Below, piece by piece: positions 1 to 38,192 of a stretch of 38,192 nt of DNA. Each line of letters begins with the position of its first letter. Positions within the stretch are counted from its first letter, which is position 1. The notes under the pieces are model-generated. The model made no database searches. It saw nothing but the letters and a program-made list of their open reading frames with translations, and was not told where the DNA came from. The DNA comes from an uncultured Bacilli bacterium. Its GTDB lineage: Bacteria > Bacillota_I > Bacilli_A > RF39 > UBA660. The position numbers were made by a program, and so were the translations under genes. The stretch lies in the NCBI GenBank assembly GCA_944358795.1, contig CALVRW010000001.1, positions 1 through 38,192 of the forward strand, written 5' to 3'.

Positions 1-57
1 TTTCCCTCTTGTGTCTCTTGGATCTTCTAACACTTCAAATCTTTCAAATAAGTTCAT
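1..57 (-). CDS. Transposase N-terminus, ISAs1/DDE_Tnp_1-associated type (partial)
   Basis: An ATG at 57 reading leftward opens a frame that runs off the window edge and encodes 19 residues beginning MNLFERFEVLEDPRDTRGK. The DPRD-x-RGK element is typical of the DDE_Tnp_1-associated N-terminal domain of ISAs1-family (YdcC/H-repeat-like) transposases. The start is supported by an AGAGGG ribosome binding site at 65-70, 7 nt upstream, and a TATAAT -10 element at 86-91 on the same strand. Only the extreme N-terminus is visible, so an intact IS, a remnant or a domesticated gene cannot be told apart. No terminal inverted repeat could be recognised between 58 and 134. Confidence 0.55.
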   Translation of the reverse strand, partial: MNLFERFEVLEDPRDTRGK

Positions 58-85
58 AATTAAACCCTCTTTCTACCTCGGTTTA

Positions 86-91
86 ATTATA
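86..91 (-). promoter_or_regulatory. -10 element upstream of the transposase-like gene
   Basis: On the minus strand this reads TATAAT preceded by GTG. The best -35 is a weak TTAAAA about 18 nt upstream. It lies between the lipoprotein stop codon (135) and the transposase-like start (57). Confidence 0.4.
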
Positions 92-134
92 CACTATTTC
101 TTTATTATTTTTTAAGCGATTGCCTTACAACTAT

Positions 135-1007
135 TTAGTCATATAATTCATTTTTGAGTAAATCAATATTTTCATTCATTAACGTAATATAATTTTTATT
201 TGCTGCTTCATCTTCTTCACTAATATTAGAAATAGAATGAATTCTTAATAATTCAACATTTGTTTCTTTTTGGATTTCTTTTATCGTATTTGTAACTTTA
301 CCGTCTTCTGGCATATAAATGTAATCAATTTTACCTTGATAAATCATATTTTTTACATCTTCAACTGTCTTATCTGTTAAATTGTTATTTTCTTCTAATG
401 AAATTACTGTTAAGTTATATTTTTCTAAGAATTTAAATAAATCAGATGATACAACGATTGTTTTATCATTACTACTTTCTGCAAGTAGTTTTAATTTCGC
501 ATCAATTTCTGATACTTTCACACGAAGTTCTTCGTATTTTTCATTAATTTCTTCTTTTAAATAATGATTGTTAATATATTCTCTAAGTCCGTCACGAATA
601 TTTTGCGTTAACATTAAGAAATTAGATGGATCTAACCAAAGTTCTTCTACTTCATTTACATATTCCATACTAAGAGAGGTATCAATAATTTTTAAATCAG
701 GATTATTCGTAATCATTGGAATTACATAATCTTTTTCTTTACTAATTCCATTAAAGATAAATAAGTCACCTTTGTTACTATAGTGATTCATCTGTTTTTT
801 TGATAAATCAAAGTCTTTTATATTAATCCCTTTTGGATAAATACTATGAATCGTACTGTGTTCACCATATAAATATTCTGTAATATAGGTCATAGGGTAG
901 GCAGTTGTATAAATTTCGATATCTTCAAAATTATCTCGCTTAAAACATCCTGTTGTACTAAGAACAATGATTCCTAGTAAAAGTCCAATTTTTAATACTC
1001 TTTTCAT
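135..1007 (-). CDS. ZnuA/SBP_9-like lipoprotein lacking the metal-binding histidines
   Basis: A 290-residue exported lipoprotein with a signal peptide and lipobox (LSTTG-C21). The sequence follows the cluster-9 metal ABC substrate-binding fold (ZnuA/MntC): a YTTAYP strand near residue 33, a YPKG loop near 57-60, a LWLDP element at 123-127 and a conserved helix around 188-200. The usual metal ligands are absent. The His of the P-H-D-Y-E-P loop is K64, the His of H-V-W-L-D-P is E122, and the His of the S-H-D-x-F element is S188; an acidic residue remains at E234. It overlaps yidD by 4 nt (ATGA), so the two are probably translated together. No permease or ATPase gene is nearby. It could bind another ligand, have a structural role, or be a scavenger with altered chemistry. 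Family assignment is fairly sure; function is unknown. Confidence 0.75.
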
Positions 1008-1228
1008 TTTTTCTTCTCCTTTTTTATAACTGGATCATACCCATAAGTTCCCCATGGATTGCATCTTATAATTCTTTTGATTGCAAGTAAACTTCCTTCC
1101 CATGCACCATAATAGTCAATTGCTTCAATTGCGTAGTTAGAGCAAGTCGGAATATGTCTACAAGAGTCATGGAAGGAACCAGGTATTTTTTGATATCCTC
1201 GTATTAATTTTATTAAAATATATTTCAT
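1004..1228 (-). CDS. yidD: YidD membrane protein insertion efficiency factor
   Basis: A small YidD-family (UPF0161) protein that assists YidC/Sec-dependent insertion of membrane proteins at the inner face of the membrane. Family hallmarks are visible: an amphipathic N-terminus (LIRGYQK), then [11 protein letters not shown], a Gly-rich middle (YYGAWEGS), and RIIRCNPWG followed by G-x-DPV. The length of 74 residues is normal for the family. A GTG at 1237 gives three extra residues, but the predicted transcription start falls at about 1237, so the ATG at 1228 is preferred with a very short leader carrying only GTGAT as a ribosome binding site. It is the first gene of a two-gene unit with the lipoprotein. 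Confidence 0.9.
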
Positions 1229-1243
1229 ATTAATCACAAATTT

Positions 1244-1272
1244 ATTATACTAAAAATCATAATGATTGTAAA
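1244..1272 (-). promoter_or_regulatory. Promoter of yidD-lipoprotein, with palindromic operator candidate
   Basis: On the minus strand: -35 TTTACA (1267-1272), a 17-nt spacer, and -10 TATAAT (1244-1249). The spacer holds a perfect 13-bp palindrome, AATCAT-A-ATGATT (1255-1267), placed where a dimeric repressor would block RNA polymerase. The 6-1-6 geometry resembles Fur/Zur/PerR sites, although the half-site differs from the box upstream of perR in this window. Operator function is inferred. Confidence 0.6.
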
Positions 1273-1280
1273 CATTCGTC

Positions 1281-1328
1281 TTCGTTCCTATAGTAGCCTT
1301 TTTTCTTAAAATATGTTATAGTAACGAA
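1281..1328. repeat. Imperfect inverted repeat upstream of the 81-residue gene
   Basis: Arms TTCGTTCCTATAG (1281-1293) and TTATAGTAACGAA (1316-1328) are complementary at 11 of 13 positions across a 22-nt spacer. The right arm includes TATAGT, the best -10 candidate for the gene starting at 1355. It could be an operator or a DNA/RNA hairpin. Confidence 0.4.
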
Positions 1329-1354
1329 AAGAATGATTACAAGGGGGAATAGGA

Positions 1355-1600
1355 ATGTCAATTAAAATTGGTTTTATTAGTAATGGTAAGTTTTTCATTC
1401 ATGGTAATCAGTTACAAGAAATACAGGATTTTATAAAAGAATGTGTATCTAATAAAGATGATGATACTATTTATTATGAGTTTTATGAAAATCAAGAAGA
1501 AGATAGAAGGTTAGAAATAGGGGAATCTGATACGAAAAATGAAATCCGTTATTTTGTAAATACTTATCGTAAAACAAGAAAAACATTTTCTAGAAAATAA
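1355..1600 (+). CDS. Hypothetical protein with shared NEIR/VNTYRKTRK C-terminal tail
   Basis: An 81-residue acidic soluble protein starting at an ATG behind a strong AAGGGGGA site. No family is recognised. The N-terminal half (residues 1-55) looks like a small alpha/beta unit with no signal peptide or membrane segment. The last 25 or so residues (D-T-K-NEIR-x-FVNTYRKTRK-x-FSRK) are almost the same as the C-terminus of the next protein, whose body is different. This suggests a short interaction or localisation tag shared by two partners. Only 25 nt separate this stop from the next start, so the two are likely cotranscribed. Confidence 0.7.
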   Translation: MSIKIGFISNGKFFIHGNQLQEIQDFIKECVSNKDDDTIYYEFYENQEEDRRLEIGESDTKNEIRYFVNTYRKTRKTFSRK

Positions 1601-1625
1601 TATTAGTATGGAGGAAGGTGTTAAA

Positions 1626-2123
1626 ATGATAAAAAAAATATTAATGATAGGGAATTCATCACCGATTGAAGTAGAACAAACAGAACTTGGTGTTGAACTG
1701 ATTTCATGTCCTACTTGTAGTCAATATTTTCAAGAATTACTTCATCAAGAAGTTGGTATTTTACTTTTTGTTAGTGAGATAAATATTACGGTTAGAGAAA
1801 CAATTTTATACGCGAAACAATTTACTGATTGTCCATTCTTAATCTATCTTAATGCAAAAGATAAAAAAGAAGAACAACGATTAAAGTTGGAAGTAGAAGC
1901 ATTATTAAAATATTATGTGGTAGATCAAGATGATGTTTTAATAACGGAAGAAGGAATTAGTCTACAACAATTAATTGAAAAACTTCTTTTACGTGAGAAG
2001 CAAGAAGAACAGGAAGATAGTATGATAGAAATGGGACATTATGATACGACAAATGAAATTCGTGACTTTGTAAATACGTATCGTAAAACAAGAAAACCTT
2101 TTTCTAGAAAACTAGATAAATAA
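1626..2123 (+). CDS. Hypothetical protein, receiver-like fold plus the shared C-terminal tail
   Basis: A 165-residue protein. The ATG at 1626 is chosen because GGAGGAAGG (1610-1618) sits just upstream; the ATG at 1608 overlaps that site. The N-terminal 120 residues alternate hydrophobic strands and helices (KKILMIGNS, VGILLFVSEI, CPFLIYLNA, DDVLITEE) in the manner of a response-regulator-like or other Rossmannoid domain. No clear phosphoacceptor or HTH output domain is seen. A C-x-x-C pair (CPTC) lies near residue 30. A Glu-rich linker leads to the tail NEIR-x-FVNTYRKTRK, shared with the 81-residue protein upstream. Function unknown; the fold is an inference. Confidence 0.65.
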   Translation: MIKKILMIGNSSPIEVEQTELGVELISCPTCSQYFQELLHQEVGILLFVSEINITVRETILYAKQFTDCPFLIYLNAKDKKEEQRLKLEVEALLKYYVVDQDDVLITEEGISLQQLIEKLLLREKQEEQEDSMIEMGHYDTTNEIRDFVNTYRKTRKPFSRKLDK

Positions 2124-2157
2124 TAGGAAATGTGCTAAAATGAAAAGGGTGATTTGG

Positions 2158-2829
2158 ATGAAACTATTGGAAGAATTAAAGATTAACACTACAAATCCTT
2201 GTCTTTATGAAACAGCACTTACACATACTTCTTATGCGAATGAACATCATGTGGAAAGTTATGAAAGATTAGAGTATTTAGGAGATGCTGTATTAGAACT
2301 TATTATGAGTGATTATTTATATCGTAGTAGTCATGAAGAAGAAGGTGCTATGACAAAATTACGTAGTCAATATGTATGTGAGAATGCCCTTTATGAATAT
2401 TCATTACGATTAGGATTAAATGAAGCATTACGTTTAGGACATGGGGAAGAAGAAAATGGAGGAAAATATCGTAAAACAATCGTTGCTGATATTTTTGAAT
2501 CCTTTATTGGAGCGATGTATTTAGATCAAGGATTTCCTTATGTGAAAGAATTTATTCATACACATGTTATTCCAATTATTGAAAATGAAACAATTGACTT
2601 TTTTGATGATTATAAATCTATTTTACAAGAAAAAGTACAAACTGATAAACGTAGTTTACAATATATTGTGATTGATGAAGAAGGACCTGCTCATAATAAA
2701 ACGTTTACTGTAGAAGTAAAAATAGATGATATTGTATATGGTAGAGGAACTGCTCATAGTAAAAAAGAAGCAGAACAAGAAGCGGCAAAAGATGCATTAA
2801 GGAAAAGTGTGAATGGAATCAATCATTAA
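2158..2829 (+). CDS. rnc: Ribonuclease III
   Basis: Cleaves double-stranded RNA in rRNA processing and mRNA turnover. The 223-residue protein has an N-terminal RNase III domain with the signature ERLEYLGDAVL (36-46; catalytic E39 and D43) and the second acidic element ADIFESFIGAMYLD. It ends in a C-terminal double-stranded RNA-binding domain (about 150-220, finishing in KKEAEQEAAKDAL). The ATG at 2158 is preferred over the one at 2140 because AGGGTGAT lies 4 nt before it, while 2140 has no site. The 3' end overlaps the next gene by 17 nt. In many Bacillota rnc precedes smc and ftsY; here it does not. Confidence 0.95.
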   Translation: MKLLEELKINTTNPCLYETALTHTSYANEHHVESYERLEYLGDAVLELIMSDYLYRSSHEEEGAMTKLRSQYVCENALYEYSLRLGLNEALRLGHGEEENGGKYRKTIVADIFESFIGAMYLDQGFPYVKEFIHTHVIPIIENETIDFFDDYKSILQEKVQTDKRSLQYIVIDEEGPAHNKTFTVEVKIDDIVYGRGTAHSKKEAEQEAAKDALRKSVNGINH

Positions 2830-3910
2830 AAAAATATTTGAAGAAGAAATTATTCCTAGTGTCAAAACAGGAAAAGTTTATATTAAAGAATATGATCCTT
2901 ATATCAAAGAAGAAGTAATCTTTACATATAATATTCGGTATGATGTGGGAGTAACGAAAGATCTTATGATGCCAGTATTAACAATTCATGAAGAAGAACA
3001 ATTCTATCAATTATTAGAAGAGTATGTCATGGAAATGATGAATACTTATCCAATAGATGAGACAATTATAACAAAACATGAATATATGAAAAAAATCATG
3101 GCAACTGTTTTTAATAATGCAACCTATGATGATTTTTTAAATCCAGAGCAATATTTAAAAAAGAGAATTTCCTTTTTAGAAAGTGGAAAGAAATGGATGC
3201 AGGAACCAAGTGTCTCTTATTTCTTAGATCATGACAATCTTTGTTGTGAAACAAAAATTGAAAAACAGGGCGTGATGTTAGAAACACCATATCGTTTTTC
3301 TTCTTCGATTAAAAAGAATCAGTTAGAATATGAATTACCAAATATATCATTTGGAATTCAAGATCAAACTTGTTATATCTATAATATTCAAGAAGGAAAA
3401 CATCATAAAAAAGCCGAAGAAATTGAACAGATTATTAAAACGAATTTTAAGAAAGTACCAGTAAATGAAGAAGAATATCACAGTTATTATCGAAATAAAT
3501 TAAGAAATGTAACACCATCTTTTCTTATGACGATGGCTCTTTTCTTAAAATATATTTATAATCATGGGATTGAAAATGTACAAGTTGTTCCATATTTACC
3601 AATTCGTTATCAAGCAAAAAAAGAGGCACATCAAGTAATTGCCAAACAAAAAGCACATAGCAAAGAAGAAGAATTAGAACTTTTACAACAATTAGAAGAA
3701 AAACAAAAAAGAATTCAGGAAAATATTACGGATAAATTTTTGCGCTTATTCGAACGGTTAGAAGTAATGACTGATATGGTAGAAATTACGTTACAACCTT
3801 TTGAATATGATGATATGATGCATATTGTATTACACCCATTTACCAAAGCTTATCCACCAATGTTAGAGGAATTGCTAGAAAATAGACCAGATATAACAAA
3901 GTTATTATAA
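2813..3910 (+). CDS. Conserved-looking hypothetical protein, 365 residues
   Basis: Not recognised as any named family. The protein is soluble and acidic, without signal peptide or membrane segments. An alpha/beta N-terminal region (1-260) is followed by a long charged helix rich in Glu, Gln and Lys (about 275-310, likely coiled coil) and a short alpha/beta C-terminus (ITLQPFEYDDMMHIVLHPF). The start overlaps the last 17 nt of rnc in another frame, so translation is probably coupled to RNase III production. That suggests, but does not show, a role near RNA metabolism. Codon use matches its neighbours, so it is a real gene. Confidence 0.75.
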   Translation: MESIIKKIFEEEIIPSVKTGKVYIKEYDPYIKEEVIFTYNIRYDVGVTKDLMMPVLTIHEEEQFYQLLEEYVMEMMNTYPIDETIITKHEYMKKIMATVFNNATYDDFLNPEQYLKKRISFLESGKKWMQEPSVSYFLDHDNLCCETKIEKQGVMLETPYRFSSSIKKNQLEYELPNISFGIQDQTCYIYNIQEGKHHKKAEEIEQIIKTNFKKVPVNEEEYHSYYRNKLRNVTPSFLMTMALFLKYIYNHGIENVQVVPYLPIRYQAKKEAHQVIAKQKAHSKEEELELLQQLEEKQKRIQENITDKFLRLFERLEVMTDMVEITLQPFEYDDMMHIVLHPFTKAYPPMLEELLENRPDITKLL

Positions 3911-3960
3911 TATCTAGTAGTAAAAAATAGAAAAATTCTAATTCTCTCTATAAGAAATAG

Positions 3961-3989
3961 TTGTCAAAGAAGAGAAAATCGCGTAAAAT
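3961..3989 (+). promoter_or_regulatory. Promoter of the yebC-like gene
   Basis: -35 TTGTCA (3961-3966), 17-nt spacer, -10 TAAAAT (3984-3989). It is followed by a GAAAGAGTGAT ribosome binding site before the ATG at 4014. Confidence 0.6.
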
Positions 3990-4013
3990 ATAACACGTAG
4001 AAAGAGTGATAGT

Positions 4014-4730
4014 ATGGGAAGAGCATATGAAGTAAGAAAAGCGAGTATTCAAAAAACGGGAGCAGCAAAATCTAAATTATATTCTATGTATGCAAGAGAA
4101 ATTTATCAAGCTGCAAAAACTGGAGGTACAGAAGTAGAAAGTAATGCTTCTTTAAAACGTTTAGTAGATCGTGCGAAAAAAGAACAAGTACCAGCAGATA
4201 TTATTAAACGTGCGATTGATAAAGTAAATAGTGGTGCTGATGAAAGTTATACAAGTGCAAGATATGAATTATTTGGACCAAGTGGTTCAACTGTAATCGT
4301 TGATTGTTTAACAGATAATGTCAATCGTTCTGTAAGTAGTATTCGTGCCGTATTAAATAAATGTCATGTAAAAATGGGAGCAATCGGAAGTGTTGCTTAT
4401 ATGTATGAACATTTATGTATTGTAGGATTTAAAGGAATGGATGCAGAACAAGCATTAGAAGTTATGATTGATGCTGGAATTGATGTAGATGATATTGAAG
4501 AAAATAATGGATTAACGGTTATTTATGCAGATCCAACCAATTTATTTGAAATAAAAGAAGCAATTAATAATAAACTTCCAAATGTTGAATTCGAAATGGA
4601 TGAAATTGTAATGTTACCAAAAGAAAAAGTAACATTAGCAGGAGAAGAATTGGATACATTTAAAAAATTACTTACAATGCTAGATGATGTTGAAGATGTT
4701 CAACATGTATATCATAATGTAGAATTATAG
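4014..4730 (+). CDS. YebC/PmpR family protein
   Basis: A member of the YebC/PmpR/TACO1 family, whose members act as DNA-binding regulators or as translation factors that help ribosomes through difficult motifs. The 238-residue protein has the family's three-domain layout. The N-terminal helical domain carries KTGAAKSKLYSMYAREIYQAAK. The middle is RLVDRAKKEQVPADIIKRAIDKV, and YELFGPSGSTVIVDCLTDN marks the central alpha/beta region. The family usually begins with a GHSKWA-type stretch; here the N-terminus is MGRAYEVRK, as in the Bacilli YeeN-like branch. It has its own promoter and terminator. Which of the two proposed roles applies cannot be decided from sequence. Confidence 0.9.
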   Translation: MGRAYEVRKASIQKTGAAKSKLYSMYAREIYQAAKTGGTEVESNASLKRLVDRAKKEQVPADIIKRAIDKVNSGADESYTSARYELFGPSGSTVIVDCLTDNVNRSVSSIRAVLNKCHVKMGAIGSVAYMYEHLCIVGFKGMDAEQALEVMIDAGIDVDDIEENNGLTVIYADPTNLFEIKEAINNKLPNVEFEMDEIVMLPKEKVTLAGEELDTFKKLLTMLDDVEDVQHVYHNVEL

Positions 4731-4756
4731 AATCATACGTAACATGATTCTTTTTT
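4730..4756 (+). terminator. Intrinsic terminator after the yebC-like gene
   Basis: Stem GAATCAT / ATGATTC with a 7-nt loop, followed by six T. The left arm begins at the last base of the stop codon. Confidence 0.85.
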
Positions 4757-4757
4757 C

Positions 4758-4785
4758 TTGCATTTTTTTTAATTTGTGTTACAAT
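4758..4785 (+). promoter_or_regulatory. Promoter of the amidoligase-like pair
   Basis: -35 TTGCAT (4758-4763), 16-nt spacer, -10 TACAAT (4780-4785). It is followed by a G-rich AAAAGGGGGGAAAG ribosome binding site before the ATG at 4816. The -35 lies directly downstream of the preceding terminator's T-run. Confidence 0.6.
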
Positions 4786-4815
4786 AACACCTATGAAAAG
4801 GGGGGAAAGAGTAAA

Positions 4816-5775
4816 ATGAAAGCATTTCATGGTAAAAAAGGATTACAATTATTAAACAATCAGTCTTTTCACCTTATCAAAGAAAATCTTATTACAAAGA
4901 TGAAAATAAAAAAATTTAAGTTTATCTATGAGCCAGTCATTGATTTAAAAATTCCTTTTCAATATGGAATTGAACTAGAATTTGTTGGTGCTTCTAGAAT
5001 AAAAGTAGAAAAAGAATTAAAACAATTCTATCAAGCAAAAGAATTAGTTTATGGGAAAACTTGGTTTGTAGATGAAGATGTCTCTATAACAGAAGGACTT
5101 TATGGTGGTGAGTTACAATCTCCAATTTCTTATAATAAAGAAAAAGATTGGACTGAATTAGAAGAAGTATGTAAGCTAGTTCGTCATTTGGGATGTTTTC
5201 CAAATAATAGATGTTCTGTACATATTCATTTCGATTTTGAACGTTTAAATTTTACGACAGAAGATTGGGCTAGATTATTAAGACTTTGGTGTGCCTATGA
5301 AGATGTAATTTATAAATTTAGTCGTGTAGGAAAAAAGGAAATAAGAGGATGTTCTATTACGTATGCGCATCCTATTAAAGGTCGTATTTTAGACGCAATG
5401 GAACATGGAGATGCAAGTGATATAATAATAGATCCAATTTGTTGGCTAGATAAATTTAGTTGTCTTAATATGACAAATTTATATCGTTCTTTATCTGGTA
5501 TAAAACCTTCTATTCCAACAATTGAAATTAGAAGTTGTAATGGTACATTAAATCCTATTTATATTCAAAATATTGTCCGAGTATTTGCAAAATTATTAGA
5601 AGCAGTCAAATTAAAAAAAGAAGAACTTGATTCTTATATAGAAACAAGATTATATGAAGAAAATCCAAATTGTTATGAAAAAGAATTGGAGTTTTCTAAT
5701 TTAATCTTTACGAATGATTTTGAGAAATATAGTTTTTTAAAGCAATGTAACATGAAAGTCAAAAAAATAAGTTGA
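4816..5775 (+). CDS. Putative amidoligase (Amidoligase_2-like), first paralogue
   Basis: A 319-residue soluble protein with the hallmarks of the predicted amidoligase group of glutamine-synthetase-like COOH-NH2 ligases. These are G-I-E-L-E-F (51-56, paired acidic metal/ATP ligands), V-D-x-D-x-S (85-90), Y-G-G-E-L-x-S-P (96-103), C-S-V-H-x-H (133-138) and I-E-x-R-S-C-N-G-T-L late in the chain. Such enzymes are predicted to join amino groups to peptide or protein carboxylates; substrates are mostly unknown. The ATG at 4816 is chosen because the longer frame begins inside the preceding terminator, upstream of the promoter, and because this start makes it the same length as its neighbour. No usual partner gene (gamma-glutamyl cyclotransferase, ATP-grasp) is adjacent. 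Confidence 0.7.
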   Translation: MKAFHGKKGLQLLNNQSFHLIKENLITKMKIKKFKFIYEPVIDLKIPFQYGIELEFVGASRIKVEKELKQFYQAKELVYGKTWFVDEDVSITEGLYGGELQSPISYNKEKDWTELEEVCKLVRHLGCFPNNRCSVHIHFDFERLNFTTEDWARLLRLWCAYEDVIYKFSRVGKKEIRGCSITYAHPIKGRILDAMEHGDASDIIIDPICWLDKFSCLNMTNLYRSLSGIKPSIPTIEIRSCNGTLNPIYIQNIVRVFAKLLEAVKLKKEELDSYIETRLYEENPNCYEKELEFSNLIFTNDFEKYSFLKQCNMKVKKIS

Positions 5776-5800
5776 TTTATGATAAAAAAAGGGGGATACA

Positions 5801-6760
5801 ATGTCATGGAATTATAATATTAGTAAATTAGAAAAAAACTCTTTTGTTCTTACAAAACAAAATCCTTATTTAAAAAAGGAAATTGAACAATTTCAATTTC
5901 AGTATCAACCAAAATTAGATTTAGAAATTCCTTTTCAATATGGAATAGAAATAGAATTTAGTGAAGCTTCTATTGAAGAAGTAGAAGAAAAAATAAAGGA
6001 ATTTTATCAAGTAAGTGAGTTAGTATATAGTCAAGATTGGTATGTAGATGTTGATGAATCTGTAACTGATTATCTTTACGGAGGAGAAATTAAATCACCA
6101 ATTTCTTATAATGAGGAAAATGATTGGTATGAATTAAACAAAATGTGTAAAATTGTAGAGTCATTAGAAGGAACAACGAACGAGAAGTGTTCAGTACACT
6201 TACATGCTGATTTTCATCGTTTGGATTTTACGGTAGAGGATTGGAATCGTTTTCTAAAATTATGGTGTGCATACGAAGATGTGATTTATGAATTTAGTCG
6301 TGTAGGAAAAGAAAAGGTAAGAGATTATTATATCGAATTTGCAACGCCAATTAGAGATTATATATTAACGGTAATGGAACAGGGAGAAGCAAGTGATGCG
6401 ATTAAAGGACTTACTTGTCGTTTAGATAAAAGTTGTTGTTTAAATATGAAAAATTTATACCGTTCTTTATCTGGTGTATATAGTACGATTCCAACGATTG
6501 AATTTCGAAGTTGTAATGGTACTTTAGATCCTATTTTGATTCAAAATATTGTTCGTTTTTTTGCAAAAATGTTAGAAGCAGTCAAATTAAAAAAAGAAGA
6601 ACTTGATTCTTATATCGATACAAGATTATATGAAGAAAATCCAGATTGTTATGAAAAGATGGTAGAACTATCTAATTTCATTTTTACGAGTGAGTTTGAT
6701 AAACTTAGCTTTTTAAAACAATGTATGATGGATGAAAAAAATAATACCTATAGACGTTAG
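5801..6760 (+). CDS. Putative amidoligase (Amidoligase_2-like), second paralogue
   Basis: A tandem paralogue of the preceding gene, also 319 residues, 25 nt downstream with an AAAGGGGGA ribosome binding site. All presumed catalytic elements are kept: G-I-E-I-E-F (48-53), V-D-x-D-E-S, Y-G-G-E-I-K-S-P, C-S-V-H-L-H and I-E-F-R-S-C-N-G-T-L. The N-terminal 35 residues and the helix after the first strand differ most from the paralogue, whereas the C-terminal third is nearly identical. A 44-bp stretch is exactly shared at DNA level. Both copies look intact, so the pair may act as a heteromer or on two substrates. Family assignment is good; the reaction is inferred. Confidence 0.7.
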   Translation: MSWNYNISKLEKNSFVLTKQNPYLKKEIEQFQFQYQPKLDLEIPFQYGIEIEFSEASIEEVEEKIKEFYQVSELVYSQDWYVDVDESVTDYLYGGEIKSPISYNEENDWYELNKMCKIVESLEGTTNEKCSVHLHADFHRLDFTVEDWNRFLKLWCAYEDVIYEFSRVGKEKVRDYYIEFATPIRDYILTVMEQGEASDAIKGLTCRLDKSCCLNMKNLYRSLSGVYSTIPTIEFRSCNGTLDPILIQNIVRFFAKMLEAVKLKKEELDSYIDTRLYEENPDCYEKMVELSNFIFTSEFDKLSFLKQCMMDEKNNTYRR

Positions 6761-6770
6761 GTATTATTTT
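6738..6770. terminator. Bidirectional terminator between convergent genes
   Basis: Stem AAAATAATACCT (6738-6749) / AGGTATTATTTT (6759-6770), with T-runs on the plus side and an A-run giving T on the minus side. It serves the amidoligase pair and the convergent XRE gene. Confidence 0.85.
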
Positions 6771-7003
6771 TTTTCAATAAATAGATCTTTAATTGTTACG
6801 TTTAAAGCCATTGCTAATTTTGATAATGTTATAAAAGTAACATTGCTATACTCAGCACGAGATTCGATTTGTTTAATATAAGAAATACTTAAATCTGCTT
6901 TTTCTGCTAGCATTTCTTGTGTATAATTTAAATGTTTTCGATAATATTTAATATTTGAACTAAAAACACTATATTGTCTACTAATATCTTTATTTGTAAC
7001 CAT
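6764..7003 (-). CDS. XRE-family HTH transcriptional regulator
   Basis: A 79-residue single-domain Cro/CI-type DNA-binding protein. The helix-turn-helix is visible in LNYTQEMLAEKADLSISYIKQIE, followed by the typical T-L-S-K-L-A-x-A-L-N-V-x-x-x-D-L-F stabilising helices. The ATG at 7003 is preferred to the far upstream ATG at 7111 because GGAGGGG precedes it, and because the upstream extension overlaps the promoter of the divergent gene. It lies tail to tail with the amidoligase pair and head to head with a second XRE gene, an arrangement common in small regulatory switches. Its target is unknown. Confidence 0.85.
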   Translation of the reverse strand: MVTNKDISRQYSVFSSNIKYYRKHLNYTQEMLAEKADLSISYIKQIESRAEYSNVTFITLSKLAMALNVTIKDLFIEKK

Positions 7004-7077
7004 AGCCCCTCCATAATTGGTAATTTTTTCCAATTTCATTTTCTCATAAAATACCAATAAAAACAGTACACTGACAG

Positions 7078-7107
7078 TAGACGGAAAAAGCGTTTTTGTG
7101 TTATAAT
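7078..7107 (+). promoter_or_regulatory. Promoter of the second XRE gene
   Basis: A clear -10 TATAAT (7102-7107) with a weak -35 TAGACG (7078-7083) at 18-nt spacing. It lies in the 133-bp gap between the divergent regulators, where either protein could bind. Confidence 0.5.
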
Positions 7108-7136
7108 ACATAGTGTGAAGAAGTGGAGGTCACAAT

Positions 7137-7364
7137 ATGTATTATTCATTAAAAGAATTGCGCTATAAAAAGAAATTAACAAATAAAGATATGGCAGAAC
7201 GTTTAGGAATTAGTAAGCCATTTTATTGCCAAATTGAAAATGGTAGTCGTAGATTATCTTATGATATGGCAGTCCGTATTGCGGAAATTTTTGGAAAAAA
7301 ACCGGATAAATTATTTTATGACGATTATATGATACATCGTAATAAAATAAATCAAAATAAATAA
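7137..7364 (+). CDS. XRE-family HTH transcriptional regulator, short form
   Basis: A 75-residue protein made almost entirely of a helix-turn-helix: KLTNKDMAERLGISKPFYCQIENGSRRLSYDMAVRIAEIFGKKPDKLF. The start has a good ribosome binding site (TGGAGGT, 7 nt upstream). It is divergent from the other XRE gene and is followed by its own terminator. The polar Lys/Asn C-terminus lacks any sensing or oligomerisation domain. It probably represses its own divergent promoter region; this is inferred from layout. Confidence 0.85.
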   Translation: MYYSLKELRYKKKLTNKDMAERLGISKPFYCQIENGSRRLSYDMAVRIAEIFGKKPDKLFYDDYMIHRNKINQNK

Positions 7365-7387
7365 GCATGAAAAGATAAAACTAAAGT

Positions 7388-7413
7388 ATGAAATTTCGTA
7401 TTTCATCTTTTTT
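7388..7413 (+). terminator. Terminator after the short XRE gene
   Basis: Stem ATGAAAT (7388-7394) / ATTTCAT (7400-7406), 5-nt loop, then C and six T. Confidence 0.75.
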
Positions 7414-7456
7414 AATAGATTTAAATGTGATAAACTAACATTAGTGGGGTGAGTGT

Positions 7457-8743
7457 ATGAATACAGCAATTTTATTACCAGCAGATACTTATGTTGTGAT
7501 TAATAAAACAATATTAAATGATCAAGATAGAAAATTATTAATTAGCTTGTATCAACCGATTGTTGGAACACTCGCGATTAGTCTTTATTTTTCACTATGG
7601 TCTTATTTAGATAAGATGGAATTATGTTCTAGTTCTTGGACCCATCATCACTTAATGAGTAATATGGGAATTAGTTTAAGTGAAATTTCCATAGCAAGAG
7701 AAAAATTAGAAGCAATTGGATTATTAAAAACATTTGTAAAATATGACCATGTAAATCATTATGTATATCAATTATATTCTCCACTTAGTGCCTATGAATT
7801 TTTTCAAAATCCAATTTTATCAACAACACTTTATAATAATGTTGGAGAATTAGAGTATGAAAAAATAGTTGATTATTTTAAAATGCCTAATATTAATTTA
7901 AAAGATTATACGGATATTACAAAAAAATTAACCGATGTATTTGATTCAGTACCAACTGATTTATCAAGTCATTTAGGAACAGATATTAGAAAACGTACAA
8001 AAAGAAAGTTAGAATTAATTTCTAAGATTGAATTAGATACCGTATTTTCTTTTATTCCAGAAGAAATATTAAACTTTAGAAGTATAACAAAAGAAACAAA
8101 AGAATTAATTTATCGTTTAGGATTTATCTATGATTTAGATAATGACGCTGTATTAGAATTAATTCGTAATTCCATTACAGAAAAGAAAACGATTGATAAA
8201 CAATTATTACGAAAAAATGCTAGAAATTACTATACATTTGAAAAAGATGGAAAACTACCAAGTCTAGCTTATAAAAATCAACCTGAATATTTACGTAAAC
8301 CAACTGGTGATAGTTCTCCTCGAGCAAAAATGATTTATCAATTTGAAACAACATCACCATATGACTTTTTATGTGGTAAGAACCATGGAAAAGAACCAAC
8401 CAAGAGTGAAAAGTTGGTATTAGAATATTTACTAATTGATTTAGGATTAATGCCTGGTGTTGTGAATGTACTAATTGATTTTGTATTGCGTATAAATAAT
8501 AATAAGTTAACAAAAAGTTTTGTAGAAGCTATCGCATCACAATGGGTAAGAAGTAATGTCAAGACGGTAGAAGAAGCAATGAGACTTGCACAAAAAGAAA
8601 TGACAGGTAGAAAAAAGAGTACAATAAAAAAAGAAGTACGAACAAATGCTGTAAAACCAGAATGGTTTGATCAAACGATTCAAGAAGAAAAAGCAAGTGA
8701 AGAAGAAATGAGTGAAATGAAACATTTACTTGGACAATGGTAA
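7457..8743 (+). CDS. dnaB: DnaB/DnaD-family replication initiation and membrane attachment protein
   Basis: Homologue of Bacillus subtilis DnaB (not the DnaB helicase), which works with DnaD and DnaI to load the replicative helicase at oriC and at restart sites. The 428-residue protein has an N-terminal winged-helix DnaD-like region (about 10-120: LISLYQPIVGTLAISLYFSLW, then an HTH around LMSNMGISLSEISIAREKLEAIGLL). The C-terminal DnaB_2 domain spans about 310-380 and ends in FVEAIASQWVRSNVKTVEEA, the conserved Y/F-x-x-x-I-x-x-x-W element that contacts single-stranded DNA. Its stop codon sits just before the dnaI ribosome binding site, and the dnaB-dnaI order matches Bacilli. The start ATG follows GGGGTGAG. 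Confidence 0.9.
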   Translation: MNTAILLPADTYVVINKTILNDQDRKLLISLYQPIVGTLAISLYFSLWSYLDKMELCSSSWTHHHLMSNMGISLSEISIAREKLEAIGLLKTFVKYDHVNHYVYQLYSPLSAYEFFQNPILSTTLYNNVGELEYEKIVDYFKMPNINLKDYTDITKKLTDVFDSVPTDLSSHLGTDIRKRTKRKLELISKIELDTVFSFIPEEILNFRSITKETKELIYRLGFIYDLDNDAVLELIRNSITEKKTIDKQLLRKNARNYYTFEKDGKLPSLAYKNQPEYLRKPTGDSSPRAKMIYQFETTSPYDFLCGKNHGKEPTKSEKLVLEYLLIDLGLMPGVVNVLIDFVLRINNNKLTKSFVEAIASQWVRSNVKTVEEAMRLAQKEMTGRKKSTIKKEVRTNAVKPEWFDQTIQEEKASEEEMSEMKHLLGQW

Positions 8744-8757
8744 GGAAGAAGGATAAT

Positions 8758-9675
8758 ATGGAAGAGATGAAAGAAGTATTAAAATCGGTATATCCCAAAG
8801 ATCGTATTAGAGAAAATTTAAAGAAGAATTTTGAAGAAGCAAAGAAAGACCCAATGTTTCAATCTCTCGTTGATTCTTTAAATATAGAAGAAAAAAAATT
8901 AATGCACTATACTTCTAGAATTGAAGATTGCGTTTTAGAATGTAAACATTGTAAAGAATGTAAAAATTTATTAAGTTGTAAAAATAAAATAATGGGTTAT
9001 GTTTATGTACCACAGAATATTGAAGGAAATTTAGAATTTAATTATGTGGCATGCAAATATCAACAAAATTATTTAAAAGAACATCAATATTTAAATAATA
9101 TCTCTTTATTTGCTGTTCCGAAAGAAATAAAAGATGCAAGGTTAAAAAATATTTATGTAGATGATAAAAAACGATTTGCGGCTATCAAAAAAATCAATGA
9201 ATTTTTATCAAACTATCGCAAAAAAGAACCAGTAAAAGGACTATACTTATATGGTAGTTTTGGTAGTGGAAAAACATATTTCATTGCTGCTTTATTTAAT
9301 GAACTGGCAAAAGATAATGTGAAAAGCGCCCTCGTATTTTGGCCAGAATTTTTAAGAGAATTAAAAGCATCATTTCAATTTGGATATCAAGAAAAATTTG
9401 ACACAATAAAAAAAGCACCACTATTATTAATTGATGATATTGGAGCAGAAGTTGTAACGGAGTGGAGTAGGGATGAAATACTAGGTCCATTACTACAATA
9501 TCGTATGCAACAAAAATTACCAACCTTTTTTACTTCTAATTTATCCATCAAAGAATTAGAAGAACATCTTAGTATTACAAAAGGAAGTGTCGACCAAGTA
9601 AAAGCTAGAAGAATTATAGAACGAGTAAAACAGTTAACGGAAGAAGTAGAAATGATTAGTAAAAATTTACGATAA
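8758..9675 (+). CDS. dnaI: Primosomal protein DnaI, helicase loader
   Basis: A 305-residue AAA+ ATPase that loads the replicative helicase. The N-terminal domain holds the zinc-binding cluster of the DnaI family (C58, C62, C65, C68, C74). The C-terminal ATPase has Walker A GSFGSGKT (166-173), Walker B LLLIDD (222-227) and a sensor-1 FTSN. The ATG at 8758 is chosen because AAGGAAGAAGG lies directly upstream; the in-frame ATG at 8737 overlaps the dnaB stop and has no site. It is translated right after dnaB and is followed 18 nt later by the RNase R-like gene, so replication and RNA decay genes appear to share a transcript. Confidence 0.95.
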   Translation: MEEMKEVLKSVYPKDRIRENLKKNFEEAKKDPMFQSLVDSLNIEEKKLMHYTSRIEDCVLECKHCKECKNLLSCKNKIMGYVYVPQNIEGNLEFNYVACKYQQNYLKEHQYLNNISLFAVPKEIKDARLKNIYVDDKKRFAAIKKINEFLSNYRKKEPVKGLYLYGSFGSGKTYFIAALFNELAKDNVKSALVFWPEFLRELKASFQFGYQEKFDTIKKAPLLLIDDIGAEVVTEWSRDEILGPLLQYRMQQKLPTFFTSNLSIKELEEHLSITKGSVDQVKARRIIERVKQLTEEVEMISKNLR

Positions 9676-9693
9676 TACATGGGGGTCTTGCTT

Positions 9694-11409
9694 ATGGATA
9701 AAAGATTATTAACTGCTTTATTAAGAAAAAAAGAAGTTACAATTGAAGAAATAAAAGAATTTTATGGGTTGAATATTGAACAGACAATTGAACTTCTTTT
9801 ACAATATCTAAATGAGACGTTGGATGAAATAGAACAAAATGATAAAGTAGAATTTCCGAAATATTTGTTTCGTGTTTTACAAAAAATAGATCATTTATAC
9901 GGAGTTTATGTTGATGATGGGAATCATCATTTACCAAATTACCGACTATATCAAGAAATACAAGAACGTGTATTCTCTTTAGCCAAAACCAGAAAAATTA
10001 TTTCGAATGATGATTCTAGATTAAAAGATGATTGGTATTTAAATGTTTATTATTATCATCAAGAATGTTTTGCAAAATATCTTATGAATAGTCCAGAATT
10101 TTTAGAATTACTCATTCGAGATAAAACAATATTAGATGATTTTTTTCAAAACTATTTAAATCAATTATTTACTGACGATTATATAGAATATCGATATTGG
10201 AAATCATTACTACGCTATTTATTATTAGAAACAGAACATATTGAACCATGGATGAATGAATTTGCTCAAAAAATAGATCATTATATTAAGAATGAATTAA
10301 CAGATTTTCCATCAAAGTATCGTTATCGATTAAATGAACTAATGCATCTTTGTATTCAAATGAAATATCGTGAATTACCACATTCTAATCATTATCATGT
10401 TGAATTTTTGCCATCAAAAAAACAATCTTCATCATTAGAAATTTTTACAATTGATGAAGAAAATACGGGACTTAGAGAAGATGCACTTTCCATCTTTGAA
10501 GAAAATGGATTCGTACATGTTACGATGTATATTACCGATCCTACAGAACAATTTATGGCAGAAGAAGCATTGATCGAAGAAGCTTTTATGAATTGGTTTG
10601 TATATCGAAGAGATTATGTATTTGATTATGAATACGCAAAAGAAAATTTTTCATTAGACTGTAGGAAAGAACGTCCAGTGATTGCTTATGAAATGATATT
10701 TAATCAAGAAAATGAACTCATAGAAATACTCGTATATCCAACGAATATTTCTGTTTCTAAAAATTATAGTTATGATCGTATGAAAGATAAAATTGGACGA
10801 ATGAAACCAGAAGAAGTAGATGAAAAAGCACGACTTTATGAAATTGCAAAAGCACTCCATGAAGCGAATTATTCAAAAAAGAGATATCATAAAATAAAAG
10901 AGTTACAATATTACTTAGAATATAATAAGAAGTATCAACCAGAATCAAAATATATGGTAATTAGTGAATTTAAAGTTTTATTAGGAACGATTTTAGCTAA
11001 AGTATTTTTAGAAAGAGAGTTGCCACTGATTTATCGAAATAATGAATCAGAAGTAACGAAACAAGCAGTAGAACAAATTGAAGAAAAATGTAATCAAGAA
11101 AATGAAGAATCTTCCATTCGAAGAAAAATAGAAGATTTGAATTTACATTCTTATTATAGTTATGAAAATGTTGGACATCGAGGATTAGGTGTAAATCAAT
11201 ATACTCATATTACAACACCACTTAGAAATTATTTCGCATTGATTAATATGATGATATTAAAAGAATTACTAATTTATAATAAAAAAGATGAGATTCCTAC
11301 TTATCAAGAACTAGTTGAAAAATTAATTGAATTACAATATGGAAAACAACAAGATAAACAAAAAGTACTAGAGTTACATAGTATTAAACAAAGTTGTCAG
11401 GGGGAATGA
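9694..11409 (+). CDS. RNB-domain (RNase II/R-like) protein with degenerate active site
   Basis: A 571-residue protein. From residue 250 on it aligns by eye with the RNB domain of the RNase R encoded next door: FTID-x8-DALSI against VTID-x8-DAISI, LPLIYRNNE against LPFIYRVHE, and THITTPLRNY against THFTSPIRRY. Of the four Mg-binding aspartates of RNase R (D241, D247, D249, D250) only two remain (D254, D263); the others are L260 and E262. The N-terminus keeps a small helix-turn-helix-like region (1-50) similar to that of RNase R. The cold-shock OB domains are replaced by a helical region (about 55-230), and the C-terminal S1 domain is missing. It is probably an RNA-binding pseudo-nuclease. The ATG at 9694 is preferred because GGGGG lies 8 nt upstream. 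It sits 3 nt before rnr. Confidence 0.7.
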   Translation: MDKRLLTALLRKKEVTIEEIKEFYGLNIEQTIELLLQYLNETLDEIEQNDKVEFPKYLFRVLQKIDHLYGVYVDDGNHHLPNYRLYQEIQERVFSLAKTRKIISNDDSRLKDDWYLNVYYYHQECFAKYLMNSPEFLELLIRDKTILDDFFQNYLNQLFTDDYIEYRYWKSLLRYLLLETEHIEPWMNEFAQKIDHYIKNELTDFPSKYRYRLNELMHLCIQMKYRELPHSNHYHVEFLPSKKQSSSLEIFTIDEENTGLREDALSIFEENGFVHVTMYITDPTEQFMAEEALIEEAFMNWFVYRRDYVFDYEYAKENFSLDCRKERPVIAYEMIFNQENELIEILVYPTNISVSKNYSYDRMKDKIGRMKPEEVDEKARLYEIAKALHEANYSKKRYHKIKELQYYLEYNKKYQPESKYMVISEFKVLLGTILAKVFLERELPLIYRNNESEVTKQAVEQIEEKCNQENEESSIRRKIEDLNLHSYYSYENVGHRGLGVNQYTHITTPLRNYFALINMMILKELLIYNKKDEIPTYQELVEKLIELQYGKQQDKQKVLELHSIKQSCQGE

Positions 11410-11412
11410 CGG

Positions 11413-13497
11413 ATGAATTTAGAACGTGTATTACAATTGTTAAAAACAAAACATGGAATGTCAATTAAAGAATTAAGTAAAAAATTAAATGTAACAGAAG
11501 AAGAAGTTGAAGTTGCTTTAAAAGAATTACAAAATACATTACAAGTAAAAGAAATAATGCCGAAACAATATGTAAAGACAACTGATAAAAAACATGTTGT
11601 TGGAAAACTACAGATGACAAAAAAAGGATTTGGATTCTTAGTAAACGGAGAAAAGAAAATTCTAATTAAACAATCTGATTTATATGGAGCGTTAGATGGT
11701 GATACTATTTTAGTAGAATTAGAATCGAATCATCAAAAACCACGTGGTAAAGTAGTGGACCGAGTTATGCAGGAGCAAGAACATGTTGGAATCGTGTATG
11801 AACAAGATGGAAAGTTTTTTGCTAAATTAGATAATCCAAAATATCCTTTTCCAGTCTTATTAGAAAATATGGGTGGCGCATATATTGATAATAAAGTATT
11901 AGTAAAAATTGGAAAAAAGTATCAAGAAGATTATTATATTGGAACAGTTACTAGAGTATTAGGTCATAAAAATGATCCAAGAGTAGATGTGTTATCTATT
12001 ATAAAAGAACTTGGAATTCCTGATCAATTTTCTAAAAAAGTAATGGATCAAGTAGAAAAAATACCAACTCAGGTAACAGAAGAAGATCTTCAAAATAGAG
12101 TTGATTTACGTGACGAAATGATTGTTACAATTGATGGTGATACAGCAAAAGATTTCGATGATGCGATATCAATTAAGAGATTAGAAAATGGAAATTATGA
12201 ATTAGGAGTACATATTGCTGATGTTTCTCATTATGTACTAGAAGGAAATGAGATTGATAAAGAAGCATATAAACGAGGAACGAGTCTTTATACACCAGGC
12301 TATGTTACACCAATGCTTGCAAGCAAATTATCAAATGGTATTTGTTCATTAAATCCAGGTGTTGATCGTCTTACGATGACTTGTAAGATGGAGATTAACA
12401 CGAGAGGACAAATTATTAACACTGATATTTTTGAAAGTGTCATTCATTCTAAAAAGAGAATGACATACCACAATGTTAATCAAGCTTTAGATGGTAATCC
12501 AACAGAAGATTATCAAGAATTTACAGAATTATTACATACCATGTTAGAGTTATCTCATATTTTAAGAAAAGCAAAAAAGAAACGTGGTAGTATTGATTTT
12601 GATACTCAAGAACGTATCATTGAAACCAATGATTTAGGAGAACCAATTGCAATTGAAAATTATACGCGTGGAGAAGGAGAACGAATCATTGAAGACTTTA
12701 TGATTGCTGCGAATGAAGCTGTAACAACTCGTATGGTAGAATTAGGATTGCCGTTTATTTATCGAGTACATGAAGAACCAGATGAAGAAAAGTTAAATGT
12801 GTTTATCGAAACTACAAATAAATTAGATTTACCAGTTCATATTGATACAAGTCATGGTCCTGTACCAGTAAAAGTGTTACAAAAAGAATTAGATCGTTTT
12901 AGAAAAAACGAAAAATTCGATATTCTTGCATCTTTACTTCTTCGCAGTATGAAAAAAGCTTGCTATTCCAATTCAAATGCACATCATTATGCATTAGCAA
13001 GTCGAAATTATACACATTTTACTTCACCAATTCGTCGTTATCCAGATTTAATGGTTCATCGTGCATTAAAAGAGATGTTAAAAGGAAATGTAAAACCATC
13101 TAAATTTAATGCAATCGAGAAAAAGTACGAAAGAATGACTGAACAAGCATCTTATTGTGAGAGAAGAGCAGAAGAATGCGAGCGAATAGTAGAAAAAATG
13201 AAATGCGCTGAATATTTAGAATCTCATATCGGAGAAACATTTGATGGTAAAATTACATGGTTAGATAAAAAAGGAATTTATGTAACATTAAAAAATCTAA
13301 TTCCTGGACAAGTTAATATTGAAAATTTAGATGATGTTTCTTATCATGAAGAGAAACTTACTTATGAAAATCAAAATCATAGTAAAATTTATAAAATTGG
13401 TGATCCTGTTTCATTAAGATTAATTCGCACTGATAAGGAACATCAAGTAATAGAATTTGATATTTTACCAACTAAAAAAGTAAAAGTAAAAAAATGA
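11413..13497 (+). CDS. rnr: Ribonuclease R
   Basis: A processive 3'-5' exoribonuclease that degrades structured RNA and takes part in RNA quality control. The 694-residue protein has an N-terminal HTH_12 domain (1-60) and cold-shock/OB domains (about 65-230). The RNB catalytic domain contains V-T-I-D-G-D-T-A-K-D-F-D-D-A-I-S (D241, D247, D249, D250) and S-P-I-R-R-Y (538-543). A C-terminal S1 domain follows (about 608-690), ending in a Lys-rich tail. Length and layout are standard. It starts 3 nt after the RNase R-like gene behind AGGGGGA. In B. subtilis rnr is followed by smpB and ssrA; here the next element is a large structured RNA instead. Confidence 0.95.
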   Translation: MNLERVLQLLKTKHGMSIKELSKKLNVTEEEVEVALKELQNTLQVKEIMPKQYVKTTDKKHVVGKLQMTKKGFGFLVNGEKKILIKQSDLYGALDGDTILVELESNHQKPRGKVVDRVMQEQEHVGIVYEQDGKFFAKLDNPKYPFPVLLENMGGAYIDNKVLVKIGKKYQEDYYIGTVTRVLGHKNDPRVDVLSIIKELGIPDQFSKKVMDQVEKIPTQVTEEDLQNRVDLRDEMIVTIDGDTAKDFDDAISIKRLENGNYELGVHIADVSHYVLEGNEIDKEAYKRGTSLYTPGYVTPMLASKLSNGICSLNPGVDRLTMTCKMEINTRGQIINTDIFESVIHSKKRMTYHNVNQALDGNPTEDYQEFTELLHTMLELSHILRKAKKKRGSIDFDTQERIIETNDLGEPIAIENYTRGEGERIIEDFMIAANEAVTTRMVELGLPFIYRVHEEPDEEKLNVFIETTNKLDLPVHIDTSHGPVPVKVLQKELDRFRKNEKFDILASLLLRSMKKACYSNSNAHHYALASRNYTHFTSPIRRYPDLMVHRALKEMLKGNVKPSKFNAIEKKYERMTEQASYCERRAEECERIVEKMKCAEYLESHIGETFDGKITWLDKKGIYVTLKNLIPGQVNIENLDDVSYHEEKLTYENQNHSKIYKIGDPVSLRLIRTDKEHQVIEFDILPTKKVKVKK

Positions 13498-13541
13498 GAT
13501 TGATAGAAGATTTTTTCTAAAGATCAATAGGGTAATAAAAT

Positions 13542-13569
13542 TTGACAAACGGTATAAATTTGATATAAT
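13542..13569 (+). promoter_or_regulatory. Strong promoter of the large structured RNA
   Basis: A consensus -35 TTGACA (13542-13547), 16-nt spacer and consensus -10 TATAAT (13564-13569). It is the closest match to consensus in the window and predicts a transcript start near 13576, ten bases before the closing helix of the RNA. Confidence 0.85.
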
Positions 13570-13575
13570 TACTCA

Positions 13576-14161
13576 TATAAATAAGTGAATGGCACATTAT
13601 TCTAGTCAATTTTATTTATTATGAAGACGGGGCTAAAAATCCGTTAAAGAGCATATCTATGAAACTTTTGGTGCTTGCTTCATACGCCCAGTTTGGGGTG
13701 GGTGCTGGAAGGAAGAAAAATTGGGCGACCGTAATGGCATACGATCACGACCCACTTTTTCGTGGAGACCTAATCTTGTTATAACACGAAGTTATGACGA
13801 ATTAGGCTTGAACCTACTATGTGAGGTAACTTACGAGTAGTGTAGCTTGTCTTGAGTGGTAACTTGGGATATTTGATCAAATAAACTAGTTGTGGCCACA
13901 AAGAGTTTGTTATCGCAAGTTGAAATTGTTACTGCAAAAGAGAATTAATAATAAAGAATTGTTGAGGAAAACTCCTAGAATGTAGATCCAGATAGGATTG
14001 CAGTGTGTACTAAGTGGTAATCAAGTCATGTATGCGGTGACGCTACATTTATCCTTTTGATGGGGAACCGCTTTTCTGGTAACGGAGAGTAAGGATAAGG
14101 GAAAACCTACTTGACCTGAAGGCGCAAAGTTTACTATATGGATAGCCATTCATTTTTTTTT
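13576..14161 (+). ncRNA. ole: OLE-type large structured non-coding RNA
   Basis: A 685-bp gap without a plausible protein gene holds a structured RNA of about 585 nt, GC-richer than its surroundings. TGAATGGC (13586-13593) is perfectly complementary to GCCATTCA (14145-14152), closing the whole element, and nine T follow. Nested helices include CCTAAT/ATTAGG (13769-13806) with an inner ATAAC/GTTAT hairpin, ATGTAG/CTACAT (near 13980 and 14043), and ATCCTT/AAGGAT (near 14051 and 14091). Size, the promoter right upstream, and a downstream gene for a small OapA-like membrane protein fit OLE (Ornate, Large, Extremophilic) RNA, which binds OapA at the membrane. It lacks tmRNA features and the RNase P core. 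The identification leans on context; a covariance-model match was not run. Confidence 0.75.
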
Positions 14162-14182
14162 ACAATCATGAAGGAGTTAATC

Positions 14183-14767
14183 ATGGAAAAAAAAGAACAA
14201 GAAGTGATTCGGAAGTTAAAAAAAGCAAATAAGAAAAAAGAAAAATCAAATTATATATGGGTATTAGAAATTACATTAATCGCATTATTCATTTCCTTTT
14301 TCTTTTCTTTTGGTTCAGAAACAATCTTGCCAAATGTTGGAATGTTGATTAGTATTATCTTAGTGATTCTTTTTATTTTAATTGGTATTATTTTTGATAT
14401 GATTGGGGTATCTGTAACGGCTGCAAATGAAAGACCATTTCATTCTATGAGTGCACAAAAAGTAAAGGGTTCGAAAGTAGCGATTAAATTAATTCATAAT
14501 GCAAATAAAGTATCTTCTTTCTGTAATGATGTAATCGGTGATATTTGTGGTATTATTTCAGGTTCTGCTGGTGTAATAGTTGCCGATAATATCGTAGAAA
14601 CGTGTCATACTGATCCACTTTTTACAACGTTAGTGATAACAGCTATTATTGCCGCATTTACGATTGGTGGGAAAGCGCTTGGAAAGAGTTTTGCAATTAA
14701 TCAAAGTAATATGATTTTATATGAATTTGCGAAAGTAATATCATGTGTATATAAACCAAAAAAGTAA
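14183..14767 (+). CDS. oapA: OapA-like membrane protein (OLE RNA-associated)
   Basis: A 194-residue basic membrane protein. A Lys-rich N-terminus (1-22) precedes two strong membrane segments (25-46 and 52-76). A conserved-looking cytoplasmic block reads VSVTAANERPFHSMSAQKV (77-95), then N-A-N-K-V-S-S-F-C-N-D-V-I-G-D-I-C-G. A Gly-rich hydrophobic stretch (121-137) and a further membrane segment (147-164) follow. This matches my recollection of OapA, the DUF21-related protein that tethers OLE RNA to the membrane and is encoded directly after it. The ATG at 14183 is chosen for its AAGGAG site; the in-frame ATG at 14138 lies inside the RNA's 3' helix. Many basic residues next to the membrane suit RNA binding. 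Confidence 0.75.
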   Translation: MEKKEQEVIRKLKKANKKKEKSNYIWVLEITLIALFISFFFSFGSETILPNVGMLISIILVILFILIGIIFDMIGVSVTAANERPFHSMSAQKVKGSKVAIKLIHNANKVSSFCNDVIGDICGIISGSAGVIVADNIVETCHTDPLFTTLVITAIIAAFTIGGKALGKSFAINQSNMILYEFAKVISCVYKPKK

Positions 14768-14791
14768 AATAGAATTTATTTTACTTTTTTT
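14761..14791 (+). terminator. Terminator after oapA
   Basis: Stem AAAGTAAAAT (14761-14770) / ATTTTACTTT (14778-14787), 7-nt loop, T-run to 14791. The stem includes the oapA stop codon. The end of the T-run forms a weak -35 region for the TATAAT at 14802-14807 before rsmE. Confidence 0.85.
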
Positions 14792-14822
14792 AATTTTACT
14801 GTATAATATGATTGGTGATTAG

Positions 14823-15536
14823 ATGCAACGATATTTTAGTAAAGAATTAAAAGATGGTTATTTTACATTAGATGAGAATGATTTATATCATATTCGTGTT
14901 GTTATGCGAATGAAAGATCAAGATAAAATCGAAGTTGTTTACCAAGAAAAGATGTATTTATCGTGTCTAGAAAATGTAAATGGAATGTATAGGGTAAAAG
15001 CGTTAGAAATAATTGAAAATGATGTACAAAAAATACCGGAAGTAGTACTTTGTATTCCGTTATTAAAAGAGCAAAAAATGGATTTTATTATTCAAAAAGC
15101 AACGGAGCTTGGAGTACATAAAATTATTCCGTTAAAACTATCACGAAACGTTGTAAAACTTGAACAAAATAAAGAAATGAAACGTGTGGAAAGATGGAAT
15201 AAAATTGCGAAAGAAGCGAGTGAACAATCGAAGCGTGTAACGATACCAGAAGTAACTGGTGTACTAGAGATAAAAGAGTTAGAAAAAATGGAAGGGTTGA
15301 AGCTTGTCTGCAGTACAGTCAGTAACAATAATAATTTACATATTCTTTTGCAAAACCATGTAAACTGTGATAGAATAATAGTAGTGATTGGTCCTGAGGG
15401 TGGACTATCGACGTTAGAAGAGGAAACACTTATGCAAATTGGCTTTCTTCCCGTACGTTTAGGAAATAATATTATGCGAGTGGAAACTGTGCCAATTTTT
15501 TTCATGAGTATTATTAATTATGAATATATGGAGTGA
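14823..15536 (+). CDS. rsmE: 16S rRNA (uracil1498-N3)-methyltransferase RsmE
   Basis: A SPOUT-class methyltransferase that uses SAM to methylate N3 of U1498 in helix 44 of 16S rRNA. The 237-residue protein has the N-terminal PUA-like domain (MQRYFS, then DLYHIRVVMRMKDQDKIEV) and the C-terminal trefoil-knot motifs LLKEQKMDFIIQKATELGV, SRN, W-x-K-I-A-x-E-A-x-E-Q, IGPEGGLS and LGNNIMRVETV. In most homologues the last motif reads LG-x-R-I-L-R-x-E-T-A, so the N-N-I-M version is a mild variant. A GGTGATT site precedes the ATG. The rsmE-then-mtaB order matches Bacilli (yqeU-yqeV), with one extra gene inserted between them here. Confidence 0.92.
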   Translation: MQRYFSKELKDGYFTLDENDLYHIRVVMRMKDQDKIEVVYQEKMYLSCLENVNGMYRVKALEIIENDVQKIPEVVLCIPLLKEQKMDFIIQKATELGVHKIIPLKLSRNVVKLEQNKEMKRVERWNKIAKEASEQSKRVTIPEVTGVLEIKELEKMEGLKLVCSTVSNNNNLHILLQNHVNCDRIIVVIGPEGGLSTLEEETLMQIGFLPVRLGNNIMRVETVPIFFMSIINYEYME

Positions 15537-15540
15537 TAAT

Positions 15541-16392
15541 ATGGTTTTATTTGCAATATCTGATACAGAATTAATCTTCATTATTTTAATTGGGCTTGTA
15601 TTAGTAACATTAGCTGGAATGGGATTTCTTCATTATGCGAAAAAGAAAGTAGAAGCGGAAATTGACGAAATTGAAACAGAAACCAAAGAAGAAAAAACAA
15701 TCCCTTTGACACAAGAAGTAACAGAAGAAGTGGATACAATCCCAGAGATTGAACATTTGGTTGAAAATTCAACAGTTGAAAAAGTAGAAGATAATAAGAC
15801 AAAAGAATCTATTTCTGAAATTGAATTATTATTAGAGCAAATGCAGTCTGATTTAAAGAAACATGAAAAAGATCCAATTCATACGTTTGAAGAGGAACAA
15901 GAAGAAAAATCGATTATTAGTTATCAAGAATTAAAAGCGATGAAAGAAAAACAAGATCATACAAAAGAAATTGAACATTATGAACAAGAACAAGAAGCAT
16001 ATTCTGTTACAAAGAGACCTGAGATTGATAAAGTAGTGTCACCTCGAATAACAGAAGAACGATTTGAACCAGCTATAGAAAAAGAAGAAGTAAAACCTAA
16101 AGAAATCACAAAAGAAAAAAATACATATTCTAGAACAGAGTTTATTTCTCCAGTATATGGAAAAGTAGAAAGTGGAGAATTAGATTATCCTAAGATTCCT
16201 AATTTTAAAGAGGAGTTTCAACTTCATCATGATGATAAAGAATTACAGTTTGATGATGTAAAAGTGAATTTAAAAACAGACCAGGTTCCAGATTTAGAAC
16301 ATACTTTTGATTTAGGGCCATTATCTGATGAAACAAAAAAGAATGATGAATTTTTAAAAGCTTTAAAAGAATTTAGAAATAATTTAGAATAG
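15541..16392 (+). CDS. Hypothetical membrane-anchored acidic protein
   Basis: A 283-residue protein with one N-terminal membrane helix (about 8-28, ELIFIILIGLVLVTLAGMGF), followed by a long cytoplasmic Glu/Lys-rich region of low complexity and a more ordered C-terminal part (PNFKEEF, then HTFDLGPLSDETKKNDEFLKAL). The bitopic layout with an acidic tail resembles membrane scaffolds of division or cell-shape machinery (EzrA or ZipA style), but no family match is claimed. The ATG at 15541 follows GGAGTGAT; its ribosome binding site overlaps the rsmE stop codon, so translation may be coupled. Its terminator hairpin contains its own stop codon. Confidence 0.7.
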   Translation: MVLFAISDTELIFIILIGLVLVTLAGMGFLHYAKKKVEAEIDEIETETKEEKTIPLTQEVTEEVDTIPEIEHLVENSTVEKVEDNKTKESISEIELLLEQMQSDLKKHEKDPIHTFEEEQEEKSIISYQELKAMKEKQDHTKEIEHYEQEQEAYSVTKRPEIDKVVSPRITEERFEPAIEKEEVKPKEITKEKNTYSRTEFISPVYGKVESGELDYPKIPNFKEEFQLHHDDKELQFDDVKVNLKTDQVPDLEHTFDLGPLSDETKKNDEFLKALKEFRNNLE

Positions 16393-16412
16393 GTCATTAT
16401 GACCTATTTTTT
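16388..16412 (+). terminator. Terminator between the acidic protein gene and mtaB
   Basis: Stem AATAGGTCA / TGACCTATT with a 3-nt loop (16388-16408), then T to 16412. It overlaps the stop codon. Only 15 nt separate it from mtaB, so read-through probably feeds mtaB. Confidence 0.75.
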
Positions 16413-16427
16413 GAAAGTGAGGCAGTT

Positions 16428-17708
16428 ATGAAGTTTAAAATATATACGTTGGGATGTAAAGTAAATACTTATGAATCAAATGTAATGAGTGAAAGAATGA
16501 AAGAAGCAGGATATGAAGAAGTAAAGAGTGGAGAAGAAATTAGTATTGTTAATACTTGTACGGTAACGAATACTGCGGATAGTAAAAGTATGAAAATCAT
16601 TCATCATATTATCAAAGAAGATCCAAGTAGAATTGTTGTAGTAGTAGGGTGTATGTCACAAATTCGTTATGAAGAACTAAAAGAAAATCCAAACATTCAT
16701 ATTATTTTAGGAAATAAATATAAGAGTCAAATTGTTGAATTAATTGAATTGTATCAAAAAACAAAAAAACAAATTGTAAAAGTAGAAGATATTATGAATA
16801 CATCGTTTGAAACGATGAAATTAAATAATTTTAATCGTACGAGAGCATTTGTTAAAATTCAAGATGGATGTGATAACTTTTGTTCTTATTGTATTATTCC
16901 TTATAGTAGAGGTAATGTTAGAAGTAAAGATCCATTAGATGTTATTGATGAAGTAAAGACATTAGTTAAAATGGGACATCATGAAGTTGTATTAACAGGG
17001 ATTCATACTGGACATTATGGAGCTGAATTTCAAAATTACTGTTTTGCTGACTTATTAAAACAATTAGTTGAAATACCTGGATTAGACCGATTACGTATTT
17101 CATCAATTGAGATGAATGAAATAACTGAAGAAGTATTAGAGCTTATGAAGAAAAGTGATATTTTAGTTGATCATATGCATATTCCTCTTCAAAGTGGTTG
17201 TGATAAAACGTTAAAAGCAATGAATCGAAAATATGACATGAAAGAATTTGAAGATAAGTTAAAAGAAATTCGTAAAATTCGACCAAATATTTCGATTAGT
17301 ACAGATTTAATTGTTGGATTTCCTGGGGAAACAGAAGAAGATTTTCAAGAAACTTGCGACTCATTAAAACGATTACGTTTTTCTAAAATTCATGTTTTTC
17401 CATATTCTGAAAGAAGAGGAACAAAAGCATCAGAAATGAAAGATATGAATGGGAAGATTAAGAAAGAACGAGTACGTAAAGTATTAGAAATTAGTAAAGA
17501 GTTAGAACAAGAATATATGCGTAAATTTATAGGACAAACGATTACCTTTATTCCAGAAGTAGAAAAAGATGGTTATTTGATTGGACATACAGGAAATTAT
17601 TTATTAGTAAAAGCAAAAGGAGATACTTCTTCTTTGAATCAAACGGTATCAGTATTATTAAAAGAAGTAACATATCCATATGTAATTGGAAAAAGAAAGG
17701 ATGATTAA
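16428..17708 (+). CDS. mtaB: tRNA (t6A37) methylthiotransferase MtaB
   Basis: A radical-SAM methylthiotransferase that turns t6A37 into ms2t6A in ANN-decoding tRNAs. The 426-residue protein has the N-terminal UPF0004 domain with three cluster cysteines (C10 in TLGCKVNTYES, C44 in NTCTVTN, C75 in VVGCMSQ). The radical-SAM motif C-x3-C-x2-C follows (C148, C152, C155 in GCDNFCSYC), and then a C-terminal TRAM domain. KVNTYES distinguishes MtaB from MiaB (N-x-x-D-S-E). Ribosome binding site GTGAGG. The 3' end abuts the glycan locus: the next gene's ribosome binding site lies within mtaB. Confidence 0.95.
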   Translation: MKFKIYTLGCKVNTYESNVMSERMKEAGYEEVKSGEEISIVNTCTVTNTADSKSMKIIHHIIKEDPSRIVVVVGCMSQIRYEELKENPNIHIILGNKYKSQIVELIELYQKTKKQIVKVEDIMNTSFETMKLNNFNRTRAFVKIQDGCDNFCSYCIIPYSRGNVRSKDPLDVIDEVKTLVKMGHHEVVLTGIHTGHYGAEFQNYCFADLLKQLVEIPGLDRLRISSIEMNEITEEVLELMKKSDILVDHMHIPLQSGCDKTLKAMNRKYDMKEFEDKLKEIRKIRPNISISTDLIVGFPGETEEDFQETCDSLKRLRFSKIHVFPYSERRGTKASEMKDMNGKIKKERVRKVLEISKELEQEYMRKFIGQTITFIPEVEKDGYLIGHTGNYLLVKAKGDTSSLNQTVSVLLKEVTYPYVIGKRKDD

Positions 17709-17709
17709 T

Positions 17710-19209
17710 ATGCTACTAACATTGAAAAAACACATTCATGATAATTGTTTTTTCTATTGTTTTATTACAATATTATTTTTGTTGTTATTTGGAATTTTTT
17801 ATTGTTCTCCACCTTCTGCGGATGACTTACAACTTATTGTAGAACCTAGTAATTGGTCTCATTTAATTGATTCTACAATTAGAAGGTATCATCAGTTAAA
17901 TGGAAGAATATTAGGAAACATGAGTATTGTTTATTTATTGGATCATCCTATTATCGATGGGATTGTTCGTTCAGGGGTTTTATTTGGAATGATTTATCTT
18001 ATTTATAAGATTGCTTATGGTAAGACAAAGAAACCTTCTATTATTCTTTTTGGTATTGTTTTTAGTTTAATTTTATTTGTACCAAAACCGTTATTTCGTC
18101 AAGTATATAATTGGGGTTCAGCATTTTGTAATTATGTTCCACCGATTTTTATCTTCTTTTTTCTTCTTTATCATATTCAAACTATTTTTCATGATAAACC
18201 AAATATTGAAAAAGGTTGGAAGTGGAATATCATTTTATTCTTTTTAGCTTGTATGGGACAATTATTTATGGAAAACTTTACAATTTATGTTGTAATGGTT
18301 TCTATTTTAATGAATGGATATTACTATTATCGAACAAAAAAGATATCTAAGACGTTATTATCCATTTTACTAGGTAGTATCGTAGGAGCTCTTATTATGT
18401 TTTTCGCTCCGATTTATCACAATTTAGATTCAAGAGGAGGATATCATGGTGATAAAATTACTTCTTTTACAGAATTAGTTCGTCGGTTGAAAGAAAATTA
18501 TTATACAATGTCGCGATATACTTGGCATATTCATTTTCTTATCATGGGTGTTATTTCAATTTTATGTATTTATCTTATTTATAAAAGAAAAAAACAACTT
18601 AGTTTATTTGATAAACTCTCAATTTTCTTTTTAATCATAACACCATTATACTGTTATGGTATTACAAATATATTTGGTAAATTTTATCAATTACGCTGGA
18701 GTGTTATTTTCCTTGATGCGTTCCTTATTTTTGGATACTATGTAAGTCTTCTTTGGATTGGAATGCAACACATCAAAGATATAAAATTAAGAAATTTACT
18801 TTTATTTTTTACACTTTCTATTTTCTTAGTGAATGCACCGATGTTAATTGTCTTACCACTTAGTTTAAGATGCTTTTATTTTCCATATGTATTTATGGTT
18901 ATGATACTAGTAATTTTATTCGTTGATTTAGAAACTCAATTTCATTGGAATATACGTTTTCTTATGCCAATAATTGTCCTCTTTGTAGGAGTAGTAACTT
19001 TTAGTTATACTTATATGATGTTTGAAAATTATCGTTGTGAAGAGAAGAGAACGGAAATTATTACAGAAGAAATGAAAAAGAAAAAGACAAAAATTTCAAT
19101 TCCAAATTATCCTTATCCTGATTTAATTGAATGCTTTGGTCAGGATGGTAGATTAAATTATCGTTATCAATATAAAAAATTTGGTGATATCGAATTTTAT
19201 TATCGTTGA
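17710..19209 (+). CDS. Polytopic membrane protein, DUF6056/GT-C-like
   Basis: A 499-residue protein with around eleven membrane helices. The first extracytoplasmic loop carries PPSADDLQL (D38, D39), then H-Q-L-N-G-R-I-L-G-N. Paired acidic residues in this loop are typical of GT-C glycosyltransferases, and the S-x-D-D and N-G-R pattern resembles DUF6056 proteins found in cell-surface polysaccharide clusters. GT-C enzymes move sugars from lipid-linked donors on the outer face of the membrane. The ATG at 17710 is preferred to 17701 because AGAAAGG lies 9 nt upstream of it. It opens the glycan locus, although it directly follows mtaB. Confidence 0.65.
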   Translation: MLLTLKKHIHDNCFFYCFITILFLLLFGIFYCSPPSADDLQLIVEPSNWSHLIDSTIRRYHQLNGRILGNMSIVYLLDHPIIDGIVRSGVLFGMIYLIYKIAYGKTKKPSIILFGIVFSLILFVPKPLFRQVYNWGSAFCNYVPPIFIFFFLLYHIQTIFHDKPNIEKGWKWNIILFFLACMGQLFMENFTIYVVMVSILMNGYYYYRTKKISKTLLSILLGSIVGALIMFFAPIYHNLDSRGGYHGDKITSFTELVRRLKENYYTMSRYTWHIHFLIMGVISILCIYLIYKRKKQLSLFDKLSIFFLIITPLYCYGITNIFGKFYQLRWSVIFLDAFLIFGYYVSLLWIGMQHIKDIKLRNLLLFFTLSIFLVNAPMLIVLPLSLRCFYFPYVFMVMILVILFVDLETQFHWNIRFLMPIIVLFVGVVTFSYTYMMFENYRCEEKRTEIITEEMKKKKTKISIPNYPYPDLIECFGQDGRLNYRYQYKKFGDIEFYYR

Positions 19210-19217
19210 TAAAATTA

Positions 19218-19247
19218 TTGCTATTAAGGTGATAGATTGTGTATAAT
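19218..19247 (+). promoter_or_regulatory. Promoter candidate before the first acyltransferase
   Basis: -35 TTGCTA (19218-19223), 18-nt spacer, -10 TATAAT (19242-19247), in a 60-bp gap. Confidence 0.5.
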
Positions 19248-19269
19248 AATAAATGTTTAGAGGTGTAAG

Positions 19270-20307
19270 ATGATTGATAAGAAAGAACGAATTTATTTTT
19301 ATGATAATTTAAAATATTTATTAGTTACATTAGTTGTAATTGGTCATTTCTTACTATTAATTCCAGATGTGAGTGGTGCAAAGGGATTAATCTTATTTAT
19401 CTATAGTTTTCATATGCCATTATTTGTTTTTGTTAGTGGATTTTTTGCAAAGAAAATAAAAGATGAAAATGGTCATTTTCGATTAGAACGGGTTTTTAAT
19501 TTAATGTTTATTTATATTATTTTTAAAATCTTATCCTATTTTTTTGTTAAAGTGATTTTTCATCAAGACGTGGCTGTTTCTATGGTAGCAGAAATTGATG
19601 CGCCGTGGTATTTAATGGCTATGGCCTTATGGTTTGTTTTAACTTATTTGTTTGAACGAATTAACCCAAAGTATTTATTTGGAATGAGTATTGTTGTCGC
19701 ATTACTTGCAGGATTTGATCTTCGTGTTAGTGATGTACTATGTCTTTCTAGAGTATTTGTATTTTATCCTTTTTACTTAGCTGGATATTATATTTCAAAA
19801 GAGAAAATGAATCAGTTGTCACAAACACTTCATCAACGAAAATGGCAACTTTTAAGTTTTATTTGTTGTGTCACTTTTCTTCTTATCTTTCTTATTTTTG
19901 AAAAAGAATTATATTTTATGAAACCAGTTTTTACAGGACAAAACCCTTATGCAACACTAGAATTTCCTCTTGATATTCCACTTATGGGACTTCTTACAAG
20001 ACTTGTTACATATGGAATTTCAGTATTACTTGGTGTTTCCTTATTATCACTAACACCAAGAAGAAAACTCTTTTTTACATCTCTTGGAACGAGAACAATT
20101 CAAGTATATGTGTTACATTATTTTATTTATTTAATTGTATTATATAGTGGACTTAATATGAAACTGATGTCACAGTTTGGAGAAATGACGATTGTGATCT
20201 ATATTATTTTTTCCATGATACTTACGATGGTATTATCTTGGAAATATTTGGGATATCCATTTTCGAAGATTATGAATATAAAATATGATAAACTATATCA
20301 GAAGTAG
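19270..20307 (+). CDS. Acyltransferase 3 family membrane protein
   Basis: A 345-residue integral membrane acyltransferase of the OafA/NodX/WecH type (about ten helices), which transfers acetyl or succinyl groups to surface glycans. Family features are RIYFYDNLKYLLVTLVVIGH (conserved D12 and the catalytic His of the G-H pair), then FHMPLFVFVSGFF, and a C-terminal VYVLHYFIYL helix. It lies at the head of the CDP-polyol cassette with an AGAGGTG ribosome binding site. It probably O-acylates the polymer made by this locus; the acyl donor and target cannot be read from sequence. Confidence 0.85.
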   Translation: MIDKKERIYFYDNLKYLLVTLVVIGHFLLLIPDVSGAKGLILFIYSFHMPLFVFVSGFFAKKIKDENGHFRLERVFNLMFIYIIFKILSYFFVKVIFHQDVAVSMVAEIDAPWYLMAMALWFVLTYLFERINPKYLFGMSIVVALLAGFDLRVSDVLCLSRVFVFYPFYLAGYYISKEKMNQLSQTLHQRKWQLLSFICCVTFLLIFLIFEKELYFMKPVFTGQNPYATLEFPLDIPLMGLLTRLVTYGISVLLGVSLLSLTPRRKLFFTSLGTRTIQVYVLHYFIYLIVLYSGLNMKLMSQFGEMTIVIYIIFSMILTMVLSWKYLGYPFSKIMNIKYDKLYQK

Positions 20308-20321
20308 AAAGAAGGATTTAT

Positions 20322-21056
20322 ATGAATTATGCAGCAATTTTAGCCGGAGGAGTTGGAAGTAGAAGTGGGTTAGACTATCCAAAACAATTTTATAAAATAG
20401 AAGGAAAACCAATTATTATTTATACGATTGAAAAAATCGTGTCTTCAAATTTAATGGATCAAGTTTATGTGGCAGTAGTAGCCGATTATTTTGACTATAC
20501 AAAACAGTTATTAGAAGAGTATCAACTACAAGATCAAGTTGTATTATTAACTGGTGGAAATACAAGAATGGAAACTATCGACCGAGTAATTGAAGCGATT
20601 ACAAATAACAATGAAATAACAGATCATGATATTATTTTAATTCATGATGCCGTTAGACCATTTATTACAAATCAAATTATGAAAGATAGTATTGAAGGGG
20701 CTATGAAATATGGAGCTACTGTCGCAACGATTCCTGTAGTGGATACAATTGTTGCTTCTAATAATCAAGAAAAAGTTGATTCTATTCCAAATCGAAATGA
20801 ATTATTTAGTGGACAGGCACCAGATACATTTCGTTTAAAAGAATTTATTCAAATGGAACAAAACTTAACACCAGAACAAAAATTACTCGCAACAGGGACA
20901 TCACAAGTATGTACTTTTAATCATAAAGATATCTATATGGTTAAAGGTGATCCAATTAATTTTAAAATTACGACAGCAACAGATTTATTACTAGCAGAAA
21001 AAATAATTGAAGGGGGATTTTATGAAAAAAATAGAAACTATACCAAGTCAATCTAA
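20322..21056 (+). CDS. TarI/IspD-like cytidylyltransferase
   Basis: A 244-residue nucleotidyltransferase with the CTP-binding loop AILAGGVGSRSGLDYPKQF, the metal-site HDAVRPF, and the C-terminal F-K-I-T-T-x-x-D-L-L-L-A. Overall it reads closer to TarI (ribitol-5-phosphate cytidylyltransferase) than to housekeeping IspD, and the next genes are a polyol dehydrogenase and a pentulose epimerase. The product is therefore probably a CDP-pentitol or similar. Its last 35 nt overlap the dehydrogenase start. Alternatives are IspD of the MEP pathway or a pneumococcal Abp1-like CDP-xylulose synthase; sequence alone does not exclude them. Confidence 0.82.
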   Translation: MNYAAILAGGVGSRSGLDYPKQFYKIEGKPIIIYTIEKIVSSNLMDQVYVAVVADYFDYTKQLLEEYQLQDQVVLLTGGNTRMETIDRVIEAITNNNEITDHDIILIHDAVRPFITNQIMKDSIEGAMKYGATVATIPVVDTIVASNNQEKVDSIPNRNELFSGQAPDTFRLKEFIQMEQNLTPEQKLLATGTSQVCTFNHKDIYMVKGDPINFKITTATDLLLAEKIIEGGFYEKNRNYTKSI

Positions 21057-22089
21057 GGCATTAAATTTAAAAGCTGTAGGTGATTTAGTGTATGAAGATA
21101 TCGCAATGAAAGAATTAACAGAAGGTACAGTATTATTAAAAGTAAAAGCATGTGGAATCTGTTCTAGCGATATAGAAAGAGTTTATCAAAACGGAACTTA
21201 TCATTTTCCTACCGTAATTGGTCATGAGTTTTCTGGACAAGTTATTGCAGTGTATGATGATGAAAATGAAAACTTATTAGGAAAGAAAGCAGCAGTTTTT
21301 CCTTTATTACCTTGTATGGAATGTGATGCTTGTAAAGAGGAAAAATATGCATTATGTAGTAATTATAATTATTTTGGTTCTCGTTGTGATGGAGGTTTTA
21401 GTGAATACTTAGTTGTACCAGTATGGAATCTTGTTTTCTTTGACCAGATTAGTTATGAAGAAGCAGCGTTATGTGAACCAGCAGCAGTTGGATTGCATGC
21501 TTCAAAAAAGGCCAATATTAAATCAGGTGATGATGTTTTAATTATTGGAACTGGAACAATTGGGTTTTTAATTGGGATTTTTTGTAAAAATATGGGTGCT
21601 AATGTATATATGGCAGGAAGAAGAAAAGAAAGTTTAGAACTAGCAGAACACTATGGATTTATTCCTGTTATGAATGATGAAACGATAAAAGATAATTTAA
21701 AAAATGCTTCAGGAAAAGAATTTATTGATACTGTTTTTGAAGTAGTAGGAAGTAATGAGTCAATTAATACAGCTCTTTCTCTTGCAATGAAAAAAATTAT
21801 ATTAGTTGGAAATCCTAAAGAAGATGTTTTGTTAGATAAACAAAATTATTGGCGTATTTTAAGAAAAGAATTAGATGTAATCGGTACTTGGAATTCCGAT
21901 TATGGTAGTACAAAAAATGATTGGTATGATGTACTTAACATGATTGAAAAGAAAGAAATAGAATTGAAAGATTTTATTACAAAAGTTTATGCATTAGAGG
22001 AGTATCAAGAAGCATTTGATTTAGTAAAAAGTAATACTCTTACTTTAAAAGTTATGATGAAAATGGATGGAGGAAATGAGAGTGAATAA
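21022..22089 (+). CDS. Zinc-dependent polyol-phosphate dehydrogenase (GatD/TarJ-like MDR)
   Basis: A 355-residue medium-chain dehydrogenase/reductase. Catalytic zinc site: C47 in GICSSD, then G-H-E at 67-69. Structural zinc: C98, C101, C104 and C112. The NAD(P)-binding loop reads G-T-G-T-I-G. The N-terminal half resembles galactitol-1-phosphate dehydrogenase (NG-x-Y-x-x-P-x-x-x-GHEFSG, PLLPC, GSR-x-DGGF). In this setting it probably reduces a ketopentose phosphate, or its CDP derivative, to the pentitol form. The ATG at 21022 follows AAGGGGGAT; a TTG at 21007 is too early. It overlaps the upstream cytidylyltransferase by 35 nt and the downstream epimerase by a few nt, a tightly coupled trio. 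Confidence 0.82.
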   Translation: MKKIETIPSQSKALNLKAVGDLVYEDIAMKELTEGTVLLKVKACGICSSDIERVYQNGTYHFPTVIGHEFSGQVIAVYDDENENLLGKKAAVFPLLPCMECDACKEEKYALCSNYNYFGSRCDGGFSEYLVVPVWNLVFFDQISYEEAALCEPAAVGLHASKKANIKSGDDVLIIGTGTIGFLIGIFCKNMGANVYMAGRRKESLELAEHYGFIPVMNDETIKDNLKNASGKEFIDTVFEVVGSNESINTALSLAMKKIILVGNPKEDVLLDKQNYWRILRKELDVIGTWNSDYGSTKNDWYDVLNMIEKKEIELKDFITKVYALEEYQEAFDLVKSNTLTLKVMMKMDGGNESE

Positions 22090-22753
22090 AGGAAAAATAT
22101 CTGCATCGATGATGTGTGCTTCCTTAGATAAGATCTTTTATTATTTGGCTGAATTTAAAAAATCTAATTTAGAGTTTTTACATCTTGATATTATGGATGG
22201 AGAATTTGTTCCAAATCTTGCATTAGGAACAGACTATGTTACCTCTTTAAGAAGAATTACGGAAATTCCTTTTGATTTTCATTTCTTGGTAAATGAACCA
22301 CTTAAAAAATTATCTTGGTTTGATATTAGAAAAGGAGATCAAGTAACATTTCATTATGAAAATAACTCAGAAATTGATGCTTGTATTGATTATGTAAAAG
22401 AGAAGGGGGCTTCTGTATTAATTGCACTTAATCCTGAGACAGATTATCACGTGTTGAAACCTTATTTAAATAAGATTGATGGTATTTTAGTAATGATGGT
22501 AAGTCCTGGATTTGCAGGACAAAAAATGTTACCATTTACGATTAATAAAGTAGAACAGATTCGAGATTATCTCGAACAAAAAAATAATTCAAATCTAATC
22601 ATTGAAGTAGATGGAAATATTACAATTGAAAAGGCACAACTTTTATATCAAAAAGGTGCGAACGTCTTTGTTGCAGGATCTTCTAGTTTATTTCATAATA
22701 GTGAAGTTCCTGTTTCTGATATGATTGATAAAATGAGAGATGTTATAAAATAA
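22082..22753 (+). CDS. Ribulose-phosphate 3-epimerase family protein
   Basis: A 223-residue TIM barrel of the Rpe family, which interconverts ribulose-5-phosphate and xylulose-5-phosphate. Motifs: A-S-M-M-C-A-S at the start, then LHLDIMDGEFVPN (metal-binding His and Asp), H-F-H-F-L, MMVSPGFAGQ (phosphate loop) and I-E-V-D-G-N-I. The GTG at 22082 is chosen because GGAGG lies 8 nt upstream; the ATGs at 22067 and 22076 sit on or against that site. Its place in the CDP-polyol cassette suggests it supplies the correct ketopentose phosphate to the pathway rather than serving central metabolism. Other sugar-phosphate epimerases (allulose-6-phosphate type) share the fold. Confidence 0.85.
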   Translation: MNKGKISASMMCASLDKIFYYLAEFKKSNLEFLHLDIMDGEFVPNLALGTDYVTSLRRITEIPFDFHFLVNEPLKKLSWFDIRKGDQVTFHYENNSEIDACIDYVKEKGASVLIALNPETDYHVLKPYLNKIDGILVMMVSPGFAGQKMLPFTINKVEQIRDYLEQKNNSNLIIEVDGNITIEKAQLLYQKGANVFVAGSSSLFHNSEVPVSDMIDKMRDVIK

Positions 22754-22785
22754 TTGTATTTATAAAAATATGAGAATGAAAGAGG

Positions 22786-22815
22786 AAAACCTAACTTACT
22801 TGTAAGTTAGGTTTT
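22786..22815 (+). terminator. Terminator after the epimerase gene
   Basis: A perfect stem of up to 14 bp (AAAACCTAACTTAC / GTAAGTTAGGTTTT). The T-run is only the four bases at the foot of the stem. Confidence 0.7.
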
Positions 22816-22831
22816 ACTATATAGAAATTCT

Positions 22832-22859
22832 TTGAAAAATGGGGAAAATATGATACTAT
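22832..22859 (+). promoter_or_regulatory. Promoter of the GT4-led operon
   Basis: -35 TTGAAA (22832-22837), 16-nt spacer, -10 TACTAT (22854-22859). The genes from 22903 to 31038 follow with short or negative spacing, so they form one operon. Confidence 0.6.
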
Positions 22860-22902
22860 AGTAATGATGAAATCATGTTTAAATTTGAATCGTGGTGATA
22901 GT

Positions 22903-24084
22903 ATGAAACGGATTTTATTTGTATTAGATGAAAGAAAGATGGGTGGAGTATCCATTTTATTAGAAGATATTTTATCTCAATTAAATTTAAAGAAATTTGA
23001 AGTAGATGTTTTAGTTCTTCATAATCATGGAGAAAGATTAGAACAGATACCTTCTAATGTACATCTTCTTTCTGGAACATCTTATTTTGATGTCATTGAT
23101 CAGCCACTTCATGATTTATTAAAAAGAAAAAATTTAATCTTATTATGGAAAAAAATAGCATTGGTGTTTTCTTTAAAGACTGGTATTATTATGAAACGAT
23201 TAGTAAAGGAACGTAAGAAGATTTTAACAAAAGAGTATGATGTGGAAATTGCATTTAAGAGTGGTTTTTGTTCCATTTTTACCGCAGTAGGAAATAGTAA
23301 AAAGAAAGTATCTTGGGTACATGAAGATTATAGTACCAATGACGCGACGGAAAAATATCATAGGTTATTTGAAAAAGTATTTTCTAAAATGCATTTAATT
23401 GTAGGAATTACTCCTGATGTTGTTACTTCATTTCAAAAAAAATATCCTAATTGTACCAATACAATGGTGATCAAAAACTTAGTGAATACAGATAAAATTA
23501 TTGAAAAATCACAAGAATCGGTTTCTTTTCCAAAGGATAAATTTACTTTTATCTCAGTTGGACGATTGCATGAAGTTAAAGGTTATGATCGTTTAATTCA
23601 TGCTTGTAGTAGGCTTGTAAAAGAAGGAATTTGGAAAGATAGTGTATTATCTATTATTGGTGATGGAAATGAATATGAAATATTACATCAATTGATTCAA
23701 GAATTAAACTTAGAGAAGAAAGTATATTTACTTGGGCGAAAAGATAATCCATATGCTTATGTGAAACAAGCTGATTTATTCTTGTTATCTTCAAGAACAG
23801 AAGGATTTGGAAATGTAATGATAGAAAGCTTGATATTACAAGTACCAGTTCTTGCGACAAGGGTTGCGAATATTGATGAAACATTACATCATGAAACGTA
23901 TGGATTTATAGTAGAAAATAGTGAGGAAGGAATTTATCAAGGATTAAAAGAGATATTCCTTCATCCTGAATTATTAAATGAAAAAAAGATGGCGTTAAAG
24001 AATTATCACTATGATAATGAACAAATTATTAACCAAATAGAACAATTATTGGAGGAACAACATGAAGAAATTATTAACAGATGA
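22903..24084 (+). CDS. GT4-family glycosyltransferase
   Basis: A 393-residue GT-B glycosyltransferase of family 4. The N-terminal acceptor domain begins MKRILFVLDERKMGGVSILL. The C-terminal donor domain shows SVGRLHEVKGYDRLIHA and the E-x7-E motif in EGFGNVMIE, which binds the nucleotide sugar. GT4 enzymes retain donor stereochemistry and act at the cytoplasmic membrane face on lipid-linked glycans. The ATG at 22903 follows GGTGATAGT; the ATG at 22864 has no site. It overlaps the next gene by 23 nt. Confidence 0.88.
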   Translation: MKRILFVLDERKMGGVSILLEDILSQLNLKKFEVDVLVLHNHGERLEQIPSNVHLLSGTSYFDVIDQPLHDLLKRKNLILLWKKIALVFSLKTGIIMKRLVKERKKILTKEYDVEIAFKSGFCSIFTAVGNSKKKVSWVHEDYSTNDATEKYHRLFEKVFSKMHLIVGITPDVVTSFQKKYPNCTNTMVIKNLVNTDKIIEKSQESVSFPKDKFTFISVGRLHEVKGYDRLIHACSRLVKEGIWKDSVLSIIGDGNEYEILHQLIQELNLEKKVYLLGRKDNPYAYVKQADLFLLSSRTEGFGNVMIESLILQVPVLATRVANIDETLHHETYGFIVENSEEGIYQGLKEIFLHPELLNEKKMALKNYHYDNEQIINQIEQLLEEQHEEIINR

Positions 24085-25576
24085 AAAAATATGGAAAAAA
24101 ATATTAATTGTTTACTTTATATTACAACCATTTTTAGAATGTTATCTTTTATATACTGACCAGATAACATCGATTTTTCATTTTTCACCATCGACAATCA
24201 TTCGTATTGGAATTATAGGAATTTTATTTTTACTGATTTTATTTCATAAAACTGATAAAAATGATTGGAAAAAATTACTTATTTATGGGATATTATTGGT
24301 AGGATATACGATTGGGCATCATGTCAGTGCAATTCGGTTTGCTGCAGATGATGTTCGTAATGCTAATTATTCTATTATGACAGAACTTTTATATATTATT
24401 CGTATGTTAGTACCAATTATGGTTGCAATTATTACGTCAAAATTAAATTGGACATGGCAAAACTTTAAGAAAATTATTCTATCAACAGTAGGAATTATTT
24501 CTATCGTAATTGTCTTTATGAATGTGTTTGAAATTTCCCTTACTTCTTATGGGGGGGATAACATTATTAATGCCAACTTTTTATCTTGGTTTTTCCCTGG
24601 GAATAGGATAATTCAAGCTGAATATTTAGCAAGTCGTGGTTGGTTTTATATGGCAAATCAAATAAGTGGATTACTTGGAATGTTATTACCACTTACGATT
24701 TATATTACAATCAAAGAATTTAATAATAAAAAATTAATTATTTTATTCTTACAAATTCTTGCGATGATTTTACTTGGAACGAGAGTTGCAGCAGTAGGAT
24801 GGATTGCTATTTTAGCAGTTATGTTACTCATTTATATTTTCTTATGCTTTGTAAAAAAAGAAATGAAATATTCTCATGAGATATTTTTAAAGTTAGTCGC
24901 TTGCGGATGCGTTAGTGCAGTTATCTTAAGTTTTTCACCCGTAATGAATCGTACTTATGAATCTGATTATTTTGAACAAGAGTTAGCGATGAAGAAGAAG
25001 TTTGAAGAAGAAAGTTTAGATAAAGATGATAAGAAACCAAAAAGTTTATATCAACAATTATCATTCTCGGCTATTAATCCAGCTTATTATATTCAATTAT
25101 ATTCTTACCGTGAACATCCGGATTTTTGGAAACAGGTTTTACAGTTGCCATTTGATCAAAGGTCTGGAAATCGTAAATTAGAATTATTAATAACAAAAGA
25201 TATTGCTAGTAAGAGTAATCAACCGTTAGAACCATGGTTTGGAATGTCATTTAGTAGAATGCGCAATATTGGGGTATATATTGAACATGATATTGTTGTT
25301 CATTATTATACCATTGGTATAATAGGAATTTTGTTATTTATTTCACCGTATTTTATATTACTTGTATGGCGAGGTATCAATCTTTTATGTCATTATAAAG
25401 AACAATTTAATTTTCTTAATCTTAGTTTACTTGCAACTATCGCATTAGCTCTTGCTATTTCGGTATTTTCAGGTCACTTATTAGATGAATTAATTGTTAC
25501 GATTTTCTTAGGATTTGTATGTGGTTTGTTGTTAAAAAAAGATAGAATTTGGAGTGAAGAAAATGATAAAAATTAG
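24062..25576 (+). CDS. O-antigen ligase/polymerase-like membrane protein
   Basis: A 504-residue protein with about ten to twelve membrane helices and one large extracytoplasmic loop (about 300-410) between the later helices. This is the topology of Wzy polymerases and WaaL-type ligases. The motif L-G-T-R-V-A-A-V-G near residue 240 corresponds to the conserved Arg-containing region of the O-antigen ligase family. It probably polymerises repeat units outside the membrane, or transfers the finished chain to a surface acceptor. A strong TTGGAGGAA site precedes the ATG, inside the GT4 gene. As usual for this class, similarity outside the family features would be low. Confidence 0.75.
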   Translation: MKKLLTDEKIWKKILIVYFILQPFLECYLLYTDQITSIFHFSPSTIIRIGIIGILFLLILFHKTDKNDWKKLLIYGILLVGYTIGHHVSAIRFAADDVRNANYSIMTELLYIIRMLVPIMVAIITSKLNWTWQNFKKIILSTVGIISIVIVFMNVFEISLTSYGGDNIINANFLSWFFPGNRIIQAEYLASRGWFYMANQISGLLGMLLPLTIYITIKEFNNKKLIILFLQILAMILLGTRVAAVGWIAILAVMLLIYIFLCFVKKEMKYSHEIFLKLVACGCVSAVILSFSPVMNRTYESDYFEQELAMKKKFEEESLDKDDKKPKSLYQQLSFSAINPAYYIQLYSYREHPDFWKQVLQLPFDQRSGNRKLELLITKDIASKSNQPLEPWFGMSFSRMRNIGVYIEHDIVVHYYTIGIIGILLFISPYFILLVWRGINLLCHYKEQFNFLNLSLLATIALALAISVFSGHLLDELIVTIFLGFVCGLLLKKDRIWSEENDKN

Positions 25577-26531
25577 TGTAATTATTCCTTGTTATAATGT
25601 TGAAAATTATGTTGGAAAGTGTTTAGACAGTGTTATTTGTAATGGAATGGATGAAATTGAAGTAATTGCGGTTAATGATGGTTCAAGAGACGGAACAATA
25701 CAAGTTTTAAAAGAGTATCAAAAAAAGTATCCAAATTTAATTATAATAGATCAAAAAAATCAAGGATTATCAATGGCACGTAATGCTGGTTTAAAACGAG
25801 CAACAGGGGAATATATTGCGTTTTTAGATAGTGATGATTGGGTAGAAAATGGCATGTATCAAACAATGTATGAAAAAGCAAAAACAGAAGGGTTTGATAT
25901 TGTTGCCTGCGGTGTTAATGTTGTTTATCCAGATAAAACAATCAAAATTGATTGTGGACTTGCACATGATATTACTGCTAAACGGGAATTAAAAAATATT
26001 ATGAATGAGTGGTATACGGTTGTATGGAATAAAATTTATAAAAAAGAATTGATAAAGAATATGATGTTTAAACCCAATATTTGGTATGAAGATGTCGAGT
26101 TTTTATATCGATTATTACCAAAAATTAAAAGTGTTGGTGTAGTAAATCAATATTATTGTAATTATATTCAAAGAGAAGGTTCTATCACATATACGTATAA
26201 TTATAAATTATATGATTTGATTGATAACTTTAATGGAATTATTGAATATTATAAAAAACATCATGAGTATAAACATTATAAAAATGAATTAGAATATGGA
26301 TATGTCAGATATGTTTATGGGACTTTTATCAAGAGACTTGCAAAAACAAAAAATAAACAGGAATTTAAAAAAGGACTTGCTTATGCAAAAGCAGAAGTAA
26401 GAAGAAATTTTCCAAACTATAAAAAGAATCCATATTTACAAAAGAAATCAGGTAAGAATATTTATTTAAAATATTTTAATACGTTATTTGCCATGCTGAT
26501 TTATTATAAAGAAAAAAATAAGATGAACTAA
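25563..26531 (+). CDS. GT2-family glycosyltransferase
   Basis: A 322-residue GT-A inverting glycosyltransferase of family 2. Motifs are ISVIIPCYNVENYVGKCLDS, then VNDGSRDGT, GLSMARNAGLK and the metal-binding FLDSDDW. The C-terminal half is lysine-rich and helical, without membrane helices. The ATG at 25563 follows GGAG with normal spacing; an upstream in-frame GTG at 25554 abuts that site. It overlaps the polymerase gene by 14 nt. Sugar specificity cannot be read. Confidence 0.88.
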   Translation: MIKISVIIPCYNVENYVGKCLDSVICNGMDEIEVIAVNDGSRDGTIQVLKEYQKKYPNLIIIDQKNQGLSMARNAGLKRATGEYIAFLDSDDWVENGMYQTMYEKAKTEGFDIVACGVNVVYPDKTIKIDCGLAHDITAKRELKNIMNEWYTVVWNKIYKKELIKNMMFKPNIWYEDVEFLYRLLPKIKSVGVVNQYYCNYIQREGSITYTYNYKLYDLIDNFNGIIEYYKKHHEYKHYKNELEYGYVRYVYGTFIKRLAKTKNKQEFKKGLAYAKAEVRRNFPNYKKNPYLQKKSGKNIYLKYFNTLFAMLIYYKEKNKMN

Positions 26532-26543
26532 GGAAGTGGAGTT

Positions 26544-27653
26544 ATGGGTTTAAAACAAATGATCCGTGGAATTATTACAAGTGTTCCTAAAAATAAACAT
26601 AAAATTATTTTTGAGAGTCATTCAGATTTTACAGATAGTTCGAGAACAATTTATGAAGCGTTAAAGAATAGTAAAACATATAAATTTGTTTGGTTTGTAG
26701 AACATCCAGAACACTTTCATAAAACAAAAAATACAATTTTTTTAAATATTAATCATAAAAGAAACTTACGAAATATGTATCATATTTTAACAAGTAAATA
26801 TATCTTTTTTACGCATCGCGCGTTTCCATTACAAAATTATAAAAAACAATATATTGTGAATTTAACACATGGACTTGGAATGAAAGATAGTCATGGTAAA
26901 ATGATTCAGGATTTTAATTATGTATTAAACGGTAGTGAACATTTTTCTGATATTTCTTGTTATAATTATGAATGTAGTAAAGATAAATTAGTAAATTTAG
27001 GATTACCACGTAATGATTTATTATTTGAAAAAGATCAAAAAGTAGAAGATCTAGTATCTGGATATGATAAATTTATTTTATGGTTACCAACGTTTCGTCA
27101 ACATAAAAATGGAGCAGTTGATATTGCTTATCATGAAAACCAAACATTTCCATTATTTTTAGATTCAGAATTAAATGAATTAAACGAAACATTGAAACGA
27201 TATCGTTATTTGTTAATTTTAAAATTACATCCAGCTCAGAAAATTACGAATCATGAATTAAAGCAGTTTTCCAATATTAAATTAATGGTGAATGAAGATT
27301 TAGAAAAATTAGGAATTCAATTTTATCATTTGATAGGAAGAGCAGATACATTACTAACAGATTACTCTTCTGTTGGAAATGATTATTTATTATTGGATCG
27401 ACCAATCGGTTATGTAATTGATGATGTGGAAGAATATCGAAATAGTAGAGGGTTTAATGTTGAAAATGTAGAAGATTATTTACCTGGTGATAAGATTATG
27501 ACAAAGGAAGATTTTTACCAATATTTAGAAAAAATAAAAAATGGAATTGATACCTTTAAAGAAGATAGAAAACGTGTTTGCAATTTTTATTGGAAGTATC
27601 AAGATAATAAAAATACAGAAAGATTACTTGAATATTTTGATATTAAGGAGTGA
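26544..27653 (+). CDS. CDP-glycerol/ribitol polyolphosphotransferase family (TagF/TarL-like)
   Basis: A 369-residue GT-B-like enzyme of the Glyphos_transf family, which moves polyol-phosphate from CDP-glycerol or CDP-ribitol to a growing teichoic acid or capsular chain. Motifs: S-R-x-I-Y-E-A-L near 33-40, LTHGLGMK (catalytic His109), GLPRND, WLPTFRQ, ILKLHP (225-230) and TDYSSVGNDYLLLDRP (272-287). It matches the CDP-polyol cassette upstream (20322-22753), which would supply its donor. It lacks the extra N-terminal glycosyltransferase module found in long TagF proteins. Confidence 0.88.
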   Translation: MGLKQMIRGIITSVPKNKHKIIFESHSDFTDSSRTIYEALKNSKTYKFVWFVEHPEHFHKTKNTIFLNINHKRNLRNMYHILTSKYIFFTHRAFPLQNYKKQYIVNLTHGLGMKDSHGKMIQDFNYVLNGSEHFSDISCYNYECSKDKLVNLGLPRNDLLFEKDQKVEDLVSGYDKFILWLPTFRQHKNGAVDIAYHENQTFPLFLDSELNELNETLKRYRYLLILKLHPAQKITNHELKQFSNIKLMVNEDLEKLGIQFYHLIGRADTLLTDYSSVGNDYLLLDRPIGYVIDDVEEYRNSRGFNVENVEDYLPGDKIMTKEDFYQYLEKIKNGIDTFKEDRKRVCNFYWKYQDNKNTERLLEYFDIKE

Positions 27654-27657
27654 TAGA

Positions 27658-28599
27658 ATGCCAAAAATATCGATTATTATTCCTGCATATAATGCTGAAA
27701 AGTACATTGATAATTGTTTTAATAGTTTAAAAAAACAAACATTTCAAGATTTTGAAGTGATTGTTATAAATGATGGTTCTAAAGATCGTACAAAAGAATT
27801 GTTAGAAACTTATGAAAATGATAAGGATTTATCTTTAACAGTATTAAATCAAGAAAATAGCGGACAAGCTGTTGCTAGAAATCATGCATTAAAAAAAGCA
27901 ACTGGAGATTACATTATGTTTTTAGATATCGATGATACAATTGAACCAACTATGTTAGAAGATATGATGGAAAAAGTAGAAAAAGAAAATGCTGATCTTG
28001 TATGGTGCCATCTAAATAATGATGAAAATGGTGTTAAAACAGAACTGCCATTAGAGGTAGAAAATGTAGAAGATACTAAAAAAGACTATATCTTAAATAA
28101 TAGTGGACCATGCGCTAAAGTGATAAAAAAAGAAATAATTGTGAAAAATAAACTTTATTTCTTAGAACACCACATTTATGAAGATATAGCTGTTGTTCCA
28201 ACTTATGCATTATATGCGAATAAAATCGTTCATATTAAGAAAGCATATTATAATTATTTAGTAAATCCGAATTCTACTATGCATCAACAAGTTTATAATA
28301 AGAAATTAGAAGATATCTTTGAATCAATAGAAACACTTAGTAAAAAATTTGCTGGTACAGAATATACGGAAGAATTAGAATTTTTATATATCAAACATTT
28401 ACTTCATGCAGCATCACTTCGTTTTTTTGGTTTTAAAGAAGGAAAAGAGGCTCTTAATAACATCGTATCAATCATGAAAGAAAAATATCCAAAATGGAAT
28501 CAAAATCGTTATTATAAAAAAAGAAGTATGAAATTTAAATTTGTTTGTGAATGTTTTTATCGTAAGCAATATTGGTTGTTACGATTACTATTGAAATAG
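27658..28599 (+). CDS. GT2-family glycosyltransferase
   Basis: A 313-residue GT-A enzyme: SIIIPAYNAEKYIDNCFNS, VINDGSKDRT, SGQAVARNHALKKATGDY and the metal-binding FLDIDDTIEP. The ATG at 27658 is chosen because AAGGAGTGAT lies just upstream; a long in-frame extension would run back into the preceding gene. It follows the polyolphosphotransferase by 4 nt and resembles the GT2 at 25563, but with a different C-terminal half, so the two probably add different residues of the repeat. Confidence 0.88.
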   Translation: MPKISIIIPAYNAEKYIDNCFNSLKKQTFQDFEVIVINDGSKDRTKELLETYENDKDLSLTVLNQENSGQAVARNHALKKATGDYIMFLDIDDTIEPTMLEDMMEKVEKENADLVWCHLNNDENGVKTELPLEVENVEDTKKDYILNNSGPCAKVIKKEIIVKNKLYFLEHHIYEDIAVVPTYALYANKIVHIKKAYYNYLVNPNSTMHQQVYNKKLEDIFESIETLSKKFAGTEYTEELEFLYIKHLLHAASLRFFGFKEGKEALNNIVSIMKEKYPKWNQNRYYKKRSMKFKFVCECFYRKQYWLLRLLLK

Positions 28600-28611
28600 A
28601 AAGAGGTAGTT

Positions 28612-30063
28612 ATGTCAAAGAAAAAAATATTAGTAAACTATTTATATAGTTCTTGTTATCAAATATTTCTAATTATTATTCCCTTAATAACTGCCCCTTA
28701 TATGGCGCGGGTGTTATTACCTTCGGGAATTGGAATAAATAGTTATGTTTCAACGGTAATTCAAATGTTTACTTTATTTGGATTACTAGGATTAAATGGT
28801 TATTCTAGTAGGGAAATCGCATATGTAAGGGATGATAAAAAGAAATTATCTAAAACATTCCATGAATTATTTATTTTAAGAGTGATTTTTTGTATTTTAA
28901 CAACAGTTTGTTATTTGATATATGCTAGTTTTAGTGAATATCAATATTATTTTTATGCTCAGTTACTTGTTATTATTGCAACGTTTGAGGATTTAGCTTG
29001 GTTCTATGTTGGACTAGAAGAATTTAAGGTAACGGTTACAAGAAATTTTGCTATAAAAATATTAAATGTTGCAACAATCTTTATTTTTGTTAAAGATCCA
29101 GGTGATTTATATCTATATATGGGACTTACCGCTTTTTGGAGTTTTGCTGGTAATCTATTACTTTATAAAGGATTAAAAAAGAGAATTGATAAAGTAGATA
29201 GACATACATTAGAAATTAAAAAACACTTAATGCCAACGATTAAGTTATTCTTACCACAGGTTGCTAGTATGATTTACTTGCAAGTTGATAAACTAATGAT
29301 TAAAGGATTAACGGATCAGGTAGAAGGGGTCGGATTTTACGAACAAGCAGAGCGAATTGTAAAAATGCCAATTGCTTTAATTACTGCTTTTAGTAGTGTT
29401 ATGATGCCAAGAATATCGAATGTTTTTAAGAACGATCAATTAGATGAAGTAAAAAAATACTTAATGAACTCATTTCAATTTTCATTATTTTTCGCTATCC
29501 CAATGATGTTTGGTATTGCATCTATTTCTAGTACTATGATTCCATGGTTCTTAGGTAAGGGATACGAAGACGTCGTACCAATTATGTTCGCTTTATGTCC
29601 AATTGTATTATTTATCTCATTATCAGGAGTAACTGGTAATCAATATTTAACAGCAATTAATAATACAAGAGCATTAACTATTTCTTATGTTGTAGCAGCA
29701 ATTCTTAATATTATTGTAAATTACTTCTGTATTATTCAATTTGGATTTGTAGGTGCTGCTTTTGGAACGATTGTTGCAGAAGGATTAGTATTCTTTATTC
29801 AACTATATTTTATGAAGGATATTATTACGATAACAGGTTTAATTAAGAAAAGTTATAAATACTGGATTTCAGGTATTATTATGTTTGTAACATGTATGAT
29901 CATTGGTAACCAATTATCACCAACAATTCTTACAACGATGTTACAAATTACCGTAGGAACAATTTTCTATTTTGGTATTCTATTCTTACTTCGAGATGAT
30001 TTCTTATTACGTAATTTTAATGCTGCAAAAGCAAGAGTTTTAGCTAAATTAAAGAGGAGTTAG
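28612..30063 (+). CDS. Polysaccharide flippase (Wzx/MATE-like)
   Basis: A 483-residue protein with twelve to fourteen membrane helices of the polysaccharide transporter (MOP) superfamily. The N-terminus LVNYLYSSCYQIFLIIIPLITAPYMARVL is typical of Gram-positive Wzx flippases (Cps-type). It moves undecaprenyl-linked repeat units across the membrane for the polymerase at 24062. It starts 12 nt after the GT2 gene behind AAAGAGG. Confidence 0.9.
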   Translation: MSKKKILVNYLYSSCYQIFLIIIPLITAPYMARVLLPSGIGINSYVSTVIQMFTLFGLLGLNGYSSREIAYVRDDKKKLSKTFHELFILRVIFCILTTVCYLIYASFSEYQYYFYAQLLVIIATFEDLAWFYVGLEEFKVTVTRNFAIKILNVATIFIFVKDPGDLYLYMGLTAFWSFAGNLLLYKGLKKRIDKVDRHTLEIKKHLMPTIKLFLPQVASMIYLQVDKLMIKGLTDQVEGVGFYEQAERIVKMPIALITAFSSVMMPRISNVFKNDQLDEVKKYLMNSFQFSLFFAIPMMFGIASISSTMIPWFLGKGYEDVVPIMFALCPIVLFISLSGVTGNQYLTAINNTRALTISYVVAAILNIIVNYFCIIQFGFVGAAFGTIVAEGLVFFIQLYFMKDIITITGLIKKSYKYWISGIIMFVTCMIIGNQLSPTILTTMLQITVGTIFYFGILFLLRDDFLLRNFNAAKARVLAKLKRS

Positions 30064-30066
30064 ACT

Positions 30067-30537
30067 ATGAAAAGAGTATTATTTATCGCAAGTGCTGGTG
30101 GTCATTTAAATGAGTTAATGCAACTAGAACCAATGTTTCAAAATTATGATTCGTATCTTATTACCGAAAAAATTAAATCAAATATGAGTTTAAAGAAGAA
30201 GTATGGAAAAAAATTATCGTTTTTAGTATTTGGTAGTAAAGACCATATGCTAACATATCCATTTAAGTTTTTATACAATTGTATCAAAACAGTATTCTTA
30301 TTTATTAAAATTCGTCCTAAAGTAGTTGTAACAACTGGAACTCATACAGCAGTTCCTATGTGTTATTTAGCAAAATTATTTGGAAGAAAAGTTATATTTA
30401 TTGAAACTTTTGCGAATAGTACAACGAAGACACTATCAGGAAAGTTAGTTTATCCAATTGCTGATTTATTTATCGTACAGTGGGAAAGTATGTTAGAACT
30501 TTATCCAAAAGCGGTATTTGGTGGATGGATTTACTAA
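30067..30537 (+). CDS. Alg14/PssD-like glycosyltransferase membrane subunit
   Basis: A 156-residue protein of the Alg14/PssD/Cps14F group, the half of a split GT1-like transferase that anchors the complex. Features: VLFIASAGGHLNELMQL, the YDSYLITEK strand, a membrane-associated helix near 60-82 and VVTTGTHTAVPMCYLAK. It pairs with the next gene (18 nt downstream), whose product carries the nucleotide-sugar site. In pneumococcal capsule type 14 the equivalent pair adds a galactose as the second sugar. Confidence 0.9.
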   Translation: MKRVLFIASAGGHLNELMQLEPMFQNYDSYLITEKIKSNMSLKKKYGKKLSFLVFGSKDHMLTYPFKFLYNCIKTVFLFIKIRPKVVVTTGTHTAVPMCYLAKLFGRKVIFIETFANSTTKTLSGKLVYPIADLFIVQWESMLELYPKAVFGGWIY

Positions 30538-30555
30538 AAAGTTGGAGGTATCACT

Positions 30556-31038
30556 ATGATTTTAGTAACGTTAGGTACACAAGATAAAAGTTTTGCAAGA
30601 TTATTAGATGCAATTGAAAAACAAATTGAATTAGGGAATATTACTGATGATGTAGTAGTACAAGCTGGTCATACAAAGTATGAATCAAAAAATATGAAGG
30701 TTCTAGATTTTATTCCATATGATGAATTCGAAAATTTTATGAATCAGTGTGATATATTAATTACACATGGTGGAGTAGGATCCATTATTACAGGTTTAAA
30801 AAAGAAAAAGAAAGTAATTGCGGCAGCTAGGTTAAAAAAATATCAAGAACATACAAATGACCATCAATTACAAATCCTTAAGAATTTTAAAGAGGCAGGA
30901 TATATTCTAACATTAGATGATTTTGATGCCTTAGATCAAGTATTAAAGGAAGCAAAAAAGTTTAAACCAAAACAATATAAAAGTAATACAAAGAATATGA
31001 TAAAATTAATTTCTGATTATATAGAAACAGTAAAATAA
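30556..31038 (+). CDS. Alg13/PssE-like glycosyltransferase catalytic subunit
   Basis: A 160-residue protein of the Alg13/PssE/Cps14G group, the donor-binding half of the split transferase. Motifs: MILVTLGTQDKSFARLLDAI, then DILITHGGVGSIITGLKKKKKVI, the nucleotide-sugar loop. GTTGGAGGT precedes the ATG. It is the last gene of the operon that begins at 22903, and a terminator follows. Confidence 0.9.
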   Translation: MILVTLGTQDKSFARLLDAIEKQIELGNITDDVVVQAGHTKYESKNMKVLDFIPYDEFENFMNQCDILITHGGVGSIITGLKKKKKVIAAARLKKYQEHTNDHQLQILKNFKEAGYILTLDDFDALDQVLKEAKKFKPKQYKSNTKNMIKLISDYIETVK

Positions 31039-31061
31039 AGATATCTATTTGATATCTTTTT
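31037..31061 (+). terminator. Terminator of the glycosyltransferase operon
   Basis: Stem AAAGATATC (31037-31045) / GATATCTTT (31051-31059), 5-nt loop, short T-run. Confidence 0.8.
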
Positions 31062-31077
31062 CTATATTTTGTATATG

Positions 31078-31106
31078 TTGACTTATCAAGTATTTATTTA
31101 TATAAT
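31078..31106 (+). promoter_or_regulatory. Promoter of the gtrB-like gene
   Basis: -35 TTGACT (31078-31083), 17-nt spacer, -10 TATAAT (31101-31106). Confidence 0.75.
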
Positions 31107-31142
31107 AAAACTGTTATTAGTAAAGAAAGTGTGATTGTTTAT

Positions 31143-32084
31143 ATGAAAACAGAAAAAATTAGTATTATTGTTCCTTGTTATAATGAGGAGGAAGCATTAC
31201 CATTATTCTATGAGGAAATTACGAAAGTAGCAAAACAAATGGAAAAAGTTGAATTTGAATTTATGTTTATCAATGATGGTTCAAAAGATAAAACTTTGGA
31301 TATATTAAGAGAGTTAAGTAAAAAAGATAAACGTGTTCGTTATGTTTCTTTTTCTAGAAACTTTGGAAAAGAAGCTGCAATGTATGCCGGATTTGACAAC
31401 GTAACTGGTGATTATGTTGCGGTAATGGATGCTGATTTACAAGATCCACCAGCTTTACTTCCTGAGATGTTTCAAGCAATTAAAGAAGAGGGATATGATA
31501 GTGTAGCTACACGTCGTGTTACTAGAGCAGGGGAACCTCCAATTAGAAGTTTTTTTGCTCGTATGTTTTATAAGATTATTAATAAAATCTCAAAAGCAGA
31601 TATTGTTGATGGAGCACGTGATTATCGTTTAATGACCAGACAAATGGTGGATGCGATTTTATCGATGGGAGAATATAATCGTTTTTCCAAAGGAATTTTT
31701 GGATGGGTAGGATTTAATACAAAATGGTTAGCATATGAAAATGTAGAACGTGTTGCTGGTGAAACGAAATGGAATTTTTGGAAACTATTTCTGTATTCAT
31801 TAGAAGGAATTGTTGGTTTTTCAACAGTACCACTTACTATCGCATCTGTTTTTGGTTTATTATTCTGTTTTATTGCGTTTATTATGATTATTGTCATTAT
31901 TTTTAAAACATTAATGTTTGGTGATCCTGTTAGTGGATGGCCATCTACAACTTGTATTATTTTCTTTGTTAGTGGAGTTCAATTATTTTGCCTTGGTATT
32001 ATTGGACAATATTTATCAAAAACTTATTTAGAAACGAAGAAAAGACCAATCTATATTACAAAAGAAACAGAAAAAACAAACTAG
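31143..32084 (+). CDS. GtrB-like undecaprenyl-phosphate glycosyltransferase (GT2, DPM1-like)
   Basis: A 313-residue GT2 enzyme with two C-terminal membrane helices (about 230-255 and 268-290). Motifs: ISIIVPCYNEEEALPLFYEE, FINDGSKDKT, FGKEAAMYAGFD, the metal site VMDADLQDPP, and later D-G-A-R-D-Y-R-L-M and RFSKGIFGWVGF. Members load a single sugar onto polyprenyl phosphate, making the donor for outer-face GT-C enzymes. The GtrA-like gene next door and the DUF6056 protein at 17710 would complete such a side-chain pathway. The ATG at 31143 is preferred; an in-frame GTG lies at 31131. Confidence 0.88.
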   Translation: MKTEKISIIVPCYNEEEALPLFYEEITKVAKQMEKVEFEFMFINDGSKDKTLDILRELSKKDKRVRYVSFSRNFGKEAAMYAGFDNVTGDYVAVMDADLQDPPALLPEMFQAIKEEGYDSVATRRVTRAGEPPIRSFFARMFYKIINKISKADIVDGARDYRLMTRQMVDAILSMGEYNRFSKGIFGWVGFNTKWLAYENVERVAGETKWNFWKLFLYSLEGIVGFSTVPLTIASVFGLLFCFIAFIMIIVIIFKTLMFGDPVSGWPSTTCIIFFVSGVQLFCLGIIGQYLSKTYLETKKRPIYITKETEKTN

Positions 32085-32111
32085 TATTATCGTAAGTGAT
32101 ACTATTTTTTT
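32082..32111 (+). terminator. Terminator after the gtrB-like gene
   Basis: Stem TAGTATTAT (32082-32090) / GTGATACTA (32096-32104) with two G-U pairs, a 5-nt loop and seven T. It includes the stop codon. Confidence 0.8.
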
Positions 32112-32113
32112 GT

Positions 32114-32143
32114 TTGACGTATTCAGAGATTATTTAGTATAAT
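32114..32143 (+). promoter_or_regulatory. Promoter of the gtrA-like gene
   Basis: -35 TTGACG (32114-32119), 18-nt spacer, -10 TATAAT (32138-32143). Confidence 0.7.
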
Positions 32144-32169
32144 GATATGGAAGTTAGTGAGGTCAGAAT

Positions 32170-32571
32170 ATGAAAACGTTAATGATAAAATATAAAGAAG
32201 TATTATTGTATTTAGTTTTTGGAGCATTAACGACACTTGTAAATATAGTCGTGTATGCGTTATGTACAAAGTTATTCCATATTAACTGGGAGATTAGTAA
32301 CATTATTGCTTGGGTATTATCTGTTTTATTCGCATATGTAACGAATCGAAAATATGTATTTGAAAGTAAATCAAGTAATATTGTGAAAGAAATGTCTTCT
32401 TTCTTTGGTTTTCGATTATTGTCATTTGTATTAGATATGGGATTTATGTATTTATTTGTAGATATGATACGTATGAATGATATGATTGCCAAAATCATCG
32501 TTCAAGTGATTGTCATTGTTTTAAATTATGTATTTAGTAAATTGTTTATTTTTAAGAAGAAAGAATCTTAA
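32170..32571 (+). CDS. GtrA-family membrane protein (polyprenyl-phosphate-sugar flippase)
   Basis: A 133-residue protein with four membrane helices: YLVFGALTTLVNIVVYALC, the second helix ending AYVTNRKYVFES (a family signature), and two C-terminal helices. GtrA proteins are thought to flip polyprenyl-phosphate-linked sugars outward. It follows the GtrB-like gene but has its own promoter and terminator. Confidence 0.9.
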   Translation: MKTLMIKYKEVLLYLVFGALTTLVNIVVYALCTKLFHINWEISNIIAWVLSVLFAYVTNRKYVFESKSSNIVKEMSSFFGFRLLSFVLDMGFMYLFVDMIRMNDMIAKIIVQVIVIVLNYVFSKLFIFKKKES

Positions 32572-32586
32572 AAATTGGAATAAAAA

Positions 32587-32610
32587 AATATCAAGGTTAT
32601 CCTTGATATT
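32587..32610. terminator. Bidirectional terminator between gtrA-like and acyltransferase genes
   Basis: Stem AATATCAAGG (32587-32596) / CCTTGATATT (32601-32610), 4-nt loop. An A-run on the left and CTTTTA on the right give usable U-tracts in both directions. Confidence 0.85.
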
Positions 32611-32613
32611 CTT

Positions 32614-33663
32614 TTATTTCCATATTTTCGCTTCTAAAATTGGTACAATTTTTGAATAGATGATTGCAAGGATCATTGTTAGAATAAAACTACTGATAAA
32701 GAATAGATTAGTAAATTTATTTACATGGAATATTGTTAGTATTATCATTGGAATTCTTTGAAGAATATAAATCCAAAATAAATTTTTTCCTAACCAACTT
32801 AAAATAGAATTATGAATTCCTACTTTCATAGTAGTAATTACAACAAGTATTGTAAATAATATTGCATTGATATTAAATGATAATAGATTACTTCTTGTTT
32901 TATAACTAACAACAAATAATCCTAGTAATAAAAATAGAGAAAAGAAATAAATTTTATTATTTTGAAAGAAATAGTGTTCAATTTTATCTTTATAATAAGA
33001 GTACCACATTCCGAGTGGGAAACATAAAATGGTATCTACCCAATGTGGAGCTCTCATTGATCCGATGATATAAATATATAAGTAGGCAATAATCGTTGTA
33101 CTGATGATTGCTTTTAAGTGATCTTTTTCAAATACTTTGAATGCAATATAAGTAGCAAGATACATCATGATAATTGCAAAGATATACCAGTTACTATTTC
33201 CAATACTTTCCCATCCTATGTAAGATAATAAAATTGTTGGTAAATCGTAATGAATATTGAATATTAAGTTACAAATTAGAAATGTCGTAACTGCAATCGC
33301 AAATTCAAATAATACTTTTGCAATTCGTTTCTTAGGCATACTATCTACATATGTTTCTTTCTTCTTCTTCTTAATAGATTCATAGACACCATATCCAGAA
33401 TAAAAAAGAAAAAGTGTAACCATTAATTGACCTAGTTTTTGACACAAATAAATAGCTGGAAAATCAAATGATTGTTTTGTTGTAATATAAGATAGACTAT
33501 GACTAATAAAAACAATTACGATAAAGATTCCTTTTATAGATTGTGTCTTATCTTTTGATAAGTAGTCTTTTTGAAATTCGTTTGGCTTTATATTGATTTT
33601 AAATAAAATCAATATTATTAGTACTAATAATATAATCAATTTTCTCACACCTCTCATTTTCAT
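32614..33663 (-). CDS. Acyltransferase 3 family membrane protein
   Basis: A membrane acyltransferase of the OafA type, up to 349 residues, with about ten helices. A catalytic-type His lies in IVFISHSLSY after Q-S-I-K-G-I, followed by LFLFYSGYGVYESI. It is the only minus-strand gene of the glycan locus and a second acyltransferase besides the one at 19270. The start is uncertain. ATGs at 33663 and 33657 have no ribosome binding site, while AGAGGTG lies 8 nt before an in-frame TTG at 33639, which would give 341 residues. It probably acylates a surface glycan. Confidence 0.85.
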   Translation of the reverse strand: MKMRGVRKLIILLVLIILILFKINIKPNEFQKDYLSKDKTQSIKGIFIVIVFISHSLSYITTKQSFDFPAIYLCQKLGQLMVTLFLFYSGYGVYESIKKKKKETYVDSMPKKRIAKVLFEFAIAVTTFLICNLIFNIHYDLPTILLSYIGWESIGNSNWYIFAIIMMYLATYIAFKVFEKDHLKAIISTTIIAYLYIYIIGSMRAPHWVDTILCFPLGMWYSYYKDKIEHYFFQNNKIYFFSLFLLLGLFVVSYKTRSNLLSFNINAILFTILVVITTMKVGIHNSILSWLGKNLFWIYILQRIPMIILTIFHVNKFTNLFFISSFILTMILAIIYSKIVPILEAKIWK

Positions 33664-33696
33664 TTTATCATAGAATCATTCTCTTGGCGAATAAAA

Positions 33697-33725
33697 TTGA
33701 CAGTGAAAATGATGTGTGTTAAACT
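33697..33725 (+). promoter_or_regulatory. Promoter of a predicted short transcript
   Basis: -35 TTGACA (33697-33702), 17-nt spacer, -10 TAAACT (33720-33725), predicting a start near 33732 and a transcript that meets a terminator at 33825. Confidence 0.55.
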
Positions 33726-33731
33726 AATATG

Positions 33732-33825
33732 CAGTTTAAAGAAGAAACACGATAATCTGGATTTTATATGGAGGTAATGAAAGTGGATGATAATGTAAAT
33801 GGAAAATTATATTATCCACTTTTTT
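33732..33825 (+). ncRNA. Predicted short transcript or leader (about 95 nt)
   Basis: The segment lies between a promoter and a strong terminator, so it could be a small RNA or a leader attenuating the ABC exporter gene. It contains a 34-codon frame from ATG 33768 (GGAGGTAATG) that reads through the terminator to a TGA at 33872. That frame looks incidental. No known riboswitch is recognised. Confidence 0.35.
33780..33825 (+). terminator. Terminator/attenuator upstream of the ABC exporter gene
   Basis: Stem AAAGTGGAT (33780-33788) / ATCCACTTT (33814-33822), extended by imperfect ATAAT/ATTAT pairing, then six T (33820-33825). Confidence 0.7.
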
Positions 33826-33828
33826 CTG

Positions 33829-33859
33829 TTGACTCTCTCCTTATGTGTAGTGTTATAGT
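33829..33859 (+). promoter_or_regulatory. Promoter candidate of the ABC exporter gene
   Basis: -35 TTGACT (33829-33834) and -10 TATAGT (33854-33859) at a long 19-nt spacing. It puts the transcript start near 33866. Confidence 0.5.
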
Positions 33860-33871
33860 ATGTGCGAGGTG

Positions 33872-35611
33872 ATGAAACTGAAAAAGAATTTAGAAGATTT
33901 TAAAATTTTAAAAAAGTATCTAAAGAATAAAAAATTATTATGTACTGTTTATGTTATTTTGGTATTCTCAGATATTATTCCATCGATTTTAGGTGGCTTA
34001 ATATGGGGATTTGCTTTAGAAGCATTATTAAAAGGAACCTTCGAACAATTTCTAATATTGATTATTCTTTATGGAGGAATGGATGTCTTATTTAATGGTA
34101 TTATCAGTAATATTCAAGGACGAATATTCATCCACTTAGAAAATGAATTTATTCGTAATGCGACGAAAGATTTATATCATAAAATAAATGACTTACCAGC
34201 TCGTGCTTTTGAAGAAAAAGGAGTAGGGGAATTTATTAATCGTATTTGTCATGATCCAGAACAAATTGTTTCTTTATTAAATCAGCTAGTTCGTTTGTTA
34301 TCAAGAAGTATTTCGGGAATAGTCGCATTAGTATTTGCTTTTTCTCTATCTATTGTCTTAGGAATCGAAGTTTTAATTTTTGCCTTTATTATGGGAATTT
34401 ATGCTTATAAGGTATTTCCTAAAGTTAAGAAAATACAAAAAGAAATTAAAGAAGAAACAGATAACTATGTTAAAACTGCAACCGAAAATCTTACTGGTAT
34501 TAGAGAGATAAAATCATTAGGTATTAAAAATGAAACAGAGAAAAAATTATTTGTTTCTGTTGATACAATCTATGATCGTATGAAGAAAAGTAATATTTTT
34601 GAGACCAATTATTATTCTATCAATAATGCATTATACTATATGATGCAGACTGTTATTTATATTACCTGTGGGTATTTTGTAATGCAAGGAAATATTGCCT
34701 ATGCTATGTTTGTTACACTTAATACTTATTTATGGCGTATTGATTATGTCGTTGAAAATATTGGTCAATTTGGTATTAACTATAATAAGGTAGTTGTATC
34801 ACTTAATCGTATGTGTGATATTTTAATGAATCGACTTTATCAAGATGAAAAGTTTGGTACAACTGGCTTAAAAGAATGTAAAGGGATGATTGAATTTAAG
34901 AATGTTAAATTTCGTTATACAAAAGAGGAAGATGATGTTTTAAAAGGTATTCAAATGAAACTGTTACCAAATCGTAAAATTGCTATTGTTGGAAGAAGTG
35001 GTAATGGAAAGAGTACAATTTTTAATCTATTACTTCGCTATTTTGATGCGACGGAAGGGGAAATCTTAATTGATGGTGTTAATATTCAAGATTTAACAGA
35101 AGATAGTTTAAGAAATAATATTTCTATTATTAGACAGAGTCCTTATTTATTTAATATGAGTTTAATGGATAACTTTCGTATTGTAAAACCTGATATCACA
35201 TTAGAGGAAGTAAGAGAAGTATGTAAAAAAGCATATATTGATGATTATATTATGAGTTTACCAGACCAGTATGAAACGATTATTGGAGAAGGTGGAGTAA
35301 ACCTTAGTGGTGGTCAAAAGCAAAGAATTGCGATTGCTAGAACATTACTTTTAAATACGAAAATTATTTTATTTGATGAAGCAACGAGTGCTTTAGATAA
35401 TGAGTCACAAGAGTATATTAAAAAAACAATTGATGGGTTAGTAAAAGATCATACGGTTATTATTATTGCTCATCGTTTATCAACGATTATTGATGCAGAT
35501 GAAATTCATGTGATTCATGGAGGAAGAGAAATAGGATTAGGAACACATCAAGAATTACTAGAGACAAATGAAGTATACCAAAAATTATATCATACAGAAT
35601 CTTTAAATTAG
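33872..35611 (+). CDS. ABC exporter, fused permease and ATPase
   Basis: A 579-residue half-transporter of the type I exporter (MsbA/MdlB-like) class, working as a homo- or heterodimer. The membrane domain has about six helices (20-300). The nucleotide-binding domain carries Walker A GRSGNGKST (about 374-382), Q-loop IIRQSPYLF, signature LSGGQKQR (about 478-485), Walker B IILFDE and H-loop IIAHRLS. The start is uncertain. The ATG at 33872 directly abuts GAGGTG with no spacer, the ATG at 33860 lies upstream of the predicted transcript start, and an in-frame CTG at 33878 has ideal spacing. No second half-transporter is adjacent. The substrate may be a lipid, glycolipid or peptide. Confidence 0.88.
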   Translation: MKLKKNLEDFKILKKYLKNKKLLCTVYVILVFSDIIPSILGGLIWGFALEALLKGTFEQFLILIILYGGMDVLFNGIISNIQGRIFIHLENEFIRNATKDLYHKINDLPARAFEEKGVGEFINRICHDPEQIVSLLNQLVRLLSRSISGIVALVFAFSLSIVLGIEVLIFAFIMGIYAYKVFPKVKKIQKEIKEETDNYVKTATENLTGIREIKSLGIKNETEKKLFVSVDTIYDRMKKSNIFETNYYSINNALYYMMQTVIYITCGYFVMQGNIAYAMFVTLNTYLWRIDYVVENIGQFGINYNKVVVSLNRMCDILMNRLYQDEKFGTTGLKECKGMIEFKNVKFRYTKEEDDVLKGIQMKLLPNRKIAIVGRSGNGKSTIFNLLLRYFDATEGEILIDGVNIQDLTEDSLRNNISIIRQSPYLFNMSLMDNFRIVKPDITLEEVREVCKKAYIDDYIMSLPDQYETIIGEGGVNLSGGQKQRIAIARTLLLNTKIILFDEATSALDNESQEYIKKTIDGLVKDHTVIIIAHRLSTIIDADEIHVIHGGREIGLGTHQELLETNEVYQKLYHTESLN

Positions 35612-35634
35612 AAAGGTGATGGAACCTTTCTTTT
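35611..35634 (+). terminator. Terminator after the ABC exporter gene
   Basis: Stem GAAAGGT (35611-35617) / ACCTTTC (35624-35630), 6-nt loop, four T. It begins at the last base of the stop codon. Confidence 0.75.
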
Positions 35635-35638
35635 CTTA

Positions 35639-35667
35639 TTGACTTTATGGAAGAAAGACGATATAAT
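35639..35667 (+). promoter_or_regulatory. Promoter of perR-rubrerythrin-hydrogenase
   Basis: -35 TTGACT (35639-35644), 17-nt spacer, -10 TATAAT (35662-35667), with a predicted start near 35674. Confidence 0.8.
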
Positions 35668-35675
35668 GAAGTTGT

Positions 35676-35696
35676 AAGTAGTAATAATTACTACTT
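35676..35696. promoter_or_regulatory. PerR/Fur-type operator (21-bp perfect palindrome)
   Basis: AAGTAGTAAT-A-ATTACTACTT is a perfect 10-1-10 inverted repeat. Its core TAGTAAT-n-ATTACTA has the 7-1-7 geometry of PerR, Fur and Zur boxes. It sits 8 bp downstream of the -10 element, overlapping or just after the predicted transcript start, and 14 bp before perR. Repressor binding there would block initiation, so perR probably regulates itself and the genes behind it. Confidence 0.75.
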
Positions 35697-35709
35697 TAGG
35701 AGTGATAAT

Positions 35710-36093
35710 ATGAAGTATTCAAGACAACGAGAAGTCATACTAGAAGAAGTAAAGTCACGATATGACCATCCAACTGCTGATATGATTTATAAAGCGGTTT
35801 TAGAAAAAATACCAAATATTAGTTTAGGAACGGTATACCGTAATTTAAATCAGTTAGTAGAGCATGGTCTGATTAGAAAAATATTAATTCCTGATGATTC
35901 AGACCGTTTCGACTACTGTTTAAGCAATCATCAACATTTATATTGTACTGATTGTAAGAACGTATTTGATATTGAAAGTGATGTATTAAAAGGAATTGAT
36001 GCCGTGATTGAAAAAGAAACAAATTATACAATATTATCACATGAAATGGTGTTCACTGGATTTTGTGAAAGATGTAATAGAAAGAAGGATTAA
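35710..36093 (+). CDS. perR: Fur-family regulator, PerR-type peroxide sensor
   Basis: A 127-residue Fur-family repressor. The N-terminal winged helix holds KYSRQREVILEEV, HPTADMIYKAV and SLGTVYRNLNQLVEHGLI. Structural zinc cysteines: C79-x-x-C82 and C119-x-x-C122. The regulatory-metal ligands of B. subtilis PerR (H37, D85, H91, H93, D104) have counterparts: H20 in HPTAD, D68 in RFD, H74 and H76, and an Asp after the first CxxC. The Asp rather than Glu favours PerR over Fur or Zur. The ATG at 35710 follows AGGAGTGAT; a longer frame from 35647 would start upstream of the promoter's transcript start. A near-consensus palindrome precedes it, and rubrerythrin follows 3 nt later. Confidence 0.9.
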   Translation: MKYSRQREVILEEVKSRYDHPTADMIYKAVLEKIPNISLGTVYRNLNQLVEHGLIRKILIPDDSDRFDYCLSNHQHLYCTDCKNVFDIESDVLKGIDAVIEKETNYTILSHEMVFTGFCERCNRKKD

Positions 36094-36096
36094 AGT

Positions 36097-36636
36097 ATGG
36101 ATTTAAAAGGAACAAAAACTGAACAAAATTTAATGACTGCATTTGCAGGAGAAAGCCAAGCTAGAAATAAATATACTTATTTTGCTAGCAAAGCAAAAAA
36201 AGAAGGATATGAACAAATTTCTGCCATTTTTACAGAAACAGCTAATAATGAAAAAGAACATGCTAAATTATGGTTCAAATTATTAGAAGGTGGAGAAATT
36301 AAATCTACTATGGAAAACTTAGAAGCTGCAGCAGCAGGTGAAAATTATGAATGGACAGATATGTACGCTACATTTGCCAAAGAAGCAAAAGAAGAAGGAT
36401 TTGATCATATCGCATTCTTATTTGAAGGTGTTGCTAAGATTGAAAAAGAACATGAAAATAGATATTTAAGATTACTTGAAAATGTTAAAAACGGAGTTGT
36501 ATTCGAAAGTGAAGAACCAACAATGTGGATTTGTCGTAACTGTGGACATGTACACTATGGAAATGAAGCACCAGAAGTATGTCCAGTATGTTCTCATGCA
36601 AAAGCTTACTTTGAAAAAAGATGCGAAAACTATTAA
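36097..36636 (+). CDS. rbr: Rubrerythrin
   Basis: A 179-residue non-haem di-iron peroxidase that protects anaerobes by reducing hydrogen peroxide. The four-helix ferritin-like domain carries paired metal-binding motifs (E-S-Q-A-R-N-K-Y near the N-terminus, E-x-x-x-N-E-K-E-H in helix 2, E-x-x-x-x-I-E-K-E-H in helix 4). The C-terminal rubredoxin-like domain has [10 protein letters not shown] and CPVC. This is the classical domain order, not reverse rubrerythrin. It lies 3 nt after perR, so it is expected to be induced by peroxide through PerR. Confidence 0.95.
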
Positions 36637-36642
36637 GATAGA

Positions 36643-36668
36643 AAAAAGGGGAGCGAATGCTCCTTTTT
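36643..36668 (+). terminator. Terminator/attenuator between rubrerythrin and hydrogenase genes
   Basis: Stem AAAGGGGAGC / GCTCCTTTTT with G-U pairs and a GAAT loop. It lies just upstream of the hydrogenase ribosome binding site, so it may reduce read-through from the peroxide operon. Confidence 0.7.
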
Positions 36669-36680
36669 GTGGAGGTATAC

Positions 36681-38063
36681 GTGAGTAAACATGAATATGA
36701 GAAGGTAAGAGTACCGATTGAAGAAGATAATCCGGCGATTGTTAGAGATAATTCTAAATGTGTTTTATGTGGTGCATGTAAAAGTGTATGTAAATTTAGT
36801 CAAGGTGTATTTGGTAATTATAGTTTAGAAAAGACGGGAGATAAAGCAATTTGTATCAATTGTGGACAATGTACTTTGGTATGTCCAACAAATGCGATAA
36901 CAGAAGTAATGGATTATCATAAAGTAAAAGAGTTAGTAAAAGATCCAGATAAAATTGTAATTTTTCAAACATCACCATCCGTTAGAATTGCGACAAGTGA
37001 ATTATTTGGAATGGAACCTGGAACGCTAGTAGAAGGAAAGATTGTGTCAGCACTTAGAAAATTAGGAGCTCACTATGTGTTTGATACTACTTTTGGAGCT
37101 GATTTAACGATTATGGAAGAAGCAACAGAACTTGTAAGTAGAATAAAAAATGGTAGTACATTACCACAATTTACAAGTTGTTGTCCAGCTTGGGTAAACT
37201 TTATTGAAACGTTTTTTCCAGAATATATTCCAAATCTTTCTACTACGAAAAGTCCTATTTTAATGGAAGGTGCTGTGATTAAAACTTATTTTGCAGAAAA
37301 AATGCAACTAGATCCTACTAAAATAGTGAATGTTGCTGTTACACCTTGCACAGCGAAAAAAGGAGAAATCTTACGTGCAGAAATGAATAGTAGTAGTAAT
37401 TATCATCATATTGAATCTCTTAGAGATATGGATTATGTTATTACAACAAGAGAACTTGCTTTATGGTTAAAGGAAGAAGGAATTGATTTTCATTCCTTAG
37501 AGGATTCTACTTATGATGATTTACTAGGAAGAGGAACTGGAGCAGGACTTATTTTTGGAAATAGTGGTGGGGTTATGGAAGCCGCCTTAAGAACCAGTTA
37601 TTACTTGATTACAGGAGAGCATCCAAAAGATGATTTTCTAAATTATAATCCTGTTAGGGGACTTGATAATGTGAAAGTAGCAGAAGTTACCATTCAAGAT
37701 ACGCAGTTAAAAGTTGCGGTCATTAATGGAACGTTTCAGGCACGTAAATTTTTAACAACTTTAAAACAGACGAATGAACACTATGATTTTATTGAAGTGA
37801 TGTCTTGTCGTGGAGGTTGTATTGCTGGAGGAGGAACACCAAAAACGGAGATTCCTTTACCAGACGAAATTAAATTACAAAGAATGAAAGGATTATATCA
37901 AACGGATTCTGATTCTAAATTAAGAAATAGTTATGAAAACCCAGATATGAAAGAATTATATCAAACATTTTTAGAACAACCAGGTAGTCCTTTAGCACAT
38001 TCTTTATTACATACTTCTTATACATCAAAGAAAAGTATTCTTGGTGAAGAGGTTACTGTTTAG
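36681..38063 (+). CDS. [FeFe] hydrogenase, two-cluster N-terminal type
   Basis: A 460-residue iron-only hydrogenase. The N-terminal 2[4Fe-4S] domain has C27-x2-C30-x2-C33-x3-C37 and C58-x2-C61-x2-C64-x3-C68. H-cluster motifs: L1 TSCCPAW (165-171, keeping both the proton-transfer and the ligand Cys), L2 TPCTAKKGE and L3 EVMSCRGGCIAGGGTP. In standard catalytic enzymes L2 reads M-P-C and L3 reads C-P-G-G-C; here the Met is Thr and the Pro is Arg, so it may belong to a divergent (group B-like) class. The GTG at 36681 is chosen for GGAGG 5 nt upstream; an ATG at 36657 lies inside the preceding hairpin. There is no maturase (HydE/F/G) in the window. Confidence 0.92.
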   Translation: MSKHEYEKVRVPIEEDNPAIVRDNSKCVLCGACKSVCKFSQGVFGNYSLEKTGDKAICINCGQCTLVCPTNAITEVMDYHKVKELVKDPDKIVIFQTSPSVRIATSELFGMEPGTLVEGKIVSALRKLGAHYVFDTTFGADLTIMEEATELVSRIKNGSTLPQFTSCCPAWVNFIETFFPEYIPNLSTTKSPILMEGAVIKTYFAEKMQLDPTKIVNVAVTPCTAKKGEILRAEMNSSSNYHHIESLRDMDYVITTRELALWLKEEGIDFHSLEDSTYDDLLGRGTGAGLIFGNSGGVMEAALRTSYYLITGEHPKDDFLNYNPVRGLDNVKVAEVTIQDTQLKVAVINGTFQARKFLTTLKQTNEHYDFIEVMSCRGGCIAGGGTPKTEIPLPDEIKLQRMKGLYQTDSDSKLRNSYENPDMKELYQTFLEQPGSPLAHSLLHTSYTSKKSILGEEVTV

Positions 38064-38167
38064 AAAGAAAGAATAACCAAGGCCAATTTCATATAATGCC
38101 GTATTAAAGAGTTTAGGTAGATAATGTTTAATTATCAATACAGAATGAAATGAGAGGATAAGCATAT

Positions 38168-38192
38168 ATGGAAATATTGTTGGTCAGTAGTC
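38168..38192 (+). CDS. Start of an unidentified gene, cut by the window edge
   Basis: An ATG at 38168 behind GAGAGGAT opens a frame encoding MEILLVSS before the sequence ends. Too short to identify. The 104 nt between the hydrogenase stop and this start contain a TATAAT at 38091-38096 and a small GATAAT/ATTATC hairpin, with no clear terminator. Confidence 0.35.

Follow-up and report, generated by a model that had tools for sequence, protein, structure and literature searches.

The window, i.e. the whole 38,192-nt stretch of DNA analysed here, contains an OLE RNA gene, preceded by a promoter sequence and followed on the same strand by a gene encoding a small membrane protein. OLE RNAs are among the largest structured bacterial RNAs. 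The features of the locus are the following.

11413-13497, + strand: RNase R gene (rnr), upstream and outside the OLE unit; RNB, CSD2, OB_RNB and S1 domains
13542-13569, + strand: sigma-A type promoter of ole; TTGACA (13542-13547), 16-nt spacer, TATAAT (13564-13569), TG before the -10 box
13573-14165, + strand: OLE RNA gene, full-length form; RF01071 match, covariation in 67 relatives, folding z-score -5.1
13586-13593, + strand: 5' arm of P1, the end-closing helix, TGAATGGC; perfect 8-bp pairing with GCCATTCA at 14145-14152
13656-13711, + strand: kink-turn region around P5; 5' strand UC-UAU-GA (13656-13662), other strand 13705-13711
14028-14098, + strand: P12.2 and P13 hairpins; GNRA-type loops, GGGAAC
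14145-14161, + strand: 3' arm of P1, GCCATTCA (14145-14152), and nine T (14153-14161); candidate RNA 3' end
14183-14767, + strand: oapA, membrane protein OapA, 194 aa; DxxxD motif, weak CNNM match, predicted fold, co-occurrence with OLE
14823-15536, + strand: rsmE-type RNA methyltransferase gene, downstream and outside the OLE unit; PF04452

The Rfam covariance model of OLE (RF01071, gathering cut-off 50 bits), whose use had been proposed in an earlier note made from the sequence letters, matches positions 13573-14165 of the forward strand with 433.3 bits (E 3.8e-124), from model position 1 to 616, that is over the whole model. When the window was scanned with 4227 Rfam families, none but OLE exceeded its own cut-off. 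This result refutes assignment to another large ornate RNA class, such as ROOL or GOLLD, or to an unrelated repeat-rich intergenic region, readings that size and complexity alone would favor and that are left with practically no probability. The stretch between 13570 and 14165 is explained by no protein family, in line with the note's description of about 585 nt lacking a plausible protein gene; the listed frame 14138-14767 corresponds to oapA with its start taken at an ATG further upstream in the same frame. The other elements that the note had named, i.e. the near-consensus promoter, the 8-bp helix joining the ends with its nine T, the small downstream membrane protein and the position between rnr and rsmE, are each present where it had placed them. 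The RNA had also been called divergent, a description which does not hold, because its score ranks among the best in the order; it is therefore not an especially divergent OLE. The draft genome (1.17 Mb) contains no other OLE copy.

The predicted folding energy of the RNA is -170.1 kcal/mol, against -138.1 +/- 6.3 kcal/mol for dinucleotide shuffles, and all helices of the model are aligned in the window sequence, 140 of the 153 model pairs being standard. The Rfam structure, with P1 added, was projected onto an alignment of 67 full-length OLE sequences from the same family. Paired cells amount to 87.3%, two-sided changes are found in 126 of 160 pairs, and the covariation score is 0.439, compared with 0.179 after shuffling and 0.087-0.121 for slid structures. 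The secondary structure expected of an OLE member is conserved, with covariation, across these relatives. For P1 itself, 81% of the cells are paired and two-sided changes occur at five of the seven tested pairs, while a run of at least five T follows the helix in 40 of 104 loci. The transcript probably begins near 13576 and ends near 14161, for a length of about 590 nt.

All 12 promoter positions match the consensus. Among 101 related loci, 94 have an equivalent promoter that agrees with the consensus at 10 or more of the 12 positions, against 11% in shuffled sequences, and 35 have one that agrees at all 12, against 0%. In nearly all related loci with a promoter, the -10 box lies 11-24 nt ahead of a common reference point. 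Thus, judging by sequence, ole seems to be served by a promoter of its own in order RF39, unlike in Halalkalibacterium halodurans (H. halodurans), where the cluster is described as giving a single polycistronic transcript (PMC12265935).

The oapA gene starts 18 nt past the last base of the Rfam OLE match and is preceded by the Shine-Dalgarno sequence GAAGGAG. The OapA-specific DxxxD motif reads DVIGD here, with neither aspartate varying among 17 sequences. Searched against Pfam at the default threshold, the 194-aa protein yielded no match; the best weak one is CNNM (PF01595), with 19.1 bits, under the family cut-off of 28.4, and a similarly weak CNNM match is reported for published OapA (PMC11332333). 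An AlphaFold2 model of the protein (pLDDT 86.6) finds its nearest solved folds among CNNM/CorB proteins, the best being the archaeal CNNM transporter MtCorB (PDB 7m1t, Z 14.7, 2.2 A over 130 residues). Such a likeness to the CNNM/CorB-type fold is known for OapA. Comparison of an OapA profile with PDB sequences gave no match, and a homologue from Caloramator quimbayensis shows 53% identity. While the predicted transmembrane fold resembles that of the CNNM/MpfA/CorB magnesium transporters, OapA differs from them in lacking CBS and CorC domains, in carrying the DxxxD motif and in having an extra N-terminal helix with a basic tail.

Motif, weak CNNM profile, predicted fold and co-occurrence with OLE support the identification of the protein as OapA, as the earlier note had suggested. 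Of the 23 family genomes, all 15 that are OLE-positive have OapA, one copy being truncated at a contig end, and the eight OLE-negative ones have none. A true MpfA/CNNM transporter was found in none of the OLE-positive family genomes and in one OLE-negative genome; these counts agree with the known anticorrelation between OLE and this transporter. Taken as a whole, the window locus is very probably an OLE-OapA locus. It resembles the OLE representatives of H. halodurans and Clostridium acetobutylicum (RF01071) in its full length and in having oapA directly downstream, and differs from them in its host, which belongs to a reduced-genome, probably gut-associated Bacilli lineage.

Within the flanks examined, oapA was found at 99 of 104 OLE loci. 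In four genomes (G035, G112, G178 and G180), no oapA was found in the roughly 1.2-1.5 kb that flank a full-length OLE on each side. Because the RNA immediately precedes oapA, in the same orientation, at almost every locus, and its T tract falls just ahead of the oapA ribosome site, it might be read as a structured cis-regulatory leader of oapA, similar to a riboswitch, instead of a free RNA. This is very unlikely, given that the H. halodurans OLE has been characterised as an RNA acting in trans (PMC9723947, PMC12265935), that oapA is 0.4-1.3 kb away from OLE in several genomes, and that the two are unlinked in one (G004, loci L012/L109), where oapA is on contig C12 and OLE on contig C3, about 30 kb from its start.

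The rnr gene adjoins OLE in two of the 104 loci, both from one genus, and rsmE in three. The proximity to RNase R, which the earlier note had called notable, therefore carries no weight. Upstream of the locus, the window contains two tandem RNB-domain ribonucleases, a divergent 576-aa RNase R/II-like protein (9679-11409) and the full RNase R (11413-13497).

In addition to OapA, partners of the OLE RNA include OapB and OapC, and bS21 is another reported component of the particle. Homologues of oapB and oapC, which the earlier note had proposed to seek elsewhere in the genome, were found in neither case. OapC, of the L7Ae family, was detected in none of the 23 family genomes, against 13 of 14 genomes from other Bacilli families. 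The usual place of OapB is the translation operon, between map and infA. In Caloramator a protein at this position matches PDB 7k9b, 'OLE-associated protein B', with E 6.6e-11; in the window genome the slot is empty, map and infA being about 8 bases apart. A search with the KOW domain (PF00467) was discarded as a test for OapB, as even in two OapB-encoding genomes it returned only proteins of the size of L24 or NusG; for this reason OapB was sought by gene position and by an OapB alignment. The resulting profile, built from two rows only and limited accordingly, gave nothing significant in the 23 family genomes. As the draft assembly of the window genome comprises 57 contigs and is 94% complete, the absence of both proteins rests on their family-wide absence. 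bS21 is encoded in all 23 family genomes. OapB and OapC occur in about 60% and 45% of OLE-containing organisms, respectively, and do not define OLE (PMC11332333); they are a feature of some members, found in H. halodurans and not in the genome or family considered here.

The RNA elements associated with these proteins are retained. The kink-turn region around P5, which is the OapC site in H. halodurans, shows the UC/CC-NNN-GA pattern in 61 of the 67 full-length relatives. In the P12.2/P13 region, the OapB site in that species, P13 has a GNRA-type loop in 64 of 67 relatives, with the adjacent GGGAAC likewise in 64 of 67, and P12.2 has such a loop in 52 of 67. Most likely these motifs serve the folding of the RNA itself, which is the simplest reading given that cryo-EM of the RNA without protein shows a formed kink-turn (PMC12286853). 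In H. halodurans, function depends on OapB and OapC, and therefore the RF39 particle may act differently or have other replacements.

OLE has already been reported in the reduced-genome order RF39, without OapB and OapC (PMC11332333), and the window copy adds another member to those known in this clade. Of 385 genomes sampled from the order, 212 carry OLE and none was seen in the other 173, so OLE loss is common there. The sampled members all belong to one family and have small draft genomes, mostly of 0.8-1.7 Mb; the named relatives, by OapA, are mostly uncultured Bacilli from metagenome assemblies of rabbit and ruminant guts. This frequent lack of OLE, together with the missing OapB and OapC, could indicate a decaying locus, in which a reduced genome retains the RNA at full length although its partners and its function are gone. 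Decay is very unlikely indeed, being already disfavored by conservation: the match of 433 bits extends over the whole RF01071 model, covariation is strong, the promoter is conserved, oapA is intact with its invariant DxxxD, and OLE and OapA are strictly paired.

The lengths of OLE in the 104 loci have a bimodal distribution: 67 are full-length (543-617 nt) and 35 short (480-562 nt), with two mini forms of 381 nt (L104:4163-4543, genome G036) and 378 nt (L199, G079:C5:12168-12545). The window copy shares its order with OLE variant 2 of the RF39 clade (PMC11332333), and short forms are common among its relatives, but it is itself full-length and aligned through the P7-P9 region. In the mini-OLEs, P1-P3 and domain 2 are retained and oapA still follows, but the greater part of domain 1 (about model positions 74-277, from P4 to P8) is missing. 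This reduction goes further than in the variants reported in PMC11332333. A similarly low-scoring OLE match is present in G303, from the same genus as G036.

Some genomes deviate from the single-copy pattern. Two full-length matches were detected in G239 (C37:9232-9824 and C101:1296-1892, with 378.9 and 349.9 bits), resulting either from a strain mixture or from a real duplication. Two copies in G026 were not accepted, as a contig end truncates the second, whose 5' end is degenerate; this copy is probably partial or an assembly effect. An N-terminal OapA tail of at least 15 residues is found in 45 of 62 full-length loci, versus two of 37 short or mini ones. This association was discounted as independent evidence, because it stems from essentially one old split in the OapA tree, amounting to two or three independent pairs. 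One genus (g87) includes both G153, which has a short OLE and an OapA that groups with the short-OLE clade, and two genomes with a full-length OLE (G103 and G172), a mixture possibly due to exchange of the ole-oapA unit.

These data suggest the following model. The strong sigma-A promoter would drive synthesis of the full-length OLE RNA, with helix P1 closing its ends and oapA translated just downstream. The RNA would bind the CNNM-like protein OapA and in this way sit at the membrane, where the particle, by analogy with H. halodurans, may aid adaptation to stress and to changes in metal ions. In this small genome it appears to run without OapB and OapC. A two-component membrane ribonucleoprotein formed by OLE and OapA, perhaps with bS21, is a reasonably likely outcome. 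Its extension to the whole order is more tentative and has somewhat less than an even chance: a stripped-down particle of OLE, OapA and perhaps bS21, with the kink-turn and P12.2/P13 kept for folding and not for OapC and OapB, and with one lineage that dispenses with almost the whole of domain 1, which forms dimers and includes the P4a OapA site, and still has oapA.

Three points may interest a specialist: OapB and OapC are missing while their sites are retained, the promoter is conserved, and a mini-OLE lineage exists. A lineage which keeps OLE and OapA, seemingly without the other known essential partners, and in which a natural form of 380 nt exists, shows which parts are under selection, and the mini-OLEs offer small constructs for biochemical and structural work. 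If the order-wide stripped-down particle is real, the functional core of OLE would consist of domain 2 plus P1-P3.
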